Below are positions 1-64,000 of a stretch of DNA of 64,000 nt, in pieces; the stretch's first letter is position 1, and each line of letters begins with the position of its first letter. The stretch comes from Rhynochetos jubatus (lineage: Eukaryota; Chordata; Aves; Eurypygiformes; Rhynochetidae). Made by a program: the position numbers and the translations under genes. The notes under the pieces are model-generated. The model worked only from the letters and a program-made list of their open reading frames with translations, did no database searches and was not told where the DNA came from. The stretch lies in NCBI GenBank assembly GCA_027574665.1, contig CM050658.1, positions 25,627,098 through 25,691,097 of the forward strand. The letters run 5' to 3'.

Positions 1-415
1 AAACAAACAAGGTTTCCCTAAGAAATTCTCTCGTAGCTCTTTCCCTTTTGGAGGAAAAGGGAGAGGTTTGTTTCTAAGCTTTGCGAGCGGTCCCGCGCTC
101 TGCCGAAAAGGGAACGAACTGCTAGAGCACAGCGAGAGAAAACAGCGTAAGCAAGTCCTTCCTAGCTCTTTCTGTTGCCGAGGAACTGTGGCACTGTTGG
201 AACTGGAGATTGCAAGCAACACAGCGATCCGGCTGCTCTGGCACGCAGTGCTCTGCAAAGGCGCAGCAAGAAGGGACAAGAAATTCTCTCCTAACTCTTT
301 CTCTTTGGTCGCATTACAGTGCTGCTTTAGATGTCCGTGTTCAGGCAGACGCTTCAACGAGCCGCGCATTCGAGCCTCTCCGAGCCTGTTAGCACAGAGA
401 AGGTGACCCTGTGGA

Positions 416-432
416 TTTCGACTTTCCCGGGG
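416..432 (+). other. CENP-B-box-like 17-mer in the satellite monomer
   Basis: The 17 bases starting at 416 fit the mammalian CENP-B box pattern (N-TTCG-NNNN-A-NN-CGGG-N) at eight of its nine invariant positions. The mismatch is T instead of the central A. The element recurs once per monomer, although some monomers carry further changes in it (for example 'cccggcg' near 15,060 and 'cccaggg' near 32,523). CENP-B binding is established for mammals. Nothing here shows that the host has such a protein, so this may be chance. Confidence 0.3.
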
Positions 433-513
433 ATACAGAGCTCTGTCTTAAGAGGCATGCAGTGCTCTGCCAAAACAAACAAGGTTTCCCTAAGAAATTC
501 TCTCGTAGCTCTT

Positions 514-534
514 TCCCTTTTGGAGGAAAAGGGA
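514..534. other. Short inverted repeat in each monomer
   Basis: Arms 'tcccttt t' (514-521) and its exact complement (527-534) flank a 5-base loop. The hairpin is kept in nearly all monomers; a few change an arm (for example 'gaaatggga' near 13,273 and 16,577). Its function is unknown. Confidence 0.5.
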
Positions 535-3500
535 GAGGTTTGTTTCTAAGCTTTGCAAGCGGTCCCGCGCTCTGCCGAAAAGGGAAGGAACTGCTAGAGC
601 ACAGCGAGAGAAAACAGCGTAAGCAATTCCTTCCTAGCTCTTTCTGTTGCCGAGGAACGGTGGCACTGTTGGAACTGGAGATTGCAAGCAACACAGCGGT
701 CCGGCTGCTCTGGCACGCAGTGCTCTGCAAAGGCGCAGTAAGAAGGGACAAGAAATTCTCTCCTAACTCTTTCTGTTTGGTCGCATTACAGTGCTGCTTT
801 AGATGTCCGTGTTCGGGCAGACGCTTCAACGAGCCGCGCATTCGAGCCTCTCCGAGCCTGTTAGCACAGAGAAGGTGACCCTGTGGATTTCGACTTTCCC
901 GGGGATACAGAGCTCTGTCTTAAGAGGCATGCAGTGCTCTGCCAAAACAAACAAGGTTTCCCTAAGAAATTCTCTCGTAGCTCTTTCCCTTTTGGAGGAA
1001 AAGGGAGAGGTTTGTTTCTAAGCTTTGCAAGCGGTCCCGCGCTCTGCCGAAAAGGGAACGAACTGCTAGAGCACAGCGAGAGAAAACAGCGTAAGCAATT
1101 CCTTCCTAGCTCTTTCTGTTGCCGAGTAACTGTGGCACTGTTGGAACTGGAGATTGCAAGCAACACAGCGATCCGGCTGCTCTGGCACGCAGTGCTCTTC
1201 AAAGGCGCAGCAAGAAGGGACAAGAAATTCTCTCCTAACTCTTTCTGTTTGGTCGCATTACAGTGCTGCTTTAGATGGCCGTGTTCGGGCAGACGCTTCA
1301 ACGAGCCGCGCATTCGAGCCTCTCCGAGCCTGTTAGCACAGAGAAGGTGACCCTGTGGATTTCGACTTTCCCGGGGATACAGAGCTCTGTCTTAAGAGGC
1401 ATGCAGTGCTCTGCCAAAACAAACAAGGTTTCCCTAAGAAATTCTCTCCTAGCTCTTTCCCTTTTGGAGGAAAAGGGAGAGGTTTGTTTCTAAGCTTTGC
1501 AAGCGGTCCCGCGCTCTGCCGAAAAGGGAAGGAACTGCTAGAGCACAGCGAGAGAAAACAGCGTAAGCAAGTCCTTCCTAGCTCTTTCTGTTGCCGAGGA
1601 ACTGTGGCACTGTTGGAACTGGAGATTGCAAGCAACACAGCGATCCGGCTGCTCTGGCACGCAGTGCTCTGCAAAGGCGCAGCAAGAAGGGACAAGAAAT
1701 TCTCTCCTAACTCTTTCTGTTTGGTCGCATTACAGTGCTGCTTTAGATGTCCGTGTTCGGGCAGACGCTTCAACGAGCCGCGCATTCGAGCCTCTCCGAG
1801 CCTGTTAGCACAGAGAAGGTGACCCTGTGGATTTCGACTTTCCCGGGGATACAGAGCTCTGTCTTAAGAGGCATGCAGTGCTCTGCCAAAACAAACAAGG
1901 TTTCCCTAAGAAATTCTCTCGTAGCTCTTTCCCTTTTGGAGGAAAAGGGAGAGGTTTGTTTCTAAGCTTTGCAAGCGGTCCCGCGCTCTGCCGAAAAGGG
2001 AACGAACTGCTAGAGCACAGCGAGAGAAAACAGCGTAAGCAATTCCTTCCTAGCTCTTTCTGTTGCCGAGGAACTGTGGCACTGTTGGAACTGGAGATTG
2101 CAAGCAACACAGCGATCCGGCTGCTCTGGCACGCAGTGCTCTGCAAAGGCGCAGCAAGAAGGGACAAGAAATCCTCTCCTAACTCTTTCTGTTTGGTCGC
2201 ATTACAGTGCTGCTTTAGATGACCGTGTTCGGGCAGACGCTTCAACGAGCCGCGCATTCGAGCCTCTCCGAGCCTGTTAGCACAGAGAAGGTGACCCTGT
2301 GGATTTCGACTTTCCCGGGGATACAGAGCTCTGTCTTAAGAGGCATGCAGTGCTCTGCCAAAACAAACAAGGTTTCCCTAAGAAATTCTCTCGTAGCTCT
2401 TTCCCTTTTGGAGGAAAAGGGAGAGGTTTGTTTCTAAGCTTTGCGAGCGGTCCCGCGCTCTGCCGAAAAGGGAAGGAACTGCTAGAGCACAGCGAGAGAA
2501 AACAGCGTAAGCAAGTCCTTCCTAGCTCTTTCTGTTGCCGAGGAACTGTGGCACTGTTGGAACTGGAGATTGCAAGCAACACAGCGATCCGGCTGCTCTG
2601 GCACGCAGTGCTCTGCAAAGGCGCAGCAAGAAGGGACAAGAAATTCTCTCCTAACTCTTTCTGTTTGGTCGCATTACAGTGCTGCTTTAGATGTCCGTGT
2701 TCGGGCAGACGCTTCAACGAGCCGCGCATTCGAGCCTCTCCGAGCCTGTTAGCACAGAGAAGGTGACCCTGTGGATTTCGACTTTCCCGGGGATACAGAG
2801 CTCTGTCTTAAGAGGCATGCAGTGCTCTGCCAAAACAAACAAGGTTTCCCTAAGAAATTCTCTCGTAGCTCTTTCCCTTTTGGAGGAAAAGGGAGAGGTT
2901 TGTTTCTAAGCTTTGCAAGCGGTCCCGCGCTCTGCCGAAAAGGGAACGAACTGCTAGAGCACAGCGAGAGAAAACAGCGTAAGCAACTCCTTCCTAGCTC
3001 TTTCTGTTGCCGAGGAACTGTGGCACTGTTGGAACTGGAGATTGCAAGCAACACAGCGATCCGGCTGCTCTGGCACGCAGTGCTCTGCAAAGGCGCAGCA
3101 AGAAGGGACAAGAAATTCTCTCCTAACTCTTTCTGTTTGGTCGCATTACAGTGCTGCTTTAGATGGCCGTGTTCGGGCAGACGCTTCAACGAGCCGCGCA
3201 TTCGAGCCTCTCCGAGCCTGTTAGCACAGAGAAGGTGACCCTGTGGATTTCGACTTTCCCGGGGATACAGAGCTCTGTCTTAAGAGGCATGCAGTGCTCT
3301 GCCAAAACAAACAAGGTTTCCCTAAGAAATTCTCTCGTAGCTCTTTCCCTTTTGGAGGAAAAGGGAGAGGTTTGTTTCTAAGCTTTGCAAGCGGTCCCGC
3401 GCTCTGCCGAAAAGGGAAGGAACTGCTAGAGCACAGCGAGAGAAAACAGCGTAAGCAAGTCCTTCCTAGCTCTTTCTGTTGCCGAGGAACTGTGGCACTG

Positions 3501-6500
3501 TTGGAACTGGAGATTGCAAGCAACACAGCGGTCAGGCTGCTCTGGCACGCAGTGCTCTGCAAAGGCGCAGCAAGAAGGGACAAGAAATTCTCTCCTAACT
3601 CTTTCTGTTTGGTCGCATTACAGTGCTGCTTTAGATGTCCGTGTTCGGGCAGACGCTTCAACGAGCCGCGCATTCGAGCCTCTCCGAGCCTGTTAGCACA
3701 GAGAAGGTGACCCTGTGGATTTCGACTTTCCCGGGGATACAGAGCTCTGTCTTAAGAGGCATGCAGTGCTCTGCCAAAACAAACAAGGTTTCCCTAAGAA
3801 ATTCTCTCGTAGCTCTTTCCCTTTTGGAGGAAAAGGGAGAGGTTTGTTTCTAAGCTTTGCAAGCGGTCCCGCGCTCTGCCGAAAAGGGAACGAACTGCTA
3901 GAGCACAGCGAGAGAAAACAGCGTAAGCAACTCCTTCCTAGCTCTTTCTGTTGCCGAGGAACTGTGGCACTGTTGGAACTGGAGATTGCAAGCAACACAG
4001 CGATCCGGCTGCTCTGGCACGCAGTGCTCTGCAAAGGCGCAGCAAGAAGGGACAAGAAATTCTCTCCTAAATCTTTCTGTTTGGTCGCATTACAGTGCTG
4101 CTTTAGATGTCCGTGTTCGGGCAGACGCTTCAACGAGCCGCGCATTCGAGCCTCTCCGAGCCTGTTAGCACAGAGAAGGTGACCCTGTGGATTTCGACTT
4201 TCCCGGGGATACAGAGCTCTGTCTTAAGAGGCATGCAGTGCTCTGCCAAAACAAACAAGGTTTCCCTAAGAAATTCTCTCGTAGCTCTTTCCCTTTTGGA
4301 GGAAAAGGGAGAGGTTTGTTTCTAAGCTTTGCAAGCGGTCCCGCGCTCTGCCGAAAAGGGAACGAACTGCTAGAGCACAGCGAGAGAAAACAGCGTAAGC
4401 AACTCCTTCCTAGCTCTTTCTGTTGCCGAGGAACTGTGGCACTGTTGGAACTGGAGATTGCAAGCAACACAGCGGTCAGGCTGCTCTGGCACGCAGTGCT
4501 CTGCAAAGGCGCAGCAAGAAGGGACAAGAAATTCTCTCCTAACTCTTTCTGTTTGGTCGCATTACAGTGCTGCTTCAGATGGCCGTGTTCGGGCAGACGC
4601 TTCAACGAGCCGCGCATTCGAGCCTCTCCGAGCCTGTTAGCACAGAGAAGGTGACCCTGTGGATTTCGACTTTCCCGGGGATACAGAGCTCTGTCTTAAG
4701 AGGCATGCAGTGCTCTGCCAAAACAAACAAGGTTTCCCTAAGAAATTCTCTCGTAGCTCTTTCCCTTTTGGAGGAAAAGGGAGAGGTTTGTTTCTAAGCT
4801 TTGCAAGCGGTCCCGCGCTCTGCCGAAAAGGGAACGAACTGCTAGAGCACAGCGAGAGAAAACAGCGTAAGCAACTCCTTCCTAGCTCTTTCTGTTGCCG
4901 AGGAACTGTGGCACTGTTGGAACTGGAGATTGCAAGCAACACAGCGATCCGGCTGCTCTGGCACGCAGTGCTCTGCAAAGGCGCAGCAAGAAGGGACAAG
5001 AAATTCTCTCCTAACTCTTTCTGTTTGGTCGCATTACAGTGCTGCTTTAGATGTCCGTGTTCGGGCAGACGCTTCAACGAGCCACGCATTCGAGCCTCTC
5101 CGAGCCTGTTAGCACAGAGAAGGTGACCCTGTGGATTTCGACTTTCCCGGGGATACAGAGCTCTGTCTTAAGAGGCATGCAGTGCTCTGCCAAAACAAAC
5201 AAGGTTTCCCTAAGAAATTCTCTCGTAGCTCTTTCCCTTTTGGAGGAAAAGGGAGAGGTTTGTTTCTAAGCTTTGCAAGCGGTCCCGCGCTCTGCCGAAA
5301 AGGGAACGAACTGCTAGAGCACAGCGAGAGAAAACAGCGTAAGCAAGTCCTTCCTAGCTCTTTCTGTTGCCGAGGAACTGTGGCACTGTTGGAACTGGAG
5401 ATTGCAAGCAACACAGCGATCCGGCTGCTCTGGCACGCAGTGCTCTGCAAAGGCGCAGCAAGAAGGGACAAGAAATTCTCTCCTAACTCTTTCTCTTTGG
5501 TCGCATTACAGTGCTGCTTTAGATGTCCGTGTTCGGGCAGACGCTTCAACGAGCCGCGCATTCGAGCCTCTCCGAGCCTGTTAGCACAGAGAAGGTGACC
5601 CTGTGGATTTCGACTTTCCCGGGGATACAGAGCTCTGTCTTAAGAGGCATGCAGTGCTCTGCCAAAACAAACAAGGTTTCCCTAAGAAATTCTCTCGTAG
5701 CTCTTTCCCTTTTGGAGGAAAAGGGAGAGGTTTGTTTCTAAGCTTTGCAAGCGGTCCCGCGCTCTGCCGAAAAGGGAACGAACTGCTAGAGCACAGCGAG
5801 AGAAAACAGCGTAAGCAAGTCCTTCCTAGCTCTTTCTGTTGCCGAGGAACTGTGGCACTCTTGGAACTGGAGATTGCAAGCAACACAGCGATCCGGCTGC
5901 TCTGGCACGCAGTGCTCTGCAAAGGCGCAGCAAGAAGGGACAAGAAATTCTCTCCTAACTCTTTCTCTTTGGTTGCATTACAGTGCTGCTTTAGATGTCC
6001 GTATTCGGGCAGACGCTTCAACGAGCCGCGCATTCGAGCCTCTCCGAGCCTGTTAGCACAGAGAAGGTGACCCTGTGGATTTCGACTTTCCCGGGGATAC
6101 AGAGCTCTGTCTTAAGAGGCATGCAGTGCTCTGCCAAAACAAACAAGGTTTCCCTAAGAAATTCTCTCGTAGCTCTTTCCCTTTTGGAGGAAAAGGGAGA
6201 GGTTTGTTTCTAAGCTTTGCGAGCGGTCCCGCGCTCTGCCGAAAAGGGAACGAACTGCTAGAGCACAGCGAGAGAAAACAGCGTAAGCAACTCCTTCCTA
6301 CCTCTTTCTGTTGCCGAGGAACGGTGGCACTGTTGGAACTGGAGATTGCAAGCAACACAGCGGTCCGGCTGCTCTGGCACGCAGTGCTCTGCAAAGGCGC
6401 AGCAAGAAGGGACAAGAAATTCTCTCCTAAATCTTTCTGTTTGGTCGCATTACAGTGCTGCTTTAGATGTCCGTGTTCGGGCAGACGCTTCAACGAGCCG

Positions 6501-9500
6501 CGCATTCGAGCCTCTCCGAGCCTGTTAGCACAGAGAAGGTGACCCTGTGGATTTCGACTTTCCCGGGGATACAGAGCTCTGTCTTAAGAGGCATGCAGTG
6601 CTCTGCCAAAACAAACAAGGTTTCCCTAAGAAATTCTCTCGTAGCTCTTTCCCTTTTGGAGGAAAAGGGAGAGGTTTGTTTCTAAGCTTTGCAAGCGGTC
6701 CCGCGCTCTGCCGAAAAGGGAACGAACTGCTAGAGCACAGCGAGAGAAAACAGCGTAAGCAATTCCTTCCTAGCTCTTTCTGTTGCCGAGGAACTGTGGC
6801 ACTGTTGGAACTGGAGATTGCAAGCAACACAGCGATCCGGCTGCTCTGGCACGCAGTGCTCTGCAAAGGCGCAGCAAGAAGGGACAAGAAATTCTCTCCT
6901 AACTCTTTCTGTTTGGTCGCATTACAGTGCTGCTTTAGATGTCCGTGTTCGGGCAGACGCTTCAACGAGCCGCGCATTCGAGCCTCTCCGAGCCTGTTAG
7001 CACAGAGAAGGTGACCCTGTGGATTTCGACTTTCCCGGGGATACAGAGCTCTGTCTTAAGAGGCATGCAGTGCTCTGCCAAAACAAACAAGGTTTCCCTA
7101 AGAAATTCTCTCGTAGCTCTTTCCCTTTTGGAGGAAAAGGGAGAGGTTTGTTTCTAAGCTTTGCAAGCGGTCCCGCGCTCTGCCGAAAAGGGAACGAACT
7201 GCTAGAGCACAGCGAGAGAAAACAGCGTAAGCAAGTCCTTCCTAGCACTTTCTGTTGCCGAGGAACTGTGGCACTGTTGGAACTGGAGATTGCAAGCAAC
7301 ACAGCGATCCGGCTGCTCTGGCACGCAGTGCTCTGCAAAGGCGCAGCAAGAAGGGACAAGAAATTCTCTCCTAACTCTTTCTGTTTGGTCGCATTACAGT
7401 GCTGCTTTAGATGTCCGTGTTCGGGCAGACGCTTCAACGAGCCACGCATTCGAGCCTCTCCGAGCCTGTTAGCACAGAGAAGGTGACCCTGTGGATTTCG
7501 ACTTTCCCGGGGATACAGAGCTCTGTCTTAAGAGGCATGCAGTGCTCTGCCAAAACAAACAAGGTTTCCCTAAGAAATTCTCTCGTAGCTCTTTCCCTTT
7601 TGGAGGAAAAGGGAGAGGTTTGTTTCTAAGCTTTGCGAGTGGTCCCGCGCTCTGCCGAAAAGGGAAGGAACTGCTAGAGCACAGCGAGAGAAAACAGCGT
7701 AAGCAAGTCCTTCCTAGCTCTTTCTGTTGCCGAGGAACTGTGGCACTGTTGGAACTGGAGATTGCAAGCAACACAGCGATCCGGCTGCTCTGGCACGCAG
7801 TGCTCTGCAAAGGCGCAGCAAGAAGGGACAAGAAATTCTCTCCTAACTCTTTCTGTTTGGTCGCATTACAGTGCTGCTTTAGATGTCCGTGTTCGGGCAG
7901 ACGCTTCAACGAGCCGCGCATTCGAGCCTCTCCGAGCCTGTTAGCACAGAGAAGGTGACCCTGTGGATTTCGACTTTCCCGGGGATACAGAGCTCTGTCT
8001 TAAGAGGCATGCTGTGCTCTGCCAAAACAAACAAGGTTTCCCTAAGAAATTCTCTCGTAGCTCTTTCCCTTTTGGAGGAAAAGGGAGAGGTTTGTTTCTA
8101 AGCTTTGCAAGCGGTCCCGCGCTCTGCCGAAAAGGGAACGAACTGCTAGAGCACAGCGAGAGAAAACAGCGTAAGCAATTCCTTCCTAGCTCTTTCTGTT
8201 GCCGAGGAACTGTGGCACTGTTGGAACTGGAGATTGCAAGCAACACAGCGATCCGGCTGCTCTGGCACGCAGTGCTCTGCAAAGGCGCAGCAAGAAGGGA
8301 CAAGAAATTCTCTCCTAACTCTTTCTGTTTCGTCGCATTACAGTGCTGCTTTAGATGTCCGTGTTCGGGCAGACGCTTCAACGAGCCGCACATTCGAGCC
8401 TCTCCGAGCCTGTTAGCACAGAGAAGGTGACCCTGTGGATTTCGACTTTCCCGGGGATACAGAGCTCTGTCTTAAGAGGCATGCAGTGCTCTGCCAAAAC
8501 AAACAAGGTTTCCCTAAGAAATTCTCTCGTAGCTCTTTCCCTTTTGGAGGAAAAGGGAGAGGTTTGTTTCTAAGCTTTGCAAGCGGTCCCGCGCTCTGCC
8601 GAAAAGGGAACGAACTGCTAGAGCACAGCGAGAGAAAACAGCGTAAGCAAGTCCTTCCTAGCTCTTTCTGTTGCCGAGGAACTGTGGCACTGTTGGAACT
8701 GGAGATTGCAAGCAACACAGCGATCCGGCTGCTCTGGCACGCAGTGCTCTGCAAAGGCGCAGCAAGAAGGGACAAGAAATTCTCTCCTAACTCTTTCTGT
8801 TTCGTCGCATTACAGTGCTGCTTTAGATGTCCGTGTTCGGGCAGACGCTTCAACGAGCCGCGCATTCCAGCCTCTCCGAGCCTGTTAGCACAGAGAAGGT
8901 GACCCTGTGGATTTCGACATTCCCGGGGATACAGAGCTCTGTCTTAAGAGGCATGCAGTGCTCTGCCAAAACAAACAAGGTTTCACTAAGAAATTCTCTC
9001 GTAGCTCTTTCCCTTTTGGAGGAAAAGGGAGAGGTTTGTTTCTAAGCTTTGCGAGCGGTCCCGCGCTCTGCCGAAAAGGGAAGGAACTGCTAGAGCACAG
9101 CGAGAGAAAACAGCGTAAGCAAGTCCTTCCTAGCTCTTTCTGTTGCCGAGGAACTGTGGCACTGTTGGAACTGGAGATTGCAAGCAACACAGCGATCCGG
9201 CTGCTCTGGCACGCAGTGCTCTGCAAAGGCGCAGCAAGAAGGGACAAGAAATTCTCTCCTAACTCTTTCTGTTTGGTCGCATTACAGTGCTGCTTTAGAT
9301 GGCCGTGTTCGGGCAGACGCTTCAACGAGCCGCGCATTCGAGCCTCTCCGAGCCTGTTAGCACAGAGAAGGTGACCCTGTGGATTTCGACTTTCCCGGGG
9401 ATACAGAGCTCTGTCTTAAGAGGCATGCTGTGCTCTGCCAAAACAAACAAGGTTTCCCTAAGAAATTCTCTCGTAGCTCTTTCCCTTTTGGAGGAAAAGG

Positions 9501-12500
9501 GAGAGGTTTGTTTCTAAGCTTTGCAAGCGGTCCCGCGCTCTGCCGAAAAGGGAACGAACTGCTAGAGCACAGCGAGAGAAAACAGCGTAAGCAATTCCTT
9601 CCTAGCTCTTTCTGTTGCCGAGGAACTGTGGCACTGTTGGAACTGGAGATTGCAAGCAACACAGCGATCCGGCTGCTCTGGCACGCAGTGCTCTGCAAAG
9701 GCGCAGCAAGAAGGGACAAGAAATTCTCTCCTAACTCTTTCTGTTTCGTCGCATTACAGTGCTGCTTTAGATGTCCGTGTTCGGGCAGACGCTTCAACGA
9801 GCCGCACATTCGAGCCTCTCCGAGCCTGTTAGCACAGAGAAGGTGACCCTGTGGATTTCGACTTTCCCGGGGATACAGAGCTCTGTCTTAAGAGGCATGC
9901 AGTGCTCTGCCAAAACAAACAAGGTTTCCCTAAGAAATTCTCTCGTAGCTCTTTCCCTTTTGGAGGAAAAGGGAGAGGTTTGTTTCTAAGCTTTGCAAGC
10001 GGTCCCGCGCTCTGCCGAAAAGGGAACGAACTGCTAGAGCACAGCGAGAGAAAACAGCGTAAGCAAGTCCTTCCTAGCTCTTTCTGTTGCCGAGGAACTG
10101 TGGCACTGTTGGAACTGGAGATTGCAAGCAACACAGCGATCCGGCTGCTCTGGCACGCAGTGCTCTGCAAAGGCGCAGCAAGAAGGGACAAGAAATTCTC
10201 TCCTAACTCTTTCTGTTTGGTCGCATTACAGTGCTGCTTTAGATGTCCGTGTTCGGGCAGACGCTTCAACGAGCCGCGCATTCGAGCCTCTCCGAGCCTG
10301 TTAGCACAGAGAAGGTGACCCTGTGGATTTCGACTTTCCCGGGGATACAGAGCTCTGTCTTAAGAGGCATGCAGTGCTCTGCCAAAACAAACAAGGTTTC
10401 CCTAAGAAATTCTCTCGTAGCTCTTTCCCTTTTGGAGGAAAAGGGAGAGGTTTGTTTCTAAGCTTTGCAAGCGGTCCCGCGCTCTGCCGAAAAGGGAACG
10501 AACTGCTAGAGCACAGCGAGAGAAAACAGCGTAAGCAACTCCTTCCTAGCTCTTTCTGTTGCCGAGGAACTGTGGCACTGTTGGAACTGGAGATTGCAAG
10601 CAACACAGCGATCCGGCTGCTCTGGCACGCAGTGCTCTGCAAAGGCGCAGCAAGAAGGGACAAGAAATCCTCTCCTAACTCTTTCTGTTTGGTCGCATTA
10701 CAGTGCTGCTTTAGATGACCGTGTTCGGGCAGACGCTTCAACGAGCCGCGCATTCGAGCCTCTCCGAGCCTGTTAGCACAGAGAAGGTGACCCTGTGGAT
10801 TTCGACTTTCCCGGGGATACAGAGCTCTGTCTTAAGAGGCATGCAGTGCTCTGCCAAAACAAACAAGGTTTCCCTAAGAAATTCTCTCGTAGCTCTTTCC
10901 CTTTTGGAGGAAAAGGGAGAGGTTTGTTTCTAAGCTTTGCAAGCGGTCCCGCGCTCTGCCGAAAAGGGAACGAACTGCTAGAGCACAGCGAGAGAAAACA
11001 GCGTAAGCAAGTCCTTCCTAGCTCTTTCTGTTGCCGAGGAACTGTGGCACTGTTGGAACTGGAGATTGCAAGCAACACAGCGATCCGGCTGCTCTGGCAC
11101 GCAGTGCTCTGCAAAGGCGCAGCAAGAAGGGACAAGAAATTCTCTCCTAACTCTTTCTCTTTGGTCGCATTACAGTGCTGCTTTAGATGACCGTGTTCGG
11201 GCAGACGCTTCAACGAGCCGCGCATTCGAGCCTCTCCGAGCCTGTTAGCACAGAGAAGGTGACCCTGTGGATTTCGACTTTCCCGGGGATACAGAGCTCT
11301 GTCTTAAGAGGCATGCAGTGCTCTGCCAAAACAAACAAGGTTTCCCTAAGAAATTCTCTCGTAGCTCTTTCCCTTTTGGAGGAAAAGGGAGAGGTTTGTT
11401 TCTAAGCTTTGCAAGCGGTCCCGCGCTCTGCCGAAAAGGGAATGAACTGCTAGAGCACAGCGAGAGAAAACAGCGTAAGCAAGTCCTTCCTAGCTCTTTC
11501 TGTTGCCGAGGAACTGTGGCACTGTTGGAACTGGAGATTGCAAGCAACACAGCGATCCGGCTGCTCTGGCACGCAGTGCTCTGCAAAGGCGCAGCAAGAA
11601 GGGACAAGAAATTCTCTCCTAACTCTTTCTGTTTGGTCGCATTACAGTGCTGCTTCAGATGACCGTGTTCGGGCAGACGCTTCAACGAGCCGCGCATTCG
11701 AGCCTCTCCGAGCCTGTTAGCACAGAGAAGGTGACCCTGTGGATTTCGACTTTCCCGGGGATACAGAGCTCTGTCTTAAGAGGCATGCAGTGCTCTGCCA
11801 AAACAAACAAGGTTTCCCTAAGAAATTCTCTCGTAGTTCTTTCCCTTTTGGAGGAAAAGGGAGAGGTTTGTTTCTAAGCTTTGCAAGCGGTCCCGCGCTC
11901 TGCCGAAAAGGGAACGAACTGCTAGAGCACAGCGAGAGAAAAGAGCGTAAGCAAGTCCTTCCTAGCTCTTTCTGTTGCCGAGGAACTGTGGCACTGTTGG
12001 AACTGGAGATTGCAAGCAACACAGCGATCCGGCTGCTCTGGCACGCAGTGCTCTGCAAAGGCGCAGCAAGAAGGGACAAGAAATTCTCTCCTAACTCTTT
12101 CTCTTTGGTCGCATTACAGTGCTGCTTTAGATGTCCGTGTTCGGGCAGACGCTTCAACGAGCCGCGCATTCGAGCCTCTCCGAGCCTGTTAGCACAGAGA
12201 AGGTGACCCTGTGGATTTCGACTTTCCCGGGGATACAGAGCTCTGTCTTAAGAGGCATGCAGTGCTCTGCCAAAACAAACAAGGTTTCCCTAAGAAATTC
12301 TCTCGTAGCTCTTTCCCTTTTGGAGGAAAAGGGAGAGGTTTGTTTCTAAGCTTTGCAAGCGGTCCCGCGCTCTGCCGAAAAGGGAACGAACTGCTAGAGC
12401 ACAGCGAGAGAAAACAGCGTAAGCAAATCCTTCCTAGCTCTTTCTGTTGCCGAGGAACTGTGGCACTGTTGGAACTGGAGATTGCAAGCAACACAGCGAT

Positions 12501-15500
12501 CCGGCTGCTCTGGCACGCAGTGCTCTGCAAAGGCGCAGCAAGAAGGGACAAGAAATTCTCTCCTAACTCTTTCTCTTTGGTCGCATTACAGTGCTGCTTT
12601 AGATGTCCGTGTTCGGGCAGACGCTTCAACGAGCCGCGCATTCGAGCCTCTCCGAGCCTGTTAGCACAGAGAAGGTGACCCTGTGGATTTCGACTTTCCC
12701 GGGGATACAGAGCTCTGTCTTAAGAGGCATGCAGTGCTCTGCCAAAACAAACAAGGTTTCCCTAAGAAATTCTCTCGTAGCTCTTTCCCTTTTGGAGGAA
12801 AAGGGAGAGGTTTGTTTCTAAGCTTTGCAAGCGGTCCCGCGCTCTGCCGAAAAGGGAACGAACTGCTAGAGCACAGCGAGAGAAAACAGCGTAAGCAAGT
12901 CCTTCCTAGCTCTTTCTGTTGCCGAGGAACTGTGGCACTGTTGGAACTGGAGATTGCAAGCAACACAGCGATCCGGCTGCTCTGGCACGCAGTGCTCTGC
13001 AAAGGCGCAGCAAGAAGGGACAAGAAATTCTCTCCTAACTCTTTCTGTTTGGTCGCATTACAGTGCTGCTTTAGATGTCCGTGTTCGGGCAGACGCTTCA
13101 ACGAGCCGCGCATTCGAGCCTCTCCGAGCCTGTTAGCACAGAGAAGGTGACCCTGTGGATTTCGACTTTCCCGGGGATCCAGAGCTCTGTCTTAAGAGGC
13201 ATGCAGTGCTCTGCCAAAACAAACAAGGTTTCCCTAAGAAATTCTCTCGTAGCTCTTTCCCTTTTGGAGGAAATGGGAGAGGTTTGTTTCTAAGCTTTGC
13301 AAGCGGTCCCGCGCTCTGCCGAAAAGGGAACGAACTGCTAGAGCACAGCGAGAGAAAACAGCGTAAGCAAGTCCTTCCTAGCTCTTTCTGTTGCCGAGGA
13401 ACTGTGGCACTGTTGGAACTGGAGATTGCAAGCAACACAGCGATCCGGCTGCTCTGGCACGCAGTGCTCTGCAAAGGCGCAGCAAGAAGGGACAAGAAAT
13501 TCTCTCCTAACTCTTTCTGTTTGGTCGCATTACAGTGCTGCTTTAGATGTCCGTGTTCGGGCAGACGCTTCAACGAGCCGCGCATTCGAGCCTCTCCGAG
13601 CCTGTTAGCACAGAGAAGGTGACCCTGTGGATTTCGACTTTCCCGGGGATACAGAGCTCTGTCTTAAGAGGCATGCAGTGCTCTGCCAAAACAAACAAGG
13701 TTTCCCTAAGAAATTCTCTCGTAGTTCTTTCCCTTTTGGAGGAAAAGGGAGAGGTTTGTTTCTAAGCTTTGCAAGCGGTCCCGCGCTCTGCCGAAAAGGG
13801 AACGAACTGCTAGAGCACAGCGAGAGAAAACAGCGTAAGCAATTCCTTCCTAGCTCTTTCTGTTGCCGAGGAACTGTGGCACTGTTGGAACTGGAGATTG
13901 CAAGCAACACAGCGATCCGGCTGCTCTGGCACGCAGTGCTCTGCAAAGGCGCAGCAAGAAGGGACAAGAAATTCTCTCCTAACTCTTTCTCTTTGGTCGC
14001 ATTACAGTGCTGCTTTAGATGTCCGTGTTCGGGCAGACGCTTCAACGAGCCGCGCATTCGAGCCTCTCCGAGCCTGTTAGCACAGAGAAGGTGACCCTGT
14101 GGATTTCGACTTTCCCGGGGATACAGAGCTCTGTCTTAAGAGGCATGCAGTGCTCTGCCAAAACAAACAAGGTTTCACTAAGAAATTCTCTCGTAGCTCT
14201 TTCCCTTTTGGAGGAAAAGGGAGAGGTTTGTTTCTAAGCTTTGCAAGCGGTCCCGCGCTCTGCCGAAAAGGGAACGAACTGCTAGAGCACAGCGAGAGAA
14301 AACAGCGTAAGCAATTCCTTCCTAGCTCTTTCTGTTGCCGAGGAACTGTGGCACTGTTGGAACTGGAGATTGCAAGCAACACAGCGATCCGGCTGCTCTG
14401 GCACGCAGTGCTCTGCAAAGGCGCAGCAAGAAGGGACAAGAAATTCTCTCCTAACTCTTTCTCTTTGGTCGCATTACAGTGCTGCTTTAGATGTCCGTGT
14501 TCGGGCAGACGCTTCAACGAGCCGCGCATTCGAGCCTCTCCGAGCCTGTTAGCACAGAGAAGGTGACCCTGTGGATTTCGACTTTCCCGGGGATACAGAG
14601 CTCTGTCTTAAGAGGCATGCAGTGCTCTGCCAAAACAAACAAGGTTTCCCTAAGAAATTCTCTCGTAGCTCTTTCCCTTTTGGAGGAAAAGGGAGAGGTT
14701 TGTTTCTAAGCTTGGCAAGCGGTCCCGCGCTCTGCCGAAAAGGGAACGAACTGCTAGAGCACAGCGAGAGAAAACAGCGTAAGCAAGTCCTTCCTAGCTC
14801 TTTCTGTTGCCGAGGAACTGTGGCACTGTTGGAACTGGAGATTGCAAGCAACACAGCGGTCAGGCTGCTCTGGCACGCAGTGCTCTGCAAAGGCGCAGCA
14901 AGAAGGGACAAGAAATTCTCTCCTAACTCTTTCTGTTTGGTCGCATTACAGTGCTGCTTTAGATGTCCGTGTTCGGGCAGACGCTTCAACGAGCCGCGCA
15001 TTCGAGCCTCTCCGAGCCTGTTAGCACAGAGAAGGTGACCCTGTGGATTTCGACTTTCCCGGCGATACAGAGCTCTGTCTTAAGAGGCATGCAGTGCTCT
15101 GCCAAAACAAACAAGGTTTCCCTAAGAAATTCTCTCGTAGTTCTTTCCCTTTTGGAGGAAAAGGGAGAGGTTTGTTTCTAAGCTTTGCAAGCGGTCCCGC
15201 GCTCTGCCGAAAAGGGAACGAACTGCTAGAGCACAGCGAGAGAAAACAGCGTAAGCAATTCCTTCCTAGCTCTTTCTGTTGCCGAGGAACTGTGGCACTG
15301 TTGGAACTGGAGATTGCAAGCAACACAGCGATCCGGCTGCTCTGGCACGCAGTGCTCTGCAAAGGCGCAGCAAGAAGGGACAAGAAATTCTCTCCTAACT
15401 CTTTCTGTTTGGTCGCATTACAGTGCTGCTTTAGATGTCCGTGTTCGGGCAGACGCTTCAACGAGCCGCGCATTCGAGCCTCTCCGAGCCTGTTAGCACA

Positions 15501-18500
15501 GAGAAGGTGACCCTGTGGATTTCGACTTTCCCGGGGATACAGAGCTCTGTCTTAAGAGGCATGCAGTGCTCTGCCAAAACAAACAAGGTTTCACTAAGAA
15601 ATTCTCTCGTAGCTCTTTCCCTTTTGGAGGAAAAGGGAGAGGTTTGTTTCTAAGCTTTGCAAGCGGTCCCGCACTCTGCCGAAAAGGGAACGAACTGCTA
15701 GAGCACAGCGAGAGAAAACAGCGTAAGCAATTCCTTCCTAGCTCTTTCTGTTGCCGAGGAACTGTGGCACTGTTGGAACTGGAGATTGCAAGCAACACAG
15801 CGATCCGGCTGCTCTGGCACGCAGTGCTCTGCAAAGGCGCAGCAAGAAGGGACAAGAAATTCTCTCCTAACTCTTTCTCTTTGGTCGCATTACAGTGCTG
15901 CTTTAGATGTCCGTGTTCGGGCAGACGCTTCAACGAGCCGCGCATTCGAGCCTCTCCGAGCCTGTTAGCACAGAGAAGGTGACCCTGTGGATTTCGACTT
16001 TCCCGGGGATACAGAGCTCTGTCTTAAGAGGCATGCAGTGCTCTGCCAAAACAAACAAGGTTTCCCTAAGAAATTCTCTCGTAGCTCTTTCCCTTTTGGA
16101 GGAAAAGGGAGAGGTTTGTTTCTAAGCTTTGCAAGCGGTCCCGCGCTCTGCCGAAAAGGGAACGAACTGCTAGAGCACAGCGAGAGAAAACAGCGTAAGC
16201 AAGTCCTTCCTAGCTCTTTCTGTTGCCGAGGAACTGTGGCACTGTTGGAACTGGAGATTGCAAGCAACACAGCGATCCGGCTGCTCTGGCACGCAGTGCT
16301 CTGCAAAGGCGCAGCAAGAAGGGACAAGAAATTCTCTCCTAACTCTTTCTCTTTGGTCGCATTACAGTGCTGCTTTAGATGTCCGTGTTCGGGCAGACGC
16401 TTCAACGAGCCGCGCATTCGAGCCTCTCCGAGCCTGTTAGCACAGAGAAGGTGACCCTGTGGATTTCGACTTTCCCGGCGATACAGAGCTCTGTCTTAAG
16501 AGGCATGCAGTGCTCTGCCAAAACAAACAAGGTTTCCCTAAGAAATTCTCTCGTAGCTCTTTCCCTTTTGGAGGAAATGGGAGAGGTTTGTTTCTAAGCT
16601 TTGCGAGTGGTCCCGCGCTCTGCCGAAAAGGGAACGAACTGCTAGAGCACAGCGAGAGAAAACAGCGTAAGCAAGTCCTTCCTAGCTCTTTCTGTTGCCG
16701 AGGAACTGTGGCACTGTTGGAACTGGAGATTGCAAGCAACACAGCGATCCGGCTGCTCTGGCACGCAGTGCTCTGCAAAGGCGCAGCAAGAAGGGACAAG
16801 AAATTCTCTCCTAACTCTTTCTGTTTGGTCGCATTACAGTGCTGCTTTAGATGTCCGTGTTCGGGCAGACGCTTCAACGAGCCGCGCATTCGAGCCTCTC
16901 CGAGCCTGTTAGCACAGAGAAGGTGACCCTGTGGATTTCGACTTTCCCGGCGATACAGAGCTCTGTCTTAAGAGGCATGCAGTGCTCTGCCAAAACAAAC
17001 AAGGTTTCCCTAAGAAATTCTCTCGTAGCTCTTTCCCTTTTGGAGGAAAAGGGAGAGGTTTGTTTCTAAGCTTTGCAAGCGGTCCCGCGCTCTGCCGAAA
17101 AGGGAACGAACTGCTAGAGCACAGCGAGAGAAAACAGCGTAAGCAAGTCCTTCCTAGCTCTTTCTGTTGCCGAGGAACTGTGGCACTGTTGGAACTGGAG
17201 ATTGCAAGCAACACAGCGATCCGGCTGCTCTGGCACGCAGTGCTCTGCAAAGGCGCAGCAAGAAGGGACAAGAAATTCTCTCCTAACTCTTTCTGTTTGG
17301 TCGCATTACAGTGCTGCTTTAGATGTCCGTGTTCGGGCAGACGCTTCAACGAGCCGCGCATTCGAGCCTCTCCGAGCCTGTTAGCACAGAGAAGGTGACC
17401 CTGTGGATTTCGACTTTCCCGGGGATACAGAGCTCTGTCTTAAGAGGCATGCAGTGCTCTGCCAAAACAAACAAGGTTTCACTAAGAAATTCTCTCGTAG
17501 CTCTTTCCCTTTTGGAGGAAAAGGGAGAGGTTTGTTTCTAAGCTTTGCAAGCGGTCCCGCGCTCTGCCGAAAAGGGAACGAACTGCTAGAGCACAGCGAG
17601 AGAAAACAGCGTAAGCAAGTCCTTCCTAGCTCTTTCTGTTGCCGAGGAACTGTGGCACTGTTGGAACTGGAGATTGCAAGCAACACAGCGATCCGGCTGC
17701 TCTGGCACGCAGTGCTCTGCAAAGGCGCAGCAAGAAGGGACAAGAAATTCTCTCCTAACTCTTTCTCTTTGGTCGCATTACAGTGCTGCTTTAGATGTCC
17801 GTGTTCGGGCAGACGCTTCAACGAGCCGCGCATTCGAGCCTCTCCGAGCCTGTTAGCACAGAGAAGGTGACCCTGTGGATTTCGACTTTCCCGGGGATAC
17901 AGAGCTCTGTCTTAAGAGGCATGCAGTGCTCTGCCAAAACAAACAAGGTTTCCCTAAGAAATTCTCTCGTAGCTCTTTCCCTTTTGGAGGAAAAGGGAGA
18001 GGTTTGTTTCTAAGCTTTGCAAGCGGTCCCGCGCTCTGCCGAAAAGGGAACGAACTGCTAGAGCACAGCGAGAGAAAACAGCGTAAGCAAGTCCTTCCTA
18101 GCTCTTTCTGTTGCCGAGGAACTGTGGCACTGTTGGAACTGGAGATTGCAAGCAACACAGCGATCCGGCTGCTCTGGCACGCAGTGCTCTGCAAAGGCGC
18201 AGCAAGAAGGGACAAGAAATCCTCTCCTAACTCTTTCTGTTTGGTCGCATTACAGTGCTGCTTTAGATGTCCGTGTTCGGGCAGACGCTTCAACGAGCCG
18301 CGCATTCGAGCCTCTCCGAGCCTGTTAGCACAGAGAAGGTGACCCTGTGGATTTCGACTTTCCCGGGGATACAGAGCTCTGTCTTAAGAGGCATGCAGTG
18401 CTCTGCCAAAACAAACAAGGTTTCCCTAAGAAATTCTCTCGTAGCTCTTTCCCTTTTGGAGGAAAAGGGAGAGGTTTGTTTCTAAGCTTTGCGAGCGGTC

Positions 18501-21500
18501 CCGCGCTCTGCCGAAAAGGGAACGAACTGCTAGAGCACAGCGAGAGAAAACAGCGTAAGCAAGTCCTTCCTAGCTCTTTCTGTTGCCGAGGAACTGTGGC
18601 ACTGTTGGAACTGGAGATTGCAAGCAACACAGCGATCCGGCTGCTCTGGCACGCAGTGCTCTGAAAAGGCGCAGCAAGAAGGGACAAGAAATTCTCTCCT
18701 AACTCTTTCTCTTTGGTCGCATTACAGTGCTGCTTTAGATGTCCGTGTTCGGGCAGACGCTTCAACGAGCCGCGCATTCGAGCCTCTCCGAGCCTGTTAG
18801 CACAGAGAAGGTGACCCTGTGGATTTCGACTTTCCCGGGGATACAGAGCTCTGTCTTAAGAGGCATGCAGTGCTCTGCCAAAACAAACAAGGTTTCCCTA
18901 AGAAATTCTCTCGTAGCTCTTTCCCTTTTGGAGGAAAAGGGAGAGGTTTGTTTCTAAGCTTTGCAAGCGGTCCCGCGCTCTGCCGAAAAGGGAACGAACT
19001 GCTAGAGCACAGCGAGAGAAAACAGCGTAAGCAAGTCCTTCCTAGCTCTTTCTGTTGCCGAGGAACTGTGGCACTGTTGGAACTGGAGATTGCAAGCAAC
19101 ACAGCGATCCGGCTGCTCTGGCACGCAGTGCTCTGCAAAGGCGCAGCAAGAAGGGACAAGAAATTCTCTCCTAACTCTTTCTCTTTGGTCGCATTACAGT
19201 GCTGCTTTAGATGTCCGTGTTCGGGCAGACGCTTCAACGAGCCGCGCATTCGAGCCTCTCCGAGCCTGTTAGCACAGAGAAGGTGACCCTGTGGATTTCG
19301 ACTTTCCCGGGGATACAGAGCTCTGTCTTAAGAGGCATGCAGTGCTCTGCCAAAACAAACAAGGTTTCCCTAAGAAATTCTCTCGTAGCTCTTTCCCTTT
19401 TGGAGGAAAAGGGAGAGGTTTGTTTCTAAGCTTTGCAAGCGGTCCCGCGCTCTGCCGAAAAGGGAACGAACTGCTAGAGCACAGCGAGAGAAAACAGCGT
19501 AAGCAAGTCCTTCCTAGCTCTTTCTGTTGCCGAGGAACTGTGGCACTCTTGGAACTGGAGATTGCAAGCAACACAGCGATCCGGCTGCTCTGGCACGCAG
19601 TGCTCTGAAAAGGCGCAGCAAGAAGGGACAAGAAATTCTCTCCTAACTCTTTCTCTTTGGTCGCATTACAGTGCTGCTTTAGATGTCCGTGTTCGGGCAG
19701 ACGCTTCAACGAGCCGCGCATTCGAGCCTCTCCGAGCCTGTTAGCACAGAGAAGGTGACCCTGTGGATTTCGACTTTCCCGGGGATACAGAGCTCTGTCT
19801 TAAGAGGCATGCAGTGCTCTGCCAAAACAAACAAGGTTTCCCTAAGAAATTCTCTCGTAGCTCTTTCCCTTTTGGAGGAAAAGGGAGAGGTTTGTTTCTA
19901 AGCTTTGCAAGCGGTCCCGCGCTCTGCCGAAAAGGGAACGAACTGCTAGAGCACAGCGAGAGAAAACAGCGTAAGCAAGTCCTTCCTAGCTCTTTCTGTT
20001 GCCGAGGAACTGTGGCACTGTTGGAACTGGAGATTGCAAGCAACACAGCGATCCGGCTGCTCTGGCACGCAGTGCTCTGAAAAGGCGCAGCAAGAAGGGA
20101 CAAGAAATTCTCTCCTAACTCTTTCTCTTTGGTCGCATTACAGTGCTGCTTTAGATGTCCGTGTTCGGGCAGACGCTTCAACGAGCCGCGCATTCGAGCC
20201 TCTCCGAGCCTGTTAGCACAGAGAAGGTGACCCTGTGGATTTCGACTTTCCCGGGGATACAGAGCTCTGTCTTAAGAGGCATGCAGTGCTCTGCCAAAAC
20301 AAACAAGGTTTCCCTAAGAAATTCTCTCGTAGCTCTTTCCCTTTTGGAGGAAAAGGGAGAGGTTTGTTTCTAAGCTTTGCAAGCGGTCCCGCGCTCTGCC
20401 GAAAAGGGAACGAACTGCTAGAGCACAGCGAGAGAAAACAGCGTAAGCAAGTCCTTCCTAGCTCTTTCTGTTGCCGAGGAACTGTGGCACTGTTGGAACT
20501 GGAGATTGCAAGCAACACAGCGATCCGGCTGCTCTGGCACGCAGTGCTCTGCAAAGGCGCAGCAAGAAGGGACAAGAAATTCTCTCCTAACTCTTTCTCT
20601 TTGGTCGCATTACAGTGCTGCTTTAGATGTCCGTGTTTGGGCAGACGCTTCAACGAGCCGCGCATTCGAGCCTCTCCGAGCCTGTTAGCACAGAGAAGGT
20701 GACCCTGTGGATTTCGACTTTCCCGGGGATACAGAGCTCTGTCTTAAGAGGCATGCAGTGCTCTGCCAAAACAAACAAGGTTTCCCTAAGAAATTCTCTC
20801 GTAGCTCTTTCCCTTTTGGAGGAAAAGGGAGAGGTTTGTTTCTAAGCTTTGCAAGCGGTCCCGCGCTCTGCCGAAAAGGGAACGAACTGCTAGAGCACAG
20901 CGAGAGAAAACAGCGTAAGCAAGTCCTTCCTAGCTCTTTCTGTTGCCGAGGAACTGTGGCACTCTTGGAACTGGAGATTGCAAGCAACACAGCGATCCGG
21001 CTGCTCTGGCACGCAGTGCTCTGCAAAGGCGCAGCAAGAAGGGACAAGAAATTCTCTCCTAACTCTTTCTCTTTGGTCGCATTACAGTGCTGCTTTAGAT
21101 GTCCGTGTTCGGGCAGACGCTTCAACGAGCCGCGCATTCGAGCCTCTCCGAGCCTGTTAGCACAGAGAAGGTGACCCTGTGGATTTCGACTTTCCCGGGG
21201 ATACAGAGCTCTGTCTTAAGAGGCATGCAGTGCTCTGCCAAAACAAACAAGGTTTCCCTAAGAAATTCTCTCGTAGCTCTTTCCCTTTTGGAGGAAAAGG
21301 GAGAGGTTTGTTTCTAAGCTTTGCAAGCGGTCCCACGCTCTGCCGAAAAGGGAACGAACTGCTAGAGCACAGCGAGAGAAAACAGCGTAAGCAATTCCTT
21401 CCTAGCTCTTTCTGTTGCCGAGGAACTGTGGCACTGTTGGAACTGGAGATTGCAAGCAACACAGCGATCCGGCTGCTCTGGCACGCAGTGCTCTGCAAAG

Positions 21501-24500
21501 GCGCAGCAAGAAGGGACAAGAAATTCTCTCCTAACTCTTTCTCTTTGGTCGCATTACAGTGCTGCTTTAGATGTCCGTGTTCGGGCAGACGCTTCAACGA
21601 GCCGCGCATTCGAGCCTCTCCGAGCCTGTTAGCACAGAGAAGGTGACCCTGTGGATTTCGACTTTCCCGGGGATACAGAGCTCTGTCTTAAGAGGCATGC
21701 AGTGCTCTGCCAAAACAAACAAGGTTTCCCTAAGAAATTCTCTCGTAGCTCTTTCCCTTTTGGAGGAAAAGGGAGAGGTTTGTTTCTAAGCTTTGCAAGC
21801 GGTCCCGCGCTCTGCCGAAAAGGGAACGAACTGCTAGAGCACAGCGAGAGAAAAGAGCGTAAGCAAGTCCTTCCTAGCTCTTTCTGTTGCCGAGGAACTG
21901 TGGCACTGTTGGAACTGGAGATTGCAAGCAACACAGCGATCCGGCTGCTCTGGCACGCAGTGCTCTGCAAAGGCGCAGCAAGAAGGGACAAGAAATTCTC
22001 TCCTAACTCTTTCTGTTTGGTCGCATTACAGTGCTGCTTTAGATGGCCGTGTTCGGGCAGACGCTTCAACGAGCCGCGCATTCGAGCCTCTCCGAGCCTG
22101 TTAGCACAGAGAAGGTGACCCTGTGGATTTCGACTTTCCCGGCGATACAGAGCTCTGTCTTAAGAGGCATGCAGTGCTCTGCCAAAACAAACAAGGTTTC
22201 CCTAAGAAATTCTCTCGTAGCTCTTTCCCTTTTGGAGGAAAAGGGAGAGGTTTGTTTCTAAGCTTTGCAAGCGGTCCCGCGCTCTGCCGAAAAGGGAACG
22301 AACTGCTAGAGCACAGCGAGAGAAAACAGCGTAAGCAAGTCCTTCCTAGCTCTTTCTGTTGCCGAGGAACTGTGGCACTGTTGGAACTGGAGATTGCAAG
22401 CAACACAGCGATCCGGCTGCTCTGGCACGCAGTGCTCTGCAAAGGCGCAGCAAGAAGGGACAAGAAATTCTCTCCTAACTCTTTCTCTTTGGTCGCATTA
22501 CAGTGCTGCTTTAGATGTCCGTGTTCGGGCAGACGCTTCAACGAGCCACGCATTCGAGCCTCTCCGAGCCTGTTAGCACAGAGAAGGTGACCCTGTGGAT
22601 TTCGACTTTCCCGGGGATACAGAGCTCTGTCTTAAGAGGCATGCAGTGCTCTGCCAAAACAAACAAGGTTTCCCTAAGAAATTCTCTCGTAGTTCTTTCC
22701 CTTTTGGAGGAAAAGGGAGAGGTTTGTTTCTAAGCTTTGCAAGCGGTCCCGCGCTCTGCCGAAAAGGGAACGAACTGCTAGAGCACAGCGAGAGAAAACA
22801 GCGTAAGCAATTCCTTCCTAGCTCTTTCTGTTGCCGAGGAACTGTGGCACTGTTGGAACTGGAGATTGCAAACAACACAGCGATCCGGCTGCTCTGGCAC
22901 GCAGTGCTCTGCAAAGGCGCAGCAAGAAGGGACAAGAAATTCTCTCCTAACTCTTTCTCTTTGGTCGCATTACAGTGCTGCTTTAGATGTCCGTGTTCGG
23001 GCAGACGCTTCAACGAGCCGCGCATTCGAGCCTCTCCGAGCCTGTTAGCACAGAGAAGGTGACCCTGTGGATTTCGACTTTCCCGGGGATACAGAGCTCT
23101 GTCTTAAGAGGCATGCAGTGCTCTGCCAAAACAAACAAGGTTTCCCTAAGAAATTCTCTCGTAGCTCTTTCCCTTTTGGAGGAAAAGGGAGAGGTTTGTT
23201 TCTAAGCTTTGCAAGCGGTCCCGCGCTCTGCCGAAAAGGGAAGGAACTGCTAGAGCACAGCGAGAGAAAACAGCGTAAGCAATTCCTTCCTAGCTCTTTC
23301 TGTTGCCGAGGAACTGTGGCACTGTTGGAACTGGAGATTGCAAGCAACACAGCGATCCGGCTGCTCTGGCACGCAGTGCTCTGCAAAGGCGCAGCAAGAA
23401 GGGACAAGAAATTCTCTCCTAACTCTTTCTCTTTGGTCGCATTACAGTGCTGCTTTAGATGTCCGTGTTCGGGCAGACGCTTCAACGAGCCGCGCATTCG
23501 AGCCTCTCCGAGCCTGTTAGCACAGAGAAGGTGACCCTGTGGATTTCGACTTTCCCGGGGATACAGAGCTCTGTCTTAAGAGGCATGCAGTGCTCTGCCA
23601 AAACAAACAAGGTTTCCCTAAGAAATTCTCTCGTAGCTCTTTCCCTTTTGGAGGAAAAGGGAGAGGTTTGTTTCTAAGCTTTGCAAGCGGTCCCGCGCTC
23701 TGCCGAAAAGGGAACGAACTGCTAGAGCACAGCGAGAGAAAACAGCGTAAGCAATTCCTTCCTAGCTCTTTCTGTTGCCGAGGAACTGTGGCACTGTTGG
23801 AACTGGAGATTGCAAGCAACACAGCGATCCGGCTGCTCTGGCACGCAGTGCTCTGCAAAGGCGCAGCAAGAAGGGACAAGAAATTCTCTCCTAACTCTTT
23901 CTCTTTGGTCGCATTACAGTGCTGCTTTAGATGTCCGTGTTCGGGCAGACGCTTCAACGAGCCGCGCATTCGAGCCTCTCCGAGCCTGTTAGCACAGAGA
24001 AGGTGACCCTGTGGATTTCGACTTTCCCGGGGATACAGAGCTCTGTCTTAAGAGGCATGCAGTGCTCTGCCAAAACAAACAAGGTTTCCCTAAGAAATTC
24101 TCTCGTAGCTCTTTCCCTTTTGGAGGAAAAGGGAGAGGTTTGTTTCTAAGCTTTGCAAGCGGTCCCGCGCTCTGCCGAAAAGGGAACGAACTGCTAGAGC
24201 ACAGCGAGAGAAAACAGCGTAAGCAATTCCTTCCTAGCTCTTTCTGTTGCCGAGGAACTGTGGCACTGTTGGAACTGGAGATTGCAAGCAACACAGCGGT
24301 CCGGCTGCTCTGGCACGCAGTGCTCTGCAAAGGCGCAGCAAGAAGGGACAAGAAATTCTCTCCTAACTCTTTCTGTTTGGTCGCATTACAGTGCTGCTTC
24401 AGATGTCCGTGTTCGGGCAGACGCTTCAACGAGCCGCGCATTCGAGCCTCTCCGAGCCTGTTAGCACAGAGAAGGTGACCCTGTGGATTTCGACTTTCCC

Positions 24501-27500
24501 GGGGATACAGAGCTCTGTCTTAAGAGGCATGCAGTGCTCTGCCAAAACAAACAAGGTTTCCCTAAGAAATTCTCTCGTAGCTCTTTCCCTTTTGGAGGAA
24601 AAGGGAGAGGTTTATTTCTAAGCTTTGCAAGCGGTCCCGCGCTCTGCCGAAAAGGGAAGGAACTGCTAGAGCACAGCGAGAGAAAACAGCGTAAGCAATT
24701 CCTTCCTAGCTCTTTCTGTTGCCGAGGAACTGTGGCACTGTTGGAACTGGAGATTGCAAGCAACACAGCGATCCGGCTGCTCTGGCACGCAGTGCTCTGC
24801 AAAGGCGCAGCAAGAAGGGACAAGAAATTCTCTCCTAACTCTTTCTCTTTGGTCGCATTACAGTGCTGCTTTAGATGGCCGTGTTCGGGCAGACGCTTCA
24901 ACGAGCCGCGCATTCGAGCCTCTCCGAGCCTGTTAGCACAGAGAAGGTGACCCTGTGGATTTCGACTTTCCCGGGGATACAGAGCTCTGTCTTAAGAGGC
25001 ATGCAGTGCTCTGCCAAAACAAACAAGGTTTCCCTAAGAAATTCTCTCGTAGTTCTTTCCCTTTTGGAGGAAAAGGGAGAGGTTTGTTTCTAAGCTTTGC
25101 AAGCGGTCCCGCGCTCTGCCGAAAAGGGAACGAACTGCTAGAGCACAGCGAGAGAAAACAGCGTAAGCAATTCCTTCCTAGCTCTTTCTGTTGCCGAGGA
25201 ACTGTGGCACTGTTGGAACTGGAGATTGCAAGCAACACAGCGGTCCGGCTGCTCTGGCACGCAGTGCTCTGCAAAGGCGCAGCAAGAAGGGACAAGAAAT
25301 TCTCTCCTAACTCTTTCTGTTTGGTCGTATTACAGTGCTGCTTTAGATGTCCGTGTTCGGGCAGACGCTTCAACGAGCCGCGCATTCGAGCCTCTCCGAG
25401 CCTGTTAGCACAGAGAAGGTGACCCTGTGGATTTCGACTTTCCCGGGGATACAGAGCTCTGTCTTAAGAGGCATGCAGTGCTCTGCCAAAACAAACAAGG
25501 TTTCCCTAAGAAATTCTCTCGTAGCTCTTTCCCTTTTGGAGGAAAAGGGAGAGGTTTGTTTCTAAGCTTTGCAAGCGGTCCCGCGCTCTGCCGAAAAGGG
25601 AACGAACTGCTAGAGCACAGCGAGAGAAAACAGCGTAAGCAAGTCCTTCCTAGCTCTTTCTGTTGCCGAGGAACTGTGGCACTGTTGGAACTGGAGATTG
25701 CAAGCAACACAGCGATCCGGCTGCTCTGGCACGCAGTGCTCTGCAAAGGCGCAGCAAGAAGGGACAAGAAATTCTCTCCTAACTCTTTCTCTTTGGTCGC
25801 ATTACAGTGCTGCTTTAGATGTCCGTGTTCGGGCAGACGCTTCAACGAGCCGCGCATTCGAGCCTCTCCGAGCCTGTTAGCACAGAGAAGGTGACCCTGT
25901 GGATTTCGACTTTCCCGGGGATACAGAGCTCTGTCTTAAGAGGCATGCAGTGCTCTGCCAAAACAAACAAGGTTTCCCTAAGAAATTCTCTCGTAGCTCT
26001 TTCCCTTTTGGAGGAAAAGGGAGAGGTTTGTTTCTAAGCTTTGCGAGCGGTCCCGCGCTCTGCCGAAAAGGGAACGAACTGCTAGAGCACAGCGAGAGAA
26101 AACAGCGTAAGCAACTCCTTCCTAGCTCTTTCTGTTGCCGAGGAACTGTGGCACTGTTGGAACTGGAGATTGCAAGCAACACAGCGATCCGGCTGCTCTG
26201 GCACGCAGTGCTCTGCAAAGGCGCAGCAAGAAGGGACAAGAAATTCTCTCCTAACTCTTTCTCTTTGGTCGCATTACAGTGCTGCTTTAGATGGCCGTGT
26301 TCGGGCAGACGCTTCAACGAGCCGCGCATTCGAGCCTCTCCGAGCCTGTTAGCACAGAGAAGGTGACCCTGTGGATTTCGACTTTCCCGGGGATACAGAG
26401 CTCTGTCTTAAGAGGCATGCAGTGCTCTGCCAAAACAAACAAGGTTTCCCTAAGAAATTCTCTCGTAGCTCTTTCCCTTTTGGAGGAAAAGGGAGAGGTT
26501 TGTTTCTAAGCTTTGCGAGCGGTCCCGCGCTCTGCCGAAAAGGGAACGAACTGCTAGAGCACAGCGAGAGAAAACAGCGTAAGCAACTCCTTCCTAGCTC
26601 TTTCTGTTGCCGAGGAACTGTGGCACTGTTGGAACTGGAGATTGCAAGCAACACAGCGATCCGGCTGCTCTGGCACGCAGTGCTCTGCAAAGGCGCAGCA
26701 AGAAGGGACAAGAAATTCTCTCCTAACTCTTTCTGTTTGGTCGCATTACAGTGCTGCTTTAGATGTCCGTGTTCGGGCAGACGCTTCAACGAGCCGCGCA
26801 TTCGAGCCTCTCCGAGCCTGTTAGCACAGAGAAGGTGACCCTGTGGATTTCGACTTTCCCGGGGATACAGAGCTCTGTCTTAAGAGGCATGCAGTGCTCT
26901 GCCAAAACAAACAAGGTTTCCCTAAGAAATTCTCTCGTAGCTCTTTCCCTTTTGGAGGAAAAGGGAGAGGTTTGTTTCTAAGCTTTGCAAGCGGTCCCGC
27001 GCTCTGCCGAAAAGGGAACGAACTGCTAGAGCACAGCGAGAGAAAACAGCACAAGCAAGTCCTTCCTAGCTCTTTCTGTTGCCGAGGAACTGTGGCACTG
27101 TTGGAACTGGAGATTGCAAGCAACACAGCGATCCGGCTGCTCTGGCACGCAGTGCTCTGCAAAGGCGCAGCAAGAAGGGACAAGAAATTCTCTCCTAACT
27201 CTTTCTGTTTGGTCGCATTACAGTGCTGCTTTAGATGTCCGTGTTCGGGCAGACGCTTCAACGAGCCACGCATTCGAGCCTCTCCGAGCCTGTTAGCACA
27301 GAGAAGGTGACCCTGTGGATTTCGACTTTCCCGGGGATACAGAGCTCTGTCTTAAGAGGCATGCAGTGCTCTGCCAAAACAAACAAGGTTTCCCTAAGAA
27401 ATTCTCTCGTAGCTCTTTCCCTTTTGGAGGAAAAGGGAGAGGTTTGTTTCTAAGCTTTGCAAGCGGTCCCGCGCTCTGCCGAAAAGGGAACGAACTGCTA

Positions 27501-30500
27501 GAGCACAGCGAGAGAAAACAGCGTAAGCAAGTCCTTCCTAGCTCTTTCTGTTGCCGAGGAACTGTGGCACTGTTGGAACTGGAGATTGCAAGCAACACAG
27601 CGATCCGGCTGCTCTGGCACGCAGTGCTCTGCAAAGGCGCAGCAAGAAGGGACAAGAAATTCTCTCCTAACTCTTTCTGTTTGGTCGCATTACAGTGCTG
27701 CTTTAGATGTCCGTGTTCGGGCAGACGCTTCAACGAGCCGCGCATTCGAGCCTCTCCGAGCCTGTTAGCACAGAGAAGGTGACCCTGTGGATTTCGACTT
27801 TCCCGGGGATACAGAGCTCTGTCTTAAGAGGCATGCAGTGCTCTGCCAAAACAAACAAGGTTTCGCTAAGAAATTCTCTCGTAGCTCTTTCCCTTTTGGA
27901 GGAAAAGGGAGAGGTTTGTTTCTAAGCTTTGCAAGCGGTCCCGCGCTCTGCCGAAAAGGGAACGAACTGCTAGAGCACAGCGAGAGAAAACAGCGTAAGC
28001 AATTCCTTCCTAGCTCTTTCTGTTGCCGAGGAACTGTGGCACTGTTGGAACTGGAGATTGCAAGCAACACAGCGATCCGGCTGCTCTGGCACGCAGTGCT
28101 CTGCAAAGGCGCAGCAAGAAGGGACAAGAAATTCTCTCCTAACTCTTTCTGTTTGGTCGCATTACAGTGCTGCTTTAGATGTCCGTGTTCGGGCAGACGC
28201 TTCAACGAGCCGCGCATTCGAGCCTCTCCGAGCCTGTTAGCACAGAGAAGGTGACCCTGTGGATTTCGACTTTCCCGGGGATACAGAGCTCTGTCTTAAG
28301 AGGCATGCAGTGCTCTGCCAAAACAAACAAGGTTTCCCTAAGAAATTCTCTCGTAGCTCTTTCCCTTTTGGAGGAAAAGGGAGAGGTTTGTTTCTAAGCT
28401 TTGCAAGCGGTCCCGCGCTCTGCCGAAAAGGGAACGAACTGCTAGAGCACAGCGAGAGAAAACAGCACAAGCAAGTCCTTCCTAGCTCTTTCTGTTGCCG
28501 AGGAACTGTGGCACTGTTGGAACTGGAGATTGCAAGCAACACAGCGATCCGGCTGCTCTGGCACGCAGTGCTCTGCAAAGGCGCAGCAAGAAGGGACAAG
28601 AAATTCTCTCCTAACTCTTTCTGTTTGGTCGCATTACAGTGCTGCTTTAGATGTCCGTGTTCGGGCAGATGCTTCAACGAGCCGCGCATTCGAGCCTCTC
28701 CGAGCCTGTTAGCACAGAGAAGGTGACCCTGTGGATTTCGACTTTCCCGGGGATACAGAGCTCTGTCTTAAGAGGCATGCAGTGCTCTGCCAAAACAAAC
28801 AAGGTTTCCCTAAGAAATTCTCTCGTAGCTCTTTCCCTTTTGGAGGAAAAGGGAGAGGTTTGTTTCTAAGCTTTGCAAGCGGTCCCGCGCTCTGCCGAAA
28901 AGGGAACGAACTGCTAGAGCACAGCGAGAGAAAACAGCGTAAGCAAGTCCTTCCTAGCTCTTTCTGTTGCCGAGGAACTGTGGCACTGTTGGAACTGGAG
29001 ATTGCAAGCAACACAGCGATCCGGCTGCTCTGGCACGCAGTGCTCTGCAAAGGCGCAGCAAGAAGGGACAAGAAATTCTCTCCTAACTCTTTCTGTTTGG
29101 TCGCATTGCAGTGCTGCTTCAGATGTCCGTGTTCGGGCAGACGCTTCAACGAGCCGCGCATTCGAGCCTCTCCGAGCCTGTTAGCACAGAGAAGGTGACC
29201 CTGTGGATTTCGACTTTCCCGGGGATACAGAGCTCTGTCTTAAGAGGCATGCAGTGCTCTGCCAAAACAAACAAGGTTTCCCTAAGAAATTCTCTCGTAG
29301 CTCTTTCCCTTTTGGAGGAAAAGGGAGAGGTTTGTTTCTAAGCTTTGCAAGCGGTCCCGCGCTCTGCCGAAAAGGGAATGAACTGCTAGAGCACAGCGAG
29401 AGAAAACAGCGTAAGCAATTCCTTCCTAGCTCTTTCTGTTGCCGAGGAACTGTGGCACTGTTGGAACTGGAGATTGCAAGCAACACAGCGATCCGGCTGC
29501 TCTGGCACGCAGTGCTCTGCAAAGGCGCAGCAAGAAGGGACAAGAAATTCTCTCCTAACTCTTTCTGTTTGGTCGCATTACAGTGCTGCTTTAGATGGCC
29601 GTGTTCGGGCAGACGCTTCAACGAGCCGCGCATTCGAGCCTCTCCGAGCCTGTTAGCACAGAGAAGGTGACCCTGTGGATTTCGACTTTCCCGGGGATAC
29701 AGAGCTCTGTCTTAAGAGGCATGCAGTGCTCTGCCAAAACAAACAAGGTTTCCCTAAGAAATTCTCTCGTAGCTCTTTCCCTTTTGGAGGAAAAGGGAGA
29801 GGTTTGTTTCTAAGCTTTGCAAGCGGTCCCGCGCTCTGCCGAAAAGGGAACGAACTGCTAGAGCACAGCGAGAGAAAACAGCGTAAGCAAGTCCTTCCTA
29901 GCTCTTTCTGTTGCCGAGGAACTGTGGCACTGTTGGAACTGGAGATTGCAAGCAACACAGCGATCCGGCTGCTCTGGCACGCAGTGCTCTGCAAAGGCGC
30001 AGCAAGAAGGGACAAGAAATTCTCTCCTAACTCTTTCTGTTTGGTCGCATTACAGTGCTGCTTCAGATGGCCGTGTTCGGGCAGACGCTTCAACGAGCCG
30101 CGCATTCGAGCCTCTCCGAGCCTGTTAGCACAGAGAAGGTGACCCTGTGGATTTCGACTTTCCCGGGGATACAGAGCTCTGTCTTAAGAGGCATGCAGTG
30201 CTCTGCCAAAACAAACAAGGTTTCCCTAAGAAATTCTCTCGTAGCTCTTTCCCTTTTGGAGGAAAAGGGAGAGGTTTGTTTCTAAGCTTTGCAAGCGGTC
30301 CCGCGCTCTGCCGAAAAGGGAACGAACTGCTAGAGCACAGCGAGAGAAAACAGCGTAAGCAATTCCTTCCTAGCTCTTTCTGTTGCCGAGGAACTGTGGC
30401 ACTGTTGGAACTGGAGATTGCAAGCAACACAGCGATCCGGCTGCTCTGGCACGCAGTGCTCTGCAAAGGCGCAGCAAGAAGGGACAAGAAATTCTCTCCT

Positions 30501-32506
30501 AACTCTTTCTGTTTGGTCGCATTGCAGTGCTGCTTCAGATGTCCGTGTTCGGGCAGACGCTTCAAAGAGCCGCGCATTCGAGCCTCTCCGAGCCTGTTAG
30601 CACAGAGAAGGTGACCCTGTGGATTTCGACTTTCCCGGGGATACAGAGCTCTGTCTTAAGAGGCATGCAGTGCTCTGCCAAAACAAACAAGGTTTCCCTA
30701 AGAAATTCTCTCGTAGCTCTTTCCCTTTTGGAGGAAAAGGGAGAGGTTTGTTTCTAAGCTTTGCAAGCGGTCCCGCGCTCTGCCGAAAAGGGAACGAACT
30801 GCTAGAGCACAGCGAGAGAAAACAGCGTAAGCAAGTCCTTCCTAGCTCTTTCTGTTGCCGAGGAACTGTGGCACTGTTGGAACTGGAGATTGCAAGCAAC
30901 ACAGCGATCCGGCTGCTCTGGCACGCAGTGCTCTGCAAAGGCGCAGCAAGAAGGGACAAGAAATTCTCTCCTAACTCTTTCTGTTTGGTCGCATTACAGT
31001 GCTGCTTTAGATGTCCGTGTTCGGGCAGACGCTTCAACGAGCCGCGCATTCGAGCCTCTCCGAGCCTGTTAGCACAGAGAAGGTGACCCTGTGGATTTCG
31101 ACTTTCCCGGGGATACAGAGCTCTGTCTTAAGAGGCATGCAGTGCTCTGCCAAAACAAACAAGGTTTCCCTAAGAAATTCTCTCCTAGCTCTTTCCCTTT
31201 TGGAGGAAAAGGGAGAGGTTTGTTTCTAAGCTTTGCAAGCGGTCCCGCGCTCTGCCGAAAAGGGAACGAACTGCTAGAGCACAGCGAGAGAAAACAGCGT
31301 AAGCAATTCCTTCCTAGCTCTTTCTGTTGCCGAGGAACTGTGGCACTGTTGGAACTGGAGATTGCAAGCAACACAGCGATCCGGCTGCTCTGGCACGCAG
31401 TGCTCTGCAAAGGCGCAGCAAGAAGGGACAAGAAATTCTCTCCTAACTCTTTCTGTTTGGTCGCATTACAGTGCTGCTTCAGATGGCCGTGTTCGGGCAG
31501 ACGCTTCAACGAGCCGCGCATTCGAGCCTCTCCGAGCCTGTTAGCACAGAGAAGGTGACCCTGTGGATTTCGACTTTCCCGGGGATACAGAGCTCTGTCT
31601 TAAGAGGCATGCAGTGCTCTGCCAAAACAAACAAGGTTTCCCTAAGAAATTCTCTCCTAGCTCTTTCCCTTTTGGAGGAAAAGGGAGAGGTTTGTTTCTA
31701 AGCTTTGCAAGCGGTCCCGCGCTCTGCCGAAAAGGGAACGAACTGCTAGAGCACAGCGAGAGAAAACAGCGTAAGCAATTCCTTCCTAGCTCTTTCTGTT
31801 GCCGAGGAACTGTGGCACTGTTGGAACTGGAGATTGCAAGCAACACAGCGATCCGGCTGCTCTGGCACGCAGTGCTCTGCAAAGGCGCAGCAAGAAGGGA
31901 CAAGAAATTCTCTCTTAACTCTTTCTGTTTGGTCGCATTACAGTGCTGCTTTAGATGGCCGTGTTCGGGCAGACGCTTCAACGAGCCGCGCATTCGAGCC
32001 TCTCCGAGCCTGTTAGCACAGAGAAGGTGACCCTGTGGATTTCGACTTTCCCGGGGATACAGAGCTCTGTCTTAAGAGGCATGCAGTGCTCTGCCAAAAC
32101 AAACAAGGTTTCCCTAAGAAATTCTCTCGTAGCTCTTTCCCTTTTGGAGGAAAAGGGAGAGGTTTGTTTCTAAGCTTTGCAAGCGGTCCCGCGCTCTGCC
32201 GAAAAGGGAACGAACTGCTAGAGCACAGCGAGAGAAAACAGCGTAAGCAATTCCTTCCTAGCTCTTTCTGTTGCCGAGGAACTGTGGCACTGTTGGAACT
32301 GGAGATTGCAAGCAACACAGCGATCCGGCTGCTCTGGCACGCAGTGCTCTGCAAAGGCGCAGCAAGAAGGGACAAGAAATTCTCTCCTAACTCTTTCTGT
32401 TTGGTCGCATTGCAGTGCTGCTTCAGATGTCCGTGTTCGGGCAGACGCTTCAACGAGCCGCGCATTCGAGCCTCTCCGAGCCTGTTAGCACAGAGAAGGT
32501 GACCCT

Positions 32507-32977
32507 GTGGATTTCGACTTTCCCAGGGATACAGAGCTCTGTCTTAAGAGGCATGCAGTGCTCTGCCAAAACAAACAAAGTTTCACTAAGAAATTCTCTC
32601 GTAGCTCTTTCCCTTTTGGAGGAAAAGGGAGAGGTTTGTTTCTAAGCTTTGCAAGCGGTCCCGCGCTCTGCCGAAAAGGGAACGAACTGCTAGAGCACAG
32701 CGAGAGAAAACAGCGTAAGCAATTCCTTCCTAGCTCTTTCTGTTGCCGAGGAACTGTGGCACTGTTGGAACTGGAGATTGCAAGCAACACAGCGGTCCGG
32801 CTGCTCTGGCACGCAGTGCTCTGCAAAGGCGCAGCAAGAAGGGACAAGAAATTCTCTCCTAACTCTTTCTCTTTGGTCGCATTACAGTGCTGCTTTAGAT
32901 GTCCGTGTTCGGGCAGACGCTTCAACGAGCCGCGATTCGAGCCTCTCCGAGCCTGTTAGCACAGAGAAGGTGACCCT
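32507..32977. repeat. 471-bp monomer with a one-base deletion
   Basis: One C is missing in the 'ccgcgcattcgag' segment (about 32,935), giving 'ccgcgattcgag' and a 471-bp spacing to the next copy. The same deletion recurs about 14 monomers later (near 39,541), which suggests copying within the array rather than two independent events. Confidence 0.85.
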
Positions 32978-35900
32978 GTGGATTTCGACTTTCCCGGGGA
33001 TACAGAGCTCTGTCTTAAGAGGCATGCAGTGCTCTGCCAAAACAAACAAGGTTTCCCTAAGAAATTCTCTCGTAGCTCTTTCCCTTTTGGAGGAAAAGGG
33101 AGAGGTTTGTTTCTAAGCTTTGCAAGCGGTCCCGCGCTCTGCCGAAAAGGGAACGAACTGCTAGAGCACAGCGAGAGAAAACAGCGTAAGCAAGTCCTTC
33201 CTAGCTCTTTCTGTTGCCGAGGAACTGTGGCACTGTTGGAACTGGAGATTGCAAGCAACACAGCGATCCGGCTGCTCTGGCACGCAGTGCTCTGCAAAGG
33301 CGCAGCAAGAAGGGACAAGAAATTCTCTCCTAACTCTTTCTGTTTGGTCGCATTACAGTGCTGCTTTAGATGTCCGTGTTCGGGCAGACGCTTCAACGAG
33401 CCGCGCATTCGAGCCTCTCCGAGCCTGTTAGCACAGAGAAGGTGACCCTGTGGATTTCGACTTTCCCGGGGATACAGAGCTCTGTCTTAAGAGGCATGCA
33501 GTGCTCTGCCAAAACAAACAAGGTTTCCCTAAGAAATTCTCTCGTAGCTCTTTCCCTTTTGGAGGAAAAGGGAGAGGTTTGTTTCTAAGCTTTGCAAGCG
33601 GTCCCGCGCTCTGCCGAAAAGGGAACGAACTGCTAGAGCACAGCGAGAGAAAACAGCGTAAGCAATTCCTTCCTAGCTCTTTCTGTTGCCGAGGAACTGT
33701 GGCACTGTTGGAACTGGAGATTGCAAGCAACACAGCGATCCGGCTGCTCTGGCACGCAGTGCTCTGCAAAGGCGCAGCAAGAAGGGACAAGAAATTCTCT
33801 CCTAACTCTTTCTGTTTGGTCGCATTACAGTGCTGCTTCAGATGTCCGTGTTCGGGCAGACGCTTCAACGAGCCGCGCATTCGAACCTCTCCGAGCCTGT
33901 TAGCACAGAGAAGGTGACCCTGTGGATTTCGACTTTCCCGGGGATACAGAGCTCTGTCTTAAGAGGCATGCAGTGCTCTGCCATAACAAACAAGGTTTCA
34001 CTAAGAAATTCTCTCGTAGCTCTTTCCCTTTTGGAGGAAAAGGGAGAGCTTTGTTTCTAAGCTTTGCAAGCGGTCCCGCGCTCTGCCGAAAAGGGAAGGA
34101 ACTGCTAGAGCACAGCGAGAGAAAACAGCGTAAGCAATTCCTTCCTAGCTCTTTCTGTTGCCGAGGAACTGTGGCACTGTTGGAACTGGAGATTGCAAGC
34201 AACACAGCGGTCCGGCTGCTCTGGCACGCAGTGCTCTGCAAAGGCGCAGCAAGAAGGGACAAGAAATTCTCTCCTAACTCTTTCTGTTTGGTCGCATTAC
34301 AGTGCTGCTTTAGATGTCCGTGTTCGGGCAGACGCTTCAACGAGCCGCGCATTCGAGCCTCTCCGAGCCTGTTAGCACAGAGAAGGTGACCCTGTGGATT
34401 TCGACTTTCCCGGGGATACAGAGCTCTGTCTTAAGAGGCATGCAGTGCTCTGCCAAAACAAACAAGGTTTCGCTAAGAAATTCTCTCGTAGCTCTTTCCC
34501 TTTTGGAGGAAAAGGGAGAGGTTTGTTTCTAAGCTTTGCAAGCGGTCCCGCGCTCTGCCGAAAAGGGAACGAACTGCTAGAGCACAGCGAGAGAAAACAG
34601 CGTAAGCAATTCCTTCCTAGCTCTTTCTGTTGCCGAGGAACTGTGGCACTGTTGGAACTGGAGATTGCAAGCAACACAGCGATCCGGCTGCTCTGGCACG
34701 CAGTGCTCTGCAAAGGCGCAGCAAGAAGGGACAAGAAATTCTCTCCTAACTCTTTCTGTTTGGTCGCATTGCAGTGCTGCTTCAGATGTCCGTGTTCGGG
34801 CAGACGCTTCAAAGAGCCGCGCATTCGAGCCTCTCCGAGCCTGTTAGCACAGAGAAGGTGACCCTGTGGATTTCGACTTTCCCAGGGATACAGAGCTCTG
34901 TCTTAAGAGGCATGCAGTGCTCTGCCAAAACAAACAAAGTTTCCCTAAGAAATTCTCTCGTAGCTCTTTCCCTTTTGGAGGAAAAGGGAGAGGTTTGTTT
35001 CTAAGCTTTGCAAGCGGTCCCGCGCTCTGCCGAAAAGGGAACGAACTGCTAGAGCACAGCGAGAGAAAACAGCGTAAGCAATTCCTTCCTAGCTCTTTCT
35101 GTTGCCGAGGAACTGTGGCACTGTTGGAACTGGAGATTGCAAGCAACACAGCGGTCCGGCTGCTCTGGCACGCAGTGCTCTGCAAAGGCGCAGCAAGAAG
35201 GGACAAGAAATTCTCTCCTAACTCTTTCTCTTTGGTCGCATTACAGTGCTGCTTTAGATGTCCGTGTTCGGGCAGACGCTTCAACGAGCCGCGCATTCGA
35301 GCCTCTCCGAGCCTGTTAGCACAGAGAAGGTGACCCTGTGGATTTCGACTTTCCCGGGGATACAGAGCTCTGTCTTAAGAGGCATGCAGTGCTCTGCCAA
35401 AACAAACAAGGTTTCCCTAAGAAATTCTCTCGTAGCTCTTTCCCTTTTGGAGGAAAAGGGAGAGGTTTGTTTCTAAGCTTTGCAAGCGGTCCCGCGCTCT
35501 GCCGAAAAGGGAACGAACTGCTAGAGCACAGCGAGAGAAAACAGCGTAAGCAAGTCCTTCCTAGCTCTTTCTGTTGCCGAGGAACTGTGGCACTGTTGGA
35601 ACTGGAGATTGCAAGCAACACAGCGATCCGGCTGCTCTGGCACGCAGTGCTCTGCAAAGGCGCAGCAAGAAGGGACAAGAAATTCTCTCTTAACTCTTTC
35701 TGTTTGGTCGCATTACAGTGCTGCTTTAGATGTCCGTGTTCGGGCAGACGCTTCAACGAGCCGCGCATTCGAGCCTCTCCGAGCCTGTTAGCACAGAGAA
35801 GGTGACCCTGTGGATTTCGACTTTCCCGGGGATACAGAGCTCTGTCTTAAGAGGCATGCAGTGCTCTGCCAAAACAAACAAGGTTTCCCTAAGAAATTCT

Positions 35901-36753
35901 CTCGTAGCTCTTTCCCTTTTGGAGGAAAAGGGAGAGGTTTGTTTCTAAGCTTTGCAAGCGGTCCCGCGCTCTGCCGAAAAGGGAACGAACTGCTAGAGCA
36001 CAGCGAGAGAAAACAGCGTAAGCAATTCCTTCCTAGCTCTTTCTGTTGCCGAGGAACTGTGGCACTCTTGGAACTGGAGATTGCAAGCAACACAGCGATC
36101 CGGCTGCTCTGGCACGCAGTGCTCTGCAAAGGCGCAGCAAGAAGGGACAAGAAATTCTCTCCTAACTCTTTCTGTTTGGTCGCATTAAAGTGCTGCTTCA
36201 GATGTCCGTGTTCGGGCAGACGCTTCAACGAGCCGTGCATTCGAGCCTCTCCGGGCCTGTTAGCACAGAGAAGGTGACCCTGTGGATTTCGACTTTCCCA
36301 GGGATACAGAGCTCTGTCTTAAGAGGCATGCAGTGCTCTGCCAAAACAAACAAAGTTTCACTAAGAAATTCTCTCGTAGCTCTTTCCCTTTTGGAGGAAA
36401 AGGGAGAGGTTTGTTTCTAAGCTTTGCAAGCGGTCCCGCGCTCTGCCGAAAAGGGAACGAACTGCTAGAGCACAGCGAGAGAAAACAGCGTAAGCAAGTC
36501 CTTCCTAGCTCTTTCTGTTGCCGAGGAACAGTGGCACTGTTGGAACTGGAGATTGCAAGCAACACAGCGATCCGGCTGCTCTGGCACGCAGTGCTCTGCA
36601 AAGGCGCAGCAAGAAGGGACAAGAAATTCTCTCCTAACTCTTTCTGTTTGGTCGCATTACAGTGCTGCTTTAGATGTCCGTGTTCGGGCAGACGCTTCAA
36701 CGAGCCGCGCATTCGAGCCTCTCCGAGCCTGTTAGCACAGAGAAGGTGACCCT

Positions 36754-38641
36754 GTGGATTTCGACTTTCCCGGGGATACAGAGCTCTGTCTTAAGAGGCA
36801 TGCAGTGCTCTGCCAAAACAAACAAGGTTTCCCTAAGAAATTCTCTCGTAGCTCTTTCCCTTTTGGAGGAAAAGGGAGAGGTTTGTTTCTAAGCTTTGCA
36901 AGCGGTCCCGCGCTCTGCCGAAAAGGGAACGAACTGCTAGAGCACAGCGAGAGAAAACAGCGTAAGCAATTCCTTCCTAGCTCTTTCTGTTGCCGAGGAA
37001 CTGTGGCACTCTTGGAACTGGAGATTGCAAGCAACACAGCGATCCGGCTGCTCTGGCACGCAGTGCTCTGCAAAGGCGCAGCAAGAAGGGACAAGAAATT
37101 CTCTCCTAACTCTTTCTGTTTGGTCGCATTACAGTGCTGCTTTAGATGGCCGTGTTCGGGCAGACGCTTCAACGAGCCGCGCATTCGAGCCTCTCCGAGC
37201 CTGTTAGCACAGAGAAGGTGACCCTGTGGATTTCGACTTTCCCGGCGATACAGAGCTCTGTCTTAAGAGGCATGCAGTGCTCTGCCAAAACAAACAAGGT
37301 TTCCCTAAGAAATTCTCTCGTAGCTCTTTCCCTTTTGGAGGAAAAGGGAGAGGTTTGTTTCTAAGCTTTGCGAGCGGTCCCGCGCTCTGCCGAAAAGGGA
37401 ACGAACTGCTAGAGCACAGCGAGAGAAAACAGCGTAAGCAATTCCTTCCTAGCTCTTTCTGTTGCCGAGGAACTGTGGCACTCTTGGAACTGGAGATTGC
37501 AAGCAACACAGCGGTCCGGCTGCTCTGGCACGCAGTGCTCTGCAAAGGCGCAGCAAGAAGGGACAAGAAATTCTCTCCTAACTCTTTCTCTTTGGTCGCA
37601 TTACAGTGCTGCTTTAGATGTCCGTGTTCGGGCAGACGCTTCAACGAGCCGCGCATTCGAGCCTCTCCGAGCCTGTTAGCACAGAGAAGGTGACCCTGTG
37701 GATTTCGACTTTCCCGGGGATACAGAGCTCTGTCTTAAGAGGCATGCAGTGCTCTGCCAAAACAAACAAGGTTTCCCTAAGAAATTCTCTCGTAGCTCTT
37801 TCCCTTTTGGAGGAAAAGGGAGAGGTTTGTTTCTAAGCTTTGCAAGCGGTCCCGCGCTCTGCCGAAAAGGGAAGGAACTGCTAGAGCACAGCGAGAGAAA
37901 ACAGCGTAAGCAATTCCTTCCTAGCTCTTTCTGTTGCCGAGGAACTGTGGCACTGTTGGAACTGGAGATTGCAAGCAACACAGCGGTCCGGCTGCTCTGG
38001 CACGCAGTGCTCTGCAAAGGCGCAGCAAGAAGGGACAAGAAATTCTCTCCTAACTCTTTCTCTTTGGTCGCATTACAGTGCTGCTTCAGATGTCCGTGTT
38101 CGGGCAGACGCTTCAACGAGCCGCGCATTCGAGCCTCTCCGAGCCTGTTAGCACAGAGAAGGTGACCCTCTGGATTTAGGCTTTCCCGGGCATACAGAGC
38201 TCTGTCTTAAGAGGCATGCAGTGCTCTGCCAAAACAAACAAGGTTTCCCTAAGAAATTCTCTCGTAGCTCTTTCCCTTTTGGAGGAAAAGGGAGAGGTTT
38301 GTTTCTAAGCTTTGCAAGCGGTCCCGCGCTCTGCCGAAAAGGGAACGAACTGCTAGAGCACAGCGAGAGAAAACAGCGTAAGCAATTCCTTCCTAGCTCT
38401 TTCTGTTGCCGAGGAACTGTGGCACTGTTGGAACTGGAGATTGCAAGCAACACAGCGATCCGGCTGCTCTGGCACGCAGTGCTCTGCAAAGGCGCAGCAA
38501 GAAGGGACAAGAAATTCTCTCTTAACTCTTTCTGTTTGGTCGCATTACAGTGCTGCTTTAGATGGCCGTGTTCGGGCAGACGCTTCAACGAGCCGCGCAT
38601 TCGAGCCTCTCCGAGCCTGTTAGCACAGAGAAGGTGACCCT
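36754..38641. repeat. Four-monomer block, first copy of an internal duplication
   Basis: Four consecutive monomers carry a diagnostic series of variants: 'gcactcttgg' near 37,008, 'cccggcgat' near 37,250, 'gggaagg' near 37,870 and 'ctctggatttaggctttccc' near 38,168. The series reappears in the same order 4,247 bp (nine monomers, minus one base) further right, at 41,001-42,888. This points to a segmental duplication of a multi-monomer block. Confidence 0.7.
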
Positions 38642-41000
38642 GTGGATTTCGACTTTCCCGGGGATACAGAGCTCTGTCTTAAGAGGCATGCAGTGCTCTG
38701 CCAAAACAAACAAGGTTTCCCTAAGAAATTCTCTCGTAGCTCTTTCCCTTTTGGAGGAAAAGGGAGAGGTTTGTTTCTAAGCTTTGCAAGCGGTCCCGCG
38801 CTCTGCCGAAAAGGGAACGAACTGCTAGAGCACAGCGAGAGAAAACAGCGTAAGCAATTCCTTCCTAGCTCTTTCTGTTGCCGAGGAACTGTGGCACTGT
38901 TGGAACTGGAGATTGCAAGCAACACAGCGGTCCGGCTGCTCTGGCACGCAGTGCTCTGCAAAGGCGCAGCAAGAAGGGACAAGAAATTCTCTCCTAACTC
39001 TTTCTCTTTGGTCGCATTACAGTGCTGCTTCAGATGTCCGTGTTCGGGCAGACGCTTCAACGAGCCGCGCATTCGAGCCTCTCCGAGCCTGTTAGCACAG
39101 AGAAGGTGACCCTCTGGATTTAGGCTTTCCCGGGCATACAGAGCTCTGTCTTAAGAGGCATGCAGTGCTCTGCCAAAACAAACAAGGTTTCCCTAAGAAA
39201 TTCTCTCGTAGCTCTTTCCCTTTTGGAGGAAAAGGGAGAGGTTTGTTTCTAAGCTTTGCAAGCGGTCCCGCGCTCTGCCGAAAAGGGAACGAACTGCTAG
39301 AGCACAGCGAGAGAAAACAGCGTAAGCAATTCCTTCCTAGCTCTTTCTGTTGCCGAGGAACTGTGGCACTGTTGGATGTGGAGATTGCAAGCAACACAGC
39401 GATCCGGCTGCTCTGGCACGCAGTGCTCTGCAAAGGCGCAGCAAGAAGGGACAAGAAATTCTCTCCTAACTCTTTCTCTTTGGTCGCATTACAGTGCTGC
39501 TTTAGATGTCCGTGTTCGGGCAGACGCTTCAACGAGCCGCGATTCGAGCCTCTCCGAGCCTGTTAGCACAGAGAAGGTGACCCTGTGGATTTCGACTTTC
39601 CCGGGGATACAGAGCTCTGTCTTAAGAGGCATGCAGTGCTCTGCCAAAACAAACAAGGTTTCCCTAAGAAATTCTCTCGTAGCTCTTTCCCTTTTGGAGG
39701 AAAAGGGAGAGGTTTGTTTCTAAGCTTTGCAAGCGGTCCCGCGCTCTGCCGAAAAGGGAACGAACTGCTAGAGCACAGCGAGAGAAAACAGCGTAAGCAA
39801 GTCCTTCCTAGCTCTTTCTGTTGCCGAGGAACTGTGGCACTGTTGGAACTGGAGATTGCAAGCAACACAGCGATCCGGCTGCTCTGGCACGCAGTGCTCT
39901 GCAAAGGCGCAGCAAGAAGGGACAAGAAATTCTCTCCTAACTCTTTCTGTTTGGTCGCATTACAGTGCTGCTTCAGATGTCCGTGTTCGGGCAGACGCTT
40001 CAACGAGCCGCGCATTCGAGCCTCTCTGAGCCTGTTAGCACAGAGAAGGTGACCCTGTGGATTTCGACTTTCCCGGCGATACAGAGCTCTGTCTTAAGAG
40101 GCATGCAGTGCTCTGCCAAAACAAACAAGGTTTCCCTAAGAAATTCTCTCGTAGCTCTTTCCCTTTTGGAGGAAAAGGGAGAGGTTTGTTTCTAAGCTTT
40201 GCAAGCGGTCCCGCGCTCTGCCGAAAAGGGAACGAACTGCTAGAGCACAGCGAGAGAAAACAGCGTAAGCAAGTCCTTCCTAGCTCTTTCTGTTGCCGAG
40301 GAACTGTGGCACTGTTGGAACTGGAGATTGCAAGCAACACAGCGATCCGGCTGCTCTGGCACGCAGTGCTCTGCAAAGGCGCAGCAAGAAGGGACAAGAA
40401 ATTCTCTCTTAACTCTTTCTGTTTGGTCGCATTACAGTGCTGCTTTAGATGTCCGTGTTCGGGCAGACGCTTCAACGAGCCGCGCATTCGAGCCTCTCCG
40501 AGCCTGTTAGCACAGAGAAGGTGACCCTGTGGATTTCGACTTTCCCGGGGATACAGAGCTCTGTCTTAAGAGGCATGCAGTGCTCTGCCAAAACAAACAA
40601 GGTTTCCCTAAGAAATTCTCTCGTAGCTCTTTCCCTTTTGGAGGAAAAGGGAGAGGTTTGTTTCTAAGCTTTGCAAGCGGTCCCGCGCTCTGCCGAAAAG
40701 GGAACGAACTGCTAGAGCACAGCGAGAGAAAACAGCGTAAGCAAGTCCTTCCTAGCTCTTTCTGTTGCCGAGGAACTGTGGCACTCTTGGAACTGGAGAT
40801 TGCAAGCAACACAGCGATCCGGCTGCTCTGGCACGCAGTGCTCTGCAAAGGCGCAGCAAGAAGGGACAAGAAATTCTCTCCTAACTCTTTCTCTTTGGTC
40901 GCATTACAGTGCTGCTTTAGATGTCCGTGTTCGGGCAGACGCTTCAACGAGCCGCGCATTCGAGCCTCTCCGAGCCTGTTAGCACAGAGAAGGTGACCCT

Positions 41001-42888
41001 GTGGATTTCGACTTTCCCGGGGATACAGAGCTCTGTCTTAAGAGGCATGCAGTGCTCTGCCAAAACAAACAAGGTTTCCCTAAGAAATTCTCTCGTAGCT
41101 CTTTCCCTTTTGGAGGAAAAGGGAGAGGTTTGTTTCTAAGCTTTGCAAGCGGTCCCGCGCTCTGCCGAAAAGGGAACGAACTGCTAGAGCACAGCGAGAG
41201 AAAACAGCGTAAGCAATTCCTTCCTAGCTCTTTCTGTTGCCGAGGAACTGTGGCACTCTTGGAACTGGAGATTGCAAGCAACACAGCGATCCGGCTGCTC
41301 TGGCACGCAGTGCTCTGCAAAGGCGCAGCAAGAAGGGACAAGAAATTCTCTCCTAACTCTTTCTGTTTGGTCGCATTACAGTGCTGCTTCAGATGGCCGT
41401 GTTCGGGCAGACGCTTCAACGAGCCGCGCATTCGAGCCTCTCCGAGCCTGTTAGCACAGAGAAGGTGACCCTGTGGATTTCGACTTTCCCGGCGATACAG
41501 AGCTCTGTCTTAAGAGGCATGCAGTGCTCTGCCAAAACAAACAAGGTTTCCCTAAGAAATTCTCTCGTAGCTCTTTCCCTTTTGGAGGAAAAGGGAGAGG
41601 TTTGTTTCTAAGCTTTGCGAGCGGTCCCGCGCTCTGCCGAAAAGGGAACGAACTGCTAGAGCACAGCGAGAGAAAACAGCGTAAGCAATTCCTTCCTAGC
41701 TCTTTCTGTTGCCGAGGAACTGTGGCACTGTTGGAACTGGAGATTGCAAGCAACACAGCGGTCCGGCTGCTCTGGCACGCAGTGCTCTGCAAAGGCGCAG
41801 CAAGAAGGGACAAGAAATTCTCTCCTAACTCTTTCTCTTTGGTCGCATTACAGTGCTGCTTTAGATGTCCGTGTTCGGGCAGACGCTTCAACGAGCCGCG
41901 CATTCGAGCCTCTCCGAGCCTGTTAGCACAGAGAAGGTGACCCTGTGGATTTCGACTTTCCCGGGGATACAGAGCTCTGTCTTAAGAGGCATGCAGTGCT
42001 CTGCCAAAACAAACAAGGTTTCCCTAAGAAATTCTCTCGTAGCTCTTTCCCTTTTGGAGGAAAAGGGAGAGGTTTGTTTCTAAGCTTTGCAAGCGGTCCC
42101 GCGCTCTGCCGAAAAGGGAAGGAACTGCTAGAGCACAGCGAGAGAAAACAGCGTAAGCAATTCCTTCCTAGCTCTTTCTGTTGCCGAGGAACTGTGGCAC
42201 TGTTGGAACTGGAGATTGCAAGCAACACAGCGGTCCGGCTGCTCTGGCACGCAGTGCTCTGCAAAGGCGCAGCAAGAAGGGACAAGAAATTCTCTCCTAA
42301 CTCTTTCTCTTTGGTCGCATTACAGTGCTGCTTCAGATGTCCGTGTTCGGGCAGACGCTTCAACGAGCCGCGCATTCGAGCCTCTCCGAGCCTGTTAGCA
42401 CAGAGAAGGTCACCCTCTGGATTTAGGCTTTCCCGGGCATACAGAGCTCTGTCTTAAGAGGCATGCAGTGCTCTGCCAAAACAAACAAGGTTTCCCTAAG
42501 AAATTCTCTCGTAGCTCTTTCCCTTTTGGAGGAAAAGGGAGAGGTTTGTTTCTAAGCTTTGCAAGCGGTCCCGCGCTCTGCCGAAAAGGGAACGAACTGC
42601 TAGAGCACAGCGAGAGAAAACAGCGTAAGCAATTCCTTCCTAGCTCTTTCTGTTGCCGAGGAACTGTGGCACTGTTGGATGTGGAGATTGCAAGCAACAC
42701 AGCGATCCGGCTGCTCTGGCACGCAGTGCTCTGCAAAGGCGCAGCAAGAAGGGACAAGAAATTCTCTCCTAACTCTTTCTGTTTGGTCGCATTACAGTGC
42801 TGCTTCAGATGGCCGTGTTCGGGCAGACGCTTCAACGAGCCGCGCATTCGAGCCTCTCCGAGCCTGTTAGCACAGAGAAGGTGACCCT
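41001..42888. repeat. Four-monomer block, second copy of an internal duplication
   Basis: It matches the block at 36,754-38,641 in variant order. Minor private changes, such as 'aaggtcaccc' near 42,407 in place of 'aaggtgaccc', show that it is not a verbatim copy, which argues against a simple assembly artefact. Confidence 0.7.
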
Positions 42889-45800
42889 GTGGATTTCGAC
42901 TTTCCCGGGGATACAGAGCTCTGTCTTAAGAGGCATGCAGTGCTCTGCCAAAACAAACAAAGTTTCCCTAAGAAATTCTCTCATAGCTCTTTCCCTTTTG
43001 GAGGAAAAGGGAGAGGTTTGTTTCTAAGCTTTGCAAGCGGTCCCGCGCTCTGCCGAAAAGGGAACGAACTGCTAGAGCACAGCGAGAGAAAACAGCGTAA
43101 GCAAGTCCTTCCTAGCTCTTTCTGTTGCCGAGGAACTGTGGCACTGTTGGAACTGGAGATTGCAAGCAACACAGCGATCCGGCTGCTCTGGCACGCAGTG
43201 CTCTGCAAAGGCGCAGCAAGAAGGGACAAGAAATTCTCTCCTAACTCTTTCTGTTTGGTCGCATTACAGTGCTGCTTCAGATGTCCGTGTTCGGGCAGAC
43301 GCTTCAACGAGCCGCGCATTCGAGCCTCTCCGAGCCTGTTAGCACAGAGAAGGTGACCCTGTGGATTTCGACTTTCCCGGGGATACAGAGCTCTGTCTTA
43401 AGAGGCATGCAGTGCTCTGCCAAAACAAACAAGGTTTCGCTAAGAAATTCTCTCGTAGCTCTTTCCCTTTTGGAGGAAAAGGGAGAGGTTTGTTTCTAAG
43501 CTTTGCAAGCGGTCCCGCGCTCTGCCGAAAAGGGAACGAACTGCTAGAGCACAGCGAGAGAAAACAGCGTAAGCAATTCCTTCCTAGCTCTTTCTGTTGC
43601 CGAGGAACTGTGGCACTGTTGGAACTGGAGATTGCAAGCAACACAGCGGTCCGGCTGCTCTGGCACGCAGTGCTCTGCAAAGGCGCAGCAAGAAGGGACA
43701 AGAAATTCTCTCCTAACTCTTTCTGTTTGGTCGCATTACAGTGCTGCTTCAGATGGCCGTGTTCGGGCAGACGCTTCAACGAGCCGCGCATTCGAGCCTC
43801 TCCGAGCCTGTTAGCACAGAGAAGGTGACCCTGTGGATTTCGACTTTCCCGGGGATACAGAGCTCTGTCTTAAGAGGCATGCAGTGCTCTGCCAAAACAA
43901 ACAAGGTTTCCCTAAGAAATTCTCTCGTAGCTCTTTCCCTTTTGGAGGAAAAGGGAGAGGTTTGTTTCTAAGCTTTGCAAGCGGTCCCGCGCTCTGCCGA
44001 AAAGGGAAGGAACTGCTAGAGCACAGCGAGAGAAAACAGCGTAAGCAATTCCTTCCTAGCTCTTTCTGTTGCCGAGGAACTGTGGCACTGTTGGAACTGG
44101 AGATTGCAAGCAACACAGCGGTCCGGCTGCTCTGGCACGCAGTGCTCTGCAAAGGCGCAGCAAGAAGGGACAAGAAATTCTCTCCTAACTCTTTCTCTTT
44201 GGTCGCATTACAGTGCTGCTTCAGATGTCCGTGTTCGGGCAGACGCTTCAACGAGCCGCGCATTCGAGCCTCTCCGAGCCTGTTAGCACAGAGAAGGTGA
44301 CCCTCTGGATTTAGGCTTTCCCGGGCATACAGAGCTCTGTCTTAAGAGGCATGCAGTGCTCTGCCAAAACAAACAAGGTTTCCCTAAGAAATTCTCTCGT
44401 AGCTCTTTCCCTTTTGGAGGAAAAGGGAGAGGTTTGTTTCTAAGCTTTGCAAGCGGTCCCGCGCTCTGCCGAAAAGGGAACGAACTGCTAGAGCACAGCG
44501 AGAGAAAACAGCGTAAGCAAGTCCTTCCTAGCTCTTTCTGTTGCCGAGGAACTGTGGCACTGTTGGAACTGGAGATTGCAAGCAACACAGCGATCCGGCT
44601 GCTCTGGCACGCAGTGCTCTGCAAAGGCGCAGCAAGAAGGGACAAGAAATTCTCTCCTAACTCTTTCTCTTTGGTCGCATTACAGTGCTGCTTCAGATGT
44701 CCGTGTTCGGGCAGACGCTTCAACGAGCCGCGCATTCGAGCCTCTCCGAGCCTGTTAGCACAGAGAAGGTGACCCTGTGGATTTCGACTTTCCCGGGGAT
44801 ACAGAGCTCTGTCTTAAGAGGCATGCAGTGCTCTGCCAAAACAAACAAGGTTTCGCTAAGAAATTCTCTCGTAGCTCTTTCCCTTTTGGAGGAAAAGGGA
44901 GAGGTTTGTTTCTAAGCTTTGCAAGCGGTCCCGCGCTCTGCCGAAAAGGGAACGAACTGCTAGAGCACAGCGAGAGAAAACAGCGTAAGCAATTCCTTCC
45001 TAGCTCTTTCTGTTGCCGAGGAACTGTGGCACTGTTGGAACTGGAGATTGCAAGCAACACAGCGGTCCGGCTGCTCTGGCACGCAGTGCTCTGCAAAGGC
45101 GCAGCAAGAAGGGACAAGAAATTCTCTCCTAACTCTTTCTGTTTGGTCGCATTACAGTGCTGCTTCAGATGGCCGTGTTCGGGCAGACGCTTCAACGAGC
45201 CGCGCATTCGAGCCTCTCCGAGCCTGTTAGCACAGAGAAGGTGACCCTGTGGATTTCGACTTTCCCGGGGATACAGAGCTCTGTCTTAAGAGGCATGCAG
45301 TGCTCTGCCAAAACAAACAAGGTTTCCCTAAGAAATTCTCTCGTAGCTCTTTCCCTTTTGGAGGAAAAGGGAGAGGTTTGTTTCTAAGCTTTGCAAGCGG
45401 TCCCGCGCTCTGCCGAAAAGGGAAGGAACTGCTAGAGCACAGCGAGAGAAAACAGCGTAAGCAATTCCTTCCTAGCTCTTTCTGTTGCCGAGGAACTGTG
45501 GCACTGTTGGAACTGGAGATTGCAAGCAACACAGCGGTCCGGCTGCTCTGGCACGCAGTGCTCTGCAAAGGCGCAGCAAGAAGGGACAAGAAATTCTCTC
45601 CTAACTCTTTCTCTTTGGTCGCATTACAGTGCTGCTTTAGATGTCCGTGTTCGGGCAGACGCTTCAACGAGCCGCGCATTCGAGCCTCTCCGAGCCTGTT
45701 AGCACAGAGAAGGTGGCCCTGTGGATTTCGACTTTCCCGGGGATACAGAGCTCTGTCTTAAGAGGCATGCAGTGCTCTGCCAAAACAAACAAGGTTTCCC

Positions 45801-46794
45801 TAAGAAATTCTCTCGTAGCTCTTTCCCTTTTGGAGGAAAAGGGAGAGGTTTGTTTCTAAGCTTTGCAAGCGGTCCCGCGCTCTGCCGAAAAGGGAACGAA
45901 CTGCTAGAGCACAGCGAGAGAAAACAGCGCAAGCAATTCCTTCCTAGCTCTTTCTGTTGCCGAGGAACTGTGGCACTGTTGGAACTGGAGATTGCAAGCA
46001 ACACAGCGATCCGGCTGCTCTGGCACGCAGTGCTCTGCAAAGGCGCAGCAAGAAGGGACAAGAAATTCTCTCCTAACTCTTTCTCTTTGGTCGCATTACA
46101 GTGCTGCTTTAGATGTCCGTGTTCGGGCAGACGCTTCAACGAGCCGCGCATTCGAGCCTCTCCGAGCCTGTTAGCACAGAGAAGGTGACCCTCTGGATTT
46201 CGACTTTCCCGGGGATACAGAGCTCTGTCTTAAGAGGCATGCAGTGCTCTGCCAAAACAAACAAGGTTTCCCTAAGAAATTCTCTCGTAGCTCTTTCCCT
46301 TTTGGAGGAAAAGGGAGAGGTTTGTTTCTAAGCTTTGCAAGCGGTCCCGCGCTCTGCCGAAAAGGGAACGAACTGCTAGAGCACAGCGAGAGAAAACAGC
46401 GTAAGCAATTCCTTCCTAGCTCTTTCTGTTGCCGAGGAACTGTGGCACTGTTGGATGTGGAGATTGCAAGCAACACAGCGGTCCGTCTGCTCTGGCACGC
46501 AGTGCTCTGCAAAGGCGCAGCAAGAAGGGACAAGAAATTCTCTCCTAACTCTTTCTGTTTGGTCGCATTACAGTGCTGCTTTAGATGTCCGTGTTCGGGC
46601 AGACGCTTCAACGAGCCGCGCATTCGAGCCTCTCCGAGTCTGTTAGCACAGAGAAGGTGACCCTGTGGATTTCGACTTTCCCGGGGATACAGAGCTCTGT
46701 CTTAAGAGGCATGCAGTGCTCTGCCAAAACAAACAAGGTTTCGCTAAGAAATTCTCTCGTAGCTCTTTCCCTTTTGGAGGAAAAGGGAGAGGTT

Positions 46795-46860
46795 TGTTTC
46801 AAATTTTTCAACGAGTCCAGCATTCTGCCGAAAAGGGAATGAACTGCTGGAGCACAGCGA
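46795..46860. repeat. Edge-type sequence patch inside a standard monomer
   Basis: Within an otherwise standard monomer, the segment after 'gaggtttgtttc' switches to 'aaatttttcaacgagtccag', followed by 'cattctgccgaaaagggaat' and 'gctggagcac'. Those variants otherwise occur only in the diverged monomers at 50,100-51,000. The switch costs one base of period. A short gene-conversion tract, or retention of an old variant, would explain it. Confidence 0.6.
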
Positions 46861-48074
46861 GAGAAAACAGCGTAAGCAATTCCTTCCTAGCTCTTTCTGT
46901 TGCCGAGGAACTGTGGCACTGTTGGATGTGGAGATTGCAAGCAACACAGCGGTCTGGCTGCTCTGGCACGCAGTGCTCTGCAAAGGCGCAGCAAGAAGGG
47001 ACAAGAAATTCTCTCCTAACTCTTTCTGTTTGGTCGCATTACAGTGCTGCTTCAGATGTCCCTGTTCGGGCAGACGCTTCAACGAGCCGTGCATTCGAGC
47101 CTCTCCGAGCCTGTTAGCACAGAGAAGGTGACCCTGTGGATTTCGACTTTCCCGGGGATACAGAGCTCTGTCTTAAGAGGCATGCAGTGCTCTGCCAAAA
47201 CAAACAAGGTTTCCCTAAGAAATTCTCTCGTAGCTCTTTCCCTTTTGGAGGAAAAGGGAGAGGTTTGTTTCTAAGCTTTGCAAGCGGTCCCGCGCTCTGC
47301 CGAAAAGGGAATGATCTGCTAGAGCACAGCGAGAGAAAACAGCGTAAGCAATTCCTTCCTAGCCCTTTCTGTTGCCGAGGAACTGTGGCACTGTTGGAAC
47401 TGGAGATTGCAAGCAACACAGCGGTCAGGCTGCTCTGGCACGCAGTGCTCTGCAAAGGCGCAGCAAGAAGGGACAAGAAATTCTCTCCTAACTCTTTCTC
47501 TTTGGTCGCATTACAGTGCTGCTTTAGATGTCCGTGTTCGGGCAGACGCTTCAACGAGCCGCGCATTCGAGCCTCTCCGAGCCTGTTAGCACAGAGAAGG
47601 TGACCCTGTGGATTTCGACTTTCCCGGGGATACAGAGCTCTGTCTTAAGAGGCATGCAGTGCTCTGCCAAAACAAACAAGGTTTCCCTAAGAAATTCTCT
47701 CCTAGCTCTTTCCCTTTTGGAGGAAAAGGGAGAGGTTTGTTTCTAAGCTTTGCAAGCGGTCCCGCGCTCTGCCGAAAAGGGAACGAACTGCTAGAGCACA
47801 GCGAGAGAAAACAGCGTAAGCAATTCCTTCCTAGCTCTTTCTGTTGCCGAGGAACTGTGGCACTGTTGGATGTGGAGATTGCAAGCAACACAGCGGTCTG
47901 GCTGCTCTGGCACGCAGTGCTCTGCAAAGGCGCAGCAAGAAGGGACAAGAAATTCTCTCCTAACTCTTTCTGTTTGGCCGCATTACAGTGCTGCTTCAGA
48001 TGTCCGTGTTCGGGCAGACGCTTCAACGAGCCGCGCATTCGAGCCTCTCCGAGCCTGTTAGCACAGAGAAGGTG

Positions 48075-49957
48075 ACCCTCTGGATTTAGGCTTTGCAGGT
48101 GATCCAGAGCTCTGTCTTAAGAGGCATGCAGTGCTCTGCCAAAACAAACAAGGTTTCCCTAAGAAATTCTCTCGTAGCTCTTTCCGCTTTGGAGGAAAAG
48201 GGAGAGGTTTGTTTCTAAGCTTTGCAAGCAGTCCAGCGTTCTGCCGAAAAGGGGACGAACTGCTAGAGCACACTGAGAGAAATCAGCGCAAGCAATTCCT
48301 TCCTAGCTCTTTCTGTTGCCGAGGAACAGTAGCACTGTTGGAACTGGAGACTGCAAGCAAGACAGCGACCCGGCTGCTCTTGCACCAAGTGCTCTGCAAA
48401 GGCGCAGCAAGAAGGGACAAGAAATTCTCTCCTAACTCTTTCTGTTTGGTCGCATTACAGTGCTGCTTTAGATGTCCGTGTTCGGGCAGACGCTTCAACG
48501 AGCCGCGCATTCGAGCCTCTCCGAGCCTGTTAGCACAGAGAAGGTGACCCTGTGGATTTCGACTTTCCCGGGGATACAGAGCTCTGTCTTAAGAGGCATG
48601 CAGTGCTCTGCCAAAACAAACAAAGTTTCCCTAAGAAATTCTCTCGTAGCTCTTTCCCTTTTGGAGGAAAAGGGAGAGGTTTGTTTCTAAGCTTTGCAAG
48701 CGGTCCCGCGCTCTGCCGAAAAGGGAACGAACTGCTAGAGCACAGCGAGAGAAAACAGCGTAAGCAATTCCTTCCTAGCTCTTTCTGTTGCCGAGGAACT
48801 GTGGCACTGTTGGATGTGGAGATTGCAAGCAACACAGCGGTCCGGCTGCTCTGGCACGCAGTGCTCTGCAAAGGCGCAGCAAGAAGGGACAAGAAATTCT
48901 CTCCTAACTCTTTCTGTTTGGTCGCATTACAGTGCTGCTTTAGATGTCCGTGTTCGGGCAGACGCTTCAACGAGCCGCGCATTCGAGCCTCTCCGAGCCT
49001 GTTAGCACAGAGAAGGTGACCCTGTGGATTTCGACTTTCCCGGGGATACAGAGCTCTGTCTTAAGAGGCATGCAGTGCTCTGCCAAAACAAACAAGGTTT
49101 CCCTAAGAAATTCTCTCGTAGCTCTTTCCCTTTTGGAGGAAAAGGGAGAGGTTTGTTTCTAAGCTTTGCAAGCGGTCCCGCGCTCTGCCGAAAAGGGAAC
49201 GAACTGCTAGAGCACAGCGAGAGAAAACAGCGTAAGCAATTCCTTCCTAGCTCTTTCTGTTGCCGAGGAACTGTGGCACTGTTGGAACTGGAGATTGCAA
49301 GCAACACAGCGATCCGGCTGCTCTGGCACGCAGTGCTCTGCAAAGGCGCAGCAAGAAGGGACAAGAAATCCTCTCCTAACTCTTTCTGTTTGGCCGCATT
49401 ACAGTGCTGCTTCAGATGTCCGTGTTCGGGCAGACGCTTCAACGAGCTGCGCATTCGAGCCTCTCCGAGCCTGTTAGCACAGAGAAGGTGACCCTCTGGA
49501 TTTAGGCTTTGCAGGTGATCCAGAGCTCTGTCTTAAGAGGCATGCAGTGCTCTGCCAAAACAAACAAGGTTTCCCTAAGAAATTCTCTCGTAGCTCTTTC
49601 CCTTTTGGAGGAAAAGGGAGAGGTTTGTTTCTAAGCTTTGCAAGCAGTGCAGCGTTCTGCCGAAAAGGGGACCAACTGCTAGAGCACACTGAGAGAAATC
49701 AGCGCAAGCAATTCCTTCCTAGCTCTTTCTGTTGCCGAGGAACAGTAGCACTGTTGGAACTGGAGACTGCAAGCAAGACAGCGATCCGGCTGCTCTGGCA
49801 CGCAGTGCTCTGCAAAGGCGCAGCAAGAAGGGACAAGAAATTCTCTCCTAACTCTTTCTGTTTGGTCGCATTACAGTGCTGCTTTAGATGTCCGTGTTCG
49901 GGCAAACACTTCAAAGTGCCGCGCATTCGAGCCTCTCTGAGTCTGTTAGGACAGTGA
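48075..49957. repeat. Diverged monomers in a three-monomer (1,416-bp) period
   Basis: Monomers entered at about 48,083 and 49,499 both carry 'ggctttgcaggtgatccaga' instead of the usual 'gactttcccggggatacaga'. They also share 'gttctgccgaaaagggga', 'cactgagagaaatcagcgca' and 'gagactgcaagcaagacagc'. They lie exactly 1,416 bp (three monomers) apart, with two standard monomers between them. This is a local higher-order repeat built from two monomer classes. Confidence 0.7.
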
Positions 49958-51104
49958 AGGTGTCCCTCTGGATTTAGACTTTGCAGGTGATCCAGAGCTC
50001 TGTCTTAACAAGCATGCAGTGATCTGCCAAAACAAACAAGGTTTCCCTAAGAAATTCTCTCGTAGCTCTTTCCCTTTTGGAGGAAAAGGGAGAGGTTTGT
50101 TTCTAAGCTTTTCAAGGAGTCCAGCATTCTGCCGAAAAGGGAATGAACTGCTGGAGCACAGCGAGAGAAAAGAGCGGAAGCAATTCCTTCCTATGTCTTT
50201 CCGTTTTGTCCTAGTCTATTTGGACCACAAGGTGTCCCTCTGGATTTAGGCTTTGCAGGTGATGCAGAGCTCTGTCTTAACAGGCATGCAGTGGTCTGCC
50301 AAAACAAACAATGTTTCCCTAAGAAATTCTCTCGTAGCTCTTTCCGCTTTGGAGGAAAAGGGAGAGGTTTGTTTCTAAGCTTTTCAAGGAGTCCAGCATT
50401 CTGCCGAAAAGGGAATGAACTGCTGGAGCACAGCGAGAGAAAAGAGCGGAAGCAATTCCTTCCTAGCTCTTTCAGATTCGGAGCAAATGTAGCACTGTTG
50501 CAATTGGAGATTGCAAGCAAGACAGCGATCCGGCTGCTCTGGCACGCAGTGCTCTGCAAAGGCGCAGGAAGAAGGGACAAGAAATTCTCTCCTAACTCTT
50601 TCTGTTTGGTCGCATTACAGTGCTGCTTCAGATGGCCGTGTTCGGGCAGACGCTTCAACGAGCCGCGCATTCGAGCCTCTCCGAGCCTGTTAGCACAGAG
50701 AAGGTGTCCCCCTGGATTTCGTCTTTCCCGGGGATACAGAGCTCTGTCTTAAGAGGCATGCAGTGGTCTGCCAAAACAAACATGGTTTCACTAACAAATT
50801 CTCTCGTAGCTCTTTCCCTTTTGGAGGAAAAGGGAGAGGTTTGTTTCTAAGCTTTTCAAGGAGTCCAGCATTCTGCCGAAAAGGGAATGAACTGCTGGAG
50901 CACAGCGAGAGAAAAGAGCGGAAGCAATTCCTTCCTAGCTCTTTCAGATTCGGAGCAACTGTAGCACTGTTGCAATTGGAGATTGCAAGCAAGACAGCGT
51001 TCCGGCTGCTCTGGCACGCAGTGCTCTGCAAAGACGCAGCAAGAAGGGACAAGAAATTCTCTCCTAACTCTTTCTGTTTGGTCGCATTATAGTGCTGCTT
51101 TAGA
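49958..51104. repeat. Diverged right edge of the satellite array
   Basis: The last two and a half monomers are the most different in the window. They show 'tttcaaggagtccagcattc', 'gaaaagagcggaagcaattc' and 'ctctttcagattcggagcaa' in place of the standard sequences. Increasing divergence toward an array end is the usual result of reduced exchange at the edge. The array stops within a monomer just after 'gcattatagtgctgctttag'. Confidence 0.8.
50049..50320. repeat. Truncated 272-bp satellite monomer
   Basis: The spacing between marker cores at 50,049 and 50,321 is 272 bp instead of 472. Sequence after 'aagcaattccttcctatgtc' (about 50,178-50,200) jumps to 'gtccctctggatttaggctt' at about 50,233. 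The join includes roughly 30 bases ('ttttgtcctagtctatttgg' and neighbours) not seen in other monomers. The third internal sub-repeat and the region after it are lost. Confidence 0.85.
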
Positions 51105-51105
51105 G
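51104..51105. other. Junction between satellite and FOXJ1-like gene array
   Basis: Satellite sequence ends at 'gtgctgctttaga' and the gene unit begins at 'gcctttgaacgcggctgccg'. In later units the same point (55,341, 59,601, 63,842) is preceded by 'ctccgcggctgca'. The two sides share only the short overlap 'agcc', so the break looks like a micro-homology or blunt join. It falls inside the GC-rich promoter-side region of the unit. Confidence 0.85.
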
Positions 51106-52190
51106 CCTTTGAACGCGGCTGCCGGCCCCGGCCGGGCATGAGCGCGGCGCGAGCGCGGCGCGGCGGGACTACCCGCCCCGCTCCCGCAGCACAGGCTTTT
51201 TGCCCCCAAAACAAGGCTGGGGGCAGCCACAGCCGCGTTCAGGTGCCTGCTCCCCAGTGTCACCCCCCAGCCGGGCCAGCTCCTGTGCTGGCAGGGAACG
51301 AGGATCCCATCCCAGGAACGTCGGGTGCAGCGAGCGGGGAGCAGGGGGGGGCCTCCAACGGACAAAAGTCCCGATGCAATCAGTAAAGATGAAACTGCGC
51401 CTAGAGAAGAAAGCTCCAAGAACAAAACCGAGCCCTCCCCCGGGCAAACCTCCCGCTCCTGACAGCCGGCTTTGCACGGGCCGCCCGGCTGAGCCCTCCC
51501 TCGGCAGCGCCCCTCCCCCCGCCGCTTTCTGCCACCGCGGCTGTCCGGCCGTCCCTTACCTCGTCCCGGCGACGACCCCCAACTTGCAAAGCTCACGGGA
51601 GAGGAGGGAGCTTCTGGAAAAGCGGGCGCAAAACCCCTAGACAAGCCCCAAGAGGGAACGATTCAATCAAGTCCCACAAAAGGCCCAAAGGGACGACGCT
51701 GGGGGTGCCGGGGGGTTCTGCCTGGCCCCCGCGGGTGAGCAATGACCCTGCCCAACGGCCTGTCATCACCCCCAGGAGCTCCTCGTAGGAAGGATGCGCC
51801 AGGCGTTGGCAGCAGCTCCCAGGACACTGGGCCACCCTCGTGCCGCACAGCTGCTGGCTAACCATCGCCATGCAGGCGGTGCTTTGCGCCTCGGTTTCCC
51901 CTCGGGGAATTGCCGTGCCGCCGCGCACGGGGGTGGGTAGCACCCACGGACCGGGGCTGGGCTGGTGAGATGTCCCCTACCCACAGGGGAGGGCGTCAGA
52001 CACAGACGGGCAGCGCTGGAGGGAAAGAAGGAGGCAAACGGACCGTTTCTTGCTTTGTCAAAACTTAGAGATAACTTTCCCTGGCAAAGGTGCAATGGCA
52101 CGTGCATCTCTGCCCTATTTCAGCCTCCACACAGAGGCCCCAAACCAGAAAAACAGAGGACAACCAAGTGATCAAGATTTACAACCACAA
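51105..52190. other. Non-coding GC-rich spacer, 'orphan' promoter-side sequence
   Basis: It is equivalent to the CpG-rich upstream region seen at 55,341-56,425 and 59,601-60,690. Here no gene body lies downstream on the minus strand, because the satellite begins at 51,104. Several open frames exist on both strands, as expected in GC-rich DNA, but none resembles a known protein. If the promoter is active here, minus-strand transcription would run into the satellite. Confidence 0.6.
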
Positions 52191-52193
52191 AGA

Positions 52194-52199
52194 TTTATA
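52194..52199 (-). terminator. Candidate poly(A) signal, gene copy 1
   Basis: Minus-strand TATAAA, a known weak variant of AATAAA, lies about 135 bp past the alternative-frame stop and about 235 bp past the annotated stop. It is followed by a GT-rich stretch ('tttgtggttgtaaatcttga'). No canonical AATAAA was seen nearer. Confidence 0.4.
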
Positions 52200-52331
52200 A
52201 CAAACCTCTTTCAACATCACCTATCTATCCCCAAAGCCCCCCCCAGAGACATGGCCCTTGCTTGCTGGCCTCGGGACACCCCACCCCCCTAAAAAGGAGC
52301 CTGCGTGGGCTTTCAAATGCTGACAGGCCTC

Positions 52332-52484
52332 TCAGAAGAGGGCTGCCACACTGCTCCAGTCATTCCAATCCAGGGGCAAAGGGACGTTCTCCAACAGATC
52401 CACGCTGAGGACATCGAGCTTTGTCCCTTCATCACAGTGGAGCCCCAGGAAAGAAGCGGCCCTCAGGGCTTCCTCCCAAGCCCA
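52332..52484 (-). pseudogene. Out-of-frame remnant of the ancestral FOXJ1 C-terminal tail, copy 1
   Basis: In a frame offset by one base from the annotated CDS, this stretch reads about 50 open codons ending in TGA. It begins [11 protein letters not shown], comparable to DETFLATSFL in human FOXJ1, and ends WNDWSSVAALF, comparable to LQDWASVGAFL. This is clearly the family's usual C-terminus. The annotated frame instead stops at 52,432. The change needs one extra or two missing bases near the 12-bp glycine/glutamine repeat. No GT-AG intron of plausible size restores the frame. Confidence 0.75.
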
Positions 52485-54368
52485 GGTCGGTCTGGCTGGA
52501 CTCGGTGAGGACCTGCCCCTGCTCCTGCCCCTGGACAGCGTCCACCTGGTGCCCGCGTACCGTCAGGTCCGGGTTGCGTGGTACGGGGCTGCCTGGAGGC
52601 GTGAACTTCACATCCTCAAAAACGGACAAGTCTATATCCAGGCTGGCGTTGAGGATGGAGTCCCAGTCAAAGGCCCCTTGCAGCGACATCAGGTCGTCCT
52701 CTTCCTCCTGCGTCGGCAAGGCCTGCTCCTGCGTCGGCAAGGCCTGCTCTTCAGCCGGCAAGGCCTGCTCCTCCGTCGGCAAGGCCTGCTCTTCAGCCGG
52801 CAAGGCCTGCTCCTCCGTCCGCAAGGCCTTCTCTTCAGCCGGCAAGGCCTGCTCCTCCGTCGCCAAGGCCAAATTGGAAAGCCGAGATGCCTTGGCCATG
52901 CGTTTGGGTGAGGGCAGCTTGCGTTTTTGCCCTGCTTTGCCACCTGCCGGACTCCACTGGTGCTCGCCGGTCATTGCTTCAAACTCTTCCAGCAGCTTCT
53001 GCGACTCTTTGTCGACGCTGAGCATGCTCTCGACGGTGCAGACGACAGCGGCGGGGCCGGCAACGCCCTGGGCCGCTTGCCGGACTCTTCTGGTGAGGGC
53101 CGGGTGGATTTGCAGGGACACCCTCCGCTTTCTGAAAGCGTCTTTCTTCAGCCGCTCAGCATGTTGGGGGTCCAGCTTCCAAAAGCCACCTTTCCCTGGC
53201 TCGTCCTTCTCCCAAGGCACCTTGACAAAGCATTTGTTGAAGGAGAGGTTGTGCCGGACGGAATTCTAAACCAAAAGAGAAAAAACCTAGGCTGAAGGCT
53301 TGTCTGCCGCTGCGGCACCCACCTGCACGGGGAGGCGGCTAGAAATGCATGCCCGTTTTCATCACGGACCTTGGCGAAGGGGAAGCAGAAACGGCAGCGT
53401 CAAGACATCCCGGGCCACGTTCCCAGCACAAACTCCCCTGCCCTGAGCCACCAACACTTCTCTTGCCTCCCGGCCTAATGCAGCCACACTTGGCAGGAGC
53501 GAAGGGCTTCCAGGAAGCCGGAAGGGCTGCCTAGAAACTGGGGGGAGGAAGGAAGGAAGGAAGGAAGGGAAAAGCAGCAGGAGCACAGGTATCCCGGCAA
53601 CAAAGCTGGGCTGTGGTACTCCAAATGTCAAATGCCATGAATTTGTCCAAGGGCCGCAGACTTGCAAGCTGAAGTGTCTGCTCGGCCTCTTCCCTCCCCA
53701 TCCCCAACTTCATTCCGCCTGGGCCACCCCCCGTTTTTACCTGGCCACCTGACCTCTTTGTCATTGCTGTCTGATCCAGCATCCTGGCCAGACCTCGCCT
53801 TGTGTGGTGGAGGCTGTGGAAAGCCCTAGCCAGCCCTGTGGCGGGAGGGGACGAGGCAAGAGGTCTCCAAATCTCCTACCTGCCAGGTGGCATTGGCATG
53901 TCGGAAGTAGCAGAAGTTGTCGGTAATCCACTTGTAGATGGCGGAGGGGGGGATTTTAGGCTGATTGCTGGCTTCCATCGCCATGCAGATGAGCTCAGCA
54001 TAGGAGTAGGGTGGCTTGAGGGACGCGTTGGTCTTGTAGTCGACGTCCTCTGTTGCCTCAGGGTGCGTGGCCACGGCACGGTGCATGGACCTGGAGGTGG
54101 AAGAAGAGGTGGGAGTGCACGGGGGGTGGGCAATACCCATGCGTGCCAGGCCAGCGGCCCGGCGCGAGCACGGGGCAGCAAAGGAGGGCAACTTATCCCA
54201 GGCCCGGCGTTCCAGGCCTCTGGAGAGGTACGGAGGCCTGGGCATGCCCGTATCGGTGACGGTGAAGTCCTCCAGCCACGTGACGTCGGGCAGGCCGTCG
54301 TCCACCTCGTGCGCGGCGTAGGGCCGCCACCTTCCCTCCGCTGCTGCCTTCCGCCATGCCCCAGCCAT
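52432..54368 (-). CDS. FOXJ1-like: FOXJ1-like forkhead transcription factor, copy 1
   Basis: Coding exons are 54,368-53,880 (163 codons) and 53,265-52,432 (277 codons plus TGA), joined in phase 0; the product is 440 residues, against 421 for human FOXJ1. The start ATG lies 27 bases into exon 2 (acceptor after 'caccctgtcag', exon from 54,394) and has G at -3 and +4. The product opens MAGAW, comparable to MAESW in FOXJ1. The forkhead domain spans residues 118-211: KPPYSY, a [12 protein letters not shown] segment, then the recognition helix with [13 protein letters not shown] and a DEPGKGGFW wing. FOXJ1 is the nuclear master regulator of motile cilia and flagella in vertebrates. A basic cluster ([10 protein letters not shown], about 276-285) may be a nuclear-localisation signal. 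Odd features: residue 181, the normally invariant Arg of the PREKDE motif, is Trp here but Arg in copies 2 and 3; residues 300-351 are a seven-residue repeat; and the C-terminus has changed frame. Confidence 0.92.
52699..52857 (-). repeat. Coding 21-bp tandem repeat in exon 3, copy 1
   Basis: About seven and a half copies of a 21-bp unit encode a seven-residue repeat of the type [14 protein letters not shown], with EEKALRT and QEQALPT variants. It lies between the basic region and the conserved 'FDW' block. Human FOXJ1 has a single short 'TPEEQGELEPL' segment at this place, so the repeat is an expansion in this lineage. Copy number is the same in all three genes. Confidence 0.9.
53266..53879 (-). 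other. Intron 2 of FOXJ1-like copy 1
   Basis: The donor CAG|GTAGGAG lies directly after the codon for residue 163, and the acceptor 'ttttggtttag|AATTCC' directly before residue 164. It is a 614-base phase-0 intron inside the forkhead domain, interrupting ATWQ/NSVRH. It holds a GGAA microsatellite (53,546-53,570) and nothing else recognised. Confidence 0.9.
53546..53570. repeat. GGAA microsatellite in intron 2
   Basis: A 25-bp run of 'ggaa' repeats. It is the same length in unit 2 (57,794-57,818) and 8 bp (two repeats) shorter in unit 3 (62,043-62,059). Confidence 0.95.
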
Positions 54369-54655
54369 GCCTTGGGCCTTCAGCTGCTCTTGCGCTGACA
54401 GGGTGCACAGGGAGGGACAGGGTGGGGCAGAGCCTGCAAGAAGAGCATCGAGGGGCTTTGAGGCTCCCCAAGGCGCAGCCACCCTGCGGCACGTGGGCAG
54501 GGCCGGCACTGCCTGCTCCCGGCGCCGCCGAGGGAGACCCGTCGCCGGGGTGCTGTGCACCAGGGCCGCCACGTCTCCCCTAGCAAGGGGGGGGCCTTAG
54601 CAGTCCCGAACCTCGGGTAAGCACCCCCGTGGCCCGCTCTCACCCCAACCCCGAC

Positions 54656-54970
54656 GCTGCTCGGCCAGCCTGCGGCCGGAGGAAGAGAGACACAAAGAAG
54701 AAAAAAAAAAAGGACACCTCCGCGGCCGCCCCCCATCCGCCCCCCCGCTGCTCCCACAACTCCGGCGCTGCCCGGCAAGCCTGCGGCCGGAGAAAGACAC
54801 AGAAAGAAGAAAAAAAACCCCGCACACCTCCGCGCCCCACCCCCCCGCCGCCCCCCCCCCCGCTCCCACAGCCCCGGCGCTGCCCGGCCAGCCTGCGGCT
54901 GGAGAAAGAGAGTCAGAAAGAAGAAAAAAAAAACCGCACACCTCCGCGCCCCCCACCCCCGCCGCTCCCA
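54656..54970. repeat. Intron 1 minisatellite with C homopolymer, unit 1
   Basis: Nearly three degenerate copies of an approximately 111-bp unit, marked by 'cggccagcctgcgg' at 54,662, 54,773 (as 'cggcaagc') and 54,885. Each copy contains a 'cagaaagaagaaaaaa' tract, then 'cacctccgcg', then a C-rich run. The longest C run is 11 here, 23 in unit 2 and 22 in unit 3. On the transcribed RNA these runs are G-rich. Confidence 0.85.
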
Positions 54971-54996
54971 ATCCAGCCCCGCTGTCTCACAACGCA

Positions 54997-55064
54997 GGGA
55001 TGTCTCCGGCAGAGCAAAATTTCCAGCTCAGGGATGTCTCCGGCAGAGCAAAATTTCCAGCTCC
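54997..55064. repeat. 34-bp direct duplication in intron 1, unit 1
   Basis: 'gggatgtctccggcagagca' plus 14 further bases occurs twice in immediate succession, with one base difference at the end. It is present at the same place in units 2 and 3. Confidence 0.95.
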
Positions 55065-55097
55065 ACACGCCCCCGCCCCTGCCCGCTCCCCACTTAC

Positions 55098-55210
55098 CTG
55101 GCGGTCACTCTGCTGCTACCCCTCAAACGGTTCTCGGCGACCAGCGGACCCAGCGCAAGCACACGCTCCCTCAGCGCCGGCCGGCGGAGTCCAGCTTCCG
55201 TTAGCTGTGG
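55098..55210 (-). other. Probable non-coding exon 1 of FOXJ1-like copy 1
   Basis: A consensus donor, CCGCCAG|GTAAGTG, ends an exon at 55,098. The next good acceptor downstream is at 54,395-54,396, just before the start ATG, so the exon would be 5' untranslated. Human FOXJ1 likewise has a non-coding first exon. The 5' end is not visible from sequence; the limit given is nominal. Confidence 0.55.
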
Positions 55211-55850
55211 CCTCGCGCCGCCAACCGTCCAACCGGCAGCCCAGGGCTCGCGGCGCCCGCGAGCGCAACCGGGTGCGCGCGGCCCGGCCCCGGCCCCGGC
55301 CCGGCCCCGGCAAGCGCCGGCGCCGAGCTCCGCGGCTGCAGCCTTTGAACGCGGCTGCCGGCCCCGGCCGGGCATGAGCGCGGCGCGAGCGCGGCGCGGC
55401 GGGACTACCCGCCCCGCTCCCGCAGCACAGGCTTTTTGCCCCCAAAACAAGGCTGGGGGCAGCCACAGCCGCGTTCAGGTGCCTGCTCCCCAGTGTCACC
55501 CCCCAGCCGGGCCAGCTCCTGTGCTGGCAGGGAACGAGGATCCCATCCCAGGAACGCCGGGTGCAGCGAGCGGGGAGCGGGGGGGGGCCTCCAACGGACA
55601 AAAGTCCCGATGCAATCAGTAAAGATGAAACTGCGCCTAGAGAAGAAAGCTCCAAGAACAAAACCGAGCCCTCCCCCGGGCAAACCTCCCGCTCCTGACA
55701 GCCGGCTTTGCACGGGCCGCCCGGCTGAGCCCTCCCTCGGCAGCGCCCCTCCCCCCGCCGCTTTCTGCCACCCCGGCTGTCCGGCCGTCCCTTACCTCGT
55801 CCCGGCGACGACCCCCAACTTGCAAAGCTCACGGGAGAGGAGGGAGCTTC
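55200..55850 (-). promoter_or_regulatory. CpG-rich promoter region of FOXJ1-like copy 1
   Basis: This stretch is extremely CpG- and GC-rich ('gagcgcggcgcgagcgcggc' and similar) and lies just upstream of exon 1 on the minus strand, across the unit 1/unit 2 boundary. There is no TATA box at a useful position. A CpG-island promoter is the simplest reading. I could not identify a convincing RFX X-box. Confidence 0.55.
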
Positions 55851-56429
55851 TGGAAAAGCGGGCGCAAAACCCCTAGACAAGCCCCAAGAGGGAACGATTC
55901 AATCAAGTCCCACAAAAGGCCCAAAGGGACGACGCTGGGGGTGCCGGGGGGTTCTGCCTGGCCCCCGCGGGTGAGCAATGACCCTGCCCAACGGCCTGTC
56001 ATCACCCCCAGGAGCTCCTCGTAGGAAGGATGCGCCAGGCGTTGGCAGCAGCTCCCAGGACACTGGGCCACCCTCGTGCCGCACAGCTGCTGGCTAACCA
56101 TCGCCATGCAGGCGGTGCTTTGCGCCTCGGTTTCCCCTCGGGGAATTGCCGTGCCGCCGCGCACGGGGGTGGGTAGCACCCACGGACCAGGGCTGGGCTG
56201 GTGAGATGTCCCCTACCCACAGGGGAGGGCATCAGACACAGACGGGCAGCGCTGGAGGGAAAGAAGGAGGCAAACGGACCGTTTCTTGCTTTGTCAAAAC
56301 TTAGAGATAACTTTCCCTGGCAAAGGTGCAATGGCACGTGCATCTCTGCCCTATTTCAGCCTCCACACAGAGGCCCCAAACCAGAAAAACAGAGGACAAC
56401 CAAGTGATCAAGATTTACAACCACAAAGA

Positions 56430-56435
56430 TTTATA
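56430..56435 (-). terminator. Candidate poly(A) signal, gene copy 2
   Basis: Minus-strand TATAAA followed by GT-rich sequence, at the same place as in copies 1 and 3. Confidence 0.4.
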
Positions 56436-56567
56436 ACAAACCTCTTTCAACATCACCTATCTATCCCCAAAGCCCCCCCCAGAGACATGGCCCTTGCTTG
56501 CTGGCCTCGGGACACCCCACCCCCCTAAAAAGGAGCCTGCGTGGGCTTTCAAATGCTGACAGGCCTC

Positions 56568-58616
<2,049 letters not shown>

Positions 58617-58903
58617 GCCTTGGGCCTTCAGCTGCTCTTGCGCTGACAGGGTGCACAGGGAGGGACAGGGTGGGGCAGAGCCTGCAAGAAGAGCATCGAG
58701 GGGCTTTGAGGCTCCCCAAGGCGCAGCCACCCTGCGGCACGTGGGCAGGGCCGGCACTGCCTGCTCCCGGCGCCGCCGAGGGAGACCCGTCGCCGGGGTG
58801 CTGTGCACCAGGGCCGCCACGTCTCCCCTGGCAAGGGGGGGGCCTTAGCAGTCCCGAACCTCGGGTAAGCACCCCCGTGGCCCGCTCTCACCCCAACCCC
58901 GAC

Positions 58904-59230
58904 GCTGCTCGGCCAGCCTGCGGCCGGAGGAAGAGAGACACAAAGAAGAAAAAAAAAAAGGACACCTCCGCGGCCGCCCCCCATCCGCCCCCCCGCTGCT
59001 CCCACAACTCCGGCGCTGCCCGGCAAGCCTGCGGCCGGAGAAAGACACAGAAAGAAGAAAAAAAACCCCGCACACCTCCGCGCCCCACCCCCCCGCCGCC
59101 CCCCCCCCCCCCCCCCCCCCCGCTCCCACAGCCCCGGCGCTGCCCGGCCAGCCTGCGGCTGGAGAAAGAGAGTCAGAAAGAAGAAAAAAAAAACCGCACA
59201 CCTCCGCGCCCCCCACCCCCGCCGCTCCCA
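58904..59230. repeat. Intron 1 minisatellite with 23-C homopolymer, unit 2
   Basis: Same triplicated approximately 111-bp structure as unit 1, with the C run extended to 23 (59,099-59,121). This run accounts for half of the length difference to unit 1. Confidence 0.85.
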
Positions 59231-59256
59231 ATCCAGCCCCGCTGTCTCACAACGCA

Positions 59257-59324
59257 GGGATGTCTCCGGCAGAGCAAAATTTCCAGCTCAGGGATGTCTC
59301 CGGCAGAGCAAAATTTCCAGCTCC
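59257..59324. repeat. 34-bp direct duplication in intron 1, unit 2
   Basis: Two adjacent copies starting 'gggatgtctccggcagagca', as in units 1 and 3. Confidence 0.95.
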
Positions 59325-59357
59325 ACACGCCCCCGCCCCTGCCCGCTCCCCACTTAC

Positions 59358-59470
59358 CTGGCGGTCACTCTGCTGCTACCCCTCAAACGGTTCTCGGCGA
59401 CCAGCGGACCCAGCGCAAGCACACGCTCCCTCAGCGCCGGCCGGCGGAGTCCAGCTTCCGTTAGCTGTGG
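59358..59470 (-). other. Probable non-coding exon 1 of FOXJ1-like copy 2
   Basis: The consensus donor CAG|GTAAGTG ends the exon at 59,358. The 5' limit is nominal. It pairs with the acceptor just 5' of the ATG exon, giving an intron of about 715 bases. Confidence 0.55.
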
Positions 59471-60110
59471 CCTCGCGCCGCCAACCGTCCAACCGGCAGC
59501 CCAGGGCTCGCGGCGCCCGCGAGCGCAACCGGGTGCGCGCGGCCCGGCCCCGGCCCCGGCCCGGCCCCAGCAAGCGCCGGCGCCGAGCTCCGCGGCTGCA
59601 GCCTTTGAACGCGGCTGCCGGCCCCGGCCGGGCATGAGCGCGGCGCGAGCGCGGCGCGGCGGGACTACCCGCCCCGCTCCCGCAGCACAGGCTTTTTGCC
59701 CCCAAAACAAGGCTGGGGGCAGCCACAGCCGCGTTCAGGTGCCTGCTCCCCAGTGTCACCCCCCAGCCGGGCCAGCTCCTGTGCTGGCAGGGAACGAGGA
59801 TCCCATCCCAGGAACGCCGGGTGCAGCGAGCGGGGAGCGGGGGGGGGGCCTCCAACGGACAAAAGTCCCGATGCAATCAGTAAAGATGAAACTGCGCCTA
59901 GAGAAGAAAGCTCCAAGAACAAAACCGAGCCCTCCCCCGGGCAAACCTCCCGCTCCTGACAGCCGGCTTTGCACGGGCCGCCCGGCTGAGCCCTCCCTCG
60001 GCAGCGCCCCTCCCCCCGCCGCTTTCTGCCACCGCGGCTGTCCGGCCGTCCCTTACCTCGTCCCGGCGACGACCCCCAACTTGCAAAGCTCACGGGAGAG
60101 GAGGGAGCTT
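59460..60110 (-). promoter_or_regulatory. CpG-rich promoter region of FOXJ1-like copy 2
   Basis: Equivalent of the copy 1 promoter region, across the unit 2/unit 3 boundary. It contains a 9-G run near 59,841 (8 in units 1 and 2) and a second good donor-like site (see findings). Confidence 0.55.
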
Positions 60111-60690
60111 CTGGAAAAGCGGGCGCAAAACCCCTAGACAAGCCCCAAGAGGGAACGATTCAATCAAGTCCCACAAAAGGCCCAAAGGGACGACGCTGGG
60201 GGTGCCGGGGGGTTCTGCCTGGCCCCCGCGGGTGAGCAATGACCCTGCCCAACGGCCTGTCATCACCCCCAGGAGCTCCTCGTAGGAAGGATGCGCCAGG
60301 CGTTGGCAGCAGCTCCCAGGACACTGGGCCACCCTCGTGCCGCACAGCTGCTGGCTAACCATCGCCATGCAGGCGGTGCTTTGCGCCTCGGTTTCCCCTC
60401 GGGGAATTGCCGTGCCGCCGCGCACGGGGGTGGGTAGCACCCACGGACCGGGGCTGGGCTGGTGAGATGTCCCCTACCCACAGGGGAGGGCGTCAGACAC
60501 AGACGGGCAGCGCTGGAGGGAAAGAAGGAGGCAAACGGACCGTTTCTTGCTTTGTCAAAACTTAGAGATAACTTTCCCTGGCAAAGGTGCAATGGCACGT
60601 GCATCTCTGCCCTATTTCAGCCTCCACACAGAGGCCCCAAACCAGAAAAACAGAGGACAACCAAGTGATCAAGATTTACAACCACAAAGA

Positions 60691-60696
60691 TTTATA
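60691..60696 (-). terminator. Candidate poly(A) signal, gene copy 3
   Basis: Minus-strand TATAAA, same context as copies 1 and 2. Confidence 0.4.
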
Positions 60697-60828
60697 ACAA
60701 ACCCCTTTCAACATCACCTATCTATCCCCAAAGCCCCCCCCAGAGACATGGCCCTTGCTTGCTGGCCTCGGGACACCCCACCCCCCTAAAAAGGAGCCTG
60801 CGTGGGCTTTCAAATGCTGACAGGCCTC

Positions 60829-62857
<2,029 letters not shown>

Positions 62858-63144
62858 GCCTTGGGCCTTCAGCTGCTCTTGCGCTGACAGGGTGCACAGG
62901 GAGGGACAGGGTGGGGCAGAGCCTGCAAGAAGAGCATCGAGGGGCTTTGAGGCTCCCCAAGGCGCAGCCACCCTGCGGCACGTGGGCAGGGCCGGCACTG
63001 CCTGCTCCCGGCGCCGCCGAGGGAGACCCGTCGCCGGGGTGCTGTGCACCAGGGCCGCCACGTCTCCCCTGGCAAGGGGGGGGCCTTAGCAGTCCCGAAC
63101 CTCGGGTAAGCACCCCCGTGGCCCGCTCTCACCCCAACCCCGAC

Positions 63145-63471
63145 GCTGCTCGGCCAGCCTGCGGCCGGAGGAAGAGAGACACAAAGAAGAAAAAAAAAAA
63201 AGGACACCTCCGCGGCCGCCCCCCATCCGCCCCCCCGCTGCTCCCACAACTCCGGCGCTGCCCGGCAAGCCTGCGGCCGGAGAAAGACACAGAAAGAAGG
63301 AAAAAAACCCCGCACACCTCCGCGCCCCACCCCCCCGCCGCCCCCCCCCCCCCCCCCCCCCCGCTCCCACAGCCCCGGCGCTGCCCGGCCAGCCTGCGGC
63401 TGGAGAAAGAGAGTCAGAAAGAAGAAAAAAAAAACCGCACACCTCCGCGCCCCCCACCCCCGCCGCTCCCA
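63145..63471. repeat. Intron 1 minisatellite with 22-C homopolymer, unit 3
   Basis: Same structure as in units 1 and 2; the C run is 22 (63,341-63,362), and the first A run is one base longer. Confidence 0.85.
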
Positions 63472-63497
63472 ATCCAGCCCCGCTGTCTCACAACGCA

Positions 63498-63565
63498 GGG
63501 ATGTCTCCGGCAGAGCAAAATTTCCAGCTCAGGGATGTCTCCGGCAGAGCAAAATTTCCAGCTCC
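63498..63565. repeat. 34-bp direct duplication in intron 1, unit 3
   Basis: As in units 1 and 2. Confidence 0.95.
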
Positions 63566-63598
63566 ACACGCCCCCGCCCCTGCCCGCTCCCCACTTAC

Positions 63599-63711
63599 CT
63601 GGCGGTCACTCTGCTGCTACCCCTCAAACGGTTCTCGGCGACCAGCGGACCCAGCGCAAGCACACGCTCCCTCAGCGCCGGCCGGCGGAGTCCAGCTTCC
63701 GTTAGCTGTGG
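63599..63711 (-). other. Probable non-coding exon 1 of FOXJ1-like copy 3
   Basis: The donor CAG|GTAAGTG ends the exon at 63,599. The 5' limit is nominal. Confidence 0.55.
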
Positions 63712-64000
63712 CCTCGCGCCGCCAACCGTCCAACCGGCAGCCCAGGGCTCGCGGCGCCCGCGAGCGCAACCGGGTGCGCGCGGCCCGGCCCCGGCCCCGG
63801 CCCGGCCCCGGCAAGCGCCGGCGCCGAGCTCCGCGGCTGCAGCCTTTGAACGCGGCTGCCGGCCCCGGCCGGGCATGAGCGCGGCGCGAGCGCGGCGCGG
63901 CAGGACTACCCGCCCCGCTCCCGCAGCACAGGCTTTTTGCCCCCAAAACAAGGCTGGGGGCAGCCACAGCCGCGTTCAGGTGCCTGCTCCCCAGTGTCAC
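63701..64000 (-). promoter_or_regulatory. CpG-rich promoter region of FOXJ1-like copy 3, cut by window edge
   Basis: Same CpG-dense sequence as upstream of copies 1 and 2, truncated by the window end. Confidence 0.5.
63842..64000. repeat. Start of tandem gene unit 4 (partial, 159 bp)
   Basis: Sequence from 'gcctttgaacgcggctgccg' onward repeats the start of units 1-3. It has one visible substitution ('ggcaggacta' where the others have 'ggcgggacta'). The gene array therefore continues beyond the right edge. Confidence 0.97.

Follow-up and report, generated by a model that had tools for sequence, protein, structure and literature searches.

The question raised by this locus is whether the copies of a FOXJ1-like gene that follow one another beside a satellite in Rhynochetos jubatus are the ordinary FOXJ1 locus, a local amplicon, or part of a larger structure. 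Since FOXJ1 is ordinarily a master gene present once, the 176 near-identical derivatives counted in this genome are unexpected. The window, i.e., the whole stretch of DNA that was analyzed (64,000 bp), corresponds to C13:25627098-25691097 in a genome of 1.33 Gb and 148 contigs, and contains the following features:

1-51104, no strand assigned: array of a 472-bp satellite, most monomers of which are 98-99% alike
51104-51105, no strand assigned: junction between satellite and unit 1, base-identical in the three contigs read (C13, C12, and C14)
51105-55340, minus strand: FOXJ1-like unit 1 (4236 bp; 440 aa; W181)
Exons of unit 1, minus strand: end of exon 1 at 55098; exon 2 at 54433-53880 (ATG at 54368); exon 3 from 53265, with the stop ending at 52432
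55341-59600, minus strand: FOXJ1-like unit 2 (4260 bp; 444 aa; C69 and M385)
Exons of unit 2, minus strand: end of exon 1 at 59358; coding parts at 58616-58128 and 57513-56668
59601-63841, minus strand: FOXJ1-like unit 3 (4241 bp; 440 aa)
Exons of unit 3, minus strand: end of exon 1 at 63599; coding parts at 62857-62369 and 61762-60929
63842-64000, minus strand: start of unit 4, of which 159 bp (3' flank) lie in the window; the array runs on to C13:25704967

Three complete units of 4.24 kb and the beginning of a fourth, each a three-exon gene, had been described between positions 51105 and 64000 in the earlier note, and this arrangement was confirmed, as were the diagnostic residues proposed there (positions 69 and 385 in unit 2 and 181 in unit 1). 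Comparison of the window with itself gave identities between units of 99.2% and 99.3% over 8.7 and 4.4 kb, respectively. Exon 1 is non-coding, ends in an AG/GTAAGT donor, and resembles exon 1 of the FOXJ1 gene of contig C22 (see below); exon 2 begins after a TTGCAG acceptor, and the coding exons of each complete unit measure 489 bp and 834-846 bp, with a GT..AG intron between them. The only Pfam match of the window-unit protein was Forkhead (1.4e-34), and the exon break lies within this domain, between TWQ and NS, both in the array gene and in the C22 gene. Intron 1 carries 112-bp tandem repeats (54633-54969 in the window), which the C22 gene, whose intron 1 is short, does not have and which bear a likeness to what PMC12954441 describes as "sequence stuttering" in the dot chromosomes of birds.

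An ordinary FOXJ1 gene was found elsewhere. Contig C22 contains a single gene of 438 aa with the same exon break as the arrays and an intact tail, and EXOC7 matches lie about 31 kb from it, at a place other than those of the arrays; EXOC7 is the neighbor of FOXJ1 in human. A sequence beside the C22 gene is presumably a CR1-like tail, and both this tail and the sizes of the chromosomes are bird-like. Among the 150 of 220 candidates that were scored, the C22 gene was the best match to a human FOXJ1 fragment (84% versus 75% for the arrays). The possibility that the array is itself the ordinary FOXJ1 locus, which the shared exon structure would permit, was refuted by this intact-tail gene near EXOC7, and practically no credence is given to it.

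The description of each unit as a full FOXJ1-like gene holds for its three exons and forkhead domain but not for its C-terminus, since an insertion of 1 nt relative to the C22 gene replaces the last ~50 residues, and the conserved C-terminal tail (DWxSVxALF in the C22 gene and in the relics considered below) is missing. A total of 52 distinct copies were read, comprising 30 selected because their exon 3 matched best (window unit 3 among them), 20 hand-picked from various arms, and the first two window units; the frameshifted tail was present in 51 of these, and the remaining copy has an earlier stop. Over 389 codons, the array gene differed from the C22 gene with dN of 0.109 and dS of 0.169 (ratio 0.64). 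When the 14 forkhead differences between them were polarized by FOXK1 and FOXK2, six proved to be array-derived, two C22-derived, and six ambiguous. All six array-derived changes fall on residues common to C22, FOXK1, and FOXK2, and they include V166 and F172 of the NSxRHNLSxN motif, in which R167 is replaced by Q in 2 of the 52 copies.

The extent of the array had been understated, because the three units and the beginning of a fourth belong to 176 copies in 18 arrays on 17 contigs. The copies were counted with a 60-base exon-2 word, allowing up to 3 mismatches (100 of the 176 places listed; reversed control, 0). The junction between the array and the adjoining arm was found 18 times (16 exact and 2 with one mismatch; control, 0), namely on C3, C12, C13, C14, C15, C18, C21, C24, C28, C30, C32 (twice), C35, C49, C130, C143, C146, and C148. 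All 18 arrays thus meet the distal arm at one junction, and the joining base was identical in each of the 13 junctions printed. The number of copies varies between arrays, e.g., 4 on C30 and 19 on C14 among the matches listed, and the C13 array consists of six full units and a 1352-bp partial unit (C13:25678202-25704967). At least one copy of the unit is also present on C66.

The earlier note had correctly recognized a recent FOXJ1-derived amplicon adjoining a satellite, and had likened it to gene families of sex, germline-restricted, or dot chromosomes. An amplicon confined to a sex chromosome, a germline-restricted chromosome, or a single dot chromosome would indeed be expected to be tandem, recent, and satellite-adjacent; however, the 18 arrays occupy 17 contigs, 12 of which exceed 5 Mb (5.7 to 126 Mb), whereas four are 1.1-1.3 Mb long (C130 is outside these figures). 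The sex or germline-restricted assignment was therefore not supported, and an amplicon of any of these three kinds is considered extremely improbable.

On C13, samples taken at 25.20 and 25.35-25.62 Mb were satellite and the sample at 25.0 Mb was non-satellite, which gives a satellite block of at least ~0.48 Mb between the short and long arms; the same-side samples of C18, C35, and C28 were also satellite. Past the array lie about 518 kb of other DNA with TTAGGG repeats at its end. The order on C13 is thus telomere, ~0.5-Mb short arm, array, 472-bp satellite, and long arm, with the 5' ends of the genes pointing toward the telomere. Judging from its position and size on C13, the 472-bp satellite is probably centromeric; both this identity and the placement of the arms rest on one assembly. 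The distance from the junction to the contig end was 476-526 kb in 11 arms (C12, C13, C14, C15, C18, C24, C28, C30, C49, C146, and C148) and 107-152 kb on C3, C21, and C35. Of the arm ends examined, those of C12 and C13 have TTAGGG repeats, those of C30, C3, C21, and C35 have none, and the starts of C14 and C49 read N. Contig C32 (7.2 Mb) carries two arrays at interior positions (1301322 and 3780641), in both of which a premature exon-3 stop has spread; this placement suggests either a joining error or a rearrangement or fused chromosome.

The arms themselves proved to be shared. Near-identical short-arm sequence occurs on different chromosomes of this one assembly: among 16 arms sampled beside the junction, the other 15 were 99.1-99.7% identical to C13 and 99.1-100% identical among themselves, 13 of the alignments to C13 beginning at arm base 1, the C3 alignment at base 82, and the C21 alignment at base 87. 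Collinearity of C12, C14, C3, and C13 was seen at +15 and +55 kb from the junction (99.1-99.8%), and at +195 kb, C13, C18, and C28 were identical at 99.8-100%. No match was found on C12 at the +195 kb coordinate tried; its copy of the mid-arm marker taken from that position lies about 8 kb nearer the array. This marker occurred in 22 places genome-wide, including each of the 14 array arms with a contig long enough to contain it (C12 among them; 178-251 kb from the junction) and seven arms without a young array (C4, C6, C7, C8, C17, C25, and C71). The lone interior copy, at C2:5621531, has one mismatch and is possibly a source of the arm. A further marker, L050 (+445 kb), gave 376 matches, of which 100 were listed, and among these every one of the 11 array arms reaching that far had it at 429-472 kb from the junction; the marker sits in a dispersed repeat and so lends weak support to the sharing of arms. 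The most diverged young arms sampled were those of C49 and C148 (99.1-99.2% to C13 and 99.7% to each other), and V109A was common to the copies read from both; these arms are perhaps alleles or a separate exchange group.

A rootletin-like gene (L040:1969-4000) directly adjoins the array on its telomeric side, and one exon of this gene, 1.1 kb past the junction, encodes a rootletin domain (PF15035, 7.7e-18). By inspection, the array breakpoint itself seems to fall inside a rootletin-like exon, after which comes GTGAGC. A 34-base marker from the rootletin-domain exon (up to 3 mismatches) was found in 39 places and identified 25 arms, namely 17 array arms and eight others (C4, C5, C6, C7, C8, C17, C25, and C71); together with C143, whose contig stops short of this junction-side marker, the arms number 26. 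In addition, C20:16364407-16575136 contains 14 tandem copies of the marker (2-3 mismatches) at intervals of about 16 kb, putatively another cilium-related gene that has been amplified in this genome.

Three of the eight arms without a young array were sampled (C4, C7, and C25), and all of them contain an older, truncated FOXJ1-like relic with the same breakpoint, meeting the arm at the same rootletin-like base as the young arrays do. The relic comprises the 3' flank and the end of exon 3, is 94.9-95.6% identical to the unit, and ends within a 7-residue repeat. The arms of C4, C7, and C25 are 94.5-95.6% identical to C13 and thus represent a second arm type, about 5% diverged. The identity between C4 and C7 is 99.9% over 1.4 kb, and C25 is about 93% identical to both; exchange or recent copying was therefore not limited to the young arms. 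In 500-bp samples from the satellite side of the relic, C4 was satellite, and C25 was about half satellite, its outer part being other sequence. The intervals of 600 and about 850 bp between relic and satellite are too short for a full unit. In all three relics, the C-terminal frame is un-shifted, which indicates that the frameshift arose in the array lineage.

These data also bear on whether one true array with its arm was duplicated into many contigs during assembly. Repeats of such similarity are difficult for an assembler, C32 carries two interior arms, four array contigs are just 1.1-1.3 Mb long, and several contig ends are devoid of telomere repeats, all of which would be compatible with such an artefact. 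However, the arms differ by up to 0.9% beside the junction, the arrays differ in copy number (as between C30 and C14 among the matches listed), intron length, and the number of in-frame repeats, C12 and C13 extend to a TTAGGG telomere, and the 5%-diverged arm type exists as well. An assembly artefact is therefore regarded as very unlikely.

Variation between the 52 copies amounted to 12 replacement and 5 silent variants in exon 2 and to 6 and 1 in the head of exon 3 (18:6 in total), whereas about 2:1 would be expected under neutrality, with a CpG weighting chosen by the analyst; 18 or more replacements among 24 variants would arise by chance in about 27% of cases. The density of variants was 24 per 885 exon sites versus 16 per 614 intron sites. 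Pairwise diversity in all 52 copies was 0.0017 and 0.0010 in the exons and 0.0025 in the intron, the lower exon values being partly due to the selection of 30 copies on exon-3 match; in the set of 23 copies (20 hand-picked and the three window units), the corresponding values were 0.0018, 0.0023, and 0.0024. Thus, on sequence evidence, the changes between copies look neutral, with which a function of the family would still be compatible. CpG transitions account for 14 of the 24 exon variants, at 124 of the 885 bases, and this excess suggests germline methylation. Differences in exon-3 length are mostly multiples of 7 residues. Most of the listed copies retain open frames, and few breaks are expected at such divergence; open frames shorter than 200 aa were found in 15 of 119 array rows (14 on C32 and 1 on C12), and TAG was flagged in 8 listed rows, all from C32.

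The mean distance between copies was 0.102% within arrays (86 pairs) versus 0.193% between arrays (1240 pairs), and none of 1000 label shuffles gave a within-array value as low. Meanwhile, 68 of the 1240 between-array pairs were identical in substitutions, and minority variants recur on different contigs. Kilobase-sized head-to-tail units that are present in several places and homogenized in this way constitute a macrosatellite.

It might be supposed that the copies form a selected, germline-expressed (e.g., testis) family, whose high-dose tail-less FOXJ1 would compete with FOXJ1 on ciliary or flagellar genes or boost its action there. Such a family would account for the preservation of exon 1 and of the CpG-rich 5' region (observed/expected 0.87) in the window units and for the splice sites of the coding intron (donor of exon 2, acceptor of exon 3) kept in all 52 copies; on 7 of 10 chicken dot chromosomes, the genes amplified in pericentromeric heterochromatin show a testis bias (PMC9974502), and the neighboring rootletin-like gene, with its exon marker repeated 14 times on C20, is also ciliary. 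Against it stand the near-neutral replacement-to-silent ratio, the six array-side changes at shared forkhead residues versus two on the C22 side, the loss of the conserved tail, the replacement of R167, the shortened open frames, and the CpG transitions suggestive of germline methylation. A selected family is accordingly considered unlikely.

The explanation preferred here, and held to be probable, is that the short arms of non-homologous chromosomes have exchanged DNA and thereby spread a gene-bearing macrosatellite, whose gene is mostly a passenger. A FOXJ1 duplicate would have lodged on a short arm between the 472-bp satellite and the rootletin-like gene, and one version would then have gained the 1-nt frameshift, losing the conserved C-terminal tail. 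This tail-less version may have been multiplied by unequal exchange into the 4.2-kb macrosatellite, and the ~0.5-Mb arm together with the array would have moved among many chromosomes and been kept similar through non-homologous short-arm exchange of the kind known from human acrocentrics. The best support is for ectopic exchange among short arms, to which the junction, the arm, and the shared minority variants all point, and passenger status is favored by variation that looks neutral and by the shortened frames that have spread on C32; both the exchange and the passenger role are read from sequence and are probable on that basis. A bolder version, in which the short arms of most chromosomes would form one freely exchanging pool and a germline-expressed tail-less FOXJ1, as a selfish or dosage-selected regulator of cilia, would compete with FOXJ1 while riding on, or perhaps driving, the exchange, is judged distinctly unlikely.

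Among known systems, the D4Z4 macrosatellite likewise consists of tandem units of kilobase size that carry the gene of a transcription factor, DUX4, and lies near the ends of more than one chromosome; however, DUX4 is a homeobox gene on few chromosome ends, whereas an intron-bearing forkhead gene in 18 arrays is found here. In a literature search with most subscription journals outside its scope, no amplification of FOXJ1 or of a forkhead gene of this kind, no work treating FOXJ1 together with a macrosatellite, and no precedent for the combination of a shared short arm with a FOXJ1-type array were found. For the arm, the nearest precedent, by analogy, is provided by human acrocentric short arms, which, according to PMC10172130, carry pseudo-homologous regions, i.e., large near-identical segments on non-homologous chromosomes, as do the arms described here. 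Unlike the five human acrocentric chromosomes, 26 arms are involved in this one assembly, with a FOXJ1-derived macrosatellite beside the satellite. For the array, the nearest precedent, also by analogy, is offered by the pericentromeric heterochromatin of chicken dot chromosomes, where, in PMC9974502, testis-expressed amplicons are reported, such as OR29G with 386 intact copies on chr29. The resemblance that had been drawn to such amplicons is a fair one, both cases involving protein genes at very high copy number in heterochromatin, whereas here a common arm links the 18 arrays of a single family, which are distributed over 17 contigs. In 19 chicken acrocentrics, the short arm is described in that source as containing, apart from telomere and CNM repeats, a conserved sequence of 5 kb and nothing else.

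Thus, the short arms of many chromosomes of R. jubatus share a segment of ~0.5 Mb, as do human acrocentrics, but on more chromosomes. The sequence markers are ready for use in studying the exchange of DNA between non-homologous short arms, and the system opens the question of how genes turn into satellites and whether such arms may influence chromosome fusions or segregation.
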